Source: Aurantiacibacter sediminis
GTDB taxonomy: Bacteria; Pseudomonadota; Alphaproteobacteria; Sphingomonadales; Sphingomonadaceae
Direction of reading: 5' to 3'
DNA length: 64,000 bases
Assembly (NCBI RefSeq): GCF_016019885.1
Contig: NZ_JAEANY010000001.1
Location: 434,001-498,000 of the forward strand
Under the pieces are notes generated by a model. That model was not told where the DNA came from. It saw nothing but the letters and a program-made list of their open reading frames with translations, and did not search any database. Position 1 is the first letter of the stretch. Each line of letters opens with the position of its first letter. A program made the position numbers and the translations under genes. Positions 1 through 64,000 of this stretch are shown here, in pieces.

Positions 1-1179
1 ATCGTCGAAGGCTACGAATACGACGTCATATCCTGCCGCCGGATAGCGATTCCACGATCCGTGTCGCGCGATGAAAGCGCCATTGCCGAAGCGCTCCTGC
101 AAACGGCTGCCGGGCGCGGTAAAGACCATGCCGAGCGGCGCGCCATGCGCACCCAGGGCGTATTGCGGCGTACGCGTATATTCGGTGAGGAAGCGTGGCA
201 TGGGTGGTTCGACCCGCTCGTCGACCACATCGTTGAAATAAACCCATGGCCAGCCGTAATGAACGCCAATTGGGACATTCGACATGTAATCCGGCACCAG
301 ATCGGAGCCGAGCATGTCGCGTTCATTTACTGTCGTCCAGAGCTCGCCGGTCCAGGGGTTCCAGTCCATGCCATTGGGATTGCGCAGTCCCGCACCGAAA
401 ATGCGCGTGGCGCCCGTTTCCAAATTAATTTCATGTATCGCAGCGCGACCTTCCTCGATCTCGATCCCGCTCTCGGCGATATTGGACGCTGAGCCAACCG
501 CGACATACAGCCGCGTGCCGTCCTCATTGAGGATGATATTGCGCATCCAGTGATTGCCTGCTGCGGGAAGGTCGGCAAGTTTCTCGGCTTCGCCCATCAC
601 GGCATTCTCGCCGAGTGCGTAATCGAAGCGCAGCACGCTGTCGTGATTGGCGATGTAGAGATTGCCATCATACCACGCGATGCCGGAAGGCGAATCGAGG
701 CCTTCCTCCCGTAGGATATGCCGCTCTTCGGCCGCACCATCGCCGTCACCATCGCGCAACAGGACGAGCTGGTTGGGCGAAGGAACATCCGCGCCGGCCT
801 GGCTGAACAGCAGGCCCGCAACGAAATTCGTGAGCCAACCGCCAGCAATCTCGCGCTCCGGCGTATTGGTCAGCGTCACCAGAACATCGCCATTGGGCAG
901 TGTGTAAATTACGCGTGGATGCTCCAGATTCTCGGCAAAGCGATTGACCACGAGGCCTTCCGCAGCGCCCGGCGATTGACCTTCCGGCCAGCCGATCGGT
1001 GTGTTGATACGCACCGTCGGGATCAGCTGCGGATCGGGCTCGGCCAGGATCGGATCGGTCCCACTCGTTTCATCCAGCGTATATTGTGCCTCAACCGGGC
1101 GGGTCAGCCACCAGATTATGGCCGCCCCCAGTACGATCAGGATCAACAGGGTGAGGAGGATCTTCTTGAGAATGCTCAT
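1..1179 (-). CDS. PQQ-dependent sugar (sorbosone/glucose-type) dehydrogenase, 3' end cut off
   Basis: The minus strand is open from an ATG at 1179 to the window edge, giving 393 residues without the C-terminus. It starts with one membrane anchor (MSILKKILLTLLILIVLGAA), so the enzyme is probably an anchored periplasmic protein. Typical words of the soluble PQQ glucose/sorbosone dehydrogenase beta-propeller family follow: LRDGDGDGAAEERHIL, GLDSPSGIAWYDGNLYIAN, GLRNPNGMDWNP, HYGWPWVYFNDVVDERV and IARHGSWNR. The family oxidises aldoses or related sugars with PQQ. The actual substrate cannot be read from the sequence. The gene starts 77 nt from the divergent GAF-domain gene, so the two share a promoter region. 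Confidence 0.85.
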   Translation of the reverse strand, partial: MSILKKILLTLLILIVLGAAIIWWLTRPVEAQYTLDETSGTDPILAEPDPQLIPTVRINTPIGWPEGQSPGAAEGLVVNRFAENLEHPRVIYTLPNGDVLVTLTNTPEREIAGGWLTNFVAGLLFSQAGADVPSPNQLVLLRDGDGDGAAEERHILREEGLDSPSGIAWYDGNLYIANHDSVLRFDYALGENAVMGEAEKLADLPAAGNHWMRNIILNEDGTRLYVAVGSASNIAESGIEIEEGRAAIHEINLETGATRIFGAGLRNPNGMDWNPWTGELWTTVNERDMLGSDLVPDYMSNVPIGVHYGWPWVYFNDVVDERVEPPMPRFLTEYTRTPQYALGAHGAPLGMVFTAPGSRLQERFGNGAFIARHGSWNRYPAAGYDVVFVAFDD

Positions 1180-1255
1180 GCAACGGAGATAAGCCAGGCG
1201 CGCGCGCACGGCAATGGGGCTTTGCCTCCCCGCCTCACCTCCCTATATCGCGCCG

Positions 1256-1735
1256 ATGTTCGATTTCGCCCCCGATCCCAATGCCCCGAAAGCTGCGCTT
1301 TACGCCGCTTTGAACGAGGCTGCAGATGCACTCACCCGTGATGAAAGCGATGGCGTTGCCAATATGGCAAATGTCGCCGCGCTGATGGGCGAGTTTCTGG
1401 GCGATACCAACTGGGTGGGCTTCTACCGGATGGTGGATGGCGAGCTGGTGCTCGGTCCCTTCGTAGGGAGGCCCGCCTGCATCCGCATTCCCGTAGGTGT
1501 CGGCGTATGCGGTGCAGCAGCTAAGGGTGAAACGCAACTGGTTGCTGATGTGCACGCCTTCCCCGGCCATATTGCCTGCGATGCGCGCAGCCGGTCCGAA
1601 TTGGTGGTGCCTGTCAAGTGTGACGGCCAGGTGATTGCCGTTATCGATCTGGACAGCCCAAGCCTTGCGCGTTTCGACGAAGAAGATCGCGCCGGGATCG
1701 AGGCGCTCGCAACTATTCTCTCCGATAGGATCTGA
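1256..1735 (+). CDS. msrC: Free L-methionine (R)-S-oxide reductase, GAF domain
   Basis: A 159-residue single GAF-domain protein of the fRMsr family, which reduces free methionine-R-sulfoxide in the cytoplasm using thioredoxin. The diagnostic cysteines are present: Cys75 in GRPACIRIPVGVGVCG, Cys85 in the same stretch, and Cys109 in HIACDARSRSELVVPV. Their spacing (10 and 24) equals that of the E. coli enzyme (Cys84, 94, 118). The frame is open further upstream to 1214, but the ATG at 1256 begins the family-like sequence (MFDFAPDPNAPK). The gene stands alone; the next gene starts about 130 nt downstream. Confidence 0.9.
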   Translation: MFDFAPDPNAPKAALYAALNEAADALTRDESDGVANMANVAALMGEFLGDTNWVGFYRMVDGELVLGPFVGRPACIRIPVGVGVCGAAAKGETQLVADVHAFPGHIACDARSRSELVVPVKCDGQVIAVIDLDSPSLARFDEEDRAGIEALATILSDRI

Positions 1736-1867
1736 TTGGCATTCAGGTGCGATGCCTGCCCCGTTACGGGACAGATAGGCGTGCGTGGTTGGATTTCTGC
1801 GCTTCCCCAAGGTAAATATCGCGTAAATCGGGCAAAGGCCCATTTCCGTATGAGGGGAAATATTCAG

Positions 1868-2758
1868 ATGCCGATTCGCCCTGCCACGTTTTTCGCCACT
1901 GTTGCCACTCTCGGGCTGGCTGCGCCGGCCCTTGCCCAAGTCGATGATCGTTATGTCGATGTCGAAACCGAGGCGGCATACTGCGAGGCAAATCCGTGGA
2001 TCGAGTGTTCGCTAGAGAGCGATGCAGCGGATCACGGCGGCGAATACAGCGCGCATAATGGGTCATATGACGGCGACTGGAACGGTCATTGGGAAAGCGA
2101 AGAGCGCTGGGCCGGCGACTGGAACGGCACATACACGGATGCGCAGGGCCGCCAGGTAGAAGCACGATATAGCGGCGTGTGGATGGGCGACGCGCATTTC
2201 ATGAGCGAAGATGGCCGAGCCCTTACGCATGATGGACGCGGTGGATGGCGCGAATACCCTCGGAGCACTGCGCATGCGCCCGGCCTCGGTTATACGACCG
2301 CGCAGCGCAATCAGTGGCTGGCCGAGTGCCGTTATCTGATGGCCGGTGGCGGCGGCTATTACGATGACCGCTACGATCGCGGCCCGGACGGCGCCCTGAT
2401 CGGCGGCGTCTTGGGAGCAGTCGCCGGTGGTGTTGCCGGAAATCGCATCGCCGATGGCGATCGCCTGCTCGGCACAGTTGTTGGCGCGGGGCTTGGCGGT
2501 CTGGCGGGATCAGCAATTGGCTCAGCCGTGGATGGCGAGGGCGATTACGCTGAGTTTGACCGCGAAGAACTGTGGGCTGCGCGCTATTGCGATGCCTATC
2601 TGGCGCGCCACGAAATGGGCGCGGGCTATGCCTATGCGCAGCCGATGATGCTTGTGCCTGTGCGCGCAGCCCCCATGCGCCGCCCACATTGCTCGCAATG
2701 CGCGGAAGAGGTGATAATCGAGGAAGAGATCATCGAGATCGAGCGCACCGCTCGTTGA
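1868..2758 (+). CDS. Exported glycine-zipper 2TM-type protein
   Basis: A 296-residue protein with a clear signal peptide (MPIRPATFFATVATLGLAAPALAQ). A Trp/Gly/Asp-rich region follows, with near-repeats DWNGHWESEERWAGDWNG at about residues 65-90. The C-terminal half holds a glycine-zipper segment (GALIGGVLGAVAGGVAG, then VVGAGLGGLAGSAIGSAVDG), as in 2TM glycine-zipper proteins such as outer-membrane SlyB/PagP-associated types. The C-terminus has an acidic tail. The start at 1868 was chosen because it is preceded by GAGGGGAA and begins the signal peptide; the frame is open further upstream. Role unknown, probably envelope-associated. The gene converges on parB. Confidence 0.75.
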   Translation: MPIRPATFFATVATLGLAAPALAQVDDRYVDVETEAAYCEANPWIECSLESDAADHGGEYSAHNGSYDGDWNGHWESEERWAGDWNGTYTDAQGRQVEARYSGVWMGDAHFMSEDGRALTHDGRGGWREYPRSTAHAPGLGYTTAQRNQWLAECRYLMAGGGGYYDDRYDRGPDGALIGGVLGAVAGGVAGNRIADGDRLLGTVVGAGLGGLAGSAIGSAVDGEGDYAEFDREELWAARYCDAYLARHEMGAGYAYAQPMMLVPVRAAPMRRPHCSQCAEEVIIEEEIIEIERTAR

Positions 2759-2843
2759 GGTGCAGTAGCGCCGGGTGTCCTCGACCCCCCAGTCATCAAA
2801 TCAGCCAGAAATTGCGCCGCGCAACTTTCGGAACGGCGCGTGG

Positions 2844-3809
2844 CTAGATCCCGCCGCCGGTAAGCCTCTGACAAATAAGGTCTAATTGATCCAGTGTGCG
2901 AAAGCGCACCGTCACCGCGCCCGAGCGGGGATCGGCATCGGTCGCGATCTTCACTGGCAGGCCCAGATACTCCTCGAGGTGATTTTCCACCGCAGCAATA
3001 TCAGCGTCCTGTGCAGGATCGCGCGGCGGGCGCGCTTGTCGGCGCGTCGGCGCTTCACTGCCCGAGCGGCTCTTGCGCGCCAGCTTTTCGACTTCGCGGA
3101 CAGACAAGCTTTTGGAGACCGCTTCTTCGGCAATTTCTTCGGCATTATCCAGGCCAATCAACGCGCGGCCATGACCCATATCAAGTTTGCCAGCCTCTAG
3201 ATAATCGAGCACGCTTTCCGGCAGCGACAGCAAACGCTGCAGGTTCGCGACATGGCTACGGGATTTTTCAACAAGCCGTGCAATCTCCGCCTGCGTCATA
3301 TCCTCATATTCGGACAGCCGCTGGTAAGCGCGCGCCTCCTCAACCGGATTGAGGTCTTCGCGCTGGATGTTCTCGATAAGCGCCAACGCCATGACATCAC
3401 GATCATCAAGATCGCGAATTATTGCAGGGATTTCATGGAGTTGTGCCTTTTGCGAGGCACGCCAGCGACGTTCACCCGCAACCAGCTGATACTTGCCCTT
3501 GCCGATGGGTCGGACGATGACGGGCTGGATGACGCCTCGCGCCGCGATAGAAGCTGCAAGCTCTGCCAGCGCATCCTCGTCGAAATGGCGGCGAGGCTGG
3601 TCAGGGTGCGGTTCGATATCCGCTATGGTCAGCGTTTTGAGACCGTCCGCGCGTTCGTTTTCCGCATTTTGCTCCGTGGTGGAGCTATCATCGTTCTGGG
3701 GGGCAGGACGGGATGAGACCAACGGCTCTTCCCGGCGCGCTTCTCCGAGCAATGCGCCAAGCCCCTTGCCCAGTTTGCGTTTGCGCGTTGCAGTTTCTTT
3801 CTCGCTCAT
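2844..3809 (-). CDS. parB: Chromosome partitioning protein ParB
   Basis: A 321-residue ParB/Spo0J. The N-terminal ParA-interaction segment is KRKLGKGLGALLG (10-22). The ParB/sulfiredoxin-like nucleotide domain contains GERRWRA (about 112-118). The signature ALIENIQREDLNPVEEA and the helix-turn-helix MTQAEIARLVEKSRSHVANL follow, then a C-terminal dimerisation domain. ParB binds parS, loads and slides as a CTP-dependent clamp, and segregates the origin region with ParA. The ATG at 3809 overlaps the parA stop (ATGA). Three parS-like sites occur at 4640, 5636 and 7125, in the genes upstream. The longer open frame to 3884 lies inside parA and is not expected to be used. Confidence 0.97.
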   Translation of the reverse strand: MSEKETATRKRKLGKGLGALLGEARREEPLVSSRPAPQNDDSSTTEQNAENERADGLKTLTIADIEPHPDQPRRHFDEDALAELAASIAARGVIQPVIVRPIGKGKYQLVAGERRWRASQKAQLHEIPAIIRDLDDRDVMALALIENIQREDLNPVEEARAYQRLSEYEDMTQAEIARLVEKSRSHVANLQRLLSLPESVLDYLEAGKLDMGHGRALIGLDNAEEIAEEAVSKSLSVREVEKLARKSRSGSEAPTRRQARPPRDPAQDADIAAVENHLEEYLGLPVKIATDADPRSGAVTVRFRTLDQLDLICQRLTGGGI

Positions 3810-4582
3810 GCGGCAACCCTCTCCTGCGGCAGTCGGCCGATCAATTCTCTCGCAAGGCTCATATAAGCCCGGCTTCCCATGCATGCATGATCATAAACCA
3901 GCGCTGGCAGGCCATGGCTTGGAGCCTCTGACAGGCGAACATTGCGCGGGATCACCGCTTCGAACACCAGATCGCCGAGGCATTCGCGCACATCATCTGC
4001 CACTTGGTCGGTCAGCCGGTTGCGGCGATCGAACATGGTCAAAGCGATGCCTATTATGCCCAGATCGGGGTTGAAACGCTGCTGAACCTGCTCAACGGTT
4101 TGTAACAGTTGGCTGAGTCCCTCCAGAGCGAAGAATTCGCACTGCAACGGCACCATGAGCGTATCAGCGGCGCATAGTGCATTCAGCGTCAGCAGGCCAA
4201 GGGATGGCGGGCAGTCAATGAAGCAAATATCGTGAGCTTCATGCGCTTCCAGGGCCTCGCGCAAGCGATGTGTGCGCTTTTCGGCACCGACGAGTTCAAC
4301 CTCTGCCCCACTCAAATCAACTGTCGCCGGAATGAGATCCAGCCCCGGAATCGAAGAGCTCACTATACAATCGTCAAGCGGAGCCTGATCGACCAACAGA
4401 TCGTAGGAAGACATATCACGCTGGGCTGCGCTGAGACCCACGCCCGTCGACGCATTTCCCTGCGGATCGAGATCGATGAGGAGGGTGCGCCATCCACTTG
4501 CCGCCATCGCTGTCGCGATATTGATGGCGGTCGTGGTTTTGCCCACCCCGCCCTTCTGATTGGCTATCGCGATGACGATCAT
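3806..4582 (-). CDS. parA: Chromosome partitioning ATPase ParA (Soj)
   Basis: A 258-residue MinD/ParA-family ATPase. It has the deviant Walker A motif KGGVGKTTTAI (10-20), LLIDLDPQGNAS at Walker A', and CFIDCPPSLGLLTLNAL at Walker B. It binds nucleoid DNA as an ATP dimer, and ParB stimulates hydrolysis to pull parS complexes polewards. The start ATG at 4582 overlaps the rsmG stop by ATGA, and the stop overlaps the parB start likewise. Co-translation with rsmG, mnmG and parB is therefore likely. The open frame to 4852 runs back into rsmG and is not used here. Confidence 0.97.
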   Translation of the reverse strand: MIVIAIANQKGGVGKTTTAINIATAMAASGWRTLLIDLDPQGNASTGVGLSAAQRDMSSYDLLVDQAPLDDCIVSSSIPGLDLIPATVDLSGAEVELVGAEKRTHRLREALEAHEAHDICFIDCPPSLGLLTLNALCAADTLMVPLQCEFFALEGLSQLLQTVEQVQQRFNPDLGIIGIALTMFDRRNRLTDQVADDVRECLGDLVFEAVIPRNVRLSEAPSHGLPALVYDHACMGSRAYMSLARELIGRLPQERVAA

Positions 4583-5205
4583 TGCTGTGCTGGCCTCCCT
4601 TTGCCGACCAGAATGGCGGCATCTGCGTCTGTTGCCGATTGTTCCACGTGAAACATCTCTCGCACCTTTGACGGCTGTTCTGCTAATTCTTGCGCTGCTG
4701 ACCGCCCCTTCGGCAACAACCAAAGGGTCGAGTGTGTGGAAAAACGGGCGGATAACTTGAGCAGTTTGCCAAGCGGAGCAAAGGCTCTCGCCGTAATCAC
4801 ACCCGTTTCGCGACTTTCCAAATTTTCCAACTTCATTCCGTGCACGCGGCAATTTGTGAGCGAAAATTCACCTTTTACATACTCAAGCCAGTCGAATCGC
4901 TTACGGCGCGATTCGACCAGGCCCATCGGCATATCCGGGCGCGCCAATGCGATTACAAGCCCCGGAAGTCCGGGCCCGGAGCCGAGATCAAGCCACGGCC
5001 CCTTTACCGCCTTTGCGAGATCGAGCAATTGAATGCTGTCGGCGATATGGCGCTGCCATACGTGATCGAGGCTCGCCTTTGACACGAGGTTTTGGCGTGT
5101 GTTTTCCTCAGTCAACAAAGCGACGAAGCGCGTAAGGCGATCTATCGCCGCGCTATCGCAGCGCTCGGCACAGAAGTCCCGCGCCTCTTCTTCGGTTTGT
5201 ATCAT
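4579..5205 (-). CDS. rsmG: 16S rRNA (guanine-N7)-methyltransferase RsmG
   Basis: A 208-residue GidB/RsmG that methylates G527 of 16S rRNA with SAM. The SAM-binding loop is [15 protein letters not shown] (about 72-86), followed by [15 protein letters not shown]. The start ATG overlaps the mnmG stop (ATGA) and the stop overlaps the parA start. A parS-like site lies inside the 3' part of the gene (4640-4655), where it encodes MFHVEQ. Loss of RsmG is known to give low-level streptomycin resistance in other bacteria. Confidence 0.95.
4640..4655. promoter_or_regulatory. parS: parS-like ParB binding site 1
   Basis: The sequence TGTTCCACGTGAAACA is a 16-bp near-palindrome matching the bacterial parS consensus TGTTNCACGTGAAACA. 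It lies inside rsmG, about 0.8 kb from parB. Confidence 0.9.
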
Positions 5206-7055
5206 GCTGCCCGATTACGACGCTTTGCATGCACCAGCAATGCCGCAAGTGCAGCCGGCGTAATTCCGCGCACACGTCCCGCCGCCGCCAAATTCGCTGG
5301 GCGTGCAGAAGAGAGGCGCTCCACCATCTCATTCGACAGCCCTGGTACCTCGGCGAATGGAAAATCATAGTCTAGCGTCAGACCCTCACTGCTGCGCAGA
5401 TCGCGAAGCTCTGCATCTTGCCGCGCCAGATAAGGGGCGTATGCGGCGTCCTCCTCCAATTCAGCCGCCAGTTCGGAGGATGGATCGCAATCGTCAGGTA
5501 GCCAAGAGCGTAATTCCTGAAGGTTGAGGTTTGGGAATGTTAGCCATGCGCGGATCATTCTTCGCCCAGCGTCGCGCTTCACCGATAGATTAGCATCATG
5601 GAGGTCCGCAGCGCTAATTTCGCGATCTAGGGCAGTGTTCCACGTGGAACATGCCTCTTGTCTCTCACCGAACCATTTGCCCCGCTTATCTCCGACGCAG
5701 CCCATGGCGCGCGCGATTGGGGTCAGCCTGGTAGACGCATTGTTCGCGCGCAATCTGAGGCGATACTCGGCGCGAGCAGTCAACATACGGTATGGCTCGC
5801 TCACGCCGTGCAGCGTCAGATCGTCCATCATCACCGCCATGTAGGAATTCGCGCGGTCGAGCGCTGGCGGGGCGATTTCCTTCACAGCGGCAGCTGCGTG
5901 CATCCCCGCGAGCAGGCCCTGCGCCGCCGCTTCTTCATAGCCCGTCGTTCCGTTGATCTGACCCGCACAGTACAGGCCGGATATGGCTTGCAGCTGAAGG
6001 TCAGTCCCCAGAGCACGCGGATCGATATGATCGTACTCCACAGCATAGCCCGGAACGGCCATTTCCACCTGTTCCAAACCGTCCATGGCGCGAAGCATGT
6101 CCTGCTGAACATCGACGGGCAGAGACGTGCTAATCCCATTAGGGTAGACGAGATGTGTGTCGAGGCCCTCCGGTTCGAGAAACACCTGATGCCCGTCCCG
6201 ATCGGCGAAACGGTGGATCTTGTCTTCGATCGAAGGGCAATAGCGCGGCCCTGCCGCATCAATGGCACCCGAGAATAGCGGTGAGCGATCAAGGTTGGCG
6301 GCGATTATCTCATGTGCGCGCGGATTCGTGCGGGTGATCCCGCAGAAAACCTGCGGATTGACTCGTTCCGGCGTCAGCGGAGACATCGTCCATTCGTCAC
6401 TGTCGGATGCTTGTTCTTCCAACCGCGCCCAGTCGATCGTGCGTCCATCGAGCCGCGGCGGCGTACCGGTCTTCAATCGCGCCATCGGCAGGTCCGCATC
6501 GCGCAGCTGGCGAGCCAATTCCTGCGCTGAGTCCTCTCCGATCCGGCCGCCTTCGAAGCGCTCCTCCCCGCGGAACAGCGTTCCTCCTAAGAAAGTCCCG
6601 GTGCAAAGAATCACGCGCTGCCCACGCACCTCGCTTCCGTCTGCCAGCGACACGCCTTCGACGCGGCCAGCGTTGAGGAGGAGCGCTGAAGCCTCACCTT
6701 CGATCACATACAAGCCGTCCTGGCCTTTGAGCATCCGCTGGACGGCTTCACGAAACAGATTCCGATCCGCTTGAACACGCGGCCCGTGTACCGCGCTACC
6801 TTTTGAGCGGTTGAGCATGCGGTAGTGGATCGCAGCCGCGTCGGCAGCGCGGCCGATCAATCCGTCGAACGCATCCACCTCGCGCACAAGATGCCCTTTG
6901 CCCAAGCCGCCGATGGCCGGATTGCAGCTCATGGCGCCAAGTTTGTCGGCATCGAAGGTGACGAGAGCTGCACGCACACCCATGCGCGCGGCAACAGCCG
7001 CGGCCTCGCAGCCGGCGTGCCCGCCGCCCACAACGATGACATCAAATTGGGACAT
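5202..7055 (-). CDS. mnmG: tRNA uridine-5-carboxymethylaminomethyl synthesis enzyme MnmG (GidA)
   Basis: A 617-residue FAD protein that, with MnmE, installs the cmnm5 group on U34 of certain tRNAs. The N-terminal dinucleotide motif is [19 protein letters not shown]. Conserved stretches include [19 protein letters not shown], the GTFLGG motif, the second signature ([17 protein letters not shown]) and the C-terminal helical domain ([20 protein letters not shown]). Length is normal. It is 88 nt downstream of mnmE, and its stop overlaps the rsmG start. A parS-like site is embedded at 5636-5651. Confidence 0.97.
5636..5651. promoter_or_regulatory. parS: parS-like ParB binding site 2
   Basis: TGTTCCACGTGGAACA, a perfect 16-bp palindrome of parS type, lies within the mnmG coding sequence. 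Confidence 0.9.
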
Positions 7056-7124
7056 GCGAACCCAAATAATGCTCTTCGCTTAAGAGGTCAAAAGGTCTCT
7101 TCTTGCGCTTTGGCGATCAAGAAA

Positions 7125-7140
7125 TGTTCCACGTGGAACA
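7125..7140. promoter_or_regulatory. parS: parS-like ParB binding site 3
   Basis: TGTTCCACGTGGAACA, identical to site 2, lies in the gap between the mnmE stop (7144) and the mnmG start (7055). It is the only one of the three that is not in coding sequence. Confidence 0.9.
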
Positions 7141-7143
7141 ACT

Positions 7144-8418
7144 TCATTTCCCGATACAAAAGCGGCCAAAGAGCGCGTCAAGAACGTCTTCGGTCGAGGT
7201 GCGTCCTACAAGGGCATCTAACGCCGATCTGGCTTGCCGTAAATTCTCAGCGATCAGCAAAGGGTCATGCACATTGGCACAGGACCGGAGAGCCGCACGA
7301 ACATCCGACAATAGCTCTCTTTGCCTCGCGTTGAGCGCAACAGATCCCGGTTTCGGCATAGCCTCCGAAGCGCGCGCAATGAGCAAATGCCGCAACTCCG
7401 CCAAACCGTCCCCTGTGCGAGCAGACAGACGGCATCGCGGATTACTTTTTCGCGCATGATCCTCGCGATCAGCTTGCGCCTCGATTTCCCAAGCGTCGGG
7501 CGGCCCCTCGCCCTCGGCCCCAAGCCAGAGCGTCAGGTCCGCCTTCGCAATTTCCCCAGCCGCGCGCTCTATGCCAATAGCCTCAATCCGATCTTCACCG
7601 GGAGCGCGCAGGCCAGCCATATCGACAAAGGTGAATGGAATGCCGCCGAGAGCCACCGACTGGGTCAATACATCGCGCGTCGTGCCGGGAATTTCTGCCG
7701 TTATCGCCGCTTCGCTCTCAGTCAGAGCGTTGAAGAGTGTGGACTTTCCCGCATTTGGCGGACCGGCCAAGGCGACGCGATATCCCTCTTTCAAAACCTC
7801 CGCACGCGGTGCATCGAGCGCTGCATCAATATCGCTCTGCAGAGCAGCGACACCAGCGCCGAAACTCTCGGGCAATTCCGAAACATCGTCCTCATCATCG
7901 AAATCGAGTGCAGCTTCTATTTGCGCCGACAATCCGAGGAGGCGCTCCCGCCAGCCCTCGACCTGAGCAGACAACGCTCCGCCTGCCATCGCCATTGCGC
8001 TTTGTCGCTGAATTTCGGTTTCGGCGGAAAGCAGATCGGCAAGACCCTCGGCTTCAGACAGATCAATACGCCCATTGGCAAAGGCGCGGCGCGTGAACTC
8101 ACCGGGCTGTGCCCTGCGGCAGCCTTCCACCGCAGACAAAGCCGCTTCGACCGCTGCGATGACTGCGCGCCCACCGTGGCAATGCAATTCGCCCAGATCC
8201 TCTCCCGTGACAGAGCGCGGCCCGGGGAAAAAGACGAGCAGGCCATCATCAAGCGCATCGCCGTCCGCGTTGCGAAAAGTCGCACGTCGCATAGATCGGG
8301 CTTCAGGGACTGTGCCCGTCACCGCCTCCAATGCCGCACGCGTATTGGGGCCGGTGATACGGATCACACCGATACCGGCGGGCGGAGCACCGCTCGATAA
8401 AGCGAAAATCGTCGACAT
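7144..8418 (-). CDS. mnmE: tRNA modification GTPase MnmE (TrmE)
   Basis: A 424-residue GTPase that works with MnmG in U34 modification. The N-terminal folate-binding domain has LGELHCHGG (about 75-83) and GEFTRRAFANGRIDLSEAE. The G domain has Walker A GPPNAGKSTLFNAL (219-232), the G2/G3 region EIPGTTRDV and FVDMAGLR. The C-terminus is FCIGK, with the family's catalytic-loop cysteine. It is slightly shorter than the usual 450 residues, mainly in the G-domain insertion. It heads the mnmE-mnmG-rsmG-parA-parB cluster. Confidence 0.96.
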   Translation of the reverse strand: MSTIFALSSGAPPAGIGVIRITGPNTRAALEAVTGTVPEARSMRRATFRNADGDALDDGLLVFFPGPRSVTGEDLGELHCHGGRAVIAAVEAALSAVEGCRRAQPGEFTRRAFANGRIDLSEAEGLADLLSAETEIQRQSAMAMAGGALSAQVEGWRERLLGLSAQIEAALDFDDEDDVSELPESFGAGVAALQSDIDAALDAPRAEVLKEGYRVALAGPPNAGKSTLFNALTESEAAITAEIPGTTRDVLTQSVALGGIPFTFVDMAGLRAPGEDRIEAIGIERAAGEIAKADLTLWLGAEGEGPPDAWEIEAQADREDHARKSNPRCRLSARTGDGLAELRHLLIARASEAMPKPGSVALNARQRELLSDVRAALRSCANVHDPLLIAENLRQARSALDALVGRTSTEDVLDALFGRFCIGK

Positions 8419-8429
8419 TTCTCAGTGCT

Positions 8430-8696
8430 TTAGCTTTTCGAGCCCTTGGATTTCGCGCTCCCGGCACCGGCGGTTTTGCTCACGCCTTCGACGAAGCTCT
8501 GGAACATCTGCATTCCCATCTGTCCCATTGGCGCGAGCTGCCTGGCATATTCTTCCATCTGCTCGACATTCGTCGCGCCCTGCATCGCCTTGGTTACGCT
8601 CTCGATGTAGATCCTGTTCGCCTGCTCGACATCGGGCAGCCCCATGAACTCTCGCGCCTCTGCCGGCGTGCAATCGATCTCAATATTCACCTTCAT
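8430..8696 (-). CDS. DUF6489 family small protein
   Basis: An 88-residue protein, MKVNIEIDCTPAEAREFMG..., with a Met/Gln-rich middle (QLAPMGQMGMQMFQSFVEG) and a Lys/Ser tail. It resembles the DUF6489 family of alphaproteobacteria, whose function is unknown. The start ATG at 8696 was chosen because the frame upstream runs antisense through the dienelactone hydrolase gene. It lies 11 nt upstream of mnmE on the same strand, so co-transcription is likely. Confidence 0.7.
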   Translation of the reverse strand: MKVNIEIDCTPAEAREFMGLPDVEQANRIYIESVTKAMQGATNVEQMEEYARQLAPMGQMGMQMFQSFVEGVSKTAGAGSAKSKGSKS

Positions 8697-8765
8697 CTGC
8701 GGACACCTTTCACAAGCTCCTGCGTATGTAGCATAGAGCACAATCAAACTGCGAGAGATCCCAAT

Positions 8766-9467
8766 ATGAGTGAGACAGTCACGATTGCCACCCTTGATGA
8801 AAACGGCGACAGCTTCGATGCCTATATTGCGCGGCCAAAGGGTGAAGCCAAATCGGCGATCGTGGTGATCCAGGAAATCTTCGGCGTAAACGCAGGCATT
8901 CGCCGCAAGTGCGATAAGCTCGCCGAAGAGGGATATCTCGCGATCGCGCCCGACCTGTTCTGGCGTCTGACACCAGGTGTTGAGCTCGATCCCGATATTG
9001 AGCCTGAATTCAATAAAGCTTTGGAAATGATGGGGAATTTCGATCAGGACAAGGGCGTCCGCGATATACAGGCGACCATTAATTACGTGCGCGATCTGAC
9101 GCAAAGCGGCAAGGTCGGCGCGGTAGGCTACTGCCTCGGCGGACGCCTCGCCTTCATGACAGCTGCGCGCACCGATGTGGATGCAACGGTCGGCTATTAC
9201 GGTGTTGGAATCGACAATCTGCTCGGCGAGAAAGCGGCCATCGCCAACCCGGTGATGCTCCACATTCCGACCGAAGACGGATTCGTTGACAAAGAGACGC
9301 AAAGGGCCATGCATGAAGGGCTGGACGAACACCCCAAGGCCACGCTGTACGATTACGAAGGGCTCGACCACGGTTTCGCAACCGAGTTCGGCGAGCGGCG
9401 AAGCGAAGATGCTGCGGAACTGGCTGACAGTAGGACTGCTGCGTTCTTCGAGCAGCATCTGGCCTGA
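8766..9467 (+). CDS. Dienelactone hydrolase family protein
   Basis: A 233-residue alpha/beta-hydrolase of the dienelactone hydrolase family. The catalytic triad can be placed: nucleophile Cys123 in GAVGYCLGGRLAF, Asp171 in IPTEDGFVD and His202 in GLDHGFATEF. The oxyanion-region motif VVIQEIFGVNAGIR is present. Family members hydrolyse dienelactone or other small lactones and esters in the cytoplasm. No catabolic neighbours are present, so a specific role in aromatic degradation cannot be inferred. The start is 69 nt from the divergent DUF6489 gene. Confidence 0.9.
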   Translation: MSETVTIATLDENGDSFDAYIARPKGEAKSAIVVIQEIFGVNAGIRRKCDKLAEEGYLAIAPDLFWRLTPGVELDPDIEPEFNKALEMMGNFDQDKGVRDIQATINYVRDLTQSGKVGAVGYCLGGRLAFMTAARTDVDATVGYYGVGIDNLLGEKAAIANPVMLHIPTEDGFVDKETQRAMHEGLDEHPKATLYDYEGLDHGFATEFGERRSEDAAELADSRTAAFFEQHLA

Positions 9468-9476
9468 CCGGAAGCC

Positions 9477-9917
9477 TCAGACACCGTCCTCTGTAAGGAA
9501 GAAGTCATTCTGGCCGCGCGGATCGACCGGAAGCGCGGTCGGAATTCCAATCAAAACGACCAATAGTGAGGCAGGCGCCAGCAAGCCTGCGATCACTGCG
9601 GGGATGCCGAAGAAGAGGGTCGGTCCTAAAAAGAGGGCGACAAGAAGCTGGGTTGCTCGCGTCTGACCCTCCGACGCAATCTCTGCGTCCGGGAGCCCCA
9701 TCTCCCTGATCAAGGAACTGGCGGCGGCGTGATCAGCCACCGGAATGGTCAGCCGATGCCCACCCAGCGCGTTAGAAAGGGGATCGGCGGAGGCATGCCA
9801 TACGCCATCGATCCAGACCGGTATGCCCTCGTGTTCCAAGGCGCTGGCGATAACCAGCGCATGTGGCCGCGAGGTAATCGTTGCCACATGCGCCAGATCG
9901 GAAGGCTTACGCCCCAC
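9477..9917 (-). CDS. DUF2007-like putative signal-transducing membrane protein
   Basis: A 146-residue protein starting at a GTG. The N-terminal half resembles the DUF2007 / putative signal transducing domain (VATITSRPHALVIASALEHEGIPVWID ... LTIPVADHAAASSLIREMG). The C-terminal half is a hydrophobic hairpin (LLVALFLGPTLFFGIPAVIAG and LLVVLIGIPTALP). It begins 10 nt after the rho stop on the same strand and may be transcribed with rho. It converges on the dienelactone hydrolase gene. Function unknown. Confidence 0.7.
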   Translation of the reverse strand: MGRKPSDLAHVATITSRPHALVIASALEHEGIPVWIDGVWHASADPLSNALGGHRLTIPVADHAAASSLIREMGLPDAEIASEGQTRATQLLVALFLGPTLFFGIPAVIAGLLAPASLLVVLIGIPTALPVDPRGQNDFFLTEDGV

Positions 9918-9927
9918 CCGCTGAGGC

Positions 9928-11184
9928 CTACTGGTTCATCGTCTCAAAGAAATCTTCGTTGGTCTTGGAATCCTTCATCTTGTCGAGCAGGAATTCCATC
10001 GCATCGACGGTGCCCATCTGCATCAGGATACGGCGCAGGACATACATCTTGCTGAGAGTAGCCTGGTCGACAAGCAGCTCTTCCTTGCGCGTGCCGGACT
10101 TGCCGACATCCAGCGCCGGGAAAATACGCTTGTCCGAAACCTTGCGATCGAGGACGATTTCGCTGTTACCCGTGCCCTTGAACTCTTCGAAGATCACTTC
10201 GTCCATGCGGCTGCCGGTATCGATCAGCGCGGTGGCAATGATAGAGAGCGAACCGCCCTCTTCGATGTTACGCGCCGCACCGAAGAAGCGCTTCGGGCGC
10301 TGCAGGGCATTGGCATCGACACCGCCGGTCAGGACCTTGCCCGAGCTGGGCACGACGGTGTTGTAAGCACGGCCAAGACGCGTGATCGAGTCGAGCAGGA
10401 TCACGACATCCTTCTTGTGCTCGACCAGGCGCTTCGCCTTTTCGATCACCATTTCAGCGACCTGGACGTGGCGCGAGGCGGGCTCGTCAAAAGTCGAGCT
10501 GATGACTTCACCCTTCACACTGCGCTGCATGTCGGTCACTTCTTCCGGACGCTCATCGACGAGCAATACCAGCAGGAAGACTTCCGGGTGGTTGTCGGTA
10601 ATGGCCTTCGCAATGTTCTGCAGCAGCACCGTCTTACCGGTGCGCGGCGGGGCGACGATCAGCGAGCGCTGGCCCTTACCCTGCGGTGAAATGAGGTCGA
10701 TCACGCGCGCCGACTTGTCCTTGACGGTCGGATCCTTGGTATCGAGATGCAGGCGCTCATCGGGATAGAGCGGCGTCAGGTTATCGAAATTGGTGCGGTG
10801 GCGGACGGCTTCGGGGTCTTCGTAATTGACCTGCTTCAGTTTCGTCAGCGCGAAGTAGCGCTCACCATCCTTGGGAGCGCGGATTTCACCTTCGACCGTG
10901 TCACCGGTGCGCAGGCCCATTTTGCGGACCTGGTTCGGCGAGACGTAGATATCGTCAGGACCGGCGAGATAATTAGCTTCGGGCGAACGCAAAAAGCCGA
11001 AGCCGTCCTGCAAAACCTCGATCGTACCGATGCCGAGGATTTCCTCTCCCTCTTCGGCGACTTCCTTGAGAATCGCGAACATCAGGTCCTGGCGGCGCAT
11101 GGTCGACGCACCTTCCACACCCATATCTTCGGCCATCGAGACAAGCTCTGCCGGCGTCCGCTCTTTCAGTTCTTTCAAATGCAT
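9928..11184 (-). CDS. rho: Transcription termination factor Rho
   Basis: A 418-residue Rho helicase. The N-terminal helical segment ([20 protein letters not shown]) leads into the primary RNA-binding domain ([17 protein letters not shown]). The ATPase has Walker [13 protein letters not shown], Walker B-like [16 protein letters not shown], and [15 protein letters not shown]. The Q- and R-loop regions follow ([17 protein letters not shown]). It terminates transcription of untranslated RNA and is the standard neighbour of hemJ/hemE near the origin in alphaproteobacteria. Confidence 0.98.
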
Positions 11185-11354
11185 ATGGTAATTTCCGTAT
11201 TCAATATGGGAGCCGGCGGGCCATTAGGGCTTGGAGAAAGCAGACCCGGTCGCAAGCGATATGCGATCCTTTGCCGTTGGATATCTGTTCAATATGGGAG
11301 CGGCCGTGGCCGGTCAATTCGTTAATCGCTGGCCATTGACTGGCGACCTGAAAA
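11185..11354 (-). promoter_or_regulatory. rho leader region with a 14-bp direct repeat
   Basis: This 170-nt gap between hemJ and rho holds the direct repeat TTCAATATGGGAGC at 11200-11213 and 11288-11301, each followed by GC-rich sequence. The rho leader is an autoregulation site in other bacteria, but no standard element was recognised here. Confidence 0.3.
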
Positions 11355-11798
11355 TCAGAACGGTTTGACGACCACCAGAATAACGATCAGCGCAAGCATG
11401 ATGCCGGGCACTTCGCCCCACAGCCGCAATTGCTTATCTGTCAGCGGGCGTTCTCCGCGCAGCATGGCCTTGGCCTTGGCGACCATCCATCCGTGATAGC
11501 CAGTCAGGATAAGTACCAGCAGCAGCTTGGCATGAAACCAGCCCTGTGTATGCGCGCCGATTGCGGACATGAGCGCAAGGCCTAGGACCCAGACGACGAT
11601 CAGGCTGGGGGTCAGGATGATCTTGCGCAGCTTGCCCATCCGGTCTGCCCAGACATCGCTTTCCGGCGACTCCGCACCGTAGGGATGCAGGTAAATCATC
11701 TGCCGCGGCAGGATGAAGAGACCCGCCATCCAAAACACCATGAAGATGATGTGGCCTGCCTTGAGCCAGGGATATAGCGGAAGGAGAATCTCTTGCAT
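11355..11798 (-). CDS. hemJ: Protoporphyrinogen IX oxidase HemJ
   Basis: A 147-residue membrane protein of the HemJ family, which converts protoporphyrinogen IX to protoporphyrin IX in haem synthesis. Four transmembrane segments are visible. Family-typical sequence includes LKAGHIIFMVFWMAGLFILPR with the conserved His, HPYGAESPES, and the C-terminal LRLWGEVPGIMLALIVILVV. The gene lies next to hemE, the step two reactions earlier in the same pathway, which supports the call. Confidence 0.92.
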   Translation of the reverse strand: MQEILLPLYPWLKAGHIIFMVFWMAGLFILPRQMIYLHPYGAESPESDVWADRMGKLRKIILTPSLIVVWVLGLALMSAIGAHTQGWFHAKLLLVLILTGYHGWMVAKAKAMLRGERPLTDKQLRLWGEVPGIMLALIVILVVVKPF

Positions 11799-11839
11799 GC
11801 GATGCGTCTACGCGATCACTGGCCCTGCGTCATCACTCT

Positions 11840-12856
11840 TCAGCCACGAACGACGCGCAGCAAATGGTGAACGTGGTCGATCGGCGTCGTCTTGTCGATC
11901 CCGTGGCCGAGATTGAAGATATGGGGACGCTCCGAAAAAGCGTCAAGGATGGCGCGCGCATGGGCCTCAAGGGCCTCACCACCCGCAAGCAGCTGCATCG
12001 GGTCACAATTGCCCTGCACGGGCATCTCAGGGGGTAATTCGCCATTGATCCACACCGGATCGGTCGTCTCATCGATCCCAACAGCATCGACACCGGTCTC
12101 CCGGGCATAGGCCGGAAGCTTGGCGCCAGCGCCCTTCGGGAAACCGATCACCGGCACGCCGGGGCGTGCTTCGTGTATGGCGGCCGCTAGCCGCGCATTG
12201 GGAGCGATGACCCATTTCTCGAATTGCGCGGGGCTGAGCGATCCCGCCCAGCTGTCGAACAATTGCACAGCCTCTGCGCCCGCATCGATCTGGCCGATCA
12301 GATACTCTAGGCTCGCCGCCTCGATCGCATCGACCAGCGACTGGAACGCCTGCGGATCGCGATAGGCGAGAGCGCGGGTTGCGCCATGATCCTTCGACCC
12401 TTGGCCCGCCACCATGTAGGTTGCGACTGTCCATGGCGAGCCGATGAAACCGAGCATCGTGACCTCATCGGACAGCTCTGCCTTGGTCAGCTCTACGGTG
12501 CGGTAGACCGGATCGAAATGGTGGAAGGCCTTTTCCAGCTTCTGCCAGGCCCCATCCACCAGCGGCGGCGCGAGCCTTGGCCCCTCGCCAGCTTCAAACC
12601 ACAGATCCTGCCCCAGCGCATGGGGAACGATCAGGATATCGGAAAACAGGATCGCCCCGTCGAAGTCGAAACGGCGCAGCGGCTGGAGAGTGACTTCCGA
12701 TGCCGCTTCGCTGTCATAGACCAGTTCCAGAAACCCACCCTTGCTGGCCCTTAGCTCACGGTATTCCGGCAGGTAACGCCCCGCTTGCCGCATGAGCCAG
12801 ACTGGCCGCCGCTCGGTTCGGGTTCCGCGCAAATTTTCGAGAAGGGGTCCGGGCAT
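11840..12856 (-). CDS. hemE: Uroporphyrinogen decarboxylase HemE
   Basis: A 338-residue enzyme that decarboxylates uroporphyrinogen III to coproporphyrinogen III. Signatures are WLMRQAGRYLPEYRELR, ILFSDILIVPHALG, GFIGSPWTVATYM, LFDSWAGSLSP and NLGHGIDKTTPIDHV. I chose the ATG at 12856 (MPGPLLENL). A TTG at 12871 in the same frame is possible, and neither has a strong ribosome binding site. In Caulobacter the replication origin lies directly upstream of hemE, and here too the upstream gap looks origin-like. Confidence 0.96.
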   Translation of the reverse strand: MPGPLLENLRGTRTERRPVWLMRQAGRYLPEYRELRASKGGFLELVYDSEAASEVTLQPLRRFDFDGAILFSDILIVPHALGQDLWFEAGEGPRLAPPLVDGAWQKLEKAFHHFDPVYRTVELTKAELSDEVTMLGFIGSPWTVATYMVAGQGSKDHGATRALAYRDPQAFQSLVDAIEAASLEYLIGQIDAGAEAVQLFDSWAGSLSPAQFEKWVIAPNARLAAAIHEARPGVPVIGFPKGAGAKLPAYARETGVDAVGIDETTDPVWINGELPPEMPVQGNCDPMQLLAGGEALEAHARAILDAFSERPHIFNLGHGIDKTTPIDHVHHLLRVVRG

Positions 12857-13159
12857 CCTGATTGGGTCCAATCCAATAAATAATATTATTTATAAAAGGA
12901 TTCTGTTTTCTGTTGGGCCTGTGGATTGCGGGGAAAGTGCGCAATCACCGGAATCCTTTTTGATGAAACTGTCGAAACCAAGGCATCGACTCGTTGGCTT
13001 TCCGCGTCAAGCAAAGCTTCTCCACACTACTCACAGGCGCGGTAAAGATTGCCGCTTGCGCGCACTTCCCTGCTGGCGAATCGGCCCGCAGTGGGCATGG
13101 AATCTCATCCGCACCTTGTCCGCCATTCTCTCCCGTGGTTTATGCAAGCACATATCCAC
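12857..13159. other. oriC: Candidate chromosomal replication origin (oriC) between hemE and PPSR
   Basis: This 303-nt gap separates divergent hemE and the PPSR gene, the position of the Caulobacter origin. It contains an 18-bp pure A/T palindrome (12876-12893) next to further A/T-rich sequence. It also has DnaA-box-like words TTCTCCACA (13018-13026), ATATCCACA (13152-13160) and the complement of CAATCCACA (12920-12928). Five GANTC methylation sites lie in the gap (12899, 12951, 12988, 13078, 13100), with a sixth at 13190. A 10-bp inverted repeat (AAAAGGATTC at 12894, GAATCCTTTT at 12951) encloses a second hairpin (GATTGCG 12924-12930 with CGCAATC 12940-12946). The DnaA boxes are imperfect, so this is a reasoned candidate only. 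Confidence 0.55.
12876..12893. repeat. 18-bp perfect A/T palindrome
   Basis: ATAAATAATATTATTTAT is a perfect palindrome in a GC-rich genome, placed just upstream of hemE. It is suited to be a duplex-unwinding element or a promoter/operator. Confidence 0.6.
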
Positions 13160-14005
13160 ATGGCCAGACTGCACCTCCACCTCCTGTCCGATTCCACCGG
13201 TGAAACGCTGGAAATGATTGCCAAGGCCGCTCTCGCGCGGTTCGAGGATAAGGACGTTGTGCGCCATTTTTGGCCCATGGTGCGATCGCGCCAGCATCTT
13301 GAGCGGATTGTCTCCGAGTTCAAGGCCAATGCCGGCCTTGTTCTCTACACGCTGGTGAATGAGGATATCCGCGATCACTTGGAGGAACGCTGTCGCGCGC
13401 TTGGGCTGCAACACGTCGCGGCGCTGGATGCGGTCACCGAAGCGCTGGAAGAGCGGCTGGGTCAGGAAGCCAAGGGCCGTCCCGGACGCCAGCACGCAAT
13501 GGACGAAGCCTATTTCGCCCGTGTCGATGCCATCCAGTTCACCATCGCGCATGATGACGGGATCGGTTGGGAGAATTGGGAAGAGGCAGACATCGTGCTC
13601 GCGGGCGTGTCGCGCACGTCGAAAACGCCGACCAGCATCTATCTCGCCAATCGCGGCTTCAAGGTCGCCAATATCCCGCTGGTTGTGGAAAGCCCGCCGC
13701 CTGAAAGCCTGTACAAACTGAAGCATCCGATGGTTGTCGGCCTTACCACCGCGCCGGACCGGCTGGTGCAGATCCGCCGCAATCGCCTGCTATCGCTCAA
13801 TGAAAAGACCGAGACATCCTATGTCGATGAGGGGCGCGTAAAGGACGAAGTCATGTTTGCCCGGCGAATGTTCGCCGACAATGGCTGGCCAGTGATCGAC
13901 GTGACGCGCCGCTCGATCGAGGAGACCGCCGCCGCGGTGATCCGTCTGCACCAGGAACGCGAGGCGCGCGATACTCCTCCGCGTGTCGGACCGAAGCCGA
14001 TATGA
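13160..14005 (+). CDS. Pyruvate, phosphate dikinase (or PEP synthase) regulatory protein, PPSR/DUF299 family
   Basis: A 281-residue bifunctional serine/threonine kinase/phosphorylase that inactivates and reactivates PPDK or PEP synthase. Family motifs are [19 protein letters not shown] at the N-terminus, the P-loop [18 protein letters not shown], and the C-terminal [12 protein letters not shown]. The start at 13160 matches the family N-terminus. An ATG at 13142 in frame is an alternative, and the open frame extends to 13049 inside the origin-like gap. The stop overlaps the maf start by ATGA, beginning a five-gene run. Confidence 0.92.
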
Positions 14006-14583
14006 GCATCATTCTCGCCTCCAAATCCGCCTCGCGCCAGGCTATGCTGACCGATGCCGGAGTACCCTTCGAAGCGCGACCTGCCGATTTGGACGAGCGT
14101 GCGATTGAGGAGCAGCTGCAAGGTGCTGCGCCATCGGAAGTCGCACTCGCACTGGCCCGGGCGAAGGCTCTGGCGGTCGAAGAGGCTGAGATTCCTGTCC
14201 TCGGCTCCGACTCCCTCGTCGTGGTGGACGGTCGCCGCTTCGATAAACCTACCAGCCGAGAGAATGCTGCTGAGCATCTGCGCTTTTTCTCCGGCAAGGT
14301 GATGGAATTGCATTCAGCCGCCGTCATTGCGCGCGGCGGTGAAATTGTGTGGAGCCACGCCGCCCTCGCCCGGCTGCATGTTCGCGAATTATCGGACAAG
14401 TTCATCGAAGATTACCTGACACGCGAATGGCCCGAAGTCGGCTATTGTGTCGGTGTTTTCCGGATCGAGGCACTAGGCGCGCAATTGTTCGAGCGGATCG
14501 AAGGCGACAATTTCACCGTACTCGGCATGCCACTCCTGCCGGTGCTCGGCGCGCTTCGCGATCTGGGGGAGCTGCCAGCATGA
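14002..14583 (+). CDS. maf: Maf family nucleotide pyrophosphatase
   Basis: A 193-residue Maf protein. These enzymes hydrolyse non-canonical or modified nucleoside triphosphates. The family start [16 protein letters not shown] and the catalytic region [18 protein letters not shown] are clear. It overlaps PPSR upstream and aroE downstream by ATGA, as in the conserved PPSR-maf-aroE-coaE-dnaQ block. Confidence 0.92.
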
Positions 14584-15437
14584 CAGCTTATGCCGAAGTT
14601 ATCGGCGACCCCATCGCGCAATCCAAGTCTCCCGCGATCCACAATTACTGGCTCGGCAAACTTGGCTTGGAAGCGGATTATCGTGCCCACCACGTCACCA
14701 GCGAAGGACTGTCCGACTATATCGCCGCGCGGCGCGATGACCCTGATTGGCTCGGCTCTAATGTCACCATGCCGCACAAGCAGGCGATCATTCCGCTGCT
14801 AGACAGGCTGGAGATCGGGGCGGAATTGGTCGGCGCCGTTAACACCGTCACCCGCCGCCACAATGGCGCGCTGATCGGCACGAATACCGATGTCGAGGGC
14901 TTCTTGGAGCCCCTGCGCAATGAGCTGGCTAAGCAGCACTATTTTCGCATGGCGCGGATTATCGGGACAGGCGGCGCGGCTCGGGCGATTGCCGCTGCTC
15001 TCGCTGAGAAAGATTTCACTCTCGTGATTGCGGGGCGGAGCCAAGGCAAAGCACGGGCATTGCTTTACGCCATCGACCCTGAGGGGGCGCACCATGTTGC
15101 ACCTTTACTGCATTTCGCCGAGCCGACCGATTTTGCTTTCGATGACCGGGAGGGTTGCCTTGATCTGATCGTCAATGCCAGCCCGCTCGGCATGGCTGGG
15201 CACGATCCACTCGCTTTCGACCTGAGTCATGCCCCGCCCGGAAGTGTGTTCTACGATATCGTGACTCATCCGATCGATACGCCGCTTTTGCGAACAGCGC
15301 GTGAAGCGGGCTACGAGACGATAGACGGCCTCTCCATGCTCATCGGTCAGGCTGCCATCGCCTTTGAACGCTTCTTCGGCCAGCCTCCACCGCGCGATGA
15401 TGGCGACGCCGAGCTTCGCAAAATGCTCCAGTCATGA
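14580..15437 (+). CDS. aroE: Shikimate dehydrogenase (NADP+)
   Basis: A 285-residue AroE that reduces 3-dehydroshikimate in the aromatic amino acid pathway. The substrate motif is [11 protein letters not shown] (about 14-24), and [14 protein letters not shown] carries the catalytic Lys. NTDVEGF and the NADP loop [13 protein letters not shown] follow, with [19 protein letters not shown] near the C-terminus. The ATG at 14580 overlaps the maf stop. The frame is open from 14349, but that part lies inside maf. Confidence 0.95.
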
Positions 15438-16057
15438 GCGAGGCAAAGCGCCCTTTTATCCTCGGCCTCACCGGCTCGATCGCGATGGGCAAGAGTACGG
15501 TAGCGCAAATGCTGCGCGATTGCGGTGTGCCGGTTTTCGATGCCGATCATGAAGTGCGCGCCATGCAGGGACCGGGCGGCGAATTGCTGCCTGCGATTGA
15601 ACAGGAGTTTCCCGGGACGACCGGGCCCGATGGTGTGAATCGTCCGCTTCTCGGCGCACAGGTGTTCGGCAATCCGGAGCGGCTTGCTGCGCTCGAGGCC
15701 ATTGTCCATCCCGCCGTAGCAAAGCGGCGCGAGGCCTTTGCTCGAGACCATCATGATGCCGATCTGATCGTGTTTGACATACCCTTACTGTTCGAAAAGG
15801 GCAGCGAAGGCAGGCTCGATGCCGTGGCAGTCGTCTCCGCTCCGGCAGAAATGCAGCGACAACGCGTGCTTGCGCGCGAAAACATGACCGAAGAGAAATT
15901 CGCCGCCATCCTCGCCGCGCAAATGCCCGATGCGGAAAAGCGCGCGCGCGCCGATTTTATCGTCGAAACGGGTGTCCCGCTGGACGAGACCCGAGCGCAG
16001 GTGGAGGCGCTGGTGGACAAGCTACGCCCCGGTCCGCATCCTGACTTGCGCGCATAG
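15434..16057 (+). CDS. coaE: Dephospho-CoA kinase
   Basis: A 207-residue CoaE that phosphorylates dephospho-CoA in the last step of coenzyme A synthesis. The P-loop is GLTGSIAMGKSTVAQML, followed by VFDADHEVRAM. IVHPAVAKRREAF and DIPLLFEKG are also typical. The start overlaps the aroE stop by ATGA, and dnaQ begins 24 nt downstream. Confidence 0.96.
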   Translation: MSEAKRPFILGLTGSIAMGKSTVAQMLRDCGVPVFDADHEVRAMQGPGGELLPAIEQEFPGTTGPDGVNRPLLGAQVFGNPERLAALEAIVHPAVAKRREAFARDHHDADLIVFDIPLLFEKGSEGRLDAVAVVSAPAEMQRQRVLARENMTEEKFAAILAAQMPDAEKRARADFIVETGVPLDETRAQVEALVDKLRPGPHPDLRA

Positions 16058-16081
16058 GAGCGCATTTGCGATAGGCTGATC

Positions 16082-16768
16082 ATGCGCGAAATCATCTTCG
16101 ATACCGAAACGACGGGCCTTGATCCTGCGACCGGCGACCGAATGGTCGAAATTGGCTGCGTCGAGATGGTCAATCGCGTCGCCACCGGCGCCACCTTTCA
16201 CGCCTATTATAATCCCGAACGAGATATGCCGGCGGAGGCCGAGAAGGTGCACGGCCTCTCGGCGAGCTTTCTGGCTGACAAACCGCTGTTCAAAGATGGT
16301 GCGGCAGAGCTGCTCGAGTTCGTGGGAGATGCCCCGCTCGTCGCTCATAATGCGCAATTCGACTTCGGCTTTCTCAATTGCGAGCTGACGCTGTGCGGGC
16401 TGGATATCATCGGCACGGATCGCATGGTCGATACGCTCGCCATCGCGCGCCGCCGCCATCCGGGCGCCAAGCATTCGCTCGATGCGCTGTGCGCGCGCTA
16501 TGGTGTGGATCGCTCGCACCGCGTTCTGCACGGCGCCCTGCTCGATGCCGAATTGCTGGCGCAAGTCTATGTCGAGTTGATGGGCGGACGCCAGATCGGT
16601 CTGGAGCTGGCGGTCGATAACGACCCGCAGAATCCGGTGCAGACGACGACATTCGCACCGAAGATTGGCGAATATCGTGCCCCCCGTCCGCACAAAGCGA
16701 GCGAGGAAGAACTTGCGCGTCATGCCCAATTTCTGGAAACTCTGGAAACCCCGCTCTGGACCTCGTGA
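16082..16768 (+). CDS. dnaQ: DNA polymerase III epsilon subunit (3'-5' proofreading exonuclease)
   Basis: A 228-residue DnaQ-type DEDDh exonuclease. Exo I is IIFDTETTGLDPATG (4-18), Exo II is VAHNAQFDFGFLN, and Exo III is HRVLHGALLDAELLAQVY with the catalytic His and Asp. The C-terminal tail (HKASEEELARHAQFLETL) would bind the alpha subunit. It is the last gene of the origin-proximal block. Confidence 0.95.
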   Translation: MREIIFDTETTGLDPATGDRMVEIGCVEMVNRVATGATFHAYYNPERDMPAEAEKVHGLSASFLADKPLFKDGAAELLEFVGDAPLVAHNAQFDFGFLNCELTLCGLDIIGTDRMVDTLAIARRRHPGAKHSLDALCARYGVDRSHRVLHGALLDAELLAQVYVELMGGRQIGLELAVDNDPQNPVQTTTFAPKIGEYRAPRPHKASEEELARHAQFLETLETPLWTS

Positions 16769-16822
16769 GTCGCACTCACCACATTGAGCGCAGGAAAAAC
16801 ATAAGGGAAGGAGATACCGCCC

Positions 16823-17392
16823 ATGGATATTCGCGTGTCGGGACATCAGGTCGATACCGGAGCCGCGCTTCAGGAACATGCAGCAGACAGGCTCACAGGA
16901 ATTGTCGACAAGCACTTCAGTCGCGCGATTTCATCCACGGTCACTTTCGGTAAAGCTCCTGCCAGCGCTTTTGCTGCGGACATCGTCCTTCATGTGAACC
17001 ATGGGCTTATCCTGAAAAGCCATGGGCAGGCGCATGATGCGCATGTCGCATTCGATCAGGCTGCTGACAAAATCGAAAAACAGCTGCGGCGTTACAAGCG
17101 CCGTCTGAATGATCGCCACGAACAGGCGGCGCACGCGGTGAAGGAAGAAGAGGCGGCCTATACGATCTTCGCGGCTGAAGAGCCGGAAAGCGAAGAAGCA
17201 GGCGGCGAAGAATCGCCTCCTGTGATTGCAGAAACGCGCATCGACGTGCCCGAAGTCAGCGTATCTGACGCGGTGATGCTGCTCGATTTACGCCACACAA
17301 CAGCGCTGTTTTTCAAAAATGCTGGAACTGGACATCATAATATGGTGTATCGCCGCGACGATGGATCGATCGGGTGGGTCGAGCCGTCCTGA
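16823..17392 (+). CDS. hpf: Ribosome hibernation promoting factor, long form
   Basis: A 189-residue long-type HPF that dimerises and silences ribosomes in stationary phase. The N-terminal domain (MDIRVSGHQVDTGAALQEHA) covers about residues 1-110 with the basic helix KIEKQLRRYKRRLNDRH. An acidic linker (EEPESEEAGGEESP) leads to the C-terminal dimerisation domain (VSVSDAVMLLDLRHTTALFF ... DGSIGWVEP). A strong AAGGAG lies 9-10 nt before the ATG. The next gene is ptsN, as in many proteobacteria. Confidence 0.93.
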   Translation: MDIRVSGHQVDTGAALQEHAADRLTGIVDKHFSRAISSTVTFGKAPASAFAADIVLHVNHGLILKSHGQAHDAHVAFDQAADKIEKQLRRYKRRLNDRHEQAAHAVKEEEAAYTIFAAEEPESEEAGGEESPPVIAETRIDVPEVSVSDAVMLLDLRHTTALFFKNAGTGHHNMVYRRDDGSIGWVEPS

Positions 17393-17512
17393 TTTTCGCC
17401 GCTTTTCAGCGGTAGCGGAAATCGGTGAACCAATCTCAATCGTTCCCTGCCATGCGGAACACTCCTCTGGGGTGATCAAGGCATTTGGCGGGAACGCAGT
17501 ACGATAAGAGCA

Positions 17513-17974
17513 ATGAATTCCAATTTTGTATTGAAGCCGGAAGCGGTCGCTTTCACCAGTGCCGGGTCGAAATCAGAAATTCTTGAGCTGGTCGCGAACA
17601 CCTTTGCGCGCGCTTGGGATCTGGATCCCGTTATTGTGCTTGAGCAGCTGGAGGAGCGTGAAAAGCTCGGCAGCACGGGCTTTGGCCGCGGCGTCGCGAT
17701 CCCGCATGCCCGCTTTCCAGGGCTGAGCCGTCCGGTCGCCGCGATCATCAAGCTGGAAAAGCCGGTGGACTTCGATGCTGCCGATGGCCTGCCGGTGGAT
17801 CTGGTATTTGGCCTGCTTTCGCCGGAAAATTGCGGCGCGACACATCTCCACGCGTTGGCCGCCGTCTCGCGTATGATGCGTGATGACCGGATGCATGACG
17901 CGCTTTGCGATGCGCCCAATGTCGAGGCTCTCTATAGCCTCGTAACCAATGTGACGGATCGTGACGCTGCCTGA
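17513..17974 (+). CDS. ptsN: Nitrogen-PTS enzyme IIA (PtsN)
   Basis: A 153-residue EIIA-Ntr domain protein, a phosphoacceptor in the regulatory nitrogen PTS. The phosphorylatable His is in GRGVAIPHARFPGL. The flanking KLGSTGFGRG and the C-terminal LHALAAVSRMMRDDRM are typical. Its end overlaps the GTG start of the thioesterase by 14 nt. Confidence 0.93.
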   Translation: MNSNFVLKPEAVAFTSAGSKSEILELVANTFARAWDLDPVIVLEQLEEREKLGSTGFGRGVAIPHARFPGLSRPVAAIIKLEKPVDFDAADGLPVDLVFGLLSPENCGATHLHALAAVSRMMRDDRMHDALCDAPNVEALYSLVTNVTDRDAA

Positions 17975-18434
17975 TCAGGCTGATGAGAATGGGCAGTCCG
18001 CCCATTTTCGCGCGCTGGAGCAGCTTTATGCCTCGGCTCCGATCAACAATCTTTTTCGATCCGAGCTGGAGATACTCGAGCCGGGCCGATCGCGGATCAC
18101 GTTTTCGGCGCAGGAAGCCCACTTCCATGCGGCGGGCGCTGCGCATGGTACGATCTATTTCAAGATGCTCGACGATGCGGCCTTTTACGCTGCGAATTCG
18201 CTTGTTTCCGATCGCTTCCTCCTGACGACCGGGTTCAACCTACATTTCACTAAGCCTATTCGAGGCGGCACAGTTGTCGCCGAAGGACGCTGGGTTAGCG
18301 GAAAGCGTCGCGTTTTCATCGCCGAGGCCAATCTGGTCGATGAAGAAGGCGATGAAATCGGGCGCGGGACGGGCACATTCATGCGTTCGCACATCGCACT
18401 TTCCGGCCTCTCCGGCTACCGCCAGCCGGACTAG
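17961..18434 (+). CDS. PaaI-type hotdog-fold thioesterase
   Basis: A 157-residue hotdog protein starting at a GTG inside the end of ptsN. The core includes HAAGAAHGTIYFKMLDDAAFYAANS, matching the HGG-type active-site helix of the PaaI/4HBT family (here AHGT). A beta-sheet with GFNLHFTKPIRGGTVVAEGRW follows. Such enzymes cleave acyl-CoA thioesters. Its substrate is unknown. The DUF1491 gene follows after 4 nt. Confidence 0.8.
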   Translation: MTLPDQADENGQSAHFRALEQLYASAPINNLFRSELEILEPGRSRITFSAQEAHFHAAGAAHGTIYFKMLDDAAFYAANSLVSDRFLLTTGFNLHFTKPIRGGTVVAEGRWVSGKRRVFIAEANLVDEEGDEIGRGTGTFMRSHIALSGLSGYRQPD

Positions 18435-18438
18435 GGTC

Positions 18439-18780
18439 ATGGACGATCGCATCCCTGCGCATCTTGAAGTCAGTGGCCTGATAAAGGCTGTTTCGGCCGA
18501 AGGCGGCTTTGCCACCGTTCTTGCCAAGGGCGAAAAGACAGCCGGAACATTGATGATAATATGTTGCGAAAATGGCACAAAATTGCGCGCATACGAACGA
18601 ATGCCACAATTGGATGGCACCCGCACATGGGTGCTTTCGAAGTCTCAAGACGTTGAAAACCCTATGCAATTCAGCGAATATATAGACCGGAGAAAGCGCC
18701 AGGATAGCGACCTTTGGATCCTTGAGCTGGACGTCGTGAATCCAGAACGTTTCATCGGAAACCACTTCCCCGAAATTTGA
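18439..18780 (+). CDS. DUF1491 family protein
   Basis: A 113-residue protein of the alphaproteobacterial DUF1491 family. Recognisable parts are IPAHLEVSGLIKAVSAEGGFATVLAKGE, the GTLMIIC strand, and the C-terminal YIDRRKRQDSDLWILELD. Function is unknown. It starts 4 nt after the thioesterase stop and is probably cotranscribed with ptsN. Confidence 0.8.
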   Translation: MDDRIPAHLEVSGLIKAVSAEGGFATVLAKGEKTAGTLMIICCENGTKLRAYERMPQLDGTRTWVLSKSQDVENPMQFSEYIDRRKRQDSDLWILELDVVNPERFIGNHFPEI

Positions 18781-18987
18781 CACTGCGGCGGCAATCGCTA
18801 TTTGGCCCGCAACCTTCCAGACAGCGTATGTTGCCTTGCACCGCAATGCGGTGGTGCGATGCAGCGCGCAGACGGGGAGTGGACTTGCAGGTCCCAAGGG
18901 ATGGCAAGCGGTAAGAGATGACACGTCACACAGTGTCGCAGCCGCAAGACCTGCATCAGTCGCTCACCGCCGTGTGATTTAGGATTG

Positions 18988-19656
18988 ATGAAAATTTCTC
19001 TGAAGCGGGCTGGGGCCATCGCCCTCGCCTCAACTGTGTTTGCGAGCAGTTTCGGTACCGCAGTGAGCGGCGCCATCGCACAGGACCAGACGGACCCGGT
19101 AGTGGCCGAGCTGGCACAGACAGAATTTGAAGTGCCGCAGAACGCTGCCGAACCCACCGCTGATGAACAGGTCCGGTTCGTTGCCAGCGAAGTGGTGCAG
19201 GACGTTCCGGAAACGCCGGAAGTCGAAGAAACCGATGCCAGCTCGCTGCGTGAGCTGGTCCACACCGTCGACACCTCAGGTGAGCTCTCGCGTGAAATGA
19301 TGTGCCTGGCGCAGGCCGTGTATTTTGAATCGCGTGGTGAACCGCTCGATGGCCAGCTGGCCGTCGCCCGCGTGATCATCAATCGCGCAGAGAGCGACAC
19401 TTTCCCCGATGACTATTGCTCGGTGGTAACCCAGCGCTCGCAGTTTTCGTTCGTACGCGGCGGCCGCATCCCGGCGCCGAACCGCGGCACGACCGCTTGG
19501 AACCGCGCCAAGGCGATCGCCCGCATCGCTCATCGCGATCTGTGGGAAAGCCCTGCTGACGACGCGCTTTATTTCCATGCGACTTACGTTCGCCCTAGCT
19601 GGGCACGCCGCATGACGACCCGCGCGCGGATCAATAATCACATTTTTTATAGGTAG
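18988..19656 (+). CDS. Cell wall hydrolase, SleB/Hydrolase_2 family
   Basis: A 222-residue exported protein: signal peptide (ISLKRAGAIALASTVFASSF...), an acidic linker to about residue 90, then a SleB-like catalytic domain. That domain contains MCLAQAVYFESRGEPLDGQL with the catalytic Glu, VARVIINRAES, and QRSQFSF, and ends in ARINNHIFYR. The family cleaves peptidoglycan. The ATG at 18988 is used; a TTG at 18985 in frame is less likely. Repeat copy A begins 13 nt after the stop. Confidence 0.88.
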   Translation: MKISLKRAGAIALASTVFASSFGTAVSGAIAQDQTDPVVAELAQTEFEVPQNAAEPTADEQVRFVASEVVQDVPETPEVEETDASSLRELVHTVDTSGELSREMMCLAQAVYFESRGEPLDGQLAVARVIINRAESDTFPDDYCSVVTQRSQFSFVRGGRIPAPNRGTTAWNRAKAIARIAHRDLWESPADDALYFHATYVRPSWARRMTTRARINNHIFYR

Positions 19657-19669
19657 TTGTTTGTCTCAT

Positions 19670-19915
19670 GCGGCCACATCCGTGGCCGCGTCCTCGGCGC
19701 TATTCGCTCCAGCGGGACTGCGTTCCGCCTGCGCGGCACCTGCGGGTCGCGCTGTGCGCTCGGTCGCTGACCTGCGGCCAGCGAGACTAGCGCTTCAATT
19801 GATCACAGACGCGGAGCACGCTCGGCGATCTGCCGAAGGCAAGGCCGAATGGCCGCCCGCAGCGGGCGCAGCTTGCCTGCGCGTCTAGCGAGGACGATCG
19901 CCCGGATGGGCGATC
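19670..19915 (+). repeat. Hairpin-bounded dispersed repeat, copy A
   Basis: This 246-bp element fills the gap between the convergent hydrolase and xth genes. The left end hairpin is GCGGCCAC-ATCC-GTGGCCGC (19670-19689). The right end hairpin is GATCGCCC-GGAT-GGGCGATC (19896-19915). Just inside them lie inverted GTCCTCG and CGAGGAC. The core matches copies at 35731 and 46091 and carries further small hairpins, for example GCGCAG-CTTGC-CTGCGC near the right end. The middle part differs most from the other copies. Confidence 0.9.
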
Positions 19916-19925
19916 ACGAAACAAA

Positions 19926-20711
19926 TCAATCCCTAATCTCAACCCAAACAGGGGTGTGATCGCTCGCCTTTTCGCGTCCGCGGTATTCGCGGTCGACGCC
20001 TGCGGAAACGAGGCGATCAGCCGTTTGCGGTGAGAGCAGAAGGTGATCGATGCGGAAACCATGGTCGCGCTGCCACGCGCCGGCCTGATAATCCCAATAG
20101 GTCCATACACCGCCGCGCGGATTGAGCAGGCCGAGCGCGTCTGTCCAGCCATCGTTGAGAATGCGCGTGTAGGCTTCGCGGGACTCCGGCTGCATCAGCG
20201 CATCGCCAGCCATAGCCTTGACCGACCAAACGTCATTGTCGCGCGGGATCACGTTGAAATCGCCGACCACCACGGTGGGCTGCTCACTGGCGAGAAGCTC
20301 CTGCAACCGCTCCCGCAGCGCCGCCATCCACTCGAGCTTGTAATCGAACTTCGGCCCGGGCTGAGGATTACCGTTCGGAAGGTAAAGATTGACGATCCGC
20401 ACGCCGTTTACATCGGCTTCGATATAGCGCGACTGCTCGCCTTCACCCTCTTTGGGCCCGTCGACTCCAAGGCCGCGCCGCACCTCCTCTGGCGCAGTGC
20501 CATCGCTAAGGATCGCGACGCCGTTGAAGCTCTTCTGCCCGTGCCAGATCGCCTTGTAGCCCATCTCTTCGAATTCATCAGCCGGGAAGCCTTCATCCTG
20601 CGTCTTGATTTCCTGCAGGCAGGCGACTGTCGGCCGGGTTTCCTCCAGCCATTCTTTGAGCCGCGGCAGGCGCGCTTTGATACCGTTGATGTTAAATGAG
20701 GCAATCCGCAT
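19926..20711 (-). CDS. xth: Exodeoxyribonuclease III
   Basis: A 261-residue Xth/AP endonuclease of base-excision repair. Motifs: MRIASFNINGIKARL (metal ligand Asn), CLQEIKTQDEGFP (catalytic Glu), VNLYLPNGNP, VVVGDFNVIPRDNDVW, FRIDHLLLS and KASDHTPVWVE with the catalytic His. The ATG at 20711 starts the family N-terminus; the frame is open further upstream inside erpA. It lies 10 nt downstream of erpA on the same strand. Confidence 0.95.
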   Translation of the reverse strand: MRIASFNINGIKARLPRLKEWLEETRPTVACLQEIKTQDEGFPADEFEEMGYKAIWHGQKSFNGVAILSDGTAPEEVRRGLGVDGPKEGEGEQSRYIEADVNGVRIVNLYLPNGNPQPGPKFDYKLEWMAALRERLQELLASEQPTVVVGDFNVIPRDNDVWSVKAMAGDALMQPESREAYTRILNDGWTDALGLLNPRGGVWTYWDYQAGAWQRDHGFRIDHLLLSPQTADRLVSAGVDREYRGREKASDHTPVWVEIRD

Positions 20712-20721
20712 GCAGCGGACT

Positions 20722-21048
20722 TTAGATGCCAAAGCTGGAACCGCAACCACATCCCGCAGCAGCGTTGGGATTTTGCACCCGGAAAGCCGCACCGCCAAGC
20801 GATTCGACAAAATCGACCACACTGCCAGCGACAAGGTCGAGGCTGACCGGATCGACGACGAGCTTCACGCCATCGGTCTCGCTAACCGCATCTTCGCCTT
20901 CCGGCTCGCCAAGCTCGAATTTGTACTGAAAGCCCGAACAGCCGCCGCCTTCTACGGACAGGCGCAGCACGGCGGGTTTCGCCTGCTTTTCGGCGATAGT
21001 CGCAACACGCTTTGCAGCAGATTCGCTAAGGGTCAGATGAGTTGCCAT
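20722..21048 (-). CDS. erpA: Iron-sulfur cluster insertion protein ErpA
   Basis: A 108-residue A-type carrier. Three conserved cysteines are in GGGCSGFQYKF and the C-terminal GCGCGSSFGI. It passes [Fe-S] clusters to apo-proteins. A second A-type protein is encoded in the suf operon (53006-53362). The spacing to xth suggests a two-gene unit. Confidence 0.93.
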   Translation of the reverse strand: MATHLTLSESAAKRVATIAEKQAKPAVLRLSVEGGGCSGFQYKFELGEPEGEDAVSETDGVKLVVDPVSLDLVAGSVVDFVESLGGAAFRVQNPNAAAGCGCGSSFGI

Positions 21049-21079
21049 GCGGTGTATGTAGGGTCGAGCGACCGTCTGC

Positions 21080-21508
21080 TCAAGCAGAGGTGATATATTC
21101 GCGCATCTGCTGCGCCTCTGCCTCGATCATATCCATCCGGTATTTCACCAAATCGCCGATAGAAACGAAGGCGACCATGCGATCACCATCGGTGACGGGA
21201 AGGTGCCGAATACGCCGTTTCGTCATCATGGAAAGCGCCTTCAGCACGCTTTCCGTGGGCGAGATGGTGATTGCGGGCGCCGTCATGACTTCGTTTACCG
21301 CGCGGTGAAGCACATCAGCGCCATCACGCGCAATGCAATAAAGCAGGTCACGCTCAGAGAATATCCCCGCCACCTTCTCTCCGTCCATCACCGGCAGCGC
21401 GCCGATGCGTTTATCGGCAAGCAGGCTGGCGGCGTGCTGGACGCTGTCGGTCGGAGCGCAAGAGACCACCGTGTCATCTCGGTTGGCGATCAGATTGGCT
21501 ATGGTCAT
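21080..21508 (-). CDS. Stand-alone tandem CBS-domain protein
   Basis: A 142-residue protein made of two CBS repeats: VSCAPTDSVQHAASLLADKRIGALPV...GIFSERDLLYCI and TISPTESVLKALSMMTKRRIRHLPV...FVSIGDLVKYRM. Such proteins bind adenine nucleotides and often modulate partner enzymes. No partner is obvious among the neighbours. Confidence 0.9.
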   Translation of the reverse strand: MTIANLIANRDDTVVSCAPTDSVQHAASLLADKRIGALPVMDGEKVAGIFSERDLLYCIARDGADVLHRAVNEVMTAPAITISPTESVLKALSMMTKRRIRHLPVTDGDRMVAFVSIGDLVKYRMDMIEAEAQQMREYITSA

Positions 21509-21622
21509 GGGTGCACTCCTCTTTTCCCGCAGCCGCGATTATGCCACGGATTGTCCGCTCCCGGCAAATGCGGACCAAACGCCCCGTTGCATCACAGCCA
21601 TTTGGCAGGCATGTGCAGGCGA

Positions 21623-21925
21623 ATGGTCAAGCCATCACCCCTCGATGATCCTGTAAACGCAGCACACGCCTGGGCGCATTTCCGCAAGATTATGCGGCTG
21701 ATGCTCGGCATTACGGTGGCTGTGGTCGTGATCGCGCTCGCGATCATCTACAATCAGGTTGAGGACGTCTCACCGCATTTCTTCATCGCGACGGCGCTGG
21801 GTATCGGGTTTTCCATGTTGCTGATGAGCGCGCTGATGGGCCTCGTCTTCATGTCCAGCGGCACGGGGCATGACGAATCGGTCGACAATTCGCTCGACGA
21901 TCTCGATTTCAGGAATGACGATTAA
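21623..21925 (+). CDS. Small two-helix membrane protein
   Basis: A 100-residue protein with two transmembrane helices ([20 protein letters not shown] and [20 protein letters not shown]) and an acidic tail ([11 protein letters not shown]). I do not recognise its function. An in-frame ATG at 21611 is an alternative start. Its last four bases overlap the end of the convergent ferredoxin gene. Confidence 0.65.
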
Positions 21926-22296
21926 GGCGCGGGCTGCAGGCGGTATTCGGCGACAGGCGTGCCGCCGATCAGATGCTCCTGAATGATCCGCTCCAGCACT
22001 TCTTCTGTGCAGGAATGATACCAGACCCGGTCAGGCCAGACGACCACGATAGGCCCAGCGGCACAGAGCTGCAGGCAATCGGCCTTGGTCCGCTGGACAC
22101 CGCCCTTCCCCGCAAGACCGACCTCTTTCAGGCGCTTTTTCAGATACTTCCAGGCCTTCTCGCCGACATCGCGCTTGCAGCATTTCTGCTTGTCGGAAAC
22201 CGCGCAGATGAACACGTGGCGATCGATGGCTGACCCGCCGATCTTGGCGAGCGCCTTTTCAGCCTTCTCGATGTCTTTTTTCTTGGACAGGGTCAG
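21922..22296 (-). CDS. Thioredoxin-like (2Fe-2S) ferredoxin
   Basis: The fold is recognisable from [35 protein letters not shown] and [18 protein letters not shown], giving the cysteine pattern of thioredoxin-like [2Fe-2S] ferredoxins. The first regular start is a GTG at 22215, which removes the first beta-strand residue and an upstream helix. The frame continues upstream with plausible coding sequence ([18 protein letters not shown]). It reaches a CTG at 22296 that overlaps the popZ stop as CTGA, the position normally taken by ATGA. I therefore extend the gene to 22296, with the start uncertain. Confidence 0.75.
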
Positions 22297-22760
22297 CGCT
22301 TCTTGCCGGCGATCCGGGCAATTTCGGCTTTGACCAGCCGCTCCACCATGTCGGGTAGATTGGCATCAAGCCATTGGGCCAGCATCGGGCGCAGCATGTC
22401 CCGCACCATACCTTCCAGCGATGTTTCACCAGAGCGAACGATTTGGGGTTTGGCAGGAGGCTCCGACAGCATGGCCAGCGCAGCAAGCGATTGCCGCATG
22501 GCATCGGCGGCCTGCGCATTGGTCAGCGTGTCGGCTGTGGTGTCGTCCTCATCCTCCAGTTCAGCCCCGGCTTCACTGAGATCGAGAATTTCCTCCGCCT
22601 CATCCTGGTCGACGGGATCGAGGTTGAAAGCGCTGCGCTGCAGTGGCGATTCGGCCTCGGTCGGCGCCGGGTCTTTCTCCTGACGTACAGAATCGCGATC
22701 GATCACCCGTTTGATCGATTCGAGAATTTCTTCGACTGAAGGCTCGCCTTCCTGACGCAT
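22293..22760 (-). CDS. popZ: Polar organising protein PopZ (DUF2497 family)
   Basis: A 155-residue PopZ-like protein. The N-terminal interaction helix is [19 protein letters not shown] long acidic, low-complexity spacer covers residues 30-85. The conserved C-terminal oligomerisation helices are [19 protein letters not shown] and [16 protein letters not shown]. In Caulobacter PopZ forms the polar matrix that tethers ParB-parS, so its presence in the same window as parABS is coherent. It begins directly at the tolC stop. Confidence 0.88.
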
Positions 22761-24206
22761 TTAGTCCCCCGCTGGTATGTCGGCAGATATCTCACCGTCT
22801 TGCGCGGGGATGTCAACGGTCCGGGCGCTTTCTACTGCAGGTTCGAGATCGCGCTGCCAATCCCAGATAATGCCGCGCACGCGGTCATAATTGTCGATCG
22901 GATCGTAAAGCGGGCCTTCGTCTTCCAGCCCAAGGTCGCGCGCTTCTGCGCGGCCCATTGCGGCAAGGAGGGAGAAGCCTGCGACATAGGCATTGCGCCG
23001 TGCAGTCACCAGCTGCGTCTGCGCATTCAGCAATTCCTGCTGCGCGTCGAGGATATCGAGCACGGTACGATTGCCGACCGTGTTTTCAGCCCGCACACCT
23101 TCAAGGCTCAATGCAGCGGCATCGACTGCTACTTCGCTTGAAACGATTACTGCCCGGGCCGCGCGCCAGCTAGAAAATGCAGCGCGTACCTGCGCGATGA
23201 CGCTGCGTTCTACGGCGATGGCGTTCTCGAGAGCTGCACTGGCGAATGCCCCGGCCTGGCGCTGCTGCGCGGCTGGCCTGCCGCCTTGGAAAATCGGGAT
23301 GGAGATCTGCGCCCCGACAGTCAGGTCGGTACCTGCATTGTTGCCACTGGGAAGCGTGCCGAGAAAATTCTGGTAGTCGCTCGAAGCAAACAGGCTGAGG
23401 CGCGGCAGGCGGCCAGATCCTGCCACCTCCACATCGAAGCCAGCGGCCTCTGCATTCTCGCGCGCAGCGATAATGTCGGGATTGTATTCCAGCGCCACAT
23501 CCACTGCTCCGTCCGGCGAAGCTGGTAGGCCCGGAAGCGGCGGCGGGGCCTGCAGGTCAATGGGCGGTGCGCCGGTCAGTTGCAGATACCGTTCGCGCGC
23601 TTCGATCAGATTGGCGCGCGAGCTTTCCAGATCGCCCTCTGCAAGCGCGAGGCGGCTTTGCGATTGGGCGACATCGGTGCGAGTCAAATCGCCGATTTCA
23701 AATCGGTCAGACGTCGCTTGTAGATTGATGGCCAGCACATCGACATTGTTCGCCGAGAGCGAGACAAGCGCTTCGTTCAAGATGACATCCATATAGGCCG
23801 CAACGACTTGGGCAAAGACGGCGCTTTCGGTGCCGCGAAGATCGGCTCGGCCCGCTTCGACACGGTTTTCGGCCGCCAAGATGCCATTGCGTACAGCGCC
23901 GCCCTGATAAACCGGCACATTCAGGCTGACATTGCCTCGGATCAGCCTTTCGGGCGAGACAACTGCGGGCGTGCTTTGCTGGAGCAATTCGGAAAAGCTG
24001 CCGGTGGCATCGACGCCGGGCAGGCCTTGCGAGCGCTGGATCACGACATTCTCGTCCGTGGCTCGTAGATTGGCGCGGGCAGCCGCCAGCGTCGGATTGT
24101 CGAAATAGGCGCGCGCGAGCGCTTCCTTCAGCGTTTCGGCGGATGCAGGCGTTGAAAAAACGAACGCCCCGGCCAGCAGGCCGGCGATGATCCGCCTTTT
24201 CGCCAT
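22761..24206 (-). CDS. tolC: TolC family outer membrane efflux/secretion channel
   Basis: A 481-residue outer-membrane factor. A signal peptide (MAKRRIIAGLLAGAFVFSTP) is followed by two OEP repeats. The first includes PTLAAARANLRATDENVVIQ and the second PDIIAARENAEAAGFDVEVA. RTVLDILDAQQELLNAQTQL is the typical late helix. The ATG at 24206 has GGAG eight bases upstream and was preferred over the ATG at 24221. No inner-membrane pump partner is nearby. Upstream is the PIMT-like gene and downstream is popZ, a grouping usual in Sphingomonadales. Confidence 0.93.
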   Translation of the reverse strand: MAKRRIIAGLLAGAFVFSTPASAETLKEALARAYFDNPTLAAARANLRATDENVVIQRSQGLPGVDATGSFSELLQQSTPAVVSPERLIRGNVSLNVPVYQGGAVRNGILAAENRVEAGRADLRGTESAVFAQVVAAYMDVILNEALVSLSANNVDVLAINLQATSDRFEIGDLTRTDVAQSQSRLALAEGDLESSRANLIEARERYLQLTGAPPIDLQAPPPLPGLPASPDGAVDVALEYNPDIIAARENAEAAGFDVEVAGSGRLPRLSLFASSDYQNFLGTLPSGNNAGTDLTVGAQISIPIFQGGRPAAQQRQAGAFASAALENAIAVERSVIAQVRAAFSSWRAARAVIVSSEVAVDAAALSLEGVRAENTVGNRTVLDILDAQQELLNAQTQLVTARRNAYVAGFSLLAAMGRAEARDLGLEDEGPLYDPIDNYDRVRGIIWDWQRDLEPAVESARTVDIPAQDGEISADIPAGD

Positions 24207-24208
24207 GG

Positions 24209-24814
24209 TTAGAAGCTCCATTCCTTCGGTTTGGCAAAGGCATGCAATTGCGGAATGCCGACATCGAATACAGGGAGCAGCGAAACGCCGCGATCGCCCT
24301 TGCGCCCCACAGCGATGCGGGTGACGCCATTATCGACGAGGCCCGTCACAATGCGCGCGCCATCGGCGAGGCGCTTTGCCAGCTTGGCAGGCACTTCTTC
24401 CACGGCGCCGTCGATTATCAGCAGGTTTGCGCCCTTGCCTTTGCGACCCGAGCCAACCGCATCCTCCGGTGTGATGACGGTGAGATCGGCAACCAGCGGG
24501 CGGAGCAATTCGGCAAGGTAGCCAGTGCCGCCATCCACAAGCAGCACATGCTCATCCGACTGCGGTTCGGCTTCCTGCAGCATCATGCCATGCACCAGTG
24601 GAGCCGCAAGCGCGCCGCCTTCGGGCAGGCGAATGGCGCGGTCCATATAGGCAAAGCTCTTGGCAGTGGCGGGGACGAAATCCTCACGCGGCACGGCGCT
24701 CATCCGCTTCAGCACGAATTCGGCATTCACGCCGCTGGTGCGTAGCTGGCTTTCAATCATCGCGCGGCGGGCGCGGTGCGAGGCGTCTGTTTCGGTCATT
24801 TCAGCAGTAGTCAC
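24209..24814 (-). CDS. Protein-L-isoaspartate O-methyltransferase-like protein
   Basis: A 201-residue member of the PIMT superfamily. The N-terminus (ARRAMIESQLRTSGVNAEFVLKRM, VPREDFVP) is PIMT-like. The usual SAM motif is replaced by LLVDGGTGYLAELL, and the C-terminal part is diverged. Repair of isoaspartyl residues is therefore uncertain. It lies 2 nt upstream of tolC, so translation is probably coupled. It may serve a regulatory or envelope role instead. Confidence 0.75.
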   Translation of the reverse strand: MTTAEMTETDASHRARRAMIESQLRTSGVNAEFVLKRMSAVPREDFVPATAKSFAYMDRAIRLPEGGALAAPLVHGMMLQEAEPQSDEHVLLVDGGTGYLAELLRPLVADLTVITPEDAVGSGRKGKGANLLIIDGAVEEVPAKLAKRLADGARIVTGLVDNGVTRIAVGRKGDRGVSLLPVFDVGIPQLHAFAKPKEWSF

Positions 24815-24870
24815 GTCGGCAAAATCCAGTGGTAAATTCTTTTCCCAAATTCTCTTGGTGCCTTAGGGAC

Positions 24871-24921
24871 TGTGTTCCCCGTCGCCAAGTGCTTTACCTG
24901 CCTTGCCGGTAAAGCCTAAGG
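24871..24921 (+). promoter_or_regulatory. Nested hairpin in the fumarase leader
   Basis: An outer inverted repeat CCTTAGG (24871-24877) / CCTAAGG (24915-24921) encloses a perfect 8-bp hairpin GCTTTACC-TGCCTTGCC-GGTAAAGC (24891-24915). It ends 28 nt before the fumarase ATG, so it would be part of the 5' leader or a protein-binding dyad. Confidence 0.4.
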
Positions 24922-24949
24922 GGTCTCGACCAACAGGAGTAACGGCACG

Positions 24950-26473
24950 ATGAGCGACATGATTACCATCCGCGAAGAAGACCTGATCGAAACGATCGCG
25001 GATGCGCTGCAATATATCTCCTATTATCATCCGATGGATTACATCCAGGCGCTGGGCGAAGCGTACAAAGCGGAGCAAGGCCCCGCTGCGAAGGACGCCA
25101 TTGCTCAGATCCTTACCAACAGCCGCATGTGCGCAGAGGGGCACCGTCCGATCTGTCAGGACACAGGCATTGTAAATGTCTTCCTGAAATGGGGCCAGAA
25201 TTGCCGGCTGGACTCGGATAAGAGCTTGCAGGAAGTCGTCGATGAAGGCGTGCGCCGCGCGTATAACCACGCCGAAAACAAACTCCGTGCCTCGATCCTC
25301 GCCGATCCCGCTTTCACGCGCCGGAATACACGCGACAATACGCCCTGCGTCCTCGATGTTGAAATGGTGCCCGGAGATACCGTGGAGGTCGATGTCGCCG
25401 CGAAGGGCGGTGGCAGCGAGAACAAATCCAAGTTCAAGATGATGAACCCGTCGGACAACATCATCGAATGGGTGCTCGAACAGATCCCCAGCATGGGCGC
25501 AGGCTGGTGTCCGCCGGGCATGCTCGGCATCGGCATCGGTGGCACGGCAGAGCATTGCATGAAGCTCGCCAAGAAATCGCTGATGGAGCCGATCGACATG
25601 GCGCAACTGAAGGCGCGCGGGGCCGAGACCGATATCGAGCAGCTGCGGATCGACATTTTCGACGCGGTCAATGCGACAGGTGTCGGCGCGCAGGGTCTCG
25701 GCGGGCTGTCGACCGTGCTCGACGTGAAAATTTACGATTGGCCCTGCCATGCGGCGGGCAAGCCTGTGGCGATGATCCCCAACTGCGCGGCGACGCGCCA
25801 CGCGCATGTGACGCTCGACGGCTCCGGCCCCGCCTATATCCCGCAGCCCGATCTCGATGCGTGGCCCGATGTGCATTGGGAGCCCGATGCCGAGGCGAAG
25901 CGGGTCGATCTCGACAATCTGACGCCGGAAGAAGTCGCCAGCTGGAATCACGGCGATCGCCTGCTTCTCAACGGCGCGATGCTGACTGGCCGTGACGCGG
26001 CGCATAAGCGCATACAGGATATGCTCGACAAGGGTGAAGAGCTGCCCGTCGAATTCAAAGGCCGAGCAATCTACTATGTCGGCCCGGTCGATCCGGTGAT
26101 GGGCGAAGTCGTAGGCCCGGCTGGCCCGACCACGGCCACACGCATGGACAAATTCACCGAAATGATGCTCGACCTTGGCCTGCTCGCCATGATCGGCAAG
26201 GCAGAGCGCGGCCACGATGCTGTCGAGGTGATAAGCCGTTTCAAGGTCGCTTACCTGATGGCGACGGGCGGGGCTGCCTATCTCGTTGCGCGCGCAATCA
26301 AGGAAGCGAAAGTCGTCGCTTTCGAAGAGCTCGGCATGGAAGCGATTTACGAATTCACGGTGAAGGACATGCCGGTTACCGTCGCAGTCGATAGCGAAGG
26401 AAACAATGTCCACACGCTCGCCCCGCTCCATTGGCGCGAGAAGATTCGTGAAGAAGGCCTCCTCCAGACCTGA
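24950..26473 (+). CDS. Fumarate hydratase class I (iron-sulfur)
   Basis: A 507-residue [4Fe-4S] fumarase interconverting fumarate and malate in the TCA cycle. Cluster-type cysteines occur in RPICQDTGIVNV, GGTAEHCMKLAKK and IPNCAATRHAHV. The C-terminal domain includes GPAGPTTATRMDKFTEMML and FEELGMEAIYEFTVKDMP. It is a single-chain enzyme. AGGAGT lies 9-10 nt before the ATG. The enzyme needs cluster supply from the SUF system also encoded here. Confidence 0.96.
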   Translation: MSDMITIREEDLIETIADALQYISYYHPMDYIQALGEAYKAEQGPAAKDAIAQILTNSRMCAEGHRPICQDTGIVNVFLKWGQNCRLDSDKSLQEVVDEGVRRAYNHAENKLRASILADPAFTRRNTRDNTPCVLDVEMVPGDTVEVDVAAKGGGSENKSKFKMMNPSDNIIEWVLEQIPSMGAGWCPPGMLGIGIGGTAEHCMKLAKKSLMEPIDMAQLKARGAETDIEQLRIDIFDAVNATGVGAQGLGGLSTVLDVKIYDWPCHAAGKPVAMIPNCAATRHAHVTLDGSGPAYIPQPDLDAWPDVHWEPDAEAKRVDLDNLTPEEVASWNHGDRLLLNGAMLTGRDAAHKRIQDMLDKGEELPVEFKGRAIYYVGPVDPVMGEVVGPAGPTTATRMDKFTEMMLDLGLLAMIGKAERGHDAVEVISRFKVAYLMATGGAAYLVARAIKEAKVVAFEELGMEAIYEFTVKDMPVTVAVDSEGNNVHTLAPLHWREKIREEGLLQT

Positions 26474-26567
26474 ATCGGCGCAAATCATCGACCAGCGTCA
26501 TACCGGTTTCGATGGAAACGAGCCGCAAGGCTGGCGTAAAAGCGCCTTGAGGGGCTAAACCGGCTGG

Positions 26568-27752
26568 ATGGACAAAGCTGAAACCAGCAAATCGGCAGCG
26601 CGCGTGCCATTCCGCATCGTGCTCGCTTCCGTGGTGGGGCTGTGGGCGACTTATCTCGTCCTCATGACCCTGCGCGCCGAATTGCTCGGTATGGAAAATG
26701 CAGGCGAGATGTTTGAGCGGCGACTGATCGCCAGCGCAATCGGTATTCTCATCACTCTGGGCCTGTGGGTCGTGCTGCGCGCCTTCGATACGAAGCCGCT
26801 GTGGGCCAAAACCTGCGCCGCGCTAGTATTCGCCCTGCCCGCTGCCCTGCTCAGCATGCAGGCAAACCGGATGGTGTTTGCCGATCTGCAATCGCAATTG
26901 AACGATCAGGTTTTGCGAGAGCTGGTGGAAACCAGCGGCGTATCGCAAGAGGATGTCGATGATGCGCAGCTGCAGGGCATCAGCCAGTTCATGCAGCGCG
27001 GCAATCTGCAATATATCGTCGAGATTACCTTCAGCCGCTATTTTATGATGCTCGCCTGGTGCGCCCTTTATCTAGCTTTGCTGTCGGGCGAGCGTGCGCG
27101 CGTGGCGGAGCGGCGAGAGCAGCAATTTCGAAGCGCAGCAAAGGCGGCAGAGCTCAAAAGCCTGCGCTATCAGGTCAATCCGCATTTCCTATTCAATACA
27201 TTGAATTCGCTGTCTGCGCTGGTGCTGACCGACAAAAAGCAGGCGGCAGAGAAAATGATACAGATGATCAGCACATTTTACCGCCGCAGCTTAGCCGATG
27301 ACACCACCGCCGATGTCCCGCTGCGAGAGGAAATCGCCCAGCAGAAGCTTTATCTCGATATCGAGGCGGTGCGCTTCCCCATGCGCCTGGTCGCCGATTA
27401 CGACATCCCGGAAGATCTGGAAGACGCGCTCATTCCCGGCATGATCCTGCAGCCGCTGGTGGAAAATTCCGTGAAACACGCCGTCGCGCCTTCCGCCGGG
27501 CAGGTTACCATCCGCATTTCCGCGCGCGAAGAATACGGTCGCCTTGTCGTGACAGTCTCCGACAATGGCACGAGCGCGCGCGACAGTGAGGAGGTCCGCC
27601 CCGGCTTCGGCATCGGCTTAAACAACGTGCATGAACGGCTTGAGGCGCGCTTTGGCAATGAAGCGACGGTCGCATCAGGCCACTCGCCCGATGGCTTCGT
27701 AACGCATCTGCGCCTGCCGCTGTTGCGCATGCGCGAACAGGTGGCAGCGTAA
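26568..27752 (+). CDS. LytS/YehU-type sensor histidine kinase
   Basis: A 394-residue membrane kinase. About four transmembrane segments lie in residues 15-170 (for example IVLASVVGLWATYLVLM and YFMMLAWCALYLALL). A coiled stretch leads to the HisKA_5 core with the phosphoacceptor His206 in YQVNPHFLFNTLNS. The HATPase domain follows (LVENSVKHAV, VSDNGTSARD, GFGIGLNNVHERLEARFG). The signal is unknown. The LytTR regulator follows 27 nt downstream and is the obvious partner. Confidence 0.93.
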   Translation: MDKAETSKSAARVPFRIVLASVVGLWATYLVLMTLRAELLGMENAGEMFERRLIASAIGILITLGLWVVLRAFDTKPLWAKTCAALVFALPAALLSMQANRMVFADLQSQLNDQVLRELVETSGVSQEDVDDAQLQGISQFMQRGNLQYIVEITFSRYFMMLAWCALYLALLSGERARVAERREQQFRSAAKAAELKSLRYQVNPHFLFNTLNSLSALVLTDKKQAAEKMIQMISTFYRRSLADDTTADVPLREEIAQQKLYLDIEAVRFPMRLVADYDIPEDLEDALIPGMILQPLVENSVKHAVAPSAGQVTIRISAREEYGRLVVTVSDNGTSARDSEEVRPGFGIGLNNVHERLEARFGNEATVASGHSPDGFVTHLRLPLLRMREQVAA

Positions 27753-27779
27753 ACTTCACACAAGTTCAGGACGGTCCGC

Positions 27780-28520
27780 ATGAATGATAATCCAGAAACT
27801 TTGCGCACGCTGATCGTCGATGATGAGCCGCTCGCTATTGAGCGGATGCAGGTGCTTTGCGCGGAAATCCCGCAGCTGACCGTCATCGGCACGGCGAGCG
27901 ATGGCGAATCGGCGCTGCGACTGGCGGAGAAGCTTTCGCCCGATCTCCTGCTGCTGGATATGACCATGCCCGGTATGGACGGGCTGCAAGTGGCGAAAGC
28001 GGCGAAAGAGCAGGACAAGAGCCCAGCCGTCATTTTCGTCACCGCGCATGAGAATTTCGCGGTTGAGGCATTCGATCTCGAAGCGATCGATTACGTTCTG
28101 AAGCCGGTCGCCTCCGATCGGCTGGAGCGGGCCATCGAACGCGCCATCAATCGCCGCGGAGAAAGCGAGCTGAGCGAAGAAGAAAGCCCGTGGCTCACCG
28201 AGTTCTGGGTGCCGCATCGCTCCGAGCTTCTGCGCATCGAAGCTTCCGAAGTCTTCCGCATCGATGCCGAGCGCGATTATGTTCGCCTTCATGTCGGCGA
28301 GACCAGCTATCTGCTGCTGCAAACCATTGCCGGCCTCCAGGAAAAACTCGACCCGGACAAATTCATTCGCATCCACCGCTCTACGATTTTACGCCGCGAT
28401 TTCATTCGCGGCCTGAAGCATGAGGGGCTGGGTGTCTGGTGTGCGGAGCTGGAAGATGGAGAAGAGCTGCGCATCGGCCGCACCTATCTCAAGAAAGTGA
28501 AAGCGATGGCTGGCCGCTGA
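27780..28520 (+). CDS. LytTR family DNA-binding response regulator
   Basis: A 246-residue AlgR/LytR-type regulator. The receiver domain has IVDDEPLAIERM, the phosphoacceptor Asp60 in DLLLLDMTMPGMDG, and FDYVLKP-like DYVLKPVASDRLERA. The C-terminal LytTR domain has RIEASEVFRIDAERDYVRLH and FIRIHRSTILRRDFI. It forms a two-component pair with the kinase immediately upstream. Target genes are unknown. Confidence 0.95.
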   Translation: MNDNPETLRTLIVDDEPLAIERMQVLCAEIPQLTVIGTASDGESALRLAEKLSPDLLLLDMTMPGMDGLQVAKAAKEQDKSPAVIFVTAHENFAVEAFDLEAIDYVLKPVASDRLERAIERAINRRGESELSEEESPWLTEFWVPHRSELLRIEASEVFRIDAERDYVRLHVGETSYLLLQTIAGLQEKLDPDKFIRIHRSTILRRDFIRGLKHEGLGVWCAELEDGEELRIGRTYLKKVKAMAGR

Positions 28521-28545
28521 AGGCGGCGTGCATTGCAATGCGCCA

Positions 28546-28580
28546 AAAAAAGGGCGCCTTCCCTTACCGAAAGGCGCCCA
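28546..28580 (-). terminator. Intrinsic terminator of the urcA-like gene
   Basis: GGGCGCCTT (28553-28561) pairs with AAGGCGCCC (28572-28580). On the minus strand the stem is followed by seven T (A7 at 28546-28552). It lies 24 nt beyond the urcA-like stop and may also stop transcripts of the LytTR gene. Confidence 0.85.
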
Positions 28581-28604
28581 TCACGGGGGTTTTGATCTTG
28601 GAAA

Positions 28605-28904
28605 TTAAAGTTCGATCACCTCGGCGAGGCTTTCCTCAATACTTGTCCGAGCTTCGCTAACGCATTGGCGCGCCTCGCGGCTCCGGAGCCTTGTACCGAG
28701 ATTGACATCATCGAGGCCGCAGACGTAGCGCGCGGCGCGCTCGATCCTCTGTTCAAGAGCGGCGACACCGCTTTCGGTCGAGAGATCGAGATCGCTGTAG
28801 GAAATGCTCGCAGTGCGCTCATCCTGGGCGTATGCAATGGCGGGGCTGAGGACAATGCCGGTGGCGACAACGGCCAGAGCCATGGCGGATATACGGTTCA
28901 TCAT
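28605..28904 (-). CDS. UrcA family exported protein
   Basis: A 99-residue protein of the UrcA family, found mainly in sphingomonads and Caulobacterales. It has a signal peptide (ISAMALAVVATGIVLSPAIA), the SYSDLDLSTESGVAALEQRI motif, and two cysteines (YVCGLDDV, RQCVSEA) that probably form a disulfide. Function is unknown. AAGGAGA precedes the tandem ATGs at 28904/28901. Confidence 0.85.
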   Translation of the reverse strand: MMNRISAMALAVVATGIVLSPAIAYAQDERTASISYSDLDLSTESGVAALEQRIERAARYVCGLDDVNLGTRLRSREARQCVSEARTSIEESLAEVIEL

Positions 28905-29135
28905 GGGTCTCCTTCCTTTGCCTCCTCGTCCCGGTAGGAGGGTCACACCGCAGCCGGTGGGACTGGAACGGCTGCGGTGCGATTACGGATGTAGGCCAGA
29001 CCCATTCGATTCGCGCGCCAAGCTCGATTGGAAGACGTCAATTGTCGACGAGCGATTCTGGCATCCGACAAACGACATTTTTAGCCCTACGAAGTGCGCA
29101 TTGCCCTTTTTCTCGCCTTTGGGCAGATAAGAATC

Positions 29136-29414
29136 ATGGCTTCGCTGTTCGCTCTCATCCTCACCACGCTGCTCGGCATCGCCAATTTCGTCGCGCACCG
29201 TGCGGTGATCGAAAGCGGACATCGCATGGTGCAGGATATGACGCCCGAGGCTTTGCGCGTCCTGCGGCCTGTCAGCCTGTCATTCGAGTTCCTGCTGCTA
29301 TGCGGCGCGCTTTATGCGGTACGTTTAGGGCATAGCGGCTGGATGTGGGCCTATCTTGCCTATTCGCTCATCAATGCGGGAGCGGCCTGGGCGATTGTGA
29401 CCCGCCGGCTTTAG
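29136..29414 (+). CDS. Small hydrophobic membrane protein
   Basis: A 92-residue protein with three hydrophobic stretches (ASLFALILTTLLGIANFV, LSFEFLLLCGALYAVRLG, WAYLAYSLINAGAAWAIV). I recognise no family. The ATG at 29136 is preferred over a GTG at 29094 because the extra residues add nothing family-like. The 189-nt gap upstream holds no recognisable element. Confidence 0.6.
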   Translation: MASLFALILTTLLGIANFVAHRAVIESGHRMVQDMTPEALRVLRPVSLSFEFLLLCGALYAVRLGHSGWMWAYLAYSLINAGAAWAIVTRRL

Positions 29415-29480
29415 GAATCTGCGCTTCAGAGCCATTCGCGCTGGCGAAGCGACGGCAGATACTGCTAGCGCAGGCGGGTA

Positions 29481-30338
29481 ATGTCGAAGAGCAAGCTCCT
29501 ATTCCACCTGTCCGATCTTCACTTCGGACTCGAAGACAATGAAGCGCTCGATTGGGTCAGCAGAGAAATCGCCGAGCGGACGCCCGATGCGGTCGCGATC
29601 ACCGGTGATCTGACGATGCGCGCGCGGCATCATGAATTTGCGGCGGCGGAGAAGTGGATTCATTCGCTGCCCGTTCCTGTTACGGTTGAGCCGGGCAATC
29701 ACGATCTGCCTAATTATTATCTGCCGTCACGCTATCTCAATCCGCTGGGCCGGTTCGAAGCATTTCGCGAAGTCGTGGAACGGCGGATCGAGCTTCCCGG
29801 CCTCGCGCTCGTGCCCCTCAACAGTAATGTCCCTGCGCAGCCGCGCCTGAACTGGTCGAAAGGCTGGATCAGCACTTCAGCGCTCGCCGAATGCCTGATG
29901 CAGCTCGACGCACTGCCAGACGGAATGCGCGCGCTGGTGACTGTGCACCATCCACTCAGAGAGACAGGTACGCGCGGGACTGCATTGACTCATAATGGCA
30001 CCAAAGCTTTGCGCGAATTGGCGCGGCGCAATGTGCTCGGCGTGCTGTCGGGCCACGTCCATGATCCGTTCGATATCATGGAAGATGTCGGCAATGGCAG
30101 CGTGCGCATGATTGGCGCGGGCACGTTATCGCAACGGATTCGCTCCACACCCCCTAGCTTCAACGAACTGAGATGGGATGGAAAGCAACTGGATGTGCGG
30201 GTGCGCACGCTGGGCGATGTGGCGACATCCGACATGATGATCGACGATGTGCCGGAAGATGCGATGCCACCGAGGGAGCCCGGTGAACCAGTCGCTCCCG
30301 TCAACAAAGTGCCGCGAACGGACCCTCCAAAGCACTAA
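29481..30338 (+). CDS. Calcineurin-like metallophosphoesterase
   Basis: A 285-residue soluble phosphoesterase of the 3',5'-cAMP phosphodiesterase CpdA/Icc type. The metal and active-site motifs are in order: HLSDLHFG (9-16), AITGDLTMRAR, VEPGNHDLPNY, TVHHPL and LSGHVHDPFD. A C-terminal Pro/Asp-rich tail follows. The substrate may be a cyclic nucleotide, but the family is broad. Confidence 0.88.
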   Translation: MSKSKLLFHLSDLHFGLEDNEALDWVSREIAERTPDAVAITGDLTMRARHHEFAAAEKWIHSLPVPVTVEPGNHDLPNYYLPSRYLNPLGRFEAFREVVERRIELPGLALVPLNSNVPAQPRLNWSKGWISTSALAECLMQLDALPDGMRALVTVHHPLRETGTRGTALTHNGTKALRELARRNVLGVLSGHVHDPFDIMEDVGNGSVRMIGAGTLSQRIRSTPPSFNELRWDGKQLDVRVRTLGDVATSDMMIDDVPEDAMPPREPGEPVAPVNKVPRTDPPKH

Positions 30339-30422
30339 AATGGCTCATCCGGCCTTTGAAATTCGGCACCCTGTCGCAATCGCAAGGAACGCCTTGGCAA
30401 GGTAGGGCATTCTACGCAGGTT

Positions 30423-30815
30423 ATGACCAAGGTCTTGATAGTCGAAGACGACCTGCTGAACCGCATGTTTTACGAAGCGGTCTTCAAGCAGCGCGGTTAC
30501 CAGCTGATGGTAGTCGACGATGGCGCGCACGTGCTTGACGCCGTCGATAGCTTTGCGCCCGACCTTATCACCATGGACATCCACCTGCCGCATGTTTCGG
30601 GGCGCAAGCTGATCCGCAAGATCCAGAAGAACCCTGACACGAAGCACATCCCGATCCTTGCCATTACGGCCTTTGCCGGGAAGCAGGATGAGGCCGAAAT
30701 CCGCCGTGCGGGCGCGCGCGGCTATCTGGCAAAGCCGCTGGGCATCGATGAATTGCTCAGCGAGGTGGATGCTCTTTTAGCTGCCGGCGAGCCCGTTCAG
30801 CCTACCCAACACTGA
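30423..30815 (+). CDS. Single-domain response regulator, DivK-like
   Basis: A 130-residue receiver without an output domain. Features: acidic pocket VLIVEDDLLNRMFYEAVF, phosphoacceptor Asp52 in DLITMDIHLPHVSG, Thr in LAITAFAGKQDE and Lys in YLAKPLGIDELL. It resembles DivK, the polarity/cell-cycle regulator of alphaproteobacteria. It is monocistronic here, without the usual pleD neighbour, so DivK identity remains probable only. Confidence 0.8.
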   Translation: MTKVLIVEDDLLNRMFYEAVFKQRGYQLMVVDDGAHVLDAVDSFAPDLITMDIHLPHVSGRKLIRKIQKNPDTKHIPILAITAFAGKQDEAEIRRAGARGYLAKPLGIDELLSEVDALLAAGEPVQPTQH

Positions 30816-30835
30816 CATCTTCCGAAAGCGCATGC

Positions 30836-30865
30836 AAAAAGGGCGACCCTTCGTGGGGGCCGCCC
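30836..30865 (-). terminator. Intrinsic terminator of rplM-rpsI
   Basis: GGGCG (30841-30845) pairs with CGCCC (30861-30865), extended inward by CCC/GGG. On the minus strand it is followed by five T (A5 at 30836-30840). It lies about 40 nt past the rpsI stop. Confidence 0.75.
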
Positions 30866-30904
30866 TTCGCATTTTCCTCCGTCGAGGAAACTGGTTGTAG
30901 CGAA

Positions 30905-31429
30905 TTAGCGCTTCGAGAACTGGAAGCTACGACGTGCCTTGGCGCGGCCGTACTTTTTACGCTCGACCACGCGGCTGTCGCGGGTGAGGAAGCCGGCGGC
31001 CTTGATCACTGCACGCAGCGTCGGCTCGTAGCGGGTCAGCGCCTGGCTGATGCCGTGCTTCACAGCGCCGGCCTGGCCGGAAAGACCGCCGCCCGAAACG
31101 GTGGCGACCACGTCATACTGTTCTTCGCGCTCGGAGATGGCGAACGGCTGGTTGATCACAAGACGCAGGGTCGGACGTGCGAAATACACTTCCTGATCCT
31201 TGCCATTGACGGTGATCTTGCCGGTGCCGGGCTTCAGCCAGACGCGAGCGGTCGCGTCCTTGCGGCGGCCGGTTGCATAGGCGCGGCCCTGATCGTCAAT
31301 TTCCTGCTCGCGCAGCGGCGTGCTGGGGACTTCGACATTGGTTTCGGCAGCGTCAGCGGCAGGAGCGTCACCCACGACGTCCTTCAGCTCGGACAGGTCC
31401 GATGCGGTGTTCTTGTCTTCGGTAGCCAT
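30905..31429 (-). CDS. rpsI: Ribosomal protein uS9 with N-terminal extension
   Basis: A 174-residue uS9. The conserved part starts at about residue 48 ([21 protein letters not shown]) and ends in the tRNA-contacting [11 protein letters not shown]. The N-terminal extension of some 45 residues is acidic and Ala-rich ([19 protein letters not shown]), longer than the 130-residue E. coli protein. It begins at the rplM stop (TAATG overlap). Confidence 0.97.
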
Positions 31430-31908
31430 TATGCGGACACCTTGTTCTTGCGGTTCATCGAGGCAACGTCGAGCACTTCGGGCTTCTGGCCGTCATGCGG
31501 ATGCTCGGTGCCGTTGTAGAGGTGCAGGTTCTTCATCTGCGCGCGGCCCAGCGGACCCGTCGGGATCATACGCTCAACAGCCTTTTCGAGAACGCGCTCG
31601 GGGAAACGACCTTCGAGAACCTTCTCTGCAGTAGTTTCCTTCAAGCCGCCCGGATAGCCGGTGTGCTTGTAATAGATCTTCTTGGCGGCTTTGTTGCTGG
31701 TGAACTTCACCTTGTCGGCGTTGATGACGACTACATGGTCACCGCAATCGACGTGCGGGGTAAAGCTCGGCTTGTGCTTGCCGCGCAGAATGTTGGCGAT
31801 GATCGTTGCGAGACGGCCGACGACGAGACCTTCGGCATCAACGATGTGCCACTTTTTCTCGACCTCGGTCGGCTTGATCGACCGGGTGGTCTTGCTCAGA
31901 GCCTTCAT
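31429..31908 (-). CDS. rplM: Ribosomal protein uL13
   Basis: A 159-residue uL13, an early-assembly large-subunit protein. Typical sequence: [69 protein letters not shown]. It forms the usual rplM-rpsI operon. Confidence 0.97.
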
Positions 31909-32009
31909 GGCTTTTGATTCCTGTAATTCGTGTGCGAATGATCGCTGCTTTAGTCCGGCTGCTTTCCTGCAAAGCAGAATCGCTGATGCCTAAGCGTTGC
32001 GAAGGTGCG

Positions 32010-32038
32010 CATTTGTCGCTTTAGACCCGCGAAGTCAA
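32010..32038 (-). promoter_or_regulatory. Possible promoter of rplM-rpsI
   Basis: On the minus strand TTGACT (32033-32038) is followed after 17 nt by CAAATG (32010-32015), about 100 nt upstream of rplM. The -35 element is good and the -10 poor. Confidence 0.35.
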
Positions 32039-32091
32039 GCAAATCTGCGGTGTAGCGGAGAGGTAAAATAATACCCCCAGCTTAAATTGGC

Positions 32092-32832
32092 TTAAGTGAG
32101 TGGCGTTAAAGTCCACCGCTCCCGCGTGGTGCGGCGGCTGTTTCCGATAGCGGTTACGATGTCTCGTGCCGCATTGCGCATTAGCCCGGTCGCGCGGTCC
32201 ATCTCCGCTTCGAAAAGCGTTTCAACGCGACCCTCACTGCCATCGGGCAGGATAATCACCTCGCTGGTGCTTCGGGGTTCAGCCGCTGGCGCGAACAGAT
32301 CTTCAGGCATGATCGCGGTGATGCCCTGCCCGGCGGCATGGATCGCACCGATATATTGCTCGACCTGCTCACGATCGGACTGCGGCGGATTTCGCTGCGC
32401 CATAAGCTCGAGCGCATGATCGACCGCCGCTTGTGTTTCAGCCTGCTGTGGCCCGGTGCCATGCGGCGAAGCGATTCGGCCGGATGCCGTCAGCGCAAGT
32501 GGGAATAATCCGCTTTCGTCCCGCGATTCCTCCAGCTCTGCAAAGCGGGAAAGGGCGGCGGGCGCTTCAACCGAAACGCTTTGCTGCAGTCCATCGAGGA
32601 GAAAGCCATCGCCATCCTCACGGAATGCGACGGTGAAAGTCCGCACCACTTGTACTTCGCGACCATCGACAAGATCACGCGCTACGCTGCGGCGATAGAG
32701 CATCCTGCCGCGTGGAGGTGCGATGAGGTGCGATCCGGAAGACTGCGCCAGAGCCGTCCGGCCAGTCAGTCCAGCCGAAAGCGCAGCTGCGAGCGCGAGC
32801 CGCAAGCTTTCTCGCCGATGCCATTGGGCCAA
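32092..32832 (-). CDS. Exported protein of unknown function, Tat-like signal
   Basis: A 246-residue protein from a TTG at 32832. That start has AGGAGG five bases upstream and lies 13 nt after cutA. A GTG at 32907 is open but would overlap cutA. The N-terminus MAQWHRRESLRLALAAALSA looks like a signal peptide with a twin-arginine. The mature part has no recognised domain; VEQYIGAIHAAGQGITAIMP and the C-terminal TTRERWTLTPLT may help searches. It follows cutA and COX15 on the same strand. Confidence 0.65.
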   Translation of the reverse strand: MAQWHRRESLRLALAAALSAGLTGRTALAQSSGSHLIAPPRGRMLYRRSVARDLVDGREVQVVRTFTVAFREDGDGFLLDGLQQSVSVEAPAALSRFAELEESRDESGLFPLALTASGRIASPHGTGPQQAETQAAVDHALELMAQRNPPQSDREQVEQYIGAIHAAGQGITAIMPEDLFAPAAEPRSTSEVIILPDGSEGRVETLFEAEMDRATGLMRNAARDIVTAIGNSRRTTRERWTLTPLT

Positions 32833-32845
32833 TGCGCCCTCCTCG

Positions 32846-33181
32846 CTACGATCCGTCCCCGCCCAATTGCTCGGCCAGCCAGCCAAGGGTGGCTGGTGCC
32901 GCCGCACTTACGGGAAAACCCATAATGGCTGGCGTCTCGTAGGGATGCAATCTTTCCAGTCGCGCGACAGCTTTTTGCAGATGGACCGTATCCGTTTTGC
33001 ACAGCAGTCCGCATTCAAATGACGTTTCCACCTCTCCCTTCCAGCGGAATACCGATTCGATCTGCGGAATGATATTCCCGCAGGCGATAAGGCGCTCTTC
33101 GACCAATTTTGAGGCAGCTGTGCGAGCGCTATCTGTGTCCGGGAAGGGACACCAGATCATCGCCGCGACGCCGCGGCTCAT
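32846..33181 (-). CDS. cutA: CutA family divalent-cation tolerance protein
   Basis: A 111-residue trimeric CutA1-like protein. Recognisable parts are CPFPDTDSARTAASKLVEERLIACGN, FRWKGEVETSFECGLLCKT, and LHPYETPAIMGFPV. CutA binds copper in some bacteria; its cellular role is unclear. The ATG overlaps the COX15 stop by ATGA. Confidence 0.9.
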   Translation of the reverse strand: MSRGVAAMIWCPFPDTDSARTAASKLVEERLIACGNIIPQIESVFRWKGEVETSFECGLLCKTDTVHLQKAVARLERLHPYETPAIMGFPVSAAAPATLGWLAEQLGGDGS

Positions 33182-34233
33182 CCGGCGCGGCCAAGCACGT
33201 GCGCGGACCAGGCATAAGCTCCCACCAGAAGCGCGCCGACGCCCTGATGCGCAACGGCAATCCACAATTCGACGCCGGTCACGACAGTGGCAATGCCGAG
33301 GAGGATTTGGATTCCGAGCATCGCATGAAGCGCGATCGAAGCGCGTCGATCAAGCGGCTTGGTCCGAAATGCCATCACGATGAGAGCGGCCGCCGCCACC
33401 CATGCCCACCAGCGATGAATGAAATGCAGCCAGAAAGGATCATGGGTAAGCGTCCACCAGATGCCGCTTGCCCAGCTGATATTCGGCAGCAGCTGACCCT
33501 GCATCAGCGGCCAACTGTTGGATGCAAGGCCTGCATTCAGCCCTGCTACCCATGCGCCGAACAGCATTTGCAGGAAGAAGATGAAGCCGACTCCGATCGT
33601 CAGCCCGGTCAGCCGAGAGGGACGGGCATTGCCTCGCGCAAGCTGACGCAGATCGAGCGCTGTCCAGATCAATCCGCCGAACGTCAGGAACGCGGTTAGC
33701 AAATGGATCGAAAGCCAGAAATGCGAAACGTCGGTCATTTCGGTCGACAGGCCGGAGCGGACCATAAACCATCCGAAAGCACCCTGAAGGCCTCCGAGCG
33801 CAAGCAGAGCCACGAGCCGCGGCTTATAGCCTGCCGGGATCGCCTGCTTCACCCAGAACCATGCGAGCGGAATGGCAAAAGCCAGCCCGATAATGCGGCC
33901 GAGCAGGCGGTGGAACCATTCCCAGAAATAGATGAATTTAAAATCCGCCATAGTCATCCCGGCGGGTCCGCTGACATTCTGGTACTCGCCGGTGGTCTTG
34001 TAGAGCTCGAACTCGGCCTGCCAGTCGGCTTCGTTTAGGGGTGGCAGCGCGCCGGTTACGGGTTTCCACTCGGTAATCGAAAGCCCGCTTTCGGTAAGAC
34101 GCGTGATGCCACCCACTGCAATCATGATCAGCACCAACACGGCCACGCTGAACAGCCAGCTCGCCAGCGCGAGCGGACGGATGGTGCTGCCATCCGCTTC
34201 CGATGCGAAATAAGGTTCTGCCTGAGACGCCAT
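33178..34233 (-). CDS. ctaA: Haem A synthase (COX15/CtaA)
   Basis: A 351-residue eight-helix membrane enzyme that oxidises haem O to haem A for aa3-type cytochrome oxidase. Motifs: GGITRLTESGLSITEWKPVTG, FKFIYFWEWFHRLLGR, VSHFWLSIHLLTAF, LHFIHRWWAW and IAVAHQGVGALL, giving the paired haem-ligand histidines. The ATG at 34233 was chosen; an ATG at 34251 in frame is also possible. Its stop overlaps the cutA start. Confidence 0.93.
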   Translation of the reverse strand: MASQAEPYFASEADGSTIRPLALASWLFSVAVLVLIMIAVGGITRLTESGLSITEWKPVTGALPPLNEADWQAEFELYKTTGEYQNVSGPAGMTMADFKFIYFWEWFHRLLGRIIGLAFAIPLAWFWVKQAIPAGYKPRLVALLALGGLQGAFGWFMVRSGLSTEMTDVSHFWLSIHLLTAFLTFGGLIWTALDLRQLARGNARPSRLTGLTIGVGFIFFLQMLFGAWVAGLNAGLASNSWPLMQGQLLPNISWASGIWWTLTHDPFWLHFIHRWWAWVAAAALIVMAFRTKPLDRRASIALHAMLGIQILLGIATVVTGVELWIAVAHQGVGALLVGAYAWSAHVLGRAG

Positions 34234-34348
34234 GCGCGCCGATTTGCGCATTCTTTGGCAAAGCGCAAGCTGCACCAAGGGCGGGTATTGATACGAAAAG
34301 CGCTTTAAAGCCTTGCGCAATGTTACAGCATCACATAGATGGCTCCGT

Positions 34349-34717
34349 ATGGCGCAGCTTGTCCCATCAGTCCGCGGCAGATTAGACCGCATCGGCATTT
34401 TCTTGTCGGCGCTGTGCGTTACGCATTGCGTGCTGGGGCTGATCCTAGTCGCCGGGCTTGGCCTTGGCGCAACCTTCCTGCTCGATCCTGCCATCCATCG
34501 TGTCGGTCTTCTGCTCGCCACGCTGGTGGCTGGAGTTGCGATCGGCATTGGCGCAGTCCGTCATCGGCGCGCGGGGCCTTTCGTCGTTGCGATGACAGGC
34601 CTTTCCTTCATGGGTGGTGCTTTGGCTGTCGGGCATGGGGCAGAAGAGGCGGTGTTCACCGTGATCGGTGTGGGCCTTGTCGCTGCCGGGCATATGCTCA
34701 ACTTGCGTCACGCCTGA
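34349..34717 (+). CDS. MerC domain membrane protein
   Basis: A 122-residue four-helix protein of the MerC family. The characteristic Cys pair is in FLSALCVTHCVLGLIL (Cys23, Cys27). In mer operons MerC transports Hg(II), but no other mer gene is nearby and chromosomal homologues are common, so the ligand is unknown. The ATG at 34349 was preferred over a TTG at 34313. thiSG follows 21 nt later. Confidence 0.82.
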   Translation: MAQLVPSVRGRLDRIGIFLSALCVTHCVLGLILVAGLGLGATFLLDPAIHRVGLLLATLVAGVAIGIGAVRHRRAGPFVVAMTGLSFMGGALAVGHGAEEAVFTVIGVGLVAAGHMLNLRHA

Positions 34718-34738
34718 TACGCGCTATCTGCGCTGGCG

Positions 34739-35725
34739 ATGACTCAGCAAATCTCTCTTACCGTGAATGGCGACGCGCGTCGCACCTCTGCCGAAACGAT
34801 AGCCGCTCTTGTGCGCGAGCTCGGGCTGGAGCCTGCCAAAGTGGCGGTCGAGCACAATGGCGAAATCGCGCCGCGCTCCACTTTGGATGATGCTCGACTT
34901 AGCGAAGGCGACCAACTCGAAATTGTCCATTTCGTTGGCGGCGGATCGGGTGACACTGACGATAGCTGGGAAGTGGCAGGGCATCGCTTTAACAGTCGCT
35001 TGATCGTGGGTACGGGTAAGTACAAGGATTTCGAACAGAACGCCGCTGCGGTTGAAGCGGCGGGCGCAGAGATCGTCACCGTGGCGGTGCGCCGGGTGAA
35101 CGTCTCCGATCCCAACCAGCCTGTTTTGATGGACTATATCGATCCCAAAAAGGTCACCTACCTTCCCAACACCGCAGGCTGCTTCACTGCAGAAGACGCC
35201 ATTCGCACCCTTCGCCTCGCGCGTGAGGCAGGCGGCTGGGATCTGGTGAAGCTGGAAGTGCTGGGAGAGGCCAAGACGCTTTATCCCAATATGGTAGAGA
35301 CCATCCGCGCCTGCGAAGTGCTGGCGAACGAAGGCTTCAAGCCGATGGTCTATTGCGTCGATGATCCGATCGCCGCCAAGCAGCTGGAGGACGCAGGCGC
35401 GGTGGCCATCATGCCGCTCGGCGCGCCAATCGGTTCGGGCCTTGGCATCCAGAACCAAGTCACAATCCGCCTGATTGTGGAAGGGGCAAATGTTCCTGTG
35501 CTGGTCGATGCCGGTGTCGGCACGGCAAGCGATGCTGCCGTCGCGATGGAATTGGGCTGTGACGGCGTGCTGATGAACACTGCAATCGCCGAGGCAAAAG
35601 ACCCCATCCGCATGGCCCGCGCGATGAAGCTGGCGGTGGAGGCTGGCCGAGAAGCCTATCTGTCGGGCCGCATGGGTCGGCGCAAATATGCCGATCCGAG
35701 CAGCCCCTTGGCGGGACTCATTTGA
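34739..35725 (+). CDS. thiG: Fused sulfur carrier ThiS - thiazole synthase ThiG
   Basis: A 328-residue fusion. Residues 1-67 are ThiS ([20 protein letters not shown], ending EIVHFVGGG). Residues about 75-328 are ThiG ([42 protein letters not shown] with the Schiff-base Lys, [12 protein letters not shown]). Together they make the thiazole phosphate of thiamine. The ThiS Gly-Gly, which must become a thiocarboxylate, is internal here. The family of such fusions is known in proteobacteria. No TPP riboswitch was found upstream. Repeat copy B starts 5 nt after the stop. Confidence 0.95.
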
Positions 35726-35730
35726 TTTCC

Positions 35731-35981
35731 GCCCGCCCATCCGGGCGGGCGTCCTCGGTGCTATTCGCTCCGGCGGGACTTCGTTCCGCCTGCGCGGCAC
35801 CTGCGGGCTTCGCGTTCGCTCGCTGTCGCTGACCTACGGTCAGCGATCCCTGCACTCCGGTCGAAGGGTGTCGCGGAGCACGCTCGGCGACCAGCCGAGG
35901 GCAAAGCCGACTGGCCGCCCGCAGCGGGCGCGTAGCGGAGCGAAGCGCGTCTAGCGAGGACGAAAGCGCGGATGCGCTTTC
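35731..35981 (+). repeat. Hairpin-bounded dispersed repeat, copy B
   Basis: This 251-bp element has left hairpin GCCCGCCC-ATCC-GGGCGGGC (35731-35750) and right hairpin GAAAGCGC-GGAT-GCGCTTTC (35962-35981). It carries the same inner GTCCTCG/CGAGGAC inverted ends as copies A and C. Internal hairpins include GGCGGGAC-TTC-GTTCCGCC, TCGCTGACC-TAC-GGTCAGCGA and CTCGGC-GACCA-GCCGAG. Of the 365-nt gap between thiSG and the next gene, only about 110 nt at the right lie outside it. Confidence 0.9.
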
Positions 35982-36090
35982 GCAAAACAAAGATTGCGCG
36001 GTCCGATTGGCTGACCAGTCCTTTCACTCACCTCACACCAAAAATTAACCATACTGCGCGATTGTCAGGCTTCAACATGGGGAGCCTGTC

Positions 36091-36618
36091 ATGGCTAAAG
36101 CGAAAACTGCCTCGCTGACGATTGCTGAAATGCGCGAGTTCGCCGGTTTCACCGAAAACGAGCGCAGTTTTATCGAGCGGGCTTTGGATATCGGCATGGG
36201 CCGGGGCGATGCGTTCAAGACCTGGAGCCGCACGGCGGACGATCAGCGCTCGATCCGCGGCCAGTATCTCGCCTATCGTGAGCTGCGCCAACTGCGCGGC
36301 TGCGTTCCGGGCACAGTCGGTTTTGACGGGGTCGAGCAGTTTCTCGGTGCGCTGGTGCGTATCTCTGCGCAGGACATTGCGCTTGGCCAGCTCGATAGCT
36401 TTTCGGCCTATCGTTTTTTGTATGAGCGGCTGCTCGGCGCGGCGGTTCGCCCGTTCCTTCCCGCGGCGTTCTGCGGTGCTGCGGCTTTGCCGCAGATCGG
36501 TCCGGAACGCCGCAAGATGCTGCTGCAGAGCCTGAGCGAATCGGCGGCGACCGCGCCTGCATGGTCACCGCGCGAGCCTGGGTTCTTCCCGGAAAAGGTC
36601 GACCAGCTTGCGGCTTAG
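36091..36618 (+). CDS. Protein of unknown function
   Basis: A 175-residue soluble protein, probably all-helical (LTIAEMREFAGFTENERSFI, SFSAYRFLYERLLGAAVRPF). I recognise no domain or motif. It has no signal peptide. It is monocistronic, between repeat copy B and the terminator of the porin gene. Confidence 0.6.
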   Translation: MAKAKTASLTIAEMREFAGFTENERSFIERALDIGMGRGDAFKTWSRTADDQRSIRGQYLAYRELRQLRGCVPGTVGFDGVEQFLGALVRISAQDIALGQLDSFSAYRFLYERLLGAAVRPFLPAAFCGAAALPQIGPERRKMLLQSLSESAATAPAWSPREPGFFPEKVDQLAA

Positions 36619-36644
36619 GGCCGAATCAAACTAGCGAGAGAATG

Positions 36645-36677
36645 AAAAACGCCCGCCCGGCCCATGCCGAGCGGGCG
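36645..36677 (-). terminator. Intrinsic terminator of the porin gene
   Basis: CGCCCGC (36650-36656) pairs with GCGGGCG (36671-36677) around a GC-rich loop. On the minus strand it is followed by five T (36645-36649), 26 nt past the porin stop. Confidence 0.8.
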
Positions 36678-36702
36678 CTTTCGGTAGCTCAGAGCTGGAC
36701 CC

Positions 36703-38244
36703 CTAGAAAGCGACCTGCGCGCCGACCAGCACGACGTCCGTATCAACGTCGGGGTCAGACCACGTGCTCCCATCGGGAAAATTGCCGCCGGAAAGGAAGT
36801 TCAGCGGCACAAATCCATCCACATGGATGAACTCGCCGAACAGGTTCACATTCGCCAGCGGCTGCCACGAAAGGCCCGCCACAATCTGGTTCTGCCGACG
36901 CCAAGGGGCGCCTTCAGGGCCGGCAAGGAAGCGCGAAAATTCAGCCGAAAACTGGATCGGGCGCTGCGAATTGGCGCCGCGAGGGCCAAAGCCATATCGC
37001 GCACCGATGGTCAGGGCGCTTGGCGCAAAGGCTTCAAACACGCTCAACGGATTCATCGGATTGGGCACCTGCGTGCCTTCCCAGACCTGGGTGGTCTCGG
37101 CGTACTCGCCCAAGAGCTCAAGATCGCCATATTCCAGCCGCGCATAGGCCGCGATGCCGGGATTATTGTCCTGGCACGGGTTGAAATGGAAGACCGGGTA
37201 GCCCTGGCAATAGGCGGTGCCGTGCAGATAGCTCGCGCCGACCATCAGATTGTTACCATATCCGCCCAGATCGAGCGTGTAGCGCGCGTCCACCGCGAAA
37301 TTGTTAAGGCGCGACGGGGTGGAGCTGCCCTGCACAGGCACATTGGCTGATCGGAACTGCGCACCGCCCTGCACCGCCATTGCACGGACGTGAAAACCGT
37401 CCGACACAAAGCCTACCTGCGCGCCATAGGCAAGAGCTGCAAAGGCGTGCCAATTGGTCGAATTGGTAAATGGGCTCACCGTGTCATTCAACCCGAATGG
37501 CACATCCATCTTGCCGATCAGCGCATAGACGGGCGTTTCGTTGAGATCGCCATACATAATCCAGCCGCGGCGCAGCTGGATCTGGTTGCGGGTGAGCGAG
37601 GTAATCGTGCCGCCGCCAAAGCTTTGCTGCGGATCGTAAAGCAGCTCGCCATAGGCGGTCACGCGCGGCGCGACATTGGCGGTGAATGCGAGCGAGACCG
37701 AATGCAGCACAGCTTCGGACACATTGTCGCCTAGCTGGTTCACGCTTGTCGGGTGGCGCATAAGATAGCCGAATTTATCGTCCGTATCGCTGCGCTGATA
37801 GTTGGCGATTGCAGTTACCTGGCCCGACAGCGTCACGCGGCTATCCAGCAGGCCATCGCGCTGGGCTTCCAGCTGCACCAGCGGGCGGGTGGTTATGTTC
37901 TCGGTGTGATCGAGCATCGCGAAAGCATAGGTGCTGTTCACGCCGATCAGATCGCGGTCCTCAGTGCCACGCACCGTTTCGACAGGAGCAAGCGCGGGTG
38001 CTGGCGCCACGACTGGCGGAGCGCTGACGATGGCGGTCTGCTCCGCAGCATCGACCTGCTCGCGGAGTTCCCGATTCTCTTCTTCAAGCTGGCCGAGCCG
38101 CTCTTCCAGAGCCGCCAGTCGGTCTTCAACCGTCATATCCTGCGCCGACGCCATGCTTGGCAAAGCGGCCAGTGCGGATGTGGAAAGGAGCAGTCCGGCG
38201 ATAAGCTTCGGGCAACCGCGAGCGGCCGCAATACGCATCGACAT
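36703..38244 (-). CDS. Outer-membrane porin with N-terminal coiled coil (LbtU/DUF3573-like)
   Basis: A 513-residue protein. A signal peptide (LIAGLLLSTSALAALPSMASA) is followed by a short coiled coil ([20 protein letters not shown]) and a Pro/Ala linker. A beta-barrel of alternating strands ends in an aromatic C-terminus (VLVGAQVAF), as expected for BAM recognition. The coiled-coil-plus-barrel layout resembles LbtU/DUF3573 siderophore-porin types, but the substrate is not shown. The ATG at 38244 was used; the frame is open to 38280. Confidence 0.75.
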   Translation of the reverse strand: MSMRIAAARGCPKLIAGLLLSTSALAALPSMASAQDMTVEDRLAALEERLGQLEEENRELREQVDAAEQTAIVSAPPVVAPAPALAPVETVRGTEDRDLIGVNSTYAFAMLDHTENITTRPLVQLEAQRDGLLDSRVTLSGQVTAIANYQRSDTDDKFGYLMRHPTSVNQLGDNVSEAVLHSVSLAFTANVAPRVTAYGELLYDPQQSFGGGTITSLTRNQIQLRRGWIMYGDLNETPVYALIGKMDVPFGLNDTVSPFTNSTNWHAFAALAYGAQVGFVSDGFHVRAMAVQGGAQFRSANVPVQGSSTPSRLNNFAVDARYTLDLGGYGNNLMVGASYLHGTAYCQGYPVFHFNPCQDNNPGIAAYARLEYGDLELLGEYAETTQVWEGTQVPNPMNPLSVFEAFAPSALTIGARYGFGPRGANSQRPIQFSAEFSRFLAGPEGAPWRRQNQIVAGLSWQPLANVNLFGEFIHVDGFVPLNFLSGGNFPDGSTWSDPDVDTDVVLVGAQVAF

Positions 38245-38348
38245 TTCAAATCCCTGACATTTCACGCGGGGTACGGTCACGCCGACCCCAATGCGGACCT
38301 TTATGTCAGGTCAGGATGAAAAATCGGTTTAGGATGCTGCGAAAACCC

Positions 38349-40148
38349 CTAATAAAGCGCCTCAAGCCGATCCCCATAAGCCTTTGTGATAAAGGGCCGG
38401 CGGATCTTCATCGTCGGGGTCATCTGATCGTTATCGACCGAGAATGGCTCGTCGGCAAAAGTGAATTTGCGAACCTTTTCGATCACGGACAGATCCTGAT
38501 TGGTCCGGTCGATCGCGGCCTTCATCGCGCTGCGGAAAGCGGGCAGTTCCTGCAATTCCTTCATATCGAAAGGGATGTTGTTCGCTTTGGCCCATTCGAG
38601 TGCCCATTCCGCATCGGGAACGATCAGTGCGACCATATACGGCTTCTTGTCGCCTGCGATCATCGCTTGGCTGATCTCAGGCTGCAAGGTCAGCATGCCT
38701 TCCAGCTTTTGTGGCGCGACATTATCGCCCTTGTCGTTGACGATGATATCCTTCTTGCGGTCGGTGATCTTGATCCGGCCTTTCTCGTCGAGATGGCCGA
38801 CATCGCCTGTATGCAACCAGCCGCCTTCGAGCGTCCGCTCCGTATCTTCGGGGCGCTGCCAATAGCCGGTCATCACCAACTCTCCGCGTACCAGGATTTC
38901 ACCATCGTCGGCGATTTTCACTTCGACGCCGCGCATCGGCGGACCGACGGTGTCCATTTTCAGGCCGACCTTGGGCCGATTGCAACTGACCACGGGGCCA
39001 CTTTCGGTCTGCCCGTAGCCTTGGAGCATGGTGAGACCCATCGCTTCGAAGAAATTACCGACTTCGGGATTGAGCGGCGCACCGCCCGAGACCATCGCCT
39101 TCATTCGCCCACCGAATTTCGCGCGGATTTTCGGGCGCAGCGTGCGGTCGATGATCATGTCCATCGGCCGGTCCATCAGCGATTTGCGGCCCATCTCGCT
39201 TTCCCGAGACGCGATCTGCAGCGCCTTGTCCATCAGGTAATTGGCGACTTTGCCCTGCTTTTCGACCTGCTTCATTATGCGAGTGCGGAGCACTTCGAAC
39301 AGTCGCGGGACGACGACCATGAAAGTCGGGCGCACTTCCTCGATATTGCTGGCGAGCTTTTCCAGACCTTCGGAATAGAAAATCTCCGCACCCACGCTGA
39401 TCGGCAGGAATTGCCCGCCTGTATGCTCATAGGAGTGGCTGAGCGGCAGGAAGGACAGAAAGCGTTCCTCACCCACGCCAAAATCCTCGATCAGGATTTC
39501 GGCCGCCCCGCTGATATTGCACAACAGCGCTCCATGGGGCTGCAATACGCCGCGCGGGGCGCCGCTGGTGCCGCTGGTATAGATAATGCAGGCGGTGTCG
39601 GTGCGCTGGATCAGCCCAATCCGCTTATCGACTTCGGCGCGCGCTGCATCGGCATCGCCTGCCAGCATGTTGTCCCATTTGTGCAAATTGAATGCACCGG
39701 ACTGCGCGGTGGAAATGCCCTCGATCACGATGACATTCTCAGCCTTGCCGGTCTTGATAATCGCAGGGAAAAGCGGCTTGGCGAGCTTGGCGTTGGATAC
39801 GATGATGGCGCGTGCGCCCGAATCGTCCAGGATATGGCTGTGATCGCGTTCGGTATTTGTCGTGTAAGCAGGGGTGGAAATGCAGCCCGCCGCCATGATC
39901 GCCAGATCGGCGATGCACCATTCGGGGCGATTTTCCGAGACGATCACGACCCGGTCGCCATCATGCAGGCCCATTTCGCGAAGATTTTCCGCCATCAGGC
40001 AGACGCGCCGCGCGACTTCCGCCCAGGAGATGGTTTCCCAGCCGCTTTCGCCCTTGAAACCGAGAAAGGGCGTATCGCCTTTTTCATCGGCCCGTTTCAG
40101 AAACAGGCTGACGAGATTTTGGGCATTATCGATATCGTTCAAAAACAC
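38349..40148 (-). CDS. Long-chain fatty-acid/acyl-CoA ligase, AMP-binding
   Basis: A 599-residue ANL-superfamily enzyme that activates carboxylic acids to CoA thioesters via acyl-AMP. Motifs: IIYTSGTSGAPRGV (P-loop), LSFLPLSHSYEHTGG, QGYGQTESGPVVSCNRP, WLHTGDVGHLDEKGRIKITDRKKD and the C-terminal PTMKIRRPFI with the catalytic-type Lys. The GTG at 40148 has AGGAGA six bases upstream and was preferred over the GTG at 40166. Confidence 0.92.
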   Translation of the reverse strand: MFLNDIDNAQNLVSLFLKRADEKGDTPFLGFKGESGWETISWAEVARRVCLMAENLREMGLHDGDRVVIVSENRPEWCIADLAIMAAGCISTPAYTTNTERDHSHILDDSGARAIIVSNAKLAKPLFPAIIKTGKAENVIVIEGISTAQSGAFNLHKWDNMLAGDADAARAEVDKRIGLIQRTDTACIIYTSGTSGAPRGVLQPHGALLCNISGAAEILIEDFGVGEERFLSFLPLSHSYEHTGGQFLPISVGAEIFYSEGLEKLASNIEEVRPTFMVVVPRLFEVLRTRIMKQVEKQGKVANYLMDKALQIASRESEMGRKSLMDRPMDMIIDRTLRPKIRAKFGGRMKAMVSGGAPLNPEVGNFFEAMGLTMLQGYGQTESGPVVSCNRPKVGLKMDTVGPPMRGVEVKIADDGEILVRGELVMTGYWQRPEDTERTLEGGWLHTGDVGHLDEKGRIKITDRKKDIIVNDKGDNVAPQKLEGMLTLQPEISQAMIAGDKKPYMVALIVPDAEWALEWAKANNIPFDMKELQELPAFRSAMKAAIDRTNQDLSVIEKVRKFTFADEPFSVDNDQMTPTMKIRRPFITKAYGDRLEALY

Positions 40149-40254
40149 GCGGCATCTCTCCTGCACCGGGTTTTCCCGGCGAATTTTCGTTGCGGGACGG
40201 ATTACGCGCCCCGCCCATGCTGGGCAAGCCTGCCCCGTTTCACATGATCTATCC

Positions 40255-41970
40255 CTATTGGGTGGCAGATGTTCCCTCGCTGCGCGGATCGGCAGCGCCT
40301 ATCCAGCGCCCGCCTGACCACTCAACGGCATTCGCTTTTGACGGCAGGCTGCGCGTCCTCACCGTGTGGCCGAGCGCTTCCAGACCTTCCGGCAGGCCGG
40401 GAACGACATTATCCTCCTCCAGCGATATCGTATCGCCGGGTGAATAGAGCATGGGCAGTGCGATCGCGTCCTGCGCGGAAAGGCTCCAATCGATATAGCC
40501 CATCAGTGCCTTGGCGACTTGCACCGGGATCGTGCCTCCGCCCGCCGCGCCGATGGTGAGGACCGGATTGCCATCCATATCGAAAACGATGGTTGGCGCC
40601 ATGGAACTGCGCGGCCGTTTGCCTCCTTCGACGCGATTGGCGACGGGCGCGCCATCCACTTCGGGCCGGAAACTGAAATCGGTCAGCTCATTGTTGAGGT
40701 AGAAGCCGCCATAGATCAGGCCCGATCCGAACGGCCCTTCGATAGTGGAAGTCCAGCTGACCACATTGCCTGCCGAGTCCGCGACGGAGAAATGACTTGT
40801 GCCATGCTCCTCAGGCTCGTCTCCGTCAGTGAAGGCTTGGATCACCCCGGCGGGCACGCCCGCTTCCGGCTCTGCTATGCGCATGTCGGGTGCTATCAGT
40901 TCGCTGCGAGCCGCCAGATAGACCGGGTCGACCAGCTGCTGCGCCGGGACCGGGACAAAGTCCGGATCGGCAAGGTAAAGCTCCCGGTCGGCATAAGCGA
41001 GGCGCTGGCTTTCGGCGAAAAGATGCCAAACGGTAACGCTGTCCGCACCCATCCCGGCAATATCGAACCGCTCAAGCTGGCCGAGGATCGCGAGCACCGT
41101 CGTCGCGCCGGAGGATGGCGGGCCCATGGAGCAGATCAGATAATCGCGATAAGTGCCGCAAAGTGCGTCGCGCATGGTGGCGGAGTAGCCAGTGATGTCC
41201 GCTGGCGTCATGGCCGCGTCACCGGGCGTGTTGGCGGCGATGTGCTCCGCCAGGCCCTGCGCCATCACCTCGTAAAAATGCTCCGGCCCGGCGCTCGCTA
41301 TCGCTTCCAGCGTTTGTGCCAGTTCCGGATTTGTGACCCGCGTCCCGGCAGGGAGGATATTGCCATCATCATCGAAAAACAGCGCCGCACCTTCGGCCTG
41401 ATGCGCGGCGCGCTCTTGCACACGCTCGGCAAAATTCACGAAGCGCGGGGTAAGCTCCCAGCCTTCTCGCGCGAGGCGTATGGCGGGTTGGAACAGCGCT
41501 TCCCACTCAAGTTCGCCATGGGCCGCGTGGGCCTCCGCTGCGAGCGCGATGTTCCCCGGAACGCCTACAGAGCGGCCGCTGATGACAGCCTCGCGATAGC
41601 CAAGCGGCTCGCCTTCGCTGTCCAGAAACCAATCGGAACCGGCAGCAGCAGGCGCAGTCTCGCGGCCATCGATGGTGATGAGCTCGCCATTGGCATCGTG
41701 ATGCAGGAAGAATCCGCCGCCGCCGATACCGGAGCTTTGCGGCTCGACGACGGTCAGTGCGAGCATCACGGCGATTGATGCATCGGTAGCGCTGCCGCCC
41801 TGCCGCAGGATTTCGACGCCCGCTTCGGTCGCACGCGGATCCGCCGTGCTGACGACTCCGGGGGTGGTGGGCACCTGTGCAGAAACTGCCGGGCGAGGTT
41901 CTTCGCCGGTCTGGCATGCGGCCAAGGCCAGGGGAGCGGAAAGGGCAAAGAGTAAACGTGAGGCTTTCAT
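40255..41970 (-). CDS. ggt: Gamma-glutamyltransferase, lipoprotein type
   Basis: A 571-residue Ntn-hydrolase precursor that self-cleaves before the catalytic Thr391 (EEHGTSHFSVAD) and transfers or hydrolyses gamma-glutamyl groups of glutathione. The lipobox LALAACQ puts the lipidated Cys at 19, so it would be membrane-anchored in the periplasm. Other signatures: DPRATEAGVEILRQGGSATD, GIGGGGFFL, GPPSSGATT, GAAGGGTIPVQV. pyrD lies 10 nt upstream on the same strand. Confidence 0.93.
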   Translation of the reverse strand: MKASRLLFALSAPLALAACQTGEEPRPAVSAQVPTTPGVVSTADPRATEAGVEILRQGGSATDASIAVMLALTVVEPQSSGIGGGGFFLHHDANGELITIDGRETAPAAAGSDWFLDSEGEPLGYREAVISGRSVGVPGNIALAAEAHAAHGELEWEALFQPAIRLAREGWELTPRFVNFAERVQERAAHQAEGAALFFDDDGNILPAGTRVTNPELAQTLEAIASAGPEHFYEVMAQGLAEHIAANTPGDAAMTPADITGYSATMRDALCGTYRDYLICSMGPPSSGATTVLAILGQLERFDIAGMGADSVTVWHLFAESQRLAYADRELYLADPDFVPVPAQQLVDPVYLAARSELIAPDMRIAEPEAGVPAGVIQAFTDGDEPEEHGTSHFSVADSAGNVVSWTSTIEGPFGSGLIYGGFYLNNELTDFSFRPEVDGAPVANRVEGGKRPRSSMAPTIVFDMDGNPVLTIGAAGGGTIPVQVAKALMGYIDWSLSAQDAIALPMLYSPGDTISLEEDNVVPGLPEGLEALGHTVRTRSLPSKANAVEWSGGRWIGAADPRSEGTSATQ

Positions 41971-41980
41971 GTCTCGCTTG

Positions 41981-43024
41981 CTATTCGCTTCCGACCGCCT
42001 CGGCAATGGTGGCAAAGCCATCGCGCCGCATCAGCTTTTCCAGCCCGGTGCAGATGTCCTTGGCGATGCCCGGCCCACGATAGACGATGGCGCTGTAAAG
42101 CTGCACCAAGCTGGCGCCTGCCCGAATGCGCTCCCATGCGTCTTCAGCCGTCGCGATACCGCCAACTCCGATAAGGGGGATGCCCCCACCCGTAGCCGCG
42201 CGAAAATCACGCACGCGCTGCAAGGCCTTCGCTTTCAGCGGAGCGCCAGACAGTCCGCCTGTCTCGCCCGCATGCGCAGAGTAAAGCGGTGGACGATCGA
42301 TGGTCGTGTTGGAAACGATCAGCGCGCCCAATGCCTTGTCTGCCGCAATGCGCGCGATGGCATCGATGTCGCTTGGCTCGAGATCGGGCGCGACTTTGAG
42401 GAAAATGGGGGGAGCTTTGCCACCGCAGACCGAAGCGCGCGCTTCGATCACCCCGTCCAGAAGGCCGATCAAAGCACCTTCATCCTGCAATGCGCGAAGG
42501 CCCGGCGTGTTGGGGCTGGAAATATTGACGGTGAGGTAGGAAGCGTGCGGCGCCATCAGCCGCGTCATCAGCGCATAATCGGCGATCCTGTCCGCACTGT
42601 CCTTGTTCGCGCCGATATTGATGCCGATGATGCCGCGGCGATTGGCTCGCGCCTTGATCCGTTTAAGCGCGTCCTGCGCGCCGCCATTATTGAACCCCAT
42701 GCGATTGATCACCGCTTGGTCTTCGACCAAGCGGAAGAGGCGCGGCTTCGGATTGCCTGCCTGCGGTTTGGGGGTAATCGTGCCAACTTCCGCGTGGCCG
42801 AAGCCGAGGCCCAGAAGCGCGTCGGGCACTTCGGCATTCTTGTCAAAACCGGCAGCCATTCCCAATGGATTGGGGAAGCGCAGGCCTGCGACTTCAACGC
42901 CCAGCTTGCCGCCAGATGAGGGTGCAGCCTTTCGCGGAGCGGCTTTCAACGCGGCGATCGTCAAGCCATGCGCGCGCTCTGCATCGAGCTTGAAAATGGC
43001 CGGGCGGATGATGTCGTAAAGCAT
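41981..43024 (-). CDS. pyrD: Dihydroorotate dehydrogenase (quinone), class 2
   Basis: A 347-residue FMN enzyme of pyrimidine synthesis, coupled to the quinone pool. The N-terminal amphipathic helix (IRPAIFKLDAERAHGLTIAAL) marks class 2. Core motifs: NPLGMAAGFDKNAEV, INRMGFNNGG, LTVNISSPNTPGLR with the catalytic Ser, IGVGGIATAEDAWERI. The ATG at 43024 is used; the frame stays open to 43108. Confidence 0.96.
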   Translation of the reverse strand: MLYDIIRPAIFKLDAERAHGLTIAALKAAPRKAAPSSGGKLGVEVAGLRFPNPLGMAAGFDKNAEVPDALLGLGFGHAEVGTITPKPQAGNPKPRLFRLVEDQAVINRMGFNNGGAQDALKRIKARANRRGIIGINIGANKDSADRIADYALMTRLMAPHASYLTVNISSPNTPGLRALQDEGALIGLLDGVIEARASVCGGKAPPIFLKVAPDLEPSDIDAIARIAADKALGALIVSNTTIDRPPLYSAHAGETGGLSGAPLKAKALQRVRDFRAATGGGIPLIGVGGIATAEDAWERIRAGASLVQLYSAIVYRGPGIAKDICTGLEKLMRRDGFATIAEAVGSE

Positions 43025-43119
43025 GCATCGCCCATGGCAGCGAAACGGCAACCAAAGCAATCCCGCACGCGTTGTCCCGCAAGAAAATGCGGAGCGAGGC
43101 ATAATCATGTGATATTATG

Positions 43120-43249
43120 TCGCGTTCTTACAATTCAATGTAACATTTGGGGTGCATGCAACACTTGCGACCCGAAGGGCTCGGAACGCCTGGCGTTACG
43201 AGTTCTCCACTCCAAGGGGCGGCGATCTGCGGATGGCCGCCCTTTTTTT
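43120..43249 (+). ncRNA. Candidate small RNA or attenuator leader
   Basis: No gene precedes this stretch on the + strand, yet it ends in a clear intrinsic terminator. Before that lies a hairpin CTCGGAACG-CCTGG-CGTTACGAG (43180-43202). A dyad CATAAT...ATTATG (43100-43119) lies just upstream and could mark its promoter. The product would be a free sRNA or a terminated leader of the DUF885 gene at 43337. I did not recognise an Rfam family, and the 5' end is a guess. Confidence 0.45.
43217..43249 (+). terminator. Intrinsic terminator on the + strand
   Basis: GGGCGGC (43217-43223) pairs with GCCGCCC (43236-43242), followed by seven T (43243-43249). It lies in the pyrD/DUF885 intergenic region, upstream of the DUF885 start at 43337. 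Confidence 0.85.
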
Positions 43250-43336
43250 GCGCCTTGCTCCCGCTGCTCGGCTATTGGCAGGCTGCGGAGTTTCTCTTAG
43301 ATGCGATGCATCGCCATAAGAGAAGGATCGCCGCCC

Positions 43337-45154
43337 ATGACAGCCAAGCTTTTGCGCATCACTGCCCTTGCCACCAGCACGCTCGCCCTGTCGGCCTGTG
43401 CCGCAAGCCCGATGCCGCAAAGCGCCGCGTCCGTTCCGCCGGTATCGGCAGAGGCAACCGTCCCGTCGGACATCAACAGCTTCTTCGAATTGTACGACAG
43501 CGCGCTGCTTGAGCTATCGCCGCAAACAAAATCCTATCGCGGAATCCGGGACGAGGATTACGGCCTCTGGAATGATCCGTCCGCCGAAGCTGAAGAGGCG
43601 CAGCGCGCCATGCGCCTTTCTTTCCTCGCCCGCATGCGCAGCGGCTACGATCTCGGCGATTTGGAAGGGCAGGAGGCACTGTCCTATCGCCTGTTCGAAG
43701 CGACCAATGCGCGATCCGAACTGCTTTACCCTTTCCGCGAGTATGACTACATTTTCGATCAGATGCGCGGCGCGCAAAGCGGAATCCCGGCCTTTCTCAT
43801 CAACACGCATGCTGTGCAGAATGTAGATCATGCCCGCGCTTACATCGATCGGATCGGGGGCATCGGCCCTTATCTCGATACGCTGATCGCCCGGTCCGCG
43901 ACGCGTGCCGATAATGGCGTAATGCCGCCTGATTGGGTTTACCCCTACGTTCTCTCGGACGTTACCAATCTGCTCGATGCAGGGCTGGACAATGCCGTAC
44001 TCGAAGATTTTCGCAGCGAAGTGTCGGACCTTGACATCAGCGCAGATGAGCGCGCCGCCCTGATTGCCGATGCAGAAGCGGCGTGGTCATCCTTCGCCGC
44101 CCCCGCCTACGGCCGCTTGCGCTCCGAAATGCTGCGTCAGCAGGCCTATGCGCCGACGCAAGACGGCATCTGGCGCTTTGAACGCGGTGCCGAATATTAC
44201 GATGCGCTGCTGAGCTATTACACGACGACCGATCTCAGTGCCGATGAAATCCACCAGATCGGCCTTGACGAAGTGGACCGGATCCACGGCGAAATGCGCG
44301 CGATCATGCAGCAGGTCGGTTTCGAAGGGACTCTTCAGGAGTTCTTCGAATTTACCCGAACCGATGATCGCTTCTTCCACACCAGCCGCGAAGATTACCT
44401 GGCCGAGGTCGATGCAGTCATCGCGGCAATGGATGAGCGCCTGCCCGAATATTTCATCACGCTTCCCGAACATGAGCTGGAAGTAAAACCGGTCGAAGCC
44501 TTTCGCGAGCAAAGCGCAGGAAAGGCGTTTTACCAGAGCCCCGCGCCGGACGGCTCACGCCCCGGACGATATTACGTCAACCTCTACAATCTGCGCGATA
44601 TGAGCCGGAATGAGCTGGAAGCACTCGCCTATCATGAGGCTTCTCCTGGCCATCACATGCAACGCTCTATCCAGACGGCGCTTGGCGACCTGCCGCCTTT
44701 CCGGCGCTTTGGCGGATTCACCGCCTATACTGAAGGCTGGGGCCTCTATTCCGAAGAATTGCCCAAGGAGATGGGGTTCTACACCGATCCCTATTCCGAT
44801 TTCGGGCGGCTCGGCATGGAGCTGTGGCGCGCTTGCCGCCTCGTCGTCGATACCGGCATGCACCATCACCGCTGGAGCCGGGAGGAGGGCATTGCTTACC
44901 TCACCGAAAATACGCCCAACCCCGATGGCGATATTCGCAAGGCGATCGAGCGCTACCTTGTATATCCCGGCCAAGCGACCGCCTATACCATCGGCAAGCT
45001 GAAGATCATGGAGCTGCGCGAACGTGCGCGAAACGAGCTGGGTGAGGATTTCGACATCCGGATGTTTCATGAAGTGGTGCTGACAAATGGCCCGGTGCCG
45101 CTCGATATCCTTGAAGAACAGGTCGACGACTGGATCGCTTCGGAAATACGGTGA
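43337..45154 (+). CDS. DUF885 family lipoprotein, putative metallopeptidase
   Basis: A 605-residue lipoprotein (lipobox ALSACAAS, Cys21) of the DUF885 family. A zinc-peptidase-like motif is present in LEALAYHEASPGHHMQ (HExxPGH type) with downstream FTAYTEGWGLYSEELPKEMG. Homologues are annotated as putative dipeptidases; substrate unknown. It would act in the periplasm. The ATG at 43337 begins the signal; the frame is open to 43301. Confidence 0.88.
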   Translation: MTAKLLRITALATSTLALSACAASPMPQSAASVPPVSAEATVPSDINSFFELYDSALLELSPQTKSYRGIRDEDYGLWNDPSAEAEEAQRAMRLSFLARMRSGYDLGDLEGQEALSYRLFEATNARSELLYPFREYDYIFDQMRGAQSGIPAFLINTHAVQNVDHARAYIDRIGGIGPYLDTLIARSATRADNGVMPPDWVYPYVLSDVTNLLDAGLDNAVLEDFRSEVSDLDISADERAALIADAEAAWSSFAAPAYGRLRSEMLRQQAYAPTQDGIWRFERGAEYYDALLSYYTTTDLSADEIHQIGLDEVDRIHGEMRAIMQQVGFEGTLQEFFEFTRTDDRFFHTSREDYLAEVDAVIAAMDERLPEYFITLPEHELEVKPVEAFREQSAGKAFYQSPAPDGSRPGRYYVNLYNLRDMSRNELEALAYHEASPGHHMQRSIQTALGDLPPFRRFGGFTAYTEGWGLYSEELPKEMGFYTDPYSDFGRLGMELWRACRLVVDTGMHHHRWSREEGIAYLTENTPNPDGDIRKAIERYLVYPGQATAYTIGKLKIMELRERARNELGEDFDIRMFHEVVLTNGPVPLDILEEQVDDWIASEIR

Positions 45155-45218
45155 TGCAGCGGAATTGAGACGTGTCGCTATCGTCCGGTGATCCGACGCG
45201 GGATGGGGGTTCCGCGTA

Positions 45219-46085
45219 ATGGCGCGCCCCTTTTCGCTCACCTATTACGATCCGCCGGAGAGTTTGAAACGGCACATAACCGTGCTGTTCCATTTCGCTA
45301 CCGAAGCCGATCTTACCGAGGATTCGGTTTCGGGAGCGCTCGCGCAATTCAATATTTTTCCGCGCGGCACGGGAGAGATTTGTTTCGATGCGGGCACGCA
45401 GCCTGTCACCGCCAAGGCCAATTTACATGCCGGGATGACGAAGGCCGCGAGTTTCCGCATGCGAGGCCCGTGGCATGCAATCGGCGCGAGTCTCACGCCG
45501 CTCGGCTGGGCGGCACTGACCGGGCAGGCGGCCAGCGACCACATCGATCGCTATTTCCCTGCGGCGGAACTCCTGGGCGAGGAGGCATTTGCTTTTGGCG
45601 AGGAGGTGAGCGCGCAATATATTTTGGGCCAATTGGAGCCTGAGGCTGCGTGTGATGCCGTCGGCGATTGGCTGGCCGCCCGCCTGGGATCTGTGTCGCC
45701 GCAGCATGAAAAGCTGATCGAACAGACAATCTCATGGCTTGGTAGCGCGCTTAATCCCGATATCGAGGATTTGTTTCCAACCCTCAATTACTCGCGCCGT
45801 CAGGCCGAGCGGCTTGTGGAGCGGTTTTTCGGTCTTCCGCCAGCGGCTGTTGCCCGAAAATTTCGCGCCATTCGTTCGGCTGCGATCCTGGCAAAAGAGG
45901 GCCTGTCCGATGCCGAGGCGGCGGCTGTCGCGGAAGCCTTCTACGATCAGCCGCATATGGTGCGCGAAATCCGCCGCTATTGCGGCCACACGCCGACGCG
46001 GCTCGGCGGAGCAGGGCAGCCGATCTTGAAAACCCTGCTGCAGATGAAGAATTTCGACCGATTGCAGAAATTTCGGGCTCTCTAA
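45219..46085 (+). CDS. AraC-type helix-turn-helix transcriptional regulator
   Basis: A 288-residue protein. The N-terminal domain (ITVLFHFATEADL ... RGPWHAIGASLTPLGWAAL) resembles the DUF6597-type sensor domain of AraC regulators. The C-terminal part contains two helix-turn-helices: LNYSRRQAERLVERFFGLPP and VAEAFYDQPHMVREIRRYCG, then HTPTRL. It could regulate the neighbouring DUF885 gene, which ends 64 nt upstream. Repeat copy C begins 5 nt after the stop. Confidence 0.85.
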   Translation: MARPFSLTYYDPPESLKRHITVLFHFATEADLTEDSVSGALAQFNIFPRGTGEICFDAGTQPVTAKANLHAGMTKAASFRMRGPWHAIGASLTPLGWAALTGQAASDHIDRYFPAAELLGEEAFAFGEEVSAQYILGQLEPEAACDAVGDWLAARLGSVSPQHEKLIEQTISWLGSALNPDIEDLFPTLNYSRRQAERLVERFFGLPPAAVARKFRAIRSAAILAKEGLSDAEAAAVAEAFYDQPHMVREIRRYCGHTPTRLGGAGQPILKTLLQMKNFDRLQKFRAL

Positions 46086-46090
46086 ACCAC

Positions 46091-46341
46091 AAAGGCGCAT
46101 CCGCGCCTTTGTCCTCGCTAGACGCGCTCCGCTTCGCTGCGCGCCCGCTGCGGGCGGCCGTTCGGCCTTGCCCTCGGCTGGTCGCCGAGCGAACTCCGTA
46201 AGACCGATCGAAGGGATCGCAATGATCGCCAGCCGTAGGCAGGCGACAGCGAGCAACCGCGAAGCCCGCAGGTGCCGCGCAGGCGGAACGAAGTCCCGCC
46301 GGAGCGAATAGCACCGAGGACGCGCGCCCGGATGGGCGTGC
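46091..46341 (-). repeat. Hairpin-bounded dispersed repeat, copy C (inverted)
   Basis: This 251-bp element is in reverse orientation to copies A and B. Its hairpins read AAAGGCGC-ATCC-GCGCCTTT (46091-46110) and GCGCGCCC-GGAT-GGGCGTGC (46322-46341, one G-T pair). The inner inverted ends GTCCTCG/CGAGGAC and most of the core match copy B. The middle third differs but keeps its hairpins. It takes up most of the 370-nt gap before the SUF operon; the remaining 114 nt hold the SUF promoter region. Confidence 0.9.
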
Positions 46342-46418
46342 GGAAGACAAAAATGCTAACGACTCGCAACAAGGGGAAATGGCTTGATTCCGCCAGTTTT
46401 CCGCATAGATGGCTAATC

Positions 46419-46433
46419 GGAACAATTTGGTCC
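46419..46433. promoter_or_regulatory. Candidate operator of the SUF regulator
   Basis: GGAACAATTTGGTCC is a 15-bp palindrome with a single mismatched pair, 22 nt before the Rrf2-family gene. Rrf2/IscR proteins bind dyads of this length and often repress their own operon, so this is a likely autoregulatory site. Confidence 0.45.
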
Positions 46434-46455
46434 AATTAGGAATCGCTCGCAAGCC

Positions 46456-46878
46456 ATGCGCCTGTCCAATCTTGCCGATTACGCCGTCGTCACCATGAGT
46501 GCGGCTGCGCGCCATTGCGGTGGCGGGCGCACCAGCGCGAGTGAGCTGGCGAGCGAGACGGGCTTGCCGGTGCCGACAGTGCAAAAGGTGGTCAGCAAGC
46601 TGAGCGCTGCTGGCCTGCTGCGCTCCACACGCGGGGCAGGAGGCGGCTTGCAGCTGGCGCGTCCGGCTGCAGCGATCAGCGTGGCTGACATTGTCGAGGC
46701 GGTGGAAGGGCCGATTGCGCTCACGCCTTGCGTCACGGGCAGCGAATGCGCGGTCGAAGAAAACTGCGCGGTGAAGCCGCATTGGCCCGTCGTGAACGCA
46801 GCCCTGCGCGGCGCGCTCGCCGATATTTCGCTGGTACAACTGGCGCGAACAGAAACACAGGAAACCGAAGTCGCATGA
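46456..46878 (+). CDS. SUF operon Rrf2-family transcriptional regulator (IscR/SufR type)
   Basis: A 140-residue winged-helix regulator. The recognition region is [25 protein letters not shown], the wing is [12 protein letters not shown], and three Cys (92, 98, 104) in [13 protein letters not shown] would bind an Fe-S cluster. It therefore senses cluster status and controls the operon it heads. Its stop overlaps the sufB start (ATGA). Confidence 0.93.
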
Positions 46879-48386
46879 CTGATTATGTGAAACTCCAGGA
46901 TCGCTCCGAAATGGATGCTCCAGAAACAGACCGGGAAGCCAAGGAAGCCGCTGCAAAAGCGGCGGAATATGAGCACGGCTGGTCTTCGGACATCGAAACC
47001 GAATTCGCAGAGAAAGGCCTCACTGAAGATACGGTGCGCTTTATCTCGGCGAAAAAGGGTGAGCCGGAATGGATGCTCGAATGGCGACTGAAAGCCTTCC
47101 GCCTGTGGCAGACCATGGAGGAGCCCGACTGGGGCAAGCTCGGCTATCCCGAGATCGATTATCAGGATGCCTATTACTTCGCCGAGCCGAAGAAGAAGCC
47201 GAAGCTTGAATCGCTCGACGAACTCGATCCGGAGATAAAGGCGGTTTACGACAAGCTGGGCATTCCGATTGCCGAGCAGGAAGTGCTCGCCGGCGTCGAA
47301 GGTGCGCGCAAGGTCGCGGTCGACGCGGTGTTCGACAGCGTTTCAGTCGCCACCACCTTCCGTGAGGAGTTGAAAAAAGCAGGTGTGATCTTCCTGTCCA
47401 TCAGCGAGGCGATCAAGGAATATCCCGATCTGGTGAAGAAATGGCTCGGCAAGGTCGTGCCGCAGAAGGATAACTTCTTCGCTACGCTCAATTGCGCGGT
47501 CTTCTCGGACGGCACCTTTGTTTACATCCCGGAAGGCGTGCGTTGCCCGATGGAGCTCAGCACCTATTTCCGCATCAATGCAGAGAATACAGGGCAGTTC
47601 GAACGCACGCTGATCGTGGCCGAGAAGGGGTCTTACGTTTCCTATCTCGAAGGCTGCACCGCACCCATGCGTGATGAGAACCAGCTGCATGCTGCCGTGG
47701 TGGAACTGGTCGCGATGGAAGATGCTGAGATCAAATATTCGACCGTCCAGAATTGGTATCCGGGCAATAGCGAAGGCGTGGGCGGAATCTACAATTTCGT
47801 CACCAAGCGCGGCCTGTGCCAGGGCGCTCGCTCGAAGATCAGCTGGACGCAGGTCGAAACCGGCTCTGCGGTGACGTGGAAATATCCGTCATGCGTGCTC
47901 AACGGCAAGGATTCGGTCGGCGAATTTTATTCGGTCGCCGTGACGAACAATCACCAGCAGGCCGATACCGGAACGAAGATGATCCACAATGCGAGCGGCA
48001 CCCGCTCCACGATCATTTCCAAGGGTGTTTCTGCGGGCAAAAGCAACAACACCTATCGCGGCAAGGTGGCGATTGCCGCCAATGCCGAGAACTGCCGCAA
48101 CTTTACCGAGTGCGACAGCCTGCTTCTCGGCAGCGAATGCGGCGCGCACACCGTGCCCTATATCGAGGTGCGCAACCCCACCGCGCAGATCGAGCACGAG
48201 GCGACCACCAGCAAGATCTCCGACGACCAGCTGTTCTATGCCATGCAACGCGGGCTGGACGAAGAAGAGGCCGTGGCGCTGATCGTCAACGGTTTCGCCA
48301 AGGACGTGCTGAAGGAGCTGCCGATGGAATTCGCCGTTGAAGCGCAGAAGCTGCTGGCTATTTCGCTCGAGGGGAGTGTGGGATGA
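46875..48386 (+). CDS. sufB: Fe-S cluster assembly scaffold SufB
   Basis: A 503-residue SufB, core of the SufBC2D scaffold. Typical stretches are [81 protein letters not shown] and [20 protein letters not shown]. The ATG at 46875 overlaps the regulator stop. The longer frame back to 46728 lies inside the regulator gene. Confidence 0.97.
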
Positions 48387-48586
48387 TGGGCAGGCGTCAC
48401 GCAGAAGAACAGCGACTTTTTCTCGCTTTAGTCGCAGCTATTTTTCTTGGATTGGGCATTTTTGGCCCGGACACTGGCGATAGTGCTGGGTCCGGGCTTA
48501 GGTTGCTTTCGCTGATCATAGGGATTGGTGCAGTCGCAGGGCTTATTCTTAATTATTATCGCCATTTCAGAGGCCAACGTGACTGA
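48383..48586 (+). CDS. Small two-helix membrane protein within the SUF operon
   Basis: A 67-residue protein: a short charged N-terminus ([11 protein letters not shown]), helix [17 protein letters not shown], helix [18 protein letters not shown] and a basic tail. No family is recognised. It overlaps the sufB stop by ATGA, so it is translationally coupled. Its presence between sufB and sufC is unusual. Confidence 0.7.
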
Positions 48587-49072
48587 GCGGAAAACCCTTA
48601 AAGTCCGCGACACCGCCGAAGCGCCTGAGCTCAAAAAAAAGGGCCGCGGCTGGGAAATCAGCGAAAAGCGGCTCGATGCGCTGCATGATCGTGCGCGCGA
48701 AATGAAGCGGCATGCGAGCCCTGCGCACAAGGCGCTGGCCGAGCGTTTCGCCAAGGCTGACCTTGGTCGCTACACTTTCAAGCGCTTCGCCGTTGTCGGC
48801 AGCGCGATCGTCGATTTCAATTGCCATATCCTCGGCATGGCTATCGTGATCGATGAGGAAGGCGATGACGAGAAGCTCAACCGCCGCCGCGACAAGAGCC
48901 TCGAAAGCGTCGGCATCAAGGTGATGCACCTCAAGGCCGCGGATATTCTCGAGAATATGGACGACGTTTTGAAGCGCATCACCGCCGGAATGCGCCTGCG
49001 TATTGCCGACAAGGCCGAAGCTAGGCGCGAGCATTTCGCCCAGCGCAAAACCGGACAGAAAGAACGCTACTA

Positions 49073-49073
<1 letters not shown>
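48579..49073 (+). CDS. DUF559 domain protein (restriction-endonuclease-like fold)
   Basis: A 164-residue protein from a GTG that overlaps the previous gene by 8 nt. The C-terminal DUF559 domain is clear: ASPAHKALAERF, YTFKRFAVVGSAIVDFNC, MAIVIDEEGDDE, RRRDKSLESVGIKVMHLKA. The domain is Vsr/PD-(D/E)XK-like, and AIVDFNC followed by VIDEE could be the acidic core. The N-terminal 40 residues are basic. Function is unknown, and no methylase or restriction gene is adjacent. Confidence 0.78.
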
Positions 49074-49824
<751 letters not shown>

Positions 49825-49825
<1 letters not shown>

Positions 49826-50208
49826 TGCTGCTTTTAAGTCTTTTGCTGGCGCAGGCCGCGACCGTACCGCAGGACGCGCCGCCACCGCCTGAAGTGCAGG
49901 AAGAAATCCGCGTCATGGCCGAGCGACTTGGCGGCTCCACCATCGACGTCCGCCGCCGCGACGGTGTGTTCCTCTGCGACGTGGAAGTGAGCACCGGTGA
50001 TGAGGCGCTAGATAATGTGCGCTGCGATGCCTTGCGCTATTGCATGATGCAGGTCGATCCGCAGATCCAGGCGCTCGCCGATCTCGACCTGCCGCGCCGC
50101 GAGTTGAATGCGCGCATCAACGAACTCGCGCAAAGCGTCGGACCATGTTCAGAGGACTACGAAGACGCAGTACTCACCCGCATGGCTTGGGAGCGCGCGC
50201 AATCGTGA
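49825..50208 (+). CDS. Small exported protein, paralogue 1 in the SUF operon
   Basis: A 127-residue protein with a short signal peptide (MLLLSLLLAQAATVPQ). The mature part has VQEEIRVMAERLGGSTIDVRRRDG and four cysteines (FLCDVEV, VRCDALRYCMM, GPCSEDY). No family is recognised. It is followed by a related gene overlapping by GTGA, and it overlaps the sufC stop by TGATG. Confidence 0.7.
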
Positions 50209-50531
50209 CAAATCTGCTCGCACTCGCATTGCTCGCATCGCCGCTTCAAGCGCAGGAGGTTCCCGCCGAAGTCGAGAACCAGATCTTGGTCATGGCGGAA
50301 CGCCTGCGCTCGATTGAGGTGAATGTCGGGCAGGACCGGGAAGGCAATTGGCATTGCAGCCTCTCTGCATCCAGCGGCAGCGAAATCATCGATAGCCGGC
50401 TGTGCCGCACCACCACCCATTGCGTGCGCGAAAACGGCGATGATCGCGCCGCCATCGAAGAATGCGTTCGCACGCATCGCAGCCGGACGCTCGCCGATTT
50501 TCGGCAGCGGCTGATTGAGGAACGGCAATGA
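50205..50531 (+). CDS. Small exported protein, paralogue 2 in the SUF operon
   Basis: A 108-residue protein from a GTG. Signal peptide TNLLALALLASPLQAQ, then VENQILVMAERLRSIEVNVGQDREG with cysteines in NWHCSLS, SRLCRTTTHCV and EECVRTH. The shared pattern VMAERL...CxxxxxxC with paralogue 1 shows a tandem duplication with divergence. It overlaps both neighbours (GTGA before, ATGA after). Confidence 0.7.
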   Translation: MTNLLALALLASPLQAQEVPAEVENQILVMAERLRSIEVNVGQDREGNWHCSLSASSGSEIIDSRLCRTTTHCVRENGDDRAAIEECVRTHRSRTLADFRQRLIEERQ

Positions 50532-51286
50532 CCGACACTGCAACTCTCCCAAGGCCCACAAATCGCGACGAGGATTGGCGATATTCGGACGGCAAGTTTC
50601 TTGCCGAATCTGCGCCTGAAGCGATGCAGACGTGGAGCGAAATCGAGGTTCCCGCTGGCGAGACCCGGTGTGAGATACTCGCTACCGGTGAGGGCGCCGT
50701 CGAACGCCTGCGCGTGACCGTAGGCAAGGGTGCTCGTCTCGAAGCTTTCGCCATTCTCGACAAAGACAGCTATCGTCGCACCGAAGTCGAAGTGACGCTG
50801 CACGATGGCGCGCATTTCGAATTTGGCGGTGTGACGATTGGCGGCGGCGAGGCGACGCAGGAATTCGTCACCCGCACAATCCATGCAGAGCCCAATGGCA
50901 CGTCGAACCAGACGGTCCGCGCGGTCCATTGGGGCAAGGCGACGGGCAATTTCCTAGGCCGGATCGAAGTCGTGCGCGATGCGCAGAAAACCGATGCGGC
51001 GCAGAATTTTCGGGCCATCCTGCTGGAAAAGGGCGCAACGGCGAATACCAAGCCTGAACTCGAAATTTATGCCGACGATGTGCAATGCGCACACGGTGCC
51101 GCAATCGGCCAAATGGATGAAATGGCGGGCTATTACATGGCCAGCCGCGGCCTGCCGCCCAAGGTCGCGCGCAAACTGCTGGTGCAAGCCTTTATCGGCG
51201 ATGCTTTCGTCGAGCTGGCCGATGACGGGCTGCGCGAAGAGATGATGGAACAGGCGCTCGCCAAGCTGGATGAGGCTGAGCTGTGA
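50528..51286 (+). CDS. sufD: Fe-S cluster assembly protein SufD
   Basis: A 252-residue SufD, shorter than the E. coli protein (423) because the N-terminal domain is reduced. The beta-helix and the C-terminal core remain: WGKATGNFLGRIEVVRDAQK, KPELEIYADDVQCAHGAAIG and YYMASRGLPPKVARKLLVQA. It partners SufB and SufC. It overlaps the exported-protein gene upstream and sufS downstream. Confidence 0.93.
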   Translation: MTDTATLPRPTNRDEDWRYSDGKFLAESAPEAMQTWSEIEVPAGETRCEILATGEGAVERLRVTVGKGARLEAFAILDKDSYRRTEVEVTLHDGAHFEFGGVTIGGGEATQEFVTRTIHAEPNGTSNQTVRAVHWGKATGNFLGRIEVVRDAQKTDAAQNFRAILLEKGATANTKPELEIYADDVQCAHGAAIGQMDEMAGYYMASRGLPPKVARKLLVQAFIGDAFVELADDGLREEMMEQALAKLDEAEL

Positions 51287-52467
51287 GCACTGCAACACTA
51301 TCCCGCAAAGCCGATTTCCCTGGCCTCATCACCGCAGACGGCGCGCCTTGGCACTATCTCGACAGCGCCGCGACCGCGCAGAAGCCGCAGGCCGTGATCG
51401 ACGCGATGGCGCGCGCTCTCGGTGAGAATTACGCCACCGTGCATCGGGGTGTCTATTCGCGCTCTGCCGAAATGACCCTGGGCTATGAAGAGGCGCGCCG
51501 CAAAATTGCTGCGCTGATCGGTGCAGATGACAGCGAGGTCGTGTTCACGCGCGGTGCGACCGAGGCGATCAATCTCGTCGCATACTCCTATCCGGATAAG
51601 GGCAGGGTCCTGCTATCCGAATTGGAACATCATTCGAATATCGTTCCGTGGCAATTGGCGGGTTGGCAGGTCGATGTGTGCCCGTTGACCGACGACGGGC
51701 AGATCGATCTCGATGCTGCCGAAGCCATGCTGACACGCGAACACACGATGGTGAGCTTCGCGCATGTCTCCAATGTGCTGGGGTCAGTCCTTGACGCCGA
51801 GCGCGCCGCAGAGTTGGCGCACAGTGTCGGCGCAAAGCTTCTTCTCGACGGGTGTCAATCTGTACCGCGCATGCCTGTCGATGTAGCCGCGCTCGATTGC
51901 GATTTCTATGCCCTCTCGGCACACAAGCTATATGGCCCGACCGGGATTGGCGCGCTGTGGGGCAGGGCGGAACTGCTCGATGCCATGCCACCTTGGCAAG
52001 GCGGCGGCGCGATGATCGATCAGGTCGGGTTCGACCGGACAACTTATGCGCCCGCACCGCAACGCTTCGAGGCCGGAACGCCCGCCATCACCGAAGCCAT
52101 CACTTTCGGCGCGGCCTGCGATTACGTGCGGAATATCGGGCTGGAAAGCATCCATGCACACGAAGCGCGGCTGGTTGCCCAAACGCGCGATGCGCTTGGC
52201 GCGATGAACGATGTGACGCTTTATGGGCCCGAAGAGTCTGCGGGGATCGTCAGTTTCCTGATCGATGGTATTCACCCGCACGATTTGGGCACCATATTGG
52301 ATGAAGAGAATGTGGCGATCCGCGCGGGCCACCATTGCGCGCAGCCACTGATGGAAAAGCTCGGCATTCCCGCCACCGCGCGCGCCAGCTTTGGCATTTA
52401 TTCAGATGAAGAGGACGTCGCGGCGCTTATTCGCGGCATCGAACGCACCAAAAGGATTTTCGGCTGA
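51283..52467 (+). CDS. sufS: Cysteine desulfurase SufS
   Basis: A 394-residue PLP enzyme that takes sulfur from cysteine. YLDSAATAQKPQAVIDAM is the N-terminal signature, YALSAHKLYGPTGIG carries the PLP Lys, and IRAGHHCAQPLM carries the catalytic Cys (group II). The GTG start overlaps the sufD stop. No sufE or sufU is in this operon, so its activating partner must lie elsewhere. Confidence 0.96.
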   Translation: MSTATLSRKADFPGLITADGAPWHYLDSAATAQKPQAVIDAMARALGENYATVHRGVYSRSAEMTLGYEEARRKIAALIGADDSEVVFTRGATEAINLVAYSYPDKGRVLLSELEHHSNIVPWQLAGWQVDVCPLTDDGQIDLDAAEAMLTREHTMVSFAHVSNVLGSVLDAERAAELAHSVGAKLLLDGCQSVPRMPVDVAALDCDFYALSAHKLYGPTGIGALWGRAELLDAMPPWQGGGAMIDQVGFDRTTYAPAPQRFEAGTPAITEAITFGAACDYVRNIGLESIHAHEARLVAQTRDALGAMNDVTLYGPEESAGIVSFLIDGIHPHDLGTILDEENVAIRAGHHCAQPLMEKLGIPATARASFGIYSDEEDVAALIRGIERTKRIFG

Positions 52468-53006
52468 TGGATAATCACGATTCAGCGCCAAGCGACGAGA
52501 AAGACTACATCGCGGCTCCTTCGCCGACCGAGCAGGTCGTCGAAAAGCCGCCGCGCGCCCGTGTGGAAGATGCGCCGTTGCCCGATCACATCTCGGAAGA
52601 GGACGTAAAGGAAACCGCAGGCGCAAAGCTGGAGCGCAAGCGCGATTATCTCGATGGCTTTCTCGCCAAAAAGCCCGAAGGCGTGGCTCCGGGTGAGCCG
52701 GGCGGCGAATTGCACCAGACGGTGATCGATGCGCTGAAGGACATTTATGATCCGGAAATCCCGGTGAATATCTATGACCTCGGCCTCATTTACAATGTGG
52801 AGGTCTCCGATGATTCCGACGTGGTCGTCACCATGACGCTCACGACGCCGCATTGTCCGGTGGCCGAGACGATGCCGAATGAAATCGAAATGCGCGTGAT
52901 GGGCCTGCCCGGCGTGCGCGATGCCGAAGTCGTGGTGACATGGGATCCGCCATGGGATCCGTCCAAGATGTCGGACGAAGCGCGCCTCGAACTGGGAATG
53001 CTCTGA
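52467..53006 (+). CDS. sufT: SUF system MIP18/DUF59 protein (SufT-like)
   Basis: A 179-residue protein: a charged, Pro-rich N-terminal region of about 80 residues, then a DUF59/MIP18 domain with VIDALKDIYDPEIPVNIYDL, TMTLTTPHCPVAETMP and VVVTWDPPWDPSKMSDEARL. SufT helps cluster delivery to target proteins. It overlaps both sufS and sufA by TGATG. Confidence 0.92.
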   Translation: MDNHDSAPSDEKDYIAAPSPTEQVVEKPPRARVEDAPLPDHISEEDVKETAGAKLERKRDYLDGFLAKKPEGVAPGEPGGELHQTVIDALKDIYDPEIPVNIYDLGLIYNVEVSDDSDVVVTMTLTTPHCPVAETMPNEIEMRVMGLPGVRDAEVVVTWDPPWDPSKMSDEARLELGML

Positions 53007-53362
53007 TGGCTGATACGAAGACTCGCGAAATTCCCGCCGCCGTCAAGCTGACACTCTCTGCCGAACAGCGCGTCGCCGACCTGATGGCGAAGGCCCCCGA
53101 GGACGCGATTGGGCTGAAGCTTTCCACTCCGCGCAGGGGCTGCTCAGGCCTCGCCTATTCGGTCGATTACATCACTGAAGAAGTCGCCTTCGACGAGAAG
53201 ATCGAAACGCCGGGCGGCACATTCTACATCGATGGCGCGAGCGTACTCTACCTTGTCGGCAGCGTCATGGACTGGGTGGAAGATGATTTCACCGCTGGCT
53301 TCGTATTCGAAAATCCGAATGCCAAGGGCGCATGCGGCTGCGGCGAAAGCTTTATGGTCTGA
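53006..53362 (+). CDS. sufA: A-type Fe-S carrier SufA
   Basis: A 118-residue HesB/IscA-type carrier. The three cysteines are in PRRGCSGLAYSVDY and KGACGCGESFMV. It is the last gene of the SUF operon and a paralogue of erpA at 20722-21048. The longer open frame from 52940 lies inside sufT. Confidence 0.94.
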   Translation: MADTKTREIPAAVKLTLSAEQRVADLMAKAPEDAIGLKLSTPRRGCSGLAYSVDYITEEVAFDEKIETPGGTFYIDGASVLYLVGSVMDWVEDDFTAGFVFENPNAKGACGCGESFMV

Positions 53363-53406
53363 ACTCAGCTGAGTCGCCTACGCACTGGGGCCTCAGCCAG
53401 AGTAAC

Positions 53407-53835
53407 TTATCGAGACGACAGCGCCTGGATGCAGGCGAGCCGATCGACCGCCGCACCATCAGACGCGCGGCGTGCCTCCACCCATGTGGCGACGGGCTCT
53501 GCGCCCGGCGCGAGCGGATACAGAAACACATCGAGCACGCAAGCCTGCCCTGAAAACTGCAGCTTGCGCATATCGCCTTCGCGCACATTGAGGCGTGGCT
53601 CGCCGAAGCGGCGCGTCAGGACGGCAGCCGGCTCGCGGATGATGCCGCCGAGGCCGGGGCCCTCCATGATGCGCGGTGCGGGAACACTACCGATCGCGCG
53701 CGGGGCTGCAGGAGCGGAAGGTGGCACCTGCGTCGTCTCATCGACCGGGCGCGGCGGAGGTGGCGGCACGTCCTGCGGCGTGGTGGCGCAGGCGGAAAGT
53801 AAAGCAAAGGATGCGAAAGTCGCGAGAAGGCGCAT
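53407..53835 (-). CDS. Proline-rich lipoprotein of unknown function
   Basis: A 142-residue lipoprotein (MRLLATFASFALLSACATTP) with a Pro-rich linker (VPPPPPRPVDETTQVPPSAP). The C-terminal domain includes LTRRFGEPRLNVREGDMRKL, VLDVFLYPL and a Cys pair (QACVLDV, LACIQAL). The pattern resembles small sphingomonad lipoproteins of no known role. It lies 4 nt after the EI24-like gene and converges on the SUF operon. Confidence 0.72.
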   Translation of the reverse strand: MRLLATFASFALLSACATTPQDVPPPPPRPVDETTQVPPSAPAAPRAIGSVPAPRIMEGPGLGGIIREPAAVLTRRFGEPRLNVREGDMRKLQFSGQACVLDVFLYPLAPGAEPVATWVEARRASDGAAVDRLACIQALSSR

Positions 53836-53839
53836 GGGG

Positions 53840-54547
53840 TCAGGAAGCTTTCTGCAAACGGCGGTTCCGATGGATGAGGTGAGTGGCACTTGCTGCGCCG
53901 AGCACGGGAGCGAGCAGATTCGCAAATGGCACAGCGAGTAGTCCGGCAATCGCTCCGCCCAGCAGGAAGCGCTCTCCTTTGCTGACCGGCGGACCATCAG
54001 CTGCACTCCCTTGATGACGCAGCCAGACCATGTCCTGCAATTCGCGGCCTACCAACAGCGCATTGACGAACCAGAAGACGACAAAAGTGCCCACACCGGT
54101 TACCAGCAGCAGGACTGCTATAGGCAGCGCGATAAGGTTGAATAGCAGCGCGCGCAGGGCGGAGCGGCCCGCATTGCGCGCCTGTTCGGCAAAGCCCAGC
54201 TCGCGCGCCATGCTGGCTTCCTCAGGGTAGTGTTTGCGTTCAACCGCCAGCACGACTTCGTCGGCGAAGAATTGCACCACCGTCATCGCCACGAGGCGCC
54301 AGACGAGCCAGAGCCCTATGATTGCCAGTACCAGCGACACCGCTCCTCGCACCGCGCCTGCCCCTGCAAAACTGTCATCCTCCAGCCCGCCGCTCAGCAG
54401 TGCCCAGTCGAGCAGGTTCCACCCAAGAAACGCCACACCCACAAAAACCACCAGCGTCACGGCGAGGCTTTTCAAGAGGATGCGCAGCACCGCGCCATCG
54501 AACAGCTGTCCGAAGCCAAGCGCCAAAGATTTTCCGAGCCGTGTCAT
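53840..54547 (-). CDS. EI24/CysZ-like membrane protein
   Basis: A 235-residue integral membrane protein of the EI24 superfamily, with segments such as LLKSLAVTLVVFVGVAFLGW, ALRALLFNLIALPIAVLLLV and FLLGGAIAGLLAVPFANLLA. CysZ members transport sulfate, but no sulfur-assimilation gene is adjacent, so function is open. It is divergent from the kinase gene. Confidence 0.82.
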   Translation of the reverse strand: MTRLGKSLALGFGQLFDGAVLRILLKSLAVTLVVFVGVAFLGWNLLDWALLSGGLEDDSFAGAGAVRGAVSLVLAIIGLWLVWRLVAMTVVQFFADEVVLAVERKHYPEEASMARELGFAEQARNAGRSALRALLFNLIALPIAVLLLVTGVGTFVVFWFVNALLVGRELQDMVWLRHQGSAADGPPVSKGERFLLGGAIAGLLAVPFANLLAPVLGAASATHLIHRNRRLQKAS

Positions 54548-54607
54548 CTTGGGTTGCGATTGCGCGGCCCTTCCGCCAAGTCAACGCCGACGCGGCGAAA
54601 CCCGCCA

Positions 54608-54621
54608 AATAATCGATTATT
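54608..54621. promoter_or_regulatory. 14-bp palindrome in a divergent promoter gap
   Basis: AATAATCGATTATT is a perfect palindrome 18 nt upstream of the PfkB kinase ATG and 60 nt from the divergent EI24-like start. It may be an operator or promoter element. Confidence 0.35.
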
Positions 54622-54639
54622 ACCGCATCAGGAGTTTTC

Positions 54640-55635
54640 ATGACCGAACCCCGTTACGACGTTATCGCCATCGGCAATGCCGTGGTGGACGTGATCGCAT
54701 CGTGCAGCGATGAGTTGATTGAGGAGCTGGGCCTCAATCGCGGCGGCATGACGCTGATCGATGAGGAGCGGGCGAAGGAACTCTACGACGCAATGCCGCC
54801 GGCGCGCGAACTGTCGGGTGGTTCGGCGGCCAACACTCTGGCCGGTTTGAGCACGCTCGGCCTGCAATGCGCCTTCATCGGTCAGGTCGCCGACGATCAG
54901 CTGGGCGAGGTTTTTCGTCATGACATGCGCGCAACCGGCATCGATTTCGACACGCCCGCCCGCGAAGGCGAGCCGGCGACAGGCCGCGTGATGATTTTCG
55001 TCACGCCCGATGGCGAGCGCACGATGAACACCTTCCTCGGCGCTGGACAATTCCTGCCCGCGGGCGCGCTCGATGAAAATCTGATTGCCAGCGGCGCGAT
55101 TCTTTATCTCGAAGGTTATCTCTGGGATCCGGAAGAGCCGCGCAAGGCCATGCGCCGCGCCATCGATGTGGCCAAGGCGGCGGGCCGCAAGGTCGCCTTC
55201 ACCGCCAGCGAAAGCTTCGTGATTGATCGCCATGGCGACGATTTCCGCCAGATGATTGATGACGGCGTGATCGATATCCTGTTCGTCAACGAGCATGAAC
55301 TCGCCACGCTGACAGGCGAGGATGATTTCGACGCCGGCATCGCCGCTGTGCAGGACAAAGTGCCCGTCCTTGTCGCTACCCGCAGCGCCAAGGGCGCGAT
55401 TTGCGTGGCGAATGGAGAGCGCTTCGAAACCGCGGCAGAGCCGATCGACAAGGTCGTCGACACGACTGGCGCGGGTGACCAGTTCGCCGCAGGCTTCCTC
55501 TCAGGCCATGCCAAGGGTGAACCAATCGACGCCTGCCTCAAGCGCGGCGCTGTGGCCGCCGCCGAAGTGATCAGCCATTACGGCCCGCGTCCGGAAGTCG
55601 ATATGAAAGCGCTGATGGCGGAGAAGCTGGGCTAA
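54640..55635 (+). CDS. PfkB family carbohydrate kinase, adenosine kinase-like
   Basis: A 331-residue ribokinase-fold kinase. Motifs: IGNAVVDVIASCSDELIEEL, ARELSGGSAANTLAGLSTLG, DGERTMNTFLGAGQFL, VFTASESFVIDRH-like VAFTASESFVIDRHG and VDTTGAGDQFAAGFLSG with the catalytic Asp. Close homologues are annotated as adenosine kinase. The substrate is not proven. Its TAA stop abuts the TAA of the convergent RhuM gene. Confidence 0.9.
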   Translation: MTEPRYDVIAIGNAVVDVIASCSDELIEELGLNRGGMTLIDEERAKELYDAMPPARELSGGSAANTLAGLSTLGLQCAFIGQVADDQLGEVFRHDMRATGIDFDTPAREGEPATGRVMIFVTPDGERTMNTFLGAGQFLPAGALDENLIASGAILYLEGYLWDPEEPRKAMRRAIDVAKAAGRKVAFTASESFVIDRHGDDFRQMIDDGVIDILFVNEHELATLTGEDDFDAGIAAVQDKVPVLVATRSAKGAICVANGERFETAAEPIDKVVDTTGAGDQFAAGFLSGHAKGEPIDACLKRGAVAAAEVISHYGPRPEVDMKALMAEKLG

Positions 55636-56655
55636 TTAGCTCTTCTTTGTGAGGGATTTGGCCGCCCTCTTTATTTCGGTGATCTTAGCATCAGCATCCG
55701 CTTGGCGATTATCCTTCCTCCTCTTGTCGAATGTTGCATAAGCCTGTTCAGCATGACGTTTGGCTGCGGTCATTTTGACACGACCACCATGTTGCAAGAC
55801 GACTCGGCCCAAAGTCTTGAGTTGGCTGTCGAGGAAGGCACTGACTTCATGCATAAGCGTTAGTCTCCCGAGCTCAACTTGGTCTTCGAACATGTCCAAC
55901 AACATAGTCGTCAACCTGTTCAACTCACGAACCTCGCCTTCGCCAAGGTAATTTTTTGAGATGGCAACATCTGATTTTCGGATGTTCTCGTTTGGCCATG
56001 ATTGAAGTCCCATATTGGGCTCGGATGCATCGGCTCTACTTGCAATCACCCCAGCGGGAGTGTCTGAACATACCGCGTAAACGAGCTTGGCTTGCGTGTT
56101 CCTGTAGAATTCCTGCCAAACCTGTGACTTGCCATCATAATCTTGGCACATTGCGCAAATTTGTCGAAGCTCTCGGTAAACATTCGCTTCGTCCGCTCGG
56201 ATGTCGCGAATGATTTCCTTAAGTTCTTTTAGCCTGTCTCGATATTCAGGGTTCTTCAGCCGAGCTGAGTCAATCACGAAACCTTTTGTGGCAAACTGCA
56301 CGAGCTTCTCAGTGGCCCATTTGCGGAAAAGCGTCGCTTGCTTTGAGGCAACTCGGTAGCCAACCGAAATGACCATATCGAGGCTGTAGAGAGTTGCAGG
56401 TCTGCCGAGACTTGTTTGCGCTTTTTGCAAAGAAGTCGCCTCTTCGAGCTCTCCTTCTTCAAGGATATTCGAGATGTGCCGAGAAATAGTAGAGATGTCA
56501 CGGCCATAGAGAGATCCGATCTGGGCCTGGGTCATCCAGAGCTGATCACCTGAATAGTTTACTTCGACATGTAAGCCCGTTCCGTCGCCATAGACGAGAA
56601 AGTGATCTCCGGTTCCCTCATCCTCTTGGAGGTGAACAGGTTCAATATCAGACAT
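55636..56655 (-). CDS. RhuM family protein
   Basis: A 339-residue RhuM-type protein. The conserved N-terminal region reads DQLWMTQAQIGSLYGRDIST, ISRHISNILEEGEL and the following YSLDMVISVGYRVASKQATL FRKW. A helical C-terminal extension follows (LNRLTTMLLDMFEDQVELGR, KRRKDNRQADADAKITEIKR). RhuM was first noted on Salmonella pathogenicity island 3 and is common in accessory regions. The gene is visibly more A/T-rich than its neighbours, suggesting transfer. An ATG at 56691 is possible, but it follows a hairpin directly. Confidence 0.88.
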   Translation of the reverse strand: MSDIEPVHLQEDEGTGDHFLVYGDGTGLHVEVNYSGDQLWMTQAQIGSLYGRDISTISRHISNILEEGELEEATSLQKAQTSLGRPATLYSLDMVISVGYRVASKQATLFRKWATEKLVQFATKGFVIDSARLKNPEYRDRLKELKEIIRDIRADEANVYRELRQICAMCQDYDGKSQVWQEFYRNTQAKLVYAVCSDTPAGVIASRADASEPNMGLQSWPNENIRKSDVAISKNYLGEGEVRELNRLTTMLLDMFEDQVELGRLTLMHEVSAFLDSQLKTLGRVVLQHGGRVKMTAAKRHAEQAYATFDKRRKDNRQADADAKITEIKRAAKSLTKKS

Positions 56656-56691
56656 CGCATTCTCGAATCGGTTGGAACTAATCAAGAACAT

Positions 56692-56734
56692 ATAACACGA
56701 TGATCTTCTATCTGCGAGAAGATGAGTGTGTTAT
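56692..56734 (-). repeat. Nested inverted repeat after purD
   Basis: ATAACAC (56692-56698) pairs with GTGTTAT (56728-56734), enclosing ATCTTCT (56703-56709) / AGAAGAT (56717-56723). It overlaps the purD stop codon and separates purD from the RhuM gene. It may act as a transcription barrier or mark an insertion boundary; there is no T tract. Confidence 0.55.
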
Positions 56735-58011
56735 CCCCGCTCCAGCTCCCGCCAGCCGATATCGCTCCGATAGAAGCCGCTGGGGAACTCAACGGCTGAA
56801 ACGGCCGCGTAGGCGGCATCGCGGGCGGCTTTCGTGTCCTTGCCCAGCGCGGTGACATTCAGCACCCGGCCGCCATTGGCGACGAGCTGATCGCCTTCGA
56901 GCTTCGTGCCCGCGTGGAAGACCTTGGCCCCGGTGGCTTCGGCATGGCCGAGATGGATAGCACCGCCTTTTTCGGGCGTGCCGGGATAGCCCTTCGCGCA
57001 CATCACCACGGTCATGGCTGTGTCGTCACTGAATTCCGGTTCCGGCATGTCGCCGAGGGTCCCCTTGGCGCAGGCGAGCATGTAATCGGCGAGATCGCTC
57101 TGCAGCCGCATCATCAGCACCTGGCATTCGGGATCGCCGAAGCGGGCGTTGTATTCGACCAGCTTCACGCCCTCATCGGTCAGCATGAGGCCTGCATAGA
57201 GAACGCCTTGGTAGGCATGACGGTCCTTGCGCATCTGCCGCACCGTGGGGAAGATGATCCTCTCGAGCGTTTCCGCCACCAGCTCGTCAGTCAGTACGCG
57301 GGCCGGGCTGTAGGCGCCCATGCCGCCGGTATTGGGCCCGGTATCGCCATCGCCCACGCGCTTGTGATCCTGCGCCGTGCCGAAGGGCACGACCGTCTCG
57401 CCATCGGTGATGGCAAAGAAGCTGGCTTCCTCGCCTGCCATGAATTCCTCGATCACCACCTCAGCGCCCGCGGCACCGAATTTGCCGCCGAACATGTCTT
57501 CCAGCGCTTCTTCGGCGTGGTCGATACTGTCAGCGATGACCACGCCTTTGCCCGCAGCCAGCCCATCGGCTTTCAGCACGAAGGGCGGGGCGAAAGTGCT
57601 GAGCGCCTGACGCGCCTGTTCCAGCGAGGTGCAGCGCACATAGCCAGCAGTAGGGATGCCCGCCCGGTCGCACATCTCCTTGGTAAAGGCCTTGGAGCCT
57701 TCGAGCTGGGCAGCTTCCTTGCCCGGCCCGAAGGTGGGGATGCCGGCTGCCGACAGACTGTCCGCCAGCCCATCGACCAGTGGTGCCTCGGGGCCGATCA
57801 CGACAAGCCCGATGTCGTGCTCTTTGGCAAAGCCGATCACCGCATCATGATCGCCCGCATCCAGGCTCACCAACTGCGCGCATTCGGCCATTCCCGGATT
57901 GCCCGGGGATACGTATAGCGTTCCGCCCTGCTCGGCCACAGCTGCGGATTGCGCCAGCTTCCAGCACAGGGCATGTTCGCGCCCGCCCGAACCCAGGACA
58001 AGGATATTCAT
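56731..58011 (-). CDS. purD: Phosphoribosylamine-glycine ligase
   Basis: A 426-residue GARS enzyme of purine synthesis with an ATP-grasp fold. Motifs: [68 protein letters not shown] and [20 protein letters not shown]. The start codon overlaps head-to-head with that of xseA (shared CATG at 58009-58012). Confidence 0.96.
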
Positions 58012-59470
58012 GGCTGACGATACTCCATATGGCGATGCTGCTTCGGGCGATGGCGGTCTGGTAGCGAAGGGCCGCGATGGCGACAATGCCGCGCCGCTAT
58101 CGATTACCGCAATTTCGCAGGCGCTGAAGCGCACGGTCGAGGATCGTTTCGGCTTCGTGCGGCTGCGCGGAGAGCTTTCGGGCGTGAAGCGGGCGGCATC
58201 GGGCCATGTCTATATGAGCCTCAAGGATGAGGGCGCGGTACTCGATGCGGTGATGTGGCGCGGCAATGCCGGGCGGCTGCCTTTCCAGCCGGAAGACGGC
58301 ATTGAAGTGGTCGCAAGCGGCAAGCTGACGACGTATCCGGGACGCTCCAAATACCAGATTGTGGTCGATCGGATGGAGATCGCGGGCGAGGGCGCGCTGC
58401 TCGCCCTGCTGGAAAAGAACCGCAAGAAATTCGAGGCGGAAGGCCTCTTCGGCAATGTCCGCCGCCTGCCCTTCGCACCTAAGGTTATCGGCGTCGTGAC
58501 GTCACCGACCGGGGCCGTGATCCGCGATATCCTGCACCGTCTCGAAGATCGCTTTCCTACGCATGTGCTGGTCTGGCCGGTGCTGGTGCAGGGGCAGGGC
58601 GCGGCAGAGCAAGTTGCGGTGGCGGTGCGTGGGTTCGGCGCTCTGGAGCCGGGCGGCGCAGTGCCGAGGCCCGACTTGCTGATCGTGGCGCGCGGCGGCG
58701 GTTCAATCGAGGATCTGTGGGCCTTCAACGAAGAGCCGGTTGTGCGCGCTGTCGCCGAATCGCCTATTCCAGTCATCAGCGCCGTCGGGCATGAAACCGA
58801 TACGACGCTTTGCGATTTCGCTGCCGACAAGCGTGCGCCTACGCCGACGGCAGCGGCGGAAATCGCCGTGCCTGTGAAACGCGAACTGGAGGCGACGCTC
58901 GATGATCTCGCGCTGCGCCAGCGCAAAGTGGTGCGGCGCCCACTCGATCTTGGCCGTGAGCGGCTGGAGGCACGCGTGCAGCGCCTGCCGGGCGCAGAGC
59001 AATTGCTGCAGCCCCACGCACAGCGGCTCGACGATCTAGGTGCGCGCCTGCGACAGGGATTGATCGATCGCGCGGCCAAGGGGCGCGAGCGGCTGGCTGA
59101 GGCACGCCTTTCGCCCGGCATCCTGCGCAGCGCGTTGCGCGATGCATCGCAGCGGCTCACCTCGGCGCGATTGGTGTCAGCGCTTGTCAGCCGGCCAATT
59201 GCGGAACGCCGCCAGCAGCTTGATGCGCTGGCCCGCCTCGCCGAGCAATTGCATCCCGAAAAACCCTTGGCGCGTGGCTATGCCATGGTGCTCGATGGAG
59301 ATGGCAAGGCGGTCACGACAGCGGCGGCGGCTGGAAGCGAGCCAGTGCTCGGCATCCGGTTCTCCGATGGAGAAATCAGGGCCGTGCCGGGCGACTCGCC
59401 TCGAAAGCCGCGCAAGGCAGCCAAGGCGAAGCCGAAAGACGCAGATACCGGCCAGACAGAGCTGTTCTAG
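58010..59470 (+). CDS. xseA: Exodeoxyribonuclease VII large subunit
   Basis: A 486-residue XseA. After an acidic N-terminal 30 residues come the OB-fold ([39 protein letters not shown]), the catalytic core ([58 protein letters not shown]) and a long coiled-coil C-terminus. It degrades single-stranded DNA with XseB. No xseB is adjacent. The start overlaps the purD start, so its promoter must lie in purD. Confidence 0.95.
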
Positions 59471-59536
59471 GCCTTTCGGTCCTGTGGCGTGCAAATTGCT
59501 TTGTTGCCAAGCTGCCCCTAAATAGGGGAGATGCTC

Positions 59537-59734
59537 ATGAATTCGTCAGAAAACGCCGCCACTTTGCTCTACGGGCCGAATGGCTTTCGCGTCATCAAGC
59601 CGGGACATTTCGTGCCCTGTGCTGTGAGCGGCGTGCCCGTTCCGCTGGAAGAGCTTCGTTATTGGAGCGTCGATCGACAGGAAGCTTATGCGACTGCTGA
59701 ATTGTCGACCCAGCGCGCGATGGACGAGGCGTGA
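59537..59734 (+). CDS. DUF2093 family small protein
   Basis: A 65-residue protein of DUF2093: AATLLYGPNGFRVIKPGHFV, VPLEELRYWSVDRQEAYATA. The second ATG (59537) has AGGGGAG at a proper distance, unlike the ATG at 59531. DUF2093 genes commonly sit after xseA in alphaproteobacteria, and the protein may bind metal or zinc; function unknown. The M23 gene overlaps its stop. Confidence 0.82.
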   Translation: MNSSENAATLLYGPNGFRVIKPGHFVPCAVSGVPVPLEELRYWSVDRQEAYATAELSTQRAMDEA

Positions 59735-60666
59735 TGGGCAAGGCCTGGTTTGCAGGGCCCGCGATTATCGCGCTGATTGCCGGATGCGCCGTCGTACCTT
59801 CAGTTGAGGCCACATCGGAAAACACCGAAACGGTGCAACCCGTCGCCACCGCTACGCCAGCGCCCATTCCTGCGCCTGCTCCTGCCCCCACGCCGACCCC
59901 AACCGGGCCCTCAACGTTCCTGTATGACGGTGAGCTGACGCAAGGCGGATGGATCCGGGGCCAAGCTCCCGGCGGCACCGCAACTGCGCGCTTGGGCGAA
60001 CAGGAATTGTCACTTGATGACGAGGGGCGGTTTTTCGCAGCTTTTGACCGCGACGCTGAGCGCACGACCGAATTGGTAGCGACACTTGAAAACGGCCGAG
60101 AAGTGCGCAGCCCGATCACCGTCTCCCTGCGCGACTGGAATATCGAACACGTCAACGTCGCTCGCCGACCCGGCGGAGCGAGCGAAGCCTTCATGCGCCG
60201 CCGCCAGCCGGAGCTCGACGCGATCTGGGATGCACGCACCGCCAATTCGGACAGCGATGGGTGGAAGCAGGACTTCATCTGGCCGGTTACCGGGCGCATT
60301 TCGGGCCGTTTCGGCTCGCAGCGCATCTATCGCGGTGAACCCGGCAGCTATCACTCCGGCCTGGATATTGCGCCCGGTGCAGGCGTGCCCTTTGTCGCTC
60401 CCGCCGATGGCGTGGTGACGCTGGCGGCGGATGATCCTTTCAGCCTCGAAGGCCATCTGATCATCATCGATCACGGCGCGGGTCTGAACAGCGCGTTCCT
60501 GCATAGCTCGCAGATCTTCGTGACCGAGGGACAGCGGGTGCAACAGGGCGATCGGCTCGGCCTGATCGGCGCGACCGGCCGCGCAACGGGTCCGCATCTG
60601 CATTGGAGCATCAAATGGCACCTGGCGCGGCTTGATCCGCTGCTGTTTGTCGGCCCCATGCCATAA
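59734..60666 (+). CDS. M23 family metallopeptidase lipoprotein (LytM domain)
   Basis: A 310-residue protein with lipobox ALIAGCAVV (Cys18) and a Pro/Ala/Thr-rich linker (PIPAPAPAPTPTPTGP). The C-terminal LytM/M23 domain has zinc ligands in YHSGLDIAPGAGVPFVAPAD and the catalytic region ATGRATGPHLHWSIKW. It likely cleaves peptidoglycan cross-bridges in the periplasm, or activates amidases if degenerate. Confidence 0.9.
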   Translation: MGKAWFAGPAIIALIAGCAVVPSVEATSENTETVQPVATATPAPIPAPAPAPTPTPTGPSTFLYDGELTQGGWIRGQAPGGTATARLGEQELSLDDEGRFFAAFDRDAERTTELVATLENGREVRSPITVSLRDWNIEHVNVARRPGGASEAFMRRRQPELDAIWDARTANSDSDGWKQDFIWPVTGRISGRFGSQRIYRGEPGSYHSGLDIAPGAGVPFVAPADGVVTLAADDPFSLEGHLIIIDHGAGLNSAFLHSSQIFVTEGQRVQQGDRLGLIGATGRATGPHLHWSIKWHLARLDPLLFVGPMP

Positions 60667-60677
60667 CCAGGCGGCAG

Positions 60678-61634
60678 GTGCTTTCCTCGATCCGTCGCCG
60701 CAAAAGGCTTGTCCTGCTCATTGTAATCGGCGTGCTGCTGCTGGTGCTCAGCTGGTGGCGCAGCCCTGTATCGCTGCGTCCCTCCGACCACTTTAATGTG
60801 ACGCAACTTGCCGTGCCCAAGGCATCGGGACAGGGGCAAGTTACCGCGACCCATGTTTGGGAAGTGAATGGATCAGGCGCCGGCTTTGGCGGCTTCTCCG
60901 CCCTGATCGCGATGCCGAATGATCAATTGCGCGCATTTTCCGACCGCAATTGGCGACTCACTTTTACCATGGAAGAGAACGGGCCGGCGGGCATGAATAC
61001 CGCTCAGGTTATCCCTGCCGATGGTTTCGGCCTCTCGCTCTTCGACATCGAGGCGGCGACCTCTGCGCCTGATGGCTCTGCCTATTGGCTTTCTTACGAA
61101 GCGACTCATGCGATCCACCGGTATGGCGCAGACGACTCAGCGGAAGCGGTGCGATTGCTGGAGGAAGAGCTCAGCCTTCCACTCAATGCGGGGCTAGAGG
61201 CGTTGGTTCGGCTGGCGGACGGACAGTTTCTCGCTTTCGCGGAGGGCCAGAATGACGGCTATGTCTTTACAGGCGATCCCGCAGATGGAGCCGAATTGGC
61301 GAGCTTCCCCGTCGAATGGCCTGTCGCGGATTACCGCCCGACCGATGCCTCGCAATTACCGGATGGCCGGGTGCTGGTGCTTATGCGGCGCTTCTCTCCG
61401 TTACCGCTTCCCACGTTCGAAAGCCTGCTGGTGGTGGGCGAGTCCCCCGTTCCCGATGCGATCTGGAGGCCGCAATTGCTCGCCAGTCTTGAAGGCATTG
61501 TGCCGCGCGAGAATTATGAAGGGCTTGCGGTGCGTCCGCTGCCCGGTGGTGCAGCCGAACTGTGGCTGATTTCAGACGACAATTTCTCCGCCTTCCAGCG
61601 CACCCTGCTGGCGCGGTTGGTCTACGCGCCCTGA
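60678..61634 (+). CDS. Esterase-like activity of phytase family protein
   Basis: A 318-residue protein starting with GTG. An N-terminal membrane anchor (RRRKRLVLLIVIGVLLLVLS) is followed by a beta-propeller-like domain with GFGGFSALIAMPNDQLRAFS, WLSYEATHAIHRY, and ENYEGLAVRPLPGGAAELWL. This matches the phytase-like esterase domain family. The substrate is unknown. It follows the M23 gene by 11 nt. Confidence 0.8.
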   Translation: MLSSIRRRKRLVLLIVIGVLLLVLSWWRSPVSLRPSDHFNVTQLAVPKASGQGQVTATHVWEVNGSGAGFGGFSALIAMPNDQLRAFSDRNWRLTFTMEENGPAGMNTAQVIPADGFGLSLFDIEAATSAPDGSAYWLSYEATHAIHRYGADDSAEAVRLLEEELSLPLNAGLEALVRLADGQFLAFAEGQNDGYVFTGDPADGAELASFPVEWPVADYRPTDASQLPDGRVLVLMRRFSPLPLPTFESLLVVGESPVPDAIWRPQLLASLEGIVPRENYEGLAVRPLPGGAAELWLISDDNFSAFQRTLLARLVYAP

Positions 61635-61645
61635 TCGCAAGTACG

Positions 61646-61676
61646 AAAAAGCGCGCGAAGGATAACCCTCGCGCGC
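61646..61676 (-). terminator. Intrinsic terminator of rpmB
   Basis: GCGCGCGA (61651-61658) pairs with TCGCGCGC (61669-61676). On the minus strand five T follow (61646-61650), about 29 nt after the rpmB stop. It may also serve the convergent phytase-like gene. Confidence 0.85.
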
Positions 61677-61704
61677 CATAAATTTCGTTTTTGACCGCCG
61701 AAGC

Positions 61705-62007
61705 TTAGGCCGCTTCAGCCCCAGAATCGTTCAGGGCTTTCTTCAGCTCACGCTTCACCTTGAGCGCGCGCGTCGAAAGCTTCTCGTCGCGAGTCTTCAG
61801 CAGCCAGTTGTCGAGACCGCCATTGTGCTCAACACTGCGCAGGCCGTGCGTGGAGACGCGGAACTTGAACGCACGGTCGAGCTTTTCGCTCAGCAGCGTG
61901 ACGTTCTGCAGGTTGGGCAGGAATACCCGCTTGGTCTTGTTGTTGGCGTGGCTAACATTGTTGCCGACCTGGCGGCCCTTGCCGGTAAGTTCGCAGATGC
62001 GCGACAT
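61705..62007 (-). CDS. rpmB: Ribosomal protein bL28
   Basis: A 100-residue bL28. [20 protein letters not shown] and [20 protein letters not shown] are diagnostic, with a C-terminal extension ([20 protein letters not shown]) typical of alphaproteobacteria. It is monocistronic, with its own promoter and terminator. Confidence 0.97.
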
Positions 62008-62064
62008 GGCGAAATCTCTCGCTAATTTGTGATTCGGTTACAGCTTTAAGCTGGGAAAGGCGCG

Positions 62065-62093
62065 CGCATAGCGGTGGGGGGCGCTTGCGTCAA
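62065..62093 (-). promoter_or_regulatory. Promoter of rpmB
   Basis: On the minus strand TTGACG (62088-62093) and TATGCG (62065-62070) are separated by 17 nt, 58 nt upstream of the rpmB start. It is one of the few clear sigma-70-like promoters in the window. Confidence 0.55.
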
Positions 62094-62121
62094 GCAACTC
62101 CGGGCCCTAGCGCATGGGGCA

Positions 62122-62577
62122 ATGACCCGTTGGCCCACTCCCGAAGCAATGACGCGTGCCCTCGAATTGGCGCGCGAAGCCGCGCGTGTGGGCGAAGTGC
62201 CGGTCGGCGCGGTAGTCGTCAAGAACGGTGCGATAATCGGAGAAGGCTACAATCTGACTCGCTCCAGCCCCGATCCGACGGCCCATGCCGAAATCGAAGC
62301 GATTCGCCGCGCGGCCAAGCATCTTGGCGATGAACGCCTGACCGGCTGCGATCTCTTCGTGACGCTGGAACCCTGCGCCATGTGCGCGGGCGCAATCAGC
62401 CACGCGCGCATCGCGCGGCTATATTATGCGGCAAGTGACCCCAAGGGCGGCGCCGTCGATCACGGCGCCCACGTGTTCGATCAGGAGCAATGCCTGCACC
62501 GACCTGAGGTCTATTCCGGCATGGCTGAAGGCGAGGCGGGGGAGTTGTTGCGCGAATTTTTCAGGGAACGGAGATAG
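62122..62577 (+). CDS. tadA: tRNA adenosine(34) deaminase TadA
   Basis: A 151-residue zinc deaminase that makes inosine at the wobble position of tRNA-Arg. Zinc/catalytic residues are in PTAHAEIEAIRRA (His55, Glu57) and TLEPCAMCAGAI (Cys85, Cys88). ASDPKGGAVDHGAHVF and the C-terminal ELLREFFRERR are typical. The ATG at 62122 starts the family sequence; the frame is open upstream to 62074. Confidence 0.95.
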   Translation: MTRWPTPEAMTRALELAREAARVGEVPVGAVVVKNGAIIGEGYNLTRSSPDPTAHAEIEAIRRAAKHLGDERLTGCDLFVTLEPCAMCAGAISHARIARLYYAASDPKGGAVDHGAHVFDQEQCLHRPEVYSGMAEGEAGELLREFFRERR

Positions 62578-62598
62578 TTCCGACCGAAACGCTAGAGA

Positions 62599-62796
62599 TC
62601 ACCAACGTTTTTGAGAAAGCAACTGGTCGATTTCAGCCAATTGTTCCTTCAGCATAGCAATCAACTTAGCATTATCAGGTGGATCGCCTGCGCCGCCACC
62701 ATCGGCAGGGCTGGAAAGCAGCTGCAGCTGTCGCTTGATGGCGAGCCGTGCATCCTGAAGCTGTTTTTGGATCGACGCTTCTCTTGCCAAATTCAC
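62599..62796 (-). CDS. Small coiled-coil protein of unknown function
   Basis: A 65-residue protein starting at a GTG that overlaps the RNase T2 stop (GTGA). It has two helices (SIQKQLQDARLAIKRQLQLL and NAKLIAMLKEQLAEIDQLLS) joined by a Gly/Pro loop, as in a helical hairpin. No signal peptide. Coupled translation suggests it is real. Confidence 0.55.
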   Translation of the reverse strand: MNLAREASIQKQLQDARLAIKRQLQLLSSPADGGGAGDPPDNAKLIAMLKEQLAEIDQLLSQKRW

Positions 62797-63521
62797 ATCC
62801 CCCGCCAGATGCGCACTTCGTCAATGTCGTCAGGCCCGAAGCGTCGACTATCACACGACACGGGCATAAAGTCCGCGCCATAGCAAATCCGCAATTCCTC
62901 CAGCCACCCGCGCTCGTTGACATCAAGGCCGATGGCGCTGGCGGGTAGCCCGGGATTGGCATCGGAAAGCCGCGTGCGGATCGTCCCGGCGGTCAAATCA
63001 CGGTCGCGCGAGATACGGTCGAAATCTGGCCAGCGCAGGCTGTTCCAGAGTATGCGTGTCACGCGCAGATAGGTATCGGCATTGCTCGTCATGCAACTGC
63101 CGTGCTTGGCCCATTGCCGCGCGATCAGGCGGGTGTCCGGCTGCATGCAGAGCGATGCTGCGACTTCCCGCGCCGAGGGCTCGCCGCGCGTGCCGCACCA
63201 TTGCGGCCATTGCCCGCGCGGCCCCTCTGGCCATAGACCGTGCACGATAAAGCCGAAACGACCGTCTCGGCCTGAGCATTGGCGCGCATGGCGCGGCGCG
63301 TCTTCACGTAGGCGGCAGAATTCGGGGCTCCAGCTCAGCGCCAGCGTGTAGCCGGTGACGCGTGTCTGTCGGACAGGGCCATCGGGCTCGATTTCCGGCA
63401 GGGTGATGCGGCCTTGCGGGATGCGGCATTGATAGGCCTGCGCTGCCGCCTGTGCAGGCAGCAGAGCGGCTGCCAGCAGCCATGCAAAAGCGCGGATCAG
63501 CTTACCTGACCGGAAAACCAT
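62793..63521 (-). CDS. Ribonuclease T2 family protein
   Basis: A 242-residue exported RNase. The signal peptide (AFAWLLAAALLPAQAAAQA) is followed by active-site segments CAS I FIVHGLWPEGPRG and CAS II RQWAKHGSCM, each with a catalytic His. Several cysteines (YQCRIP, EFCRLR, QWCGTR, SLCMQP, GSCMTS) would form disulfides. It would degrade RNA in the periplasm or outside the cell. Confidence 0.92.
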   Translation of the reverse strand: MVFRSGKLIRAFAWLLAAALLPAQAAAQAYQCRIPQGRITLPEIEPDGPVRQTRVTGYTLALSWSPEFCRLREDAPRHARQCSGRDGRFGFIVHGLWPEGPRGQWPQWCGTRGEPSAREVAASLCMQPDTRLIARQWAKHGSCMTSNADTYLRVTRILWNSLRWPDFDRISRDRDLTAGTIRTRLSDANPGLPASAIGLDVNERGWLEELRICYGADFMPVSCDSRRFGPDDIDEVRIWRGM

Positions 63522-63913
63522 GCTTTCGCGTCGGGCTGGAAGAGGAAGAAGACCGCAATCGCCTTAAGCAGCAGCGCAATCGCGCCGGTCAGGCTTAACG
63601 ATCCCACATCGCTCGCCAAGGCAGTAATGGCCGACACGGCGGAAAAGGCGACGAACACGACAAGCACCCATTTCACCCAGCCCTGCCTTTTGCGGGAGGC
63701 GAGATACCAGAGCAGCATATTGACCGCGAAGCCAAGGATGGTGACTCCAATAATGAAATTCTCCGCCTGGTCCTGCAGCCCGACCTGCGTCCATTCCTGC
63801 GCGAGCGCGCCAACTTGCGTATCGAAATTCAGCAGACCGCTCGCCAGGCCCAGCGCTATACTGGCCAGAAAAAACAGATCGAACTTTCGGATGGCATCGG
63901 GCCGCACAGTCAT
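63497..63913 (-). CDS. Four-helix membrane protein of unknown function
   Basis: A 138-residue protein with four transmembrane helices (LFFLASIALGLASGLLNF, FIIGVTILGFAVNMLLWY, WVLVVFVAFSAVSAITAL, AIALLLKAIAVFFLFQ). No family is recognised with certainty. GGGGAG precedes the ATG at 63913; an ATG at 63922 is also open. Its end overlaps the RNase T2 start by 25 nt, so the three minus-strand genes here form a coupled unit. Confidence 0.7.
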   Translation of the reverse strand: MTVRPDAIRKFDLFFLASIALGLASGLLNFDTQVGALAQEWTQVGLQDQAENFIIGVTILGFAVNMLLWYLASRKRQGWVKWVLVVFVAFSAVSAITALASDVGSLSLTGAIALLLKAIAVFFLFQPDAKAWFSGQVS

Positions 63914-64000
63914 TCTCCCCATTTGCTGTGACTGATCATCGGAATGGCAGACCTGTGCCTTCCGGTAAAGACAAAGCCTAAGCGACGGTAAAATCGAGAC

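Follow-up and report, generated by a model that had tools for sequence, protein, structure and literature searches.

Anatomy of the repeat

The window, by which we mean the whole stretch of 64,000 nucleotides that was analysed, carries three copies of a dispersed element, at 19670-19915, 35731-35981 and, in inverted orientation, 46091-46341. As a sequence-only reading of this DNA had proposed, each copy has 8-bp hairpins on the outside of a core that begins with GTCCTCG and ends with CGAGGAC. The features are as follows.

19660-19669, + strand: copy 1, left outer flank, T-rich, TTTGTCTCAT, 3 nt past a TAG stop codon ending at 19656
19670-19689, + strand: copy 1, left hairpin, GCGGCCAC-ATCC-GTGGCCGC
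19690-19895, + strand: copy 1, core, GTCCTCG...CGAGGAC, with internal hairpins
19896-19915, + strand: copy 1, right hairpin, GATCGCCC-GGAT-GGGCGATC
19916-19925, + strand: copy 1, right outer flank, ACGAAACAAA (inverted, TTTGTTTCGT), abutting the end of a convergent gene at 19926
35731-35750, + strand: copy 2, left hairpin, GCCCGCCC-ATCC-GGGCGGGC, 5 nt after the stop codon of a gene that we take to be thiG-like
35751-35961, + strand: copy 2, core, GTCCTCG...CGAGGAC
35962-35981, + strand: copy 2, right hairpin, GAAAGCGC-GGAT-GCGCTTTC
35982-35991, + strand: copy 2, right outer flank, GCAAAACAAA
46322-46341, - strand: copy 3 (inverted in the window), left hairpin, GCACGCCC-ATCC-GGGCGCGC, with one G-T/A-C pair
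46111-46321, - strand: copy 3, core, GTCCTCG...CGAGGAC
46091-46110, - strand: copy 3, right hairpin, AAAGGCGC-GGAT-GCGCCTTT, 5 nt from a gene ending at 46085

All three copies have ATCC as the left loop and GGAT as the right, in agreement with the earlier reading; since the ends are inverted repeats of each other, these are a single feature. The six stems are self-complementary, as had also been noted, five of them perfectly, and the sixth (46322-46341, GCACGCCC/GGGCGCGC) has one mismatch that reads as G-T on the GGAT strand and as A-C on the other. Beyond each hairpin lies a T-rich outer flank, approximately TTTGTTTYRY, that the sequence-only reading did not mention and that brings copy 1 to about 266 bp. 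From the outside inwards, an end thus consists of ~TTTGTTTYRY, an 8-bp stem, ATCC, the returning stem and GTCCTCG.

On what we take to be the active strand, the repeat unit is 5'-CGAGGAC-stem-GGAT (or GGAG)-stem'-RYRAAACAAA-3', with a stem of 8 bp. The unit hairpin is found alone and in tandem as well as in paired ends, which had been missed, and most conspicuously two units stand in opposite orientation, tail-to-tail, so that their tags face a core of about 210 nt between them. The sequence GTCCTCG alone is too unspecific to mark the family. Some copies show another, second type of end, seen by eye, which has a GCCTNAGG...CCTGAGGC-like stem around a short variable stem, mostly with a GGAT loop (L013-L015 in the window's own genome; L212, L283, L286 and L287). 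It stands in for one simple 8-bp end in some copies and, again by eye, is present in other genera also.

In the RNAalifold consensus of 49 copies both end hairpins form, GTCCTCG pairs with CGAGGAC in a closing stem that hardly varies, and the core is branched. Both partners are changed in some sequence at 22 of the 52 pairs, 14 of them in the end hairpins and 8 elsewhere; for 23 close copies the corresponding figures are 21 of 73 pairs, 14 and 7. An inner hairpin likewise varies around a kept loop (CTCGGCGACCAGCCGAG, GTCCGCGACCAGCGGAC; by eye), and copy 2 of the window folds better than all of 200 shuffled sequences (z -6.7 as DNA, -5.6 as RNA). In some cores a CCCCGGACTTGATCCGGGG-like palindrome, which can face either way, replaces one inner hairpin (right half in L090 and L123, left half in L108 and L117); it is reminiscent of REPs that are widespread in Alphaproteobacteria.

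Copy number and distribution

The window's own genome (G000, 2.67 Mb) has 24 places that match the core by BLAST, 15 of them near full length, and 41 matches to a covariance model of the hairpin end, a copy number that is low for a REP. A short palindrome, multiple intergenic copies and inverted pairs are all present, as in REPs and REPINs. The core is found in 36 of 37 Aurantiacibacter genomes, the window's own included and G017 being the exception, compared with none of 24 other genomes of the order. In a family sample of 249 genomes from 96 genera, a scan for the right end with tag and loop imposed and stems free found it in 17 genomes and 11 genera (control, 0 matches). A scan for the left end returned 53 stretches, whose titles are Aurantiacibacter, Erythrobacter sp., uncultured Sphingomonadaceae or Alphaproteobacteria MAG. 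In the other genera the right part, of about 45 nt, recurs with different partners, sometimes the second type of end (by eye). We conclude that the repeat family is real and old. Carriage by plasmids or phages was considered and rejected, copy 2 having no match in either the plasmid or the phage collection.

Variation of the stems

That the stems vary while the loop holds was claimed from the three window copies, and it extends across many species. Thirty ends from the window's own genome have 95.7% paired cells and double changes in 73 cells, values that none of 500 shuffles reached; 8 of the 10 pairs show double changes, and the covariation score was also out of reach of all 500 shuffles. 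The number of further pair types, 16, is in no excess over the shuffled mean of 15.5. When the partner is slid by 1-3 columns, pairing in these ends falls to 31-50%.

A pattern that leaves the stem free gave 245 matches in 40 genomes of the genus, against 10 for the reversed control. Among those listed, 136 of 150 left or solo matches have at most two non-Watson-Crick pairs and 98 have perfect stems, comprising 45 different sequences; the first stem base is G in 96 of these 98. At the right end, 57 of 59 matches have at most two non-Watson-Crick pairs (control, 0), and left, solo and right matches together include 142 perfect hairpins, with 57 different stems. The overall pairing of 91.7% compares with 57.0% when the inner arms are re-dealt (207 of 209 matches).

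Two ways in which such stems might arise find no support here. Left and right stems are identical in 2 of 49 copies, both from single-copy genomes, against a shuffled mean of 4.0, so that templating of one stem by the other within a copy is not seen. Copying of the host flank, with the outer arm as target DNA and the inner arm as its copy, is ruled out by the conserved TTTGTTTYRY beyond the outer arm.

The mismatches that do occur are unevenly divided between the strands. In distinct imperfect stems, 24 mismatched pairs read as G-T on the GGAT strand and as A-C on its complement, and 10 the other way round (p=0.024), with 21 against 8 at left or solo ends and 5 against 2 at right ends (p 0.45). 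A second, partly overlapping set gives 22 against 9 (p=0.029), divided as 10 against 7 at the left (p 0.63) and 11 against 2 at the right. The bias is modest and the two sets locate it at different ends; it is no more than suggestive. If real, each unit would act on the strand that reads 5'-CGAGGAC-stem-GGAT-stem', which puts the tag 5' of the hairpin, where REPs have theirs.

Location at the 3' ends of genes

In the window's own genome and a close relative, G002, the 3' end of a gene lies 5-59 bp from 23 of 28 copies. Both neighbours were called for 17 copies, of which 9 lie between convergent, 7 between co-directional and 1 between divergent genes; the other 11 could not be classed by the gene calling, a simple composition model that missed window copy 3 although a gene ends 5 nt away. 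At the site of copy 1 (site 1, window 19657-19925), the genes that flank the element converge; in its place, G002 and G015 (L210, L213) have a terminator-like hairpin followed by a T-run (by eye). The same site in G003 (L227) holds a single hairpin with an outer flank on either side, the two flanks facing opposite ways, as though the core had been lost by deletion between its palindromic ends, and other relatives have partial, solo or inverted copies there (both by eye).

Is the element, then, a structured RNA of the 3' untranslated region, acting in the mRNA as a stabiliser, a Rho-related site or a processing site where other species have ordinary terminators? On this explanation the covariation of the stems reflects a need for the RNA to fold, and an RNA-binding protein may attach to the loop. 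It accords with the position downstream of stop codons, with the rarity of copies between divergent genes (1 of the 17), with the hairpin and T-run that G002 and G015 carry at site 1 in place of the element (by eye), with the double changes at inner pairs (8 of 22 and 7 of 21 lie outside the end hairpins) and with the RNA fold of copy 2 (z -5.6). The inverted ends, however, would give any transcript one AUCC and one GGAU hairpin, and the modest excess of G-T follows the GGAT strand of the unit, not one strand of the element. The core also goes either way round at the same site, the hairpins of the window copies have no trailing T-run, and Rfam gives no match above the gathering score in the window and six further loci, the best being a weak match to copy 2 of 21.8 bits against a cut-off of 45. 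We consider a 3'-UTR RNA possible, though unlikely. Two narrower candidates are rejected: a known RNA family, with nothing above the Rfam threshold, and an intrinsic terminator, since no T-run follows the window hairpins, though two relatives have terminator-like hairpins at site 1.

Changes at shared sites

The sequence-only reading had suggested a search for empty sites in close relatives, and such sites exist. Behind thiG (site 2), the element is missing in 10 of 20 relatives, and in G014 the place is taken by unrelated DNA (by eye). Comparison of the flanks of 53 copies gave 27 same-orientation pair rows, excluding two 36-39 bp matches of tandem units, and 15 inverted pair rows, two of which rest on one flank only. 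Grouped by hand, the shared-site pairs form 14 site groups, and in 6 of these the core is inverted in some member.

Replacement of the whole stem is common at shared sites. Both stems differ between L008 and L096, whose cores are identical at 180 of 199 positions, while only the right stem differs between L106 and L108. In L002 and L086 the core is flipped, the junctions agree to within about 10 bp and a rare AAAG stem stays with its flank; behind thiG, similarly, a GTGAGCGC-like stem stays on the gene side in G002, G023 and G030 despite differing core direction. These stems, in staying with the flank, favour flipping inside the hairpins. Flips of a single base pair, with both arms changed, are also found at sites shared by G000 and G002 (AAAGGCGC/AAAGCCGC; GAAGCGGC/GAAGCCGC). 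Hairpin cassettes are here caught changing at sites that stay occupied.

Orthologous cores in G000 and G002 are slightly closer than other copies (mean 0.888 compared with 0.837), with a rank of 1-3 in 7 of 8 pairs and of 9 out of 13 in the remaining one. Since they are barely closer, exchange between copies or re-occupation of a favoured site also occurs. Several inverted pairs leave 20-80 unaligned bases at a junction, and for most inverted pairs the core identities make re-occupation a possible alternative to inversion in place.

Occupied and empty sites among relatives, together with inverted termini and dispersed intergenic copies, are what would be expected of a MITE moved as double-stranded DNA by the DDE-type transposase of some insertion sequence reading the terminal inverted repeats. 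Against this, the two stem arms, which make up about half of the terminal repeat, are free and seldom agree even within a copy (same stem at both ends in 2 of 49). Hairpins that stand alone or in tandem are common too, and at two sites there is no obvious target duplication (by eye). A MITE of this kind seems very improbable.

The loop and its near-uniformity within genomes

When the loop is not imposed, ATCC (60) and CTCC (39) account for 99 of the 106 ends of 53 full copies. The same two loops occur in 229 of 265 units of tag plus palindrome in 297 loci, defined by a tag with at most one mismatch and at least 6 of 8 Watson-Crick pairs; five control tags yield 24-42 units each, so that about 30 of the 265 may be due to chance.

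The choice between the two is close to a property of the genome. In the 17 genomes with at least four ends, the first loop base is that of the genome's own majority in 146 of 160 ends, compared with 101.4 on shuffling and unreached in 2000 shuffles, the patterns fixing TCC and, at right ends, A or C as the first base. In four of the 17 (G010, G015, G018 and G298) the loops are mixed and no base exceeds 75%; G031 stands at 3 of 4. The whole outer arm agrees with the genome majority in 45 of 160 ends (shuffled, 34.3) and stem position 5 in 114 of 160 (shuffled, 99.3), both beyond all 2000 shuffles, implying that the stems are not wholly independent of the genome. Even so, each of the 17 genomes retains between 3 and 13 different outer arms, and seven perfect stems are seen with both loops.

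A single-locus tree (about 1.5 kb; 28 genomes, 27 of them labelled) requires six changes of loop type, and at least four of these are forced by well-supported branches. As few changes are needed by 8-9 of 500 shuffled labellings, so the loop label partly follows kinship. Either the preference of a recogniser has switched repeatedly or the loop has been homogenised among copies, and homogenisation must account for the 3-13 outer arms that remain per genome. The two main loops differ between sister species, and a comparison of ATCC with CTCC species makes the question of what reads the loop testable.

Homogenisation is central to an explanation that needs no recogniser, in which template switching in the palindromes copies arm onto arm, copies exchange with one another and gene conversion keeps the loop uniform. 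Inversion is expected between close inverted repeats, and the base-pair flips in both arms at sites shared by G000 and G002, the whole-stem swaps, the shared-site cores that are hardly closer than other copies and the somewhat genome-specific outer arms all fit. A process that fixes the loop should, however, also level the adjoining stem bases, yet 3-13 outer arms persist per genome; moreover, units with tag and loop recur in 11 genera (both imposed by the pattern; control 0). On balance we think it unlikely that a recogniser can be dispensed with.

Comparison with known repeats

Among the suggestions of the sequence-only reading (miniature mobile element, REP-like site or structured RNA), the REP-like one fits best. 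Judged by sequence, the repeat is REP-like, of the REP/BIME kind, and by the features tested is a member of neither the GTAG nor the CGTC family. It resembles REPIN and BIME composites in having inverted pairs that act as one unit, with solo and tandem relatives, and differs from them in the length and structure of the core, in tag orientation and in that no RAYT was found here. Fungal mitochondrial double-hairpin elements are paired, dispersed hairpins that show compensatory stem changes; the likeness, drawn by description and not by sequence, is to elements that are organellar and have no known tag. At integron attC sites a tyrosine recombinase recombines at a folded strand, and the hints of such a process here are confined to the modest strand bias and the inverted cores.

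The closest functional parallel is with group 3 REPs. In the part of PMC8266576 available to us, the S. maltophilia REP is described as a perfect 8-bp palindrome with a 3-nt loop; loop positions are essential in the S. maltophilia and Marinomonas REPs, a stem mismatch impairs cleavage, and exchange of the entire Marinomonas stem was only moderately disruptive, though the fourth position mattered. According to the same part, group 3 TnpA-REP uses loop positions and the tag in a folded single strand, with a perfect stem whose sequence is partly free. Our repeat shares with these REPs a perfect short stem (8 bp in S. maltophilia), a short loop (with essential positions in theirs), a tetranucleotide tag 5' of the hairpin and partial freedom of the stem, theirs being strand-specific, single-stranded substrates; it differs in the tag (GGAC, not GTAG), in having no TnpA-REP-type gene that we could find and in the inward tags around a structured core of about 210 nt. 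Neither GTAG nor a close variant stands 5' of the hairpin, where the GGAT strand has CGAGGAC. By analogy, the repeat may work like a group 3 REP. The earlier statement that no repeat family of this kind had been described does not stand, since group 3 REPs, as far as that part of PMC8266576 describes them, work much alike; a conserved loop on a perfect, partly free stem is a principle already known from them and is not new. What sets the present repeat apart is its own tag, its arrangement, its core and that no TnpA-REP was found; the surprises are that loops have switched while stems stayed free, that whole stems have been replaced at fixed sites and that cores lie inverted.

A REP catalogue of 2013 (PMC3733652) includes, in the part accessible to us, alternative complementary stems, unlike partners and a tag on one side of the hairpin, and describes CGTC REPs as typical of Alphaproteobacteria and without a dedicated transposase. 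Like CGTC REPs as described there, our repeat is mostly alphaproteobacterial, has no known dedicated transposase and lies near gene 3' ends; its partners often differ in stem, and its 8-bp stem and 4-nt loop fall within their 8-9 bp and 4-5 nt. It has no A-T in the first two stem pairs, in contrast to theirs, and instead of a CCA tail it has RYRAAACAAA; CGTC REPs are mostly head-to-head, with most dimers 20-100 bp apart, whereas ours are tail-to-tail around a long conserved core. Compared by description in the same part, the unpaired CGTC-type tag is CGTC, TGTC or CCTC, and the GGAT strand here has GGAC. On the other strand the last stem C and GTCC spell CGTC, but that C is paired and the motif is 3' of the hairpin. 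The catalogue, to the extent of that part, left CGTC REPs without a dedicated transposase, and the related kind described here is a natural experiment, with dozens of stems, two main loops and shared sites that differ in stem or core direction. In the main texts of the open-access papers searched we found no prior description of this repeat family; RepRanger (PMC12306157), in the part available, has 3,055 generic REP predictions for Erythrobacter cryptus and describes no family.

A putative recogniser

What, then, reads the loop? The window's own genome encodes no protein with PF01797 (Y1/HUH, TnpA-REP type), which removes a host gene of that type as the mover, and a Y1/HUH gene occurs in only 3 of 40 genomes of the genus, with no unit in the 3.3-kb loci around those three. 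A RAYT-type gene co-occurring with the repeat, which the sequence-only reading had suggested looking for, is thus not seen. Of the observations named there as telling against a protein or process that recognises the loop, solo ends do exist, but no set with conserved stems and variable loops was found, and no Rfam match. The nearly genome-wide setting of the loop is as that idea expects; the recogniser itself is putative.

The explanation that we favour, and think probably correct, is a family of REP-type hairpin repeats in which loop and tag are read by a trans-acting protein. Such a protein would bind folded single strands and read the tag and loop, requiring of the stem only that it be duplex, in parallel with TnpA-REP acting on group 3 REPs. 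Paired drift of the stems, and their exchange from copy to copy, would hence be permitted. Recombination between the inverted, hairpin-tipped halves, or template switching between them during replication, could account for the inverted cores and swapped hairpins. A more ambitious combination, to which we give little credence as a whole, is that the GGAT/GGAG loop, in a folded single strand, is read by a protein of some type other than TnpA-REP, whose loop preference has switched at least four times within the genus, with nearly all copies in the genome following while the stems stayed free, and that the same ends serve as recombination sites for core flips and hairpin exchange.

No autonomous element was seen in the window's own genome, where paired ends among the 41 model matches span about 237-343 bp. 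The sole wider pair read is in G015 (L278, 1-1201), where two unit ends about 660 bp apart surround an ordinary-looking gene of 114 amino acids, presumably for a protein resembling a ribosome hibernation factor.
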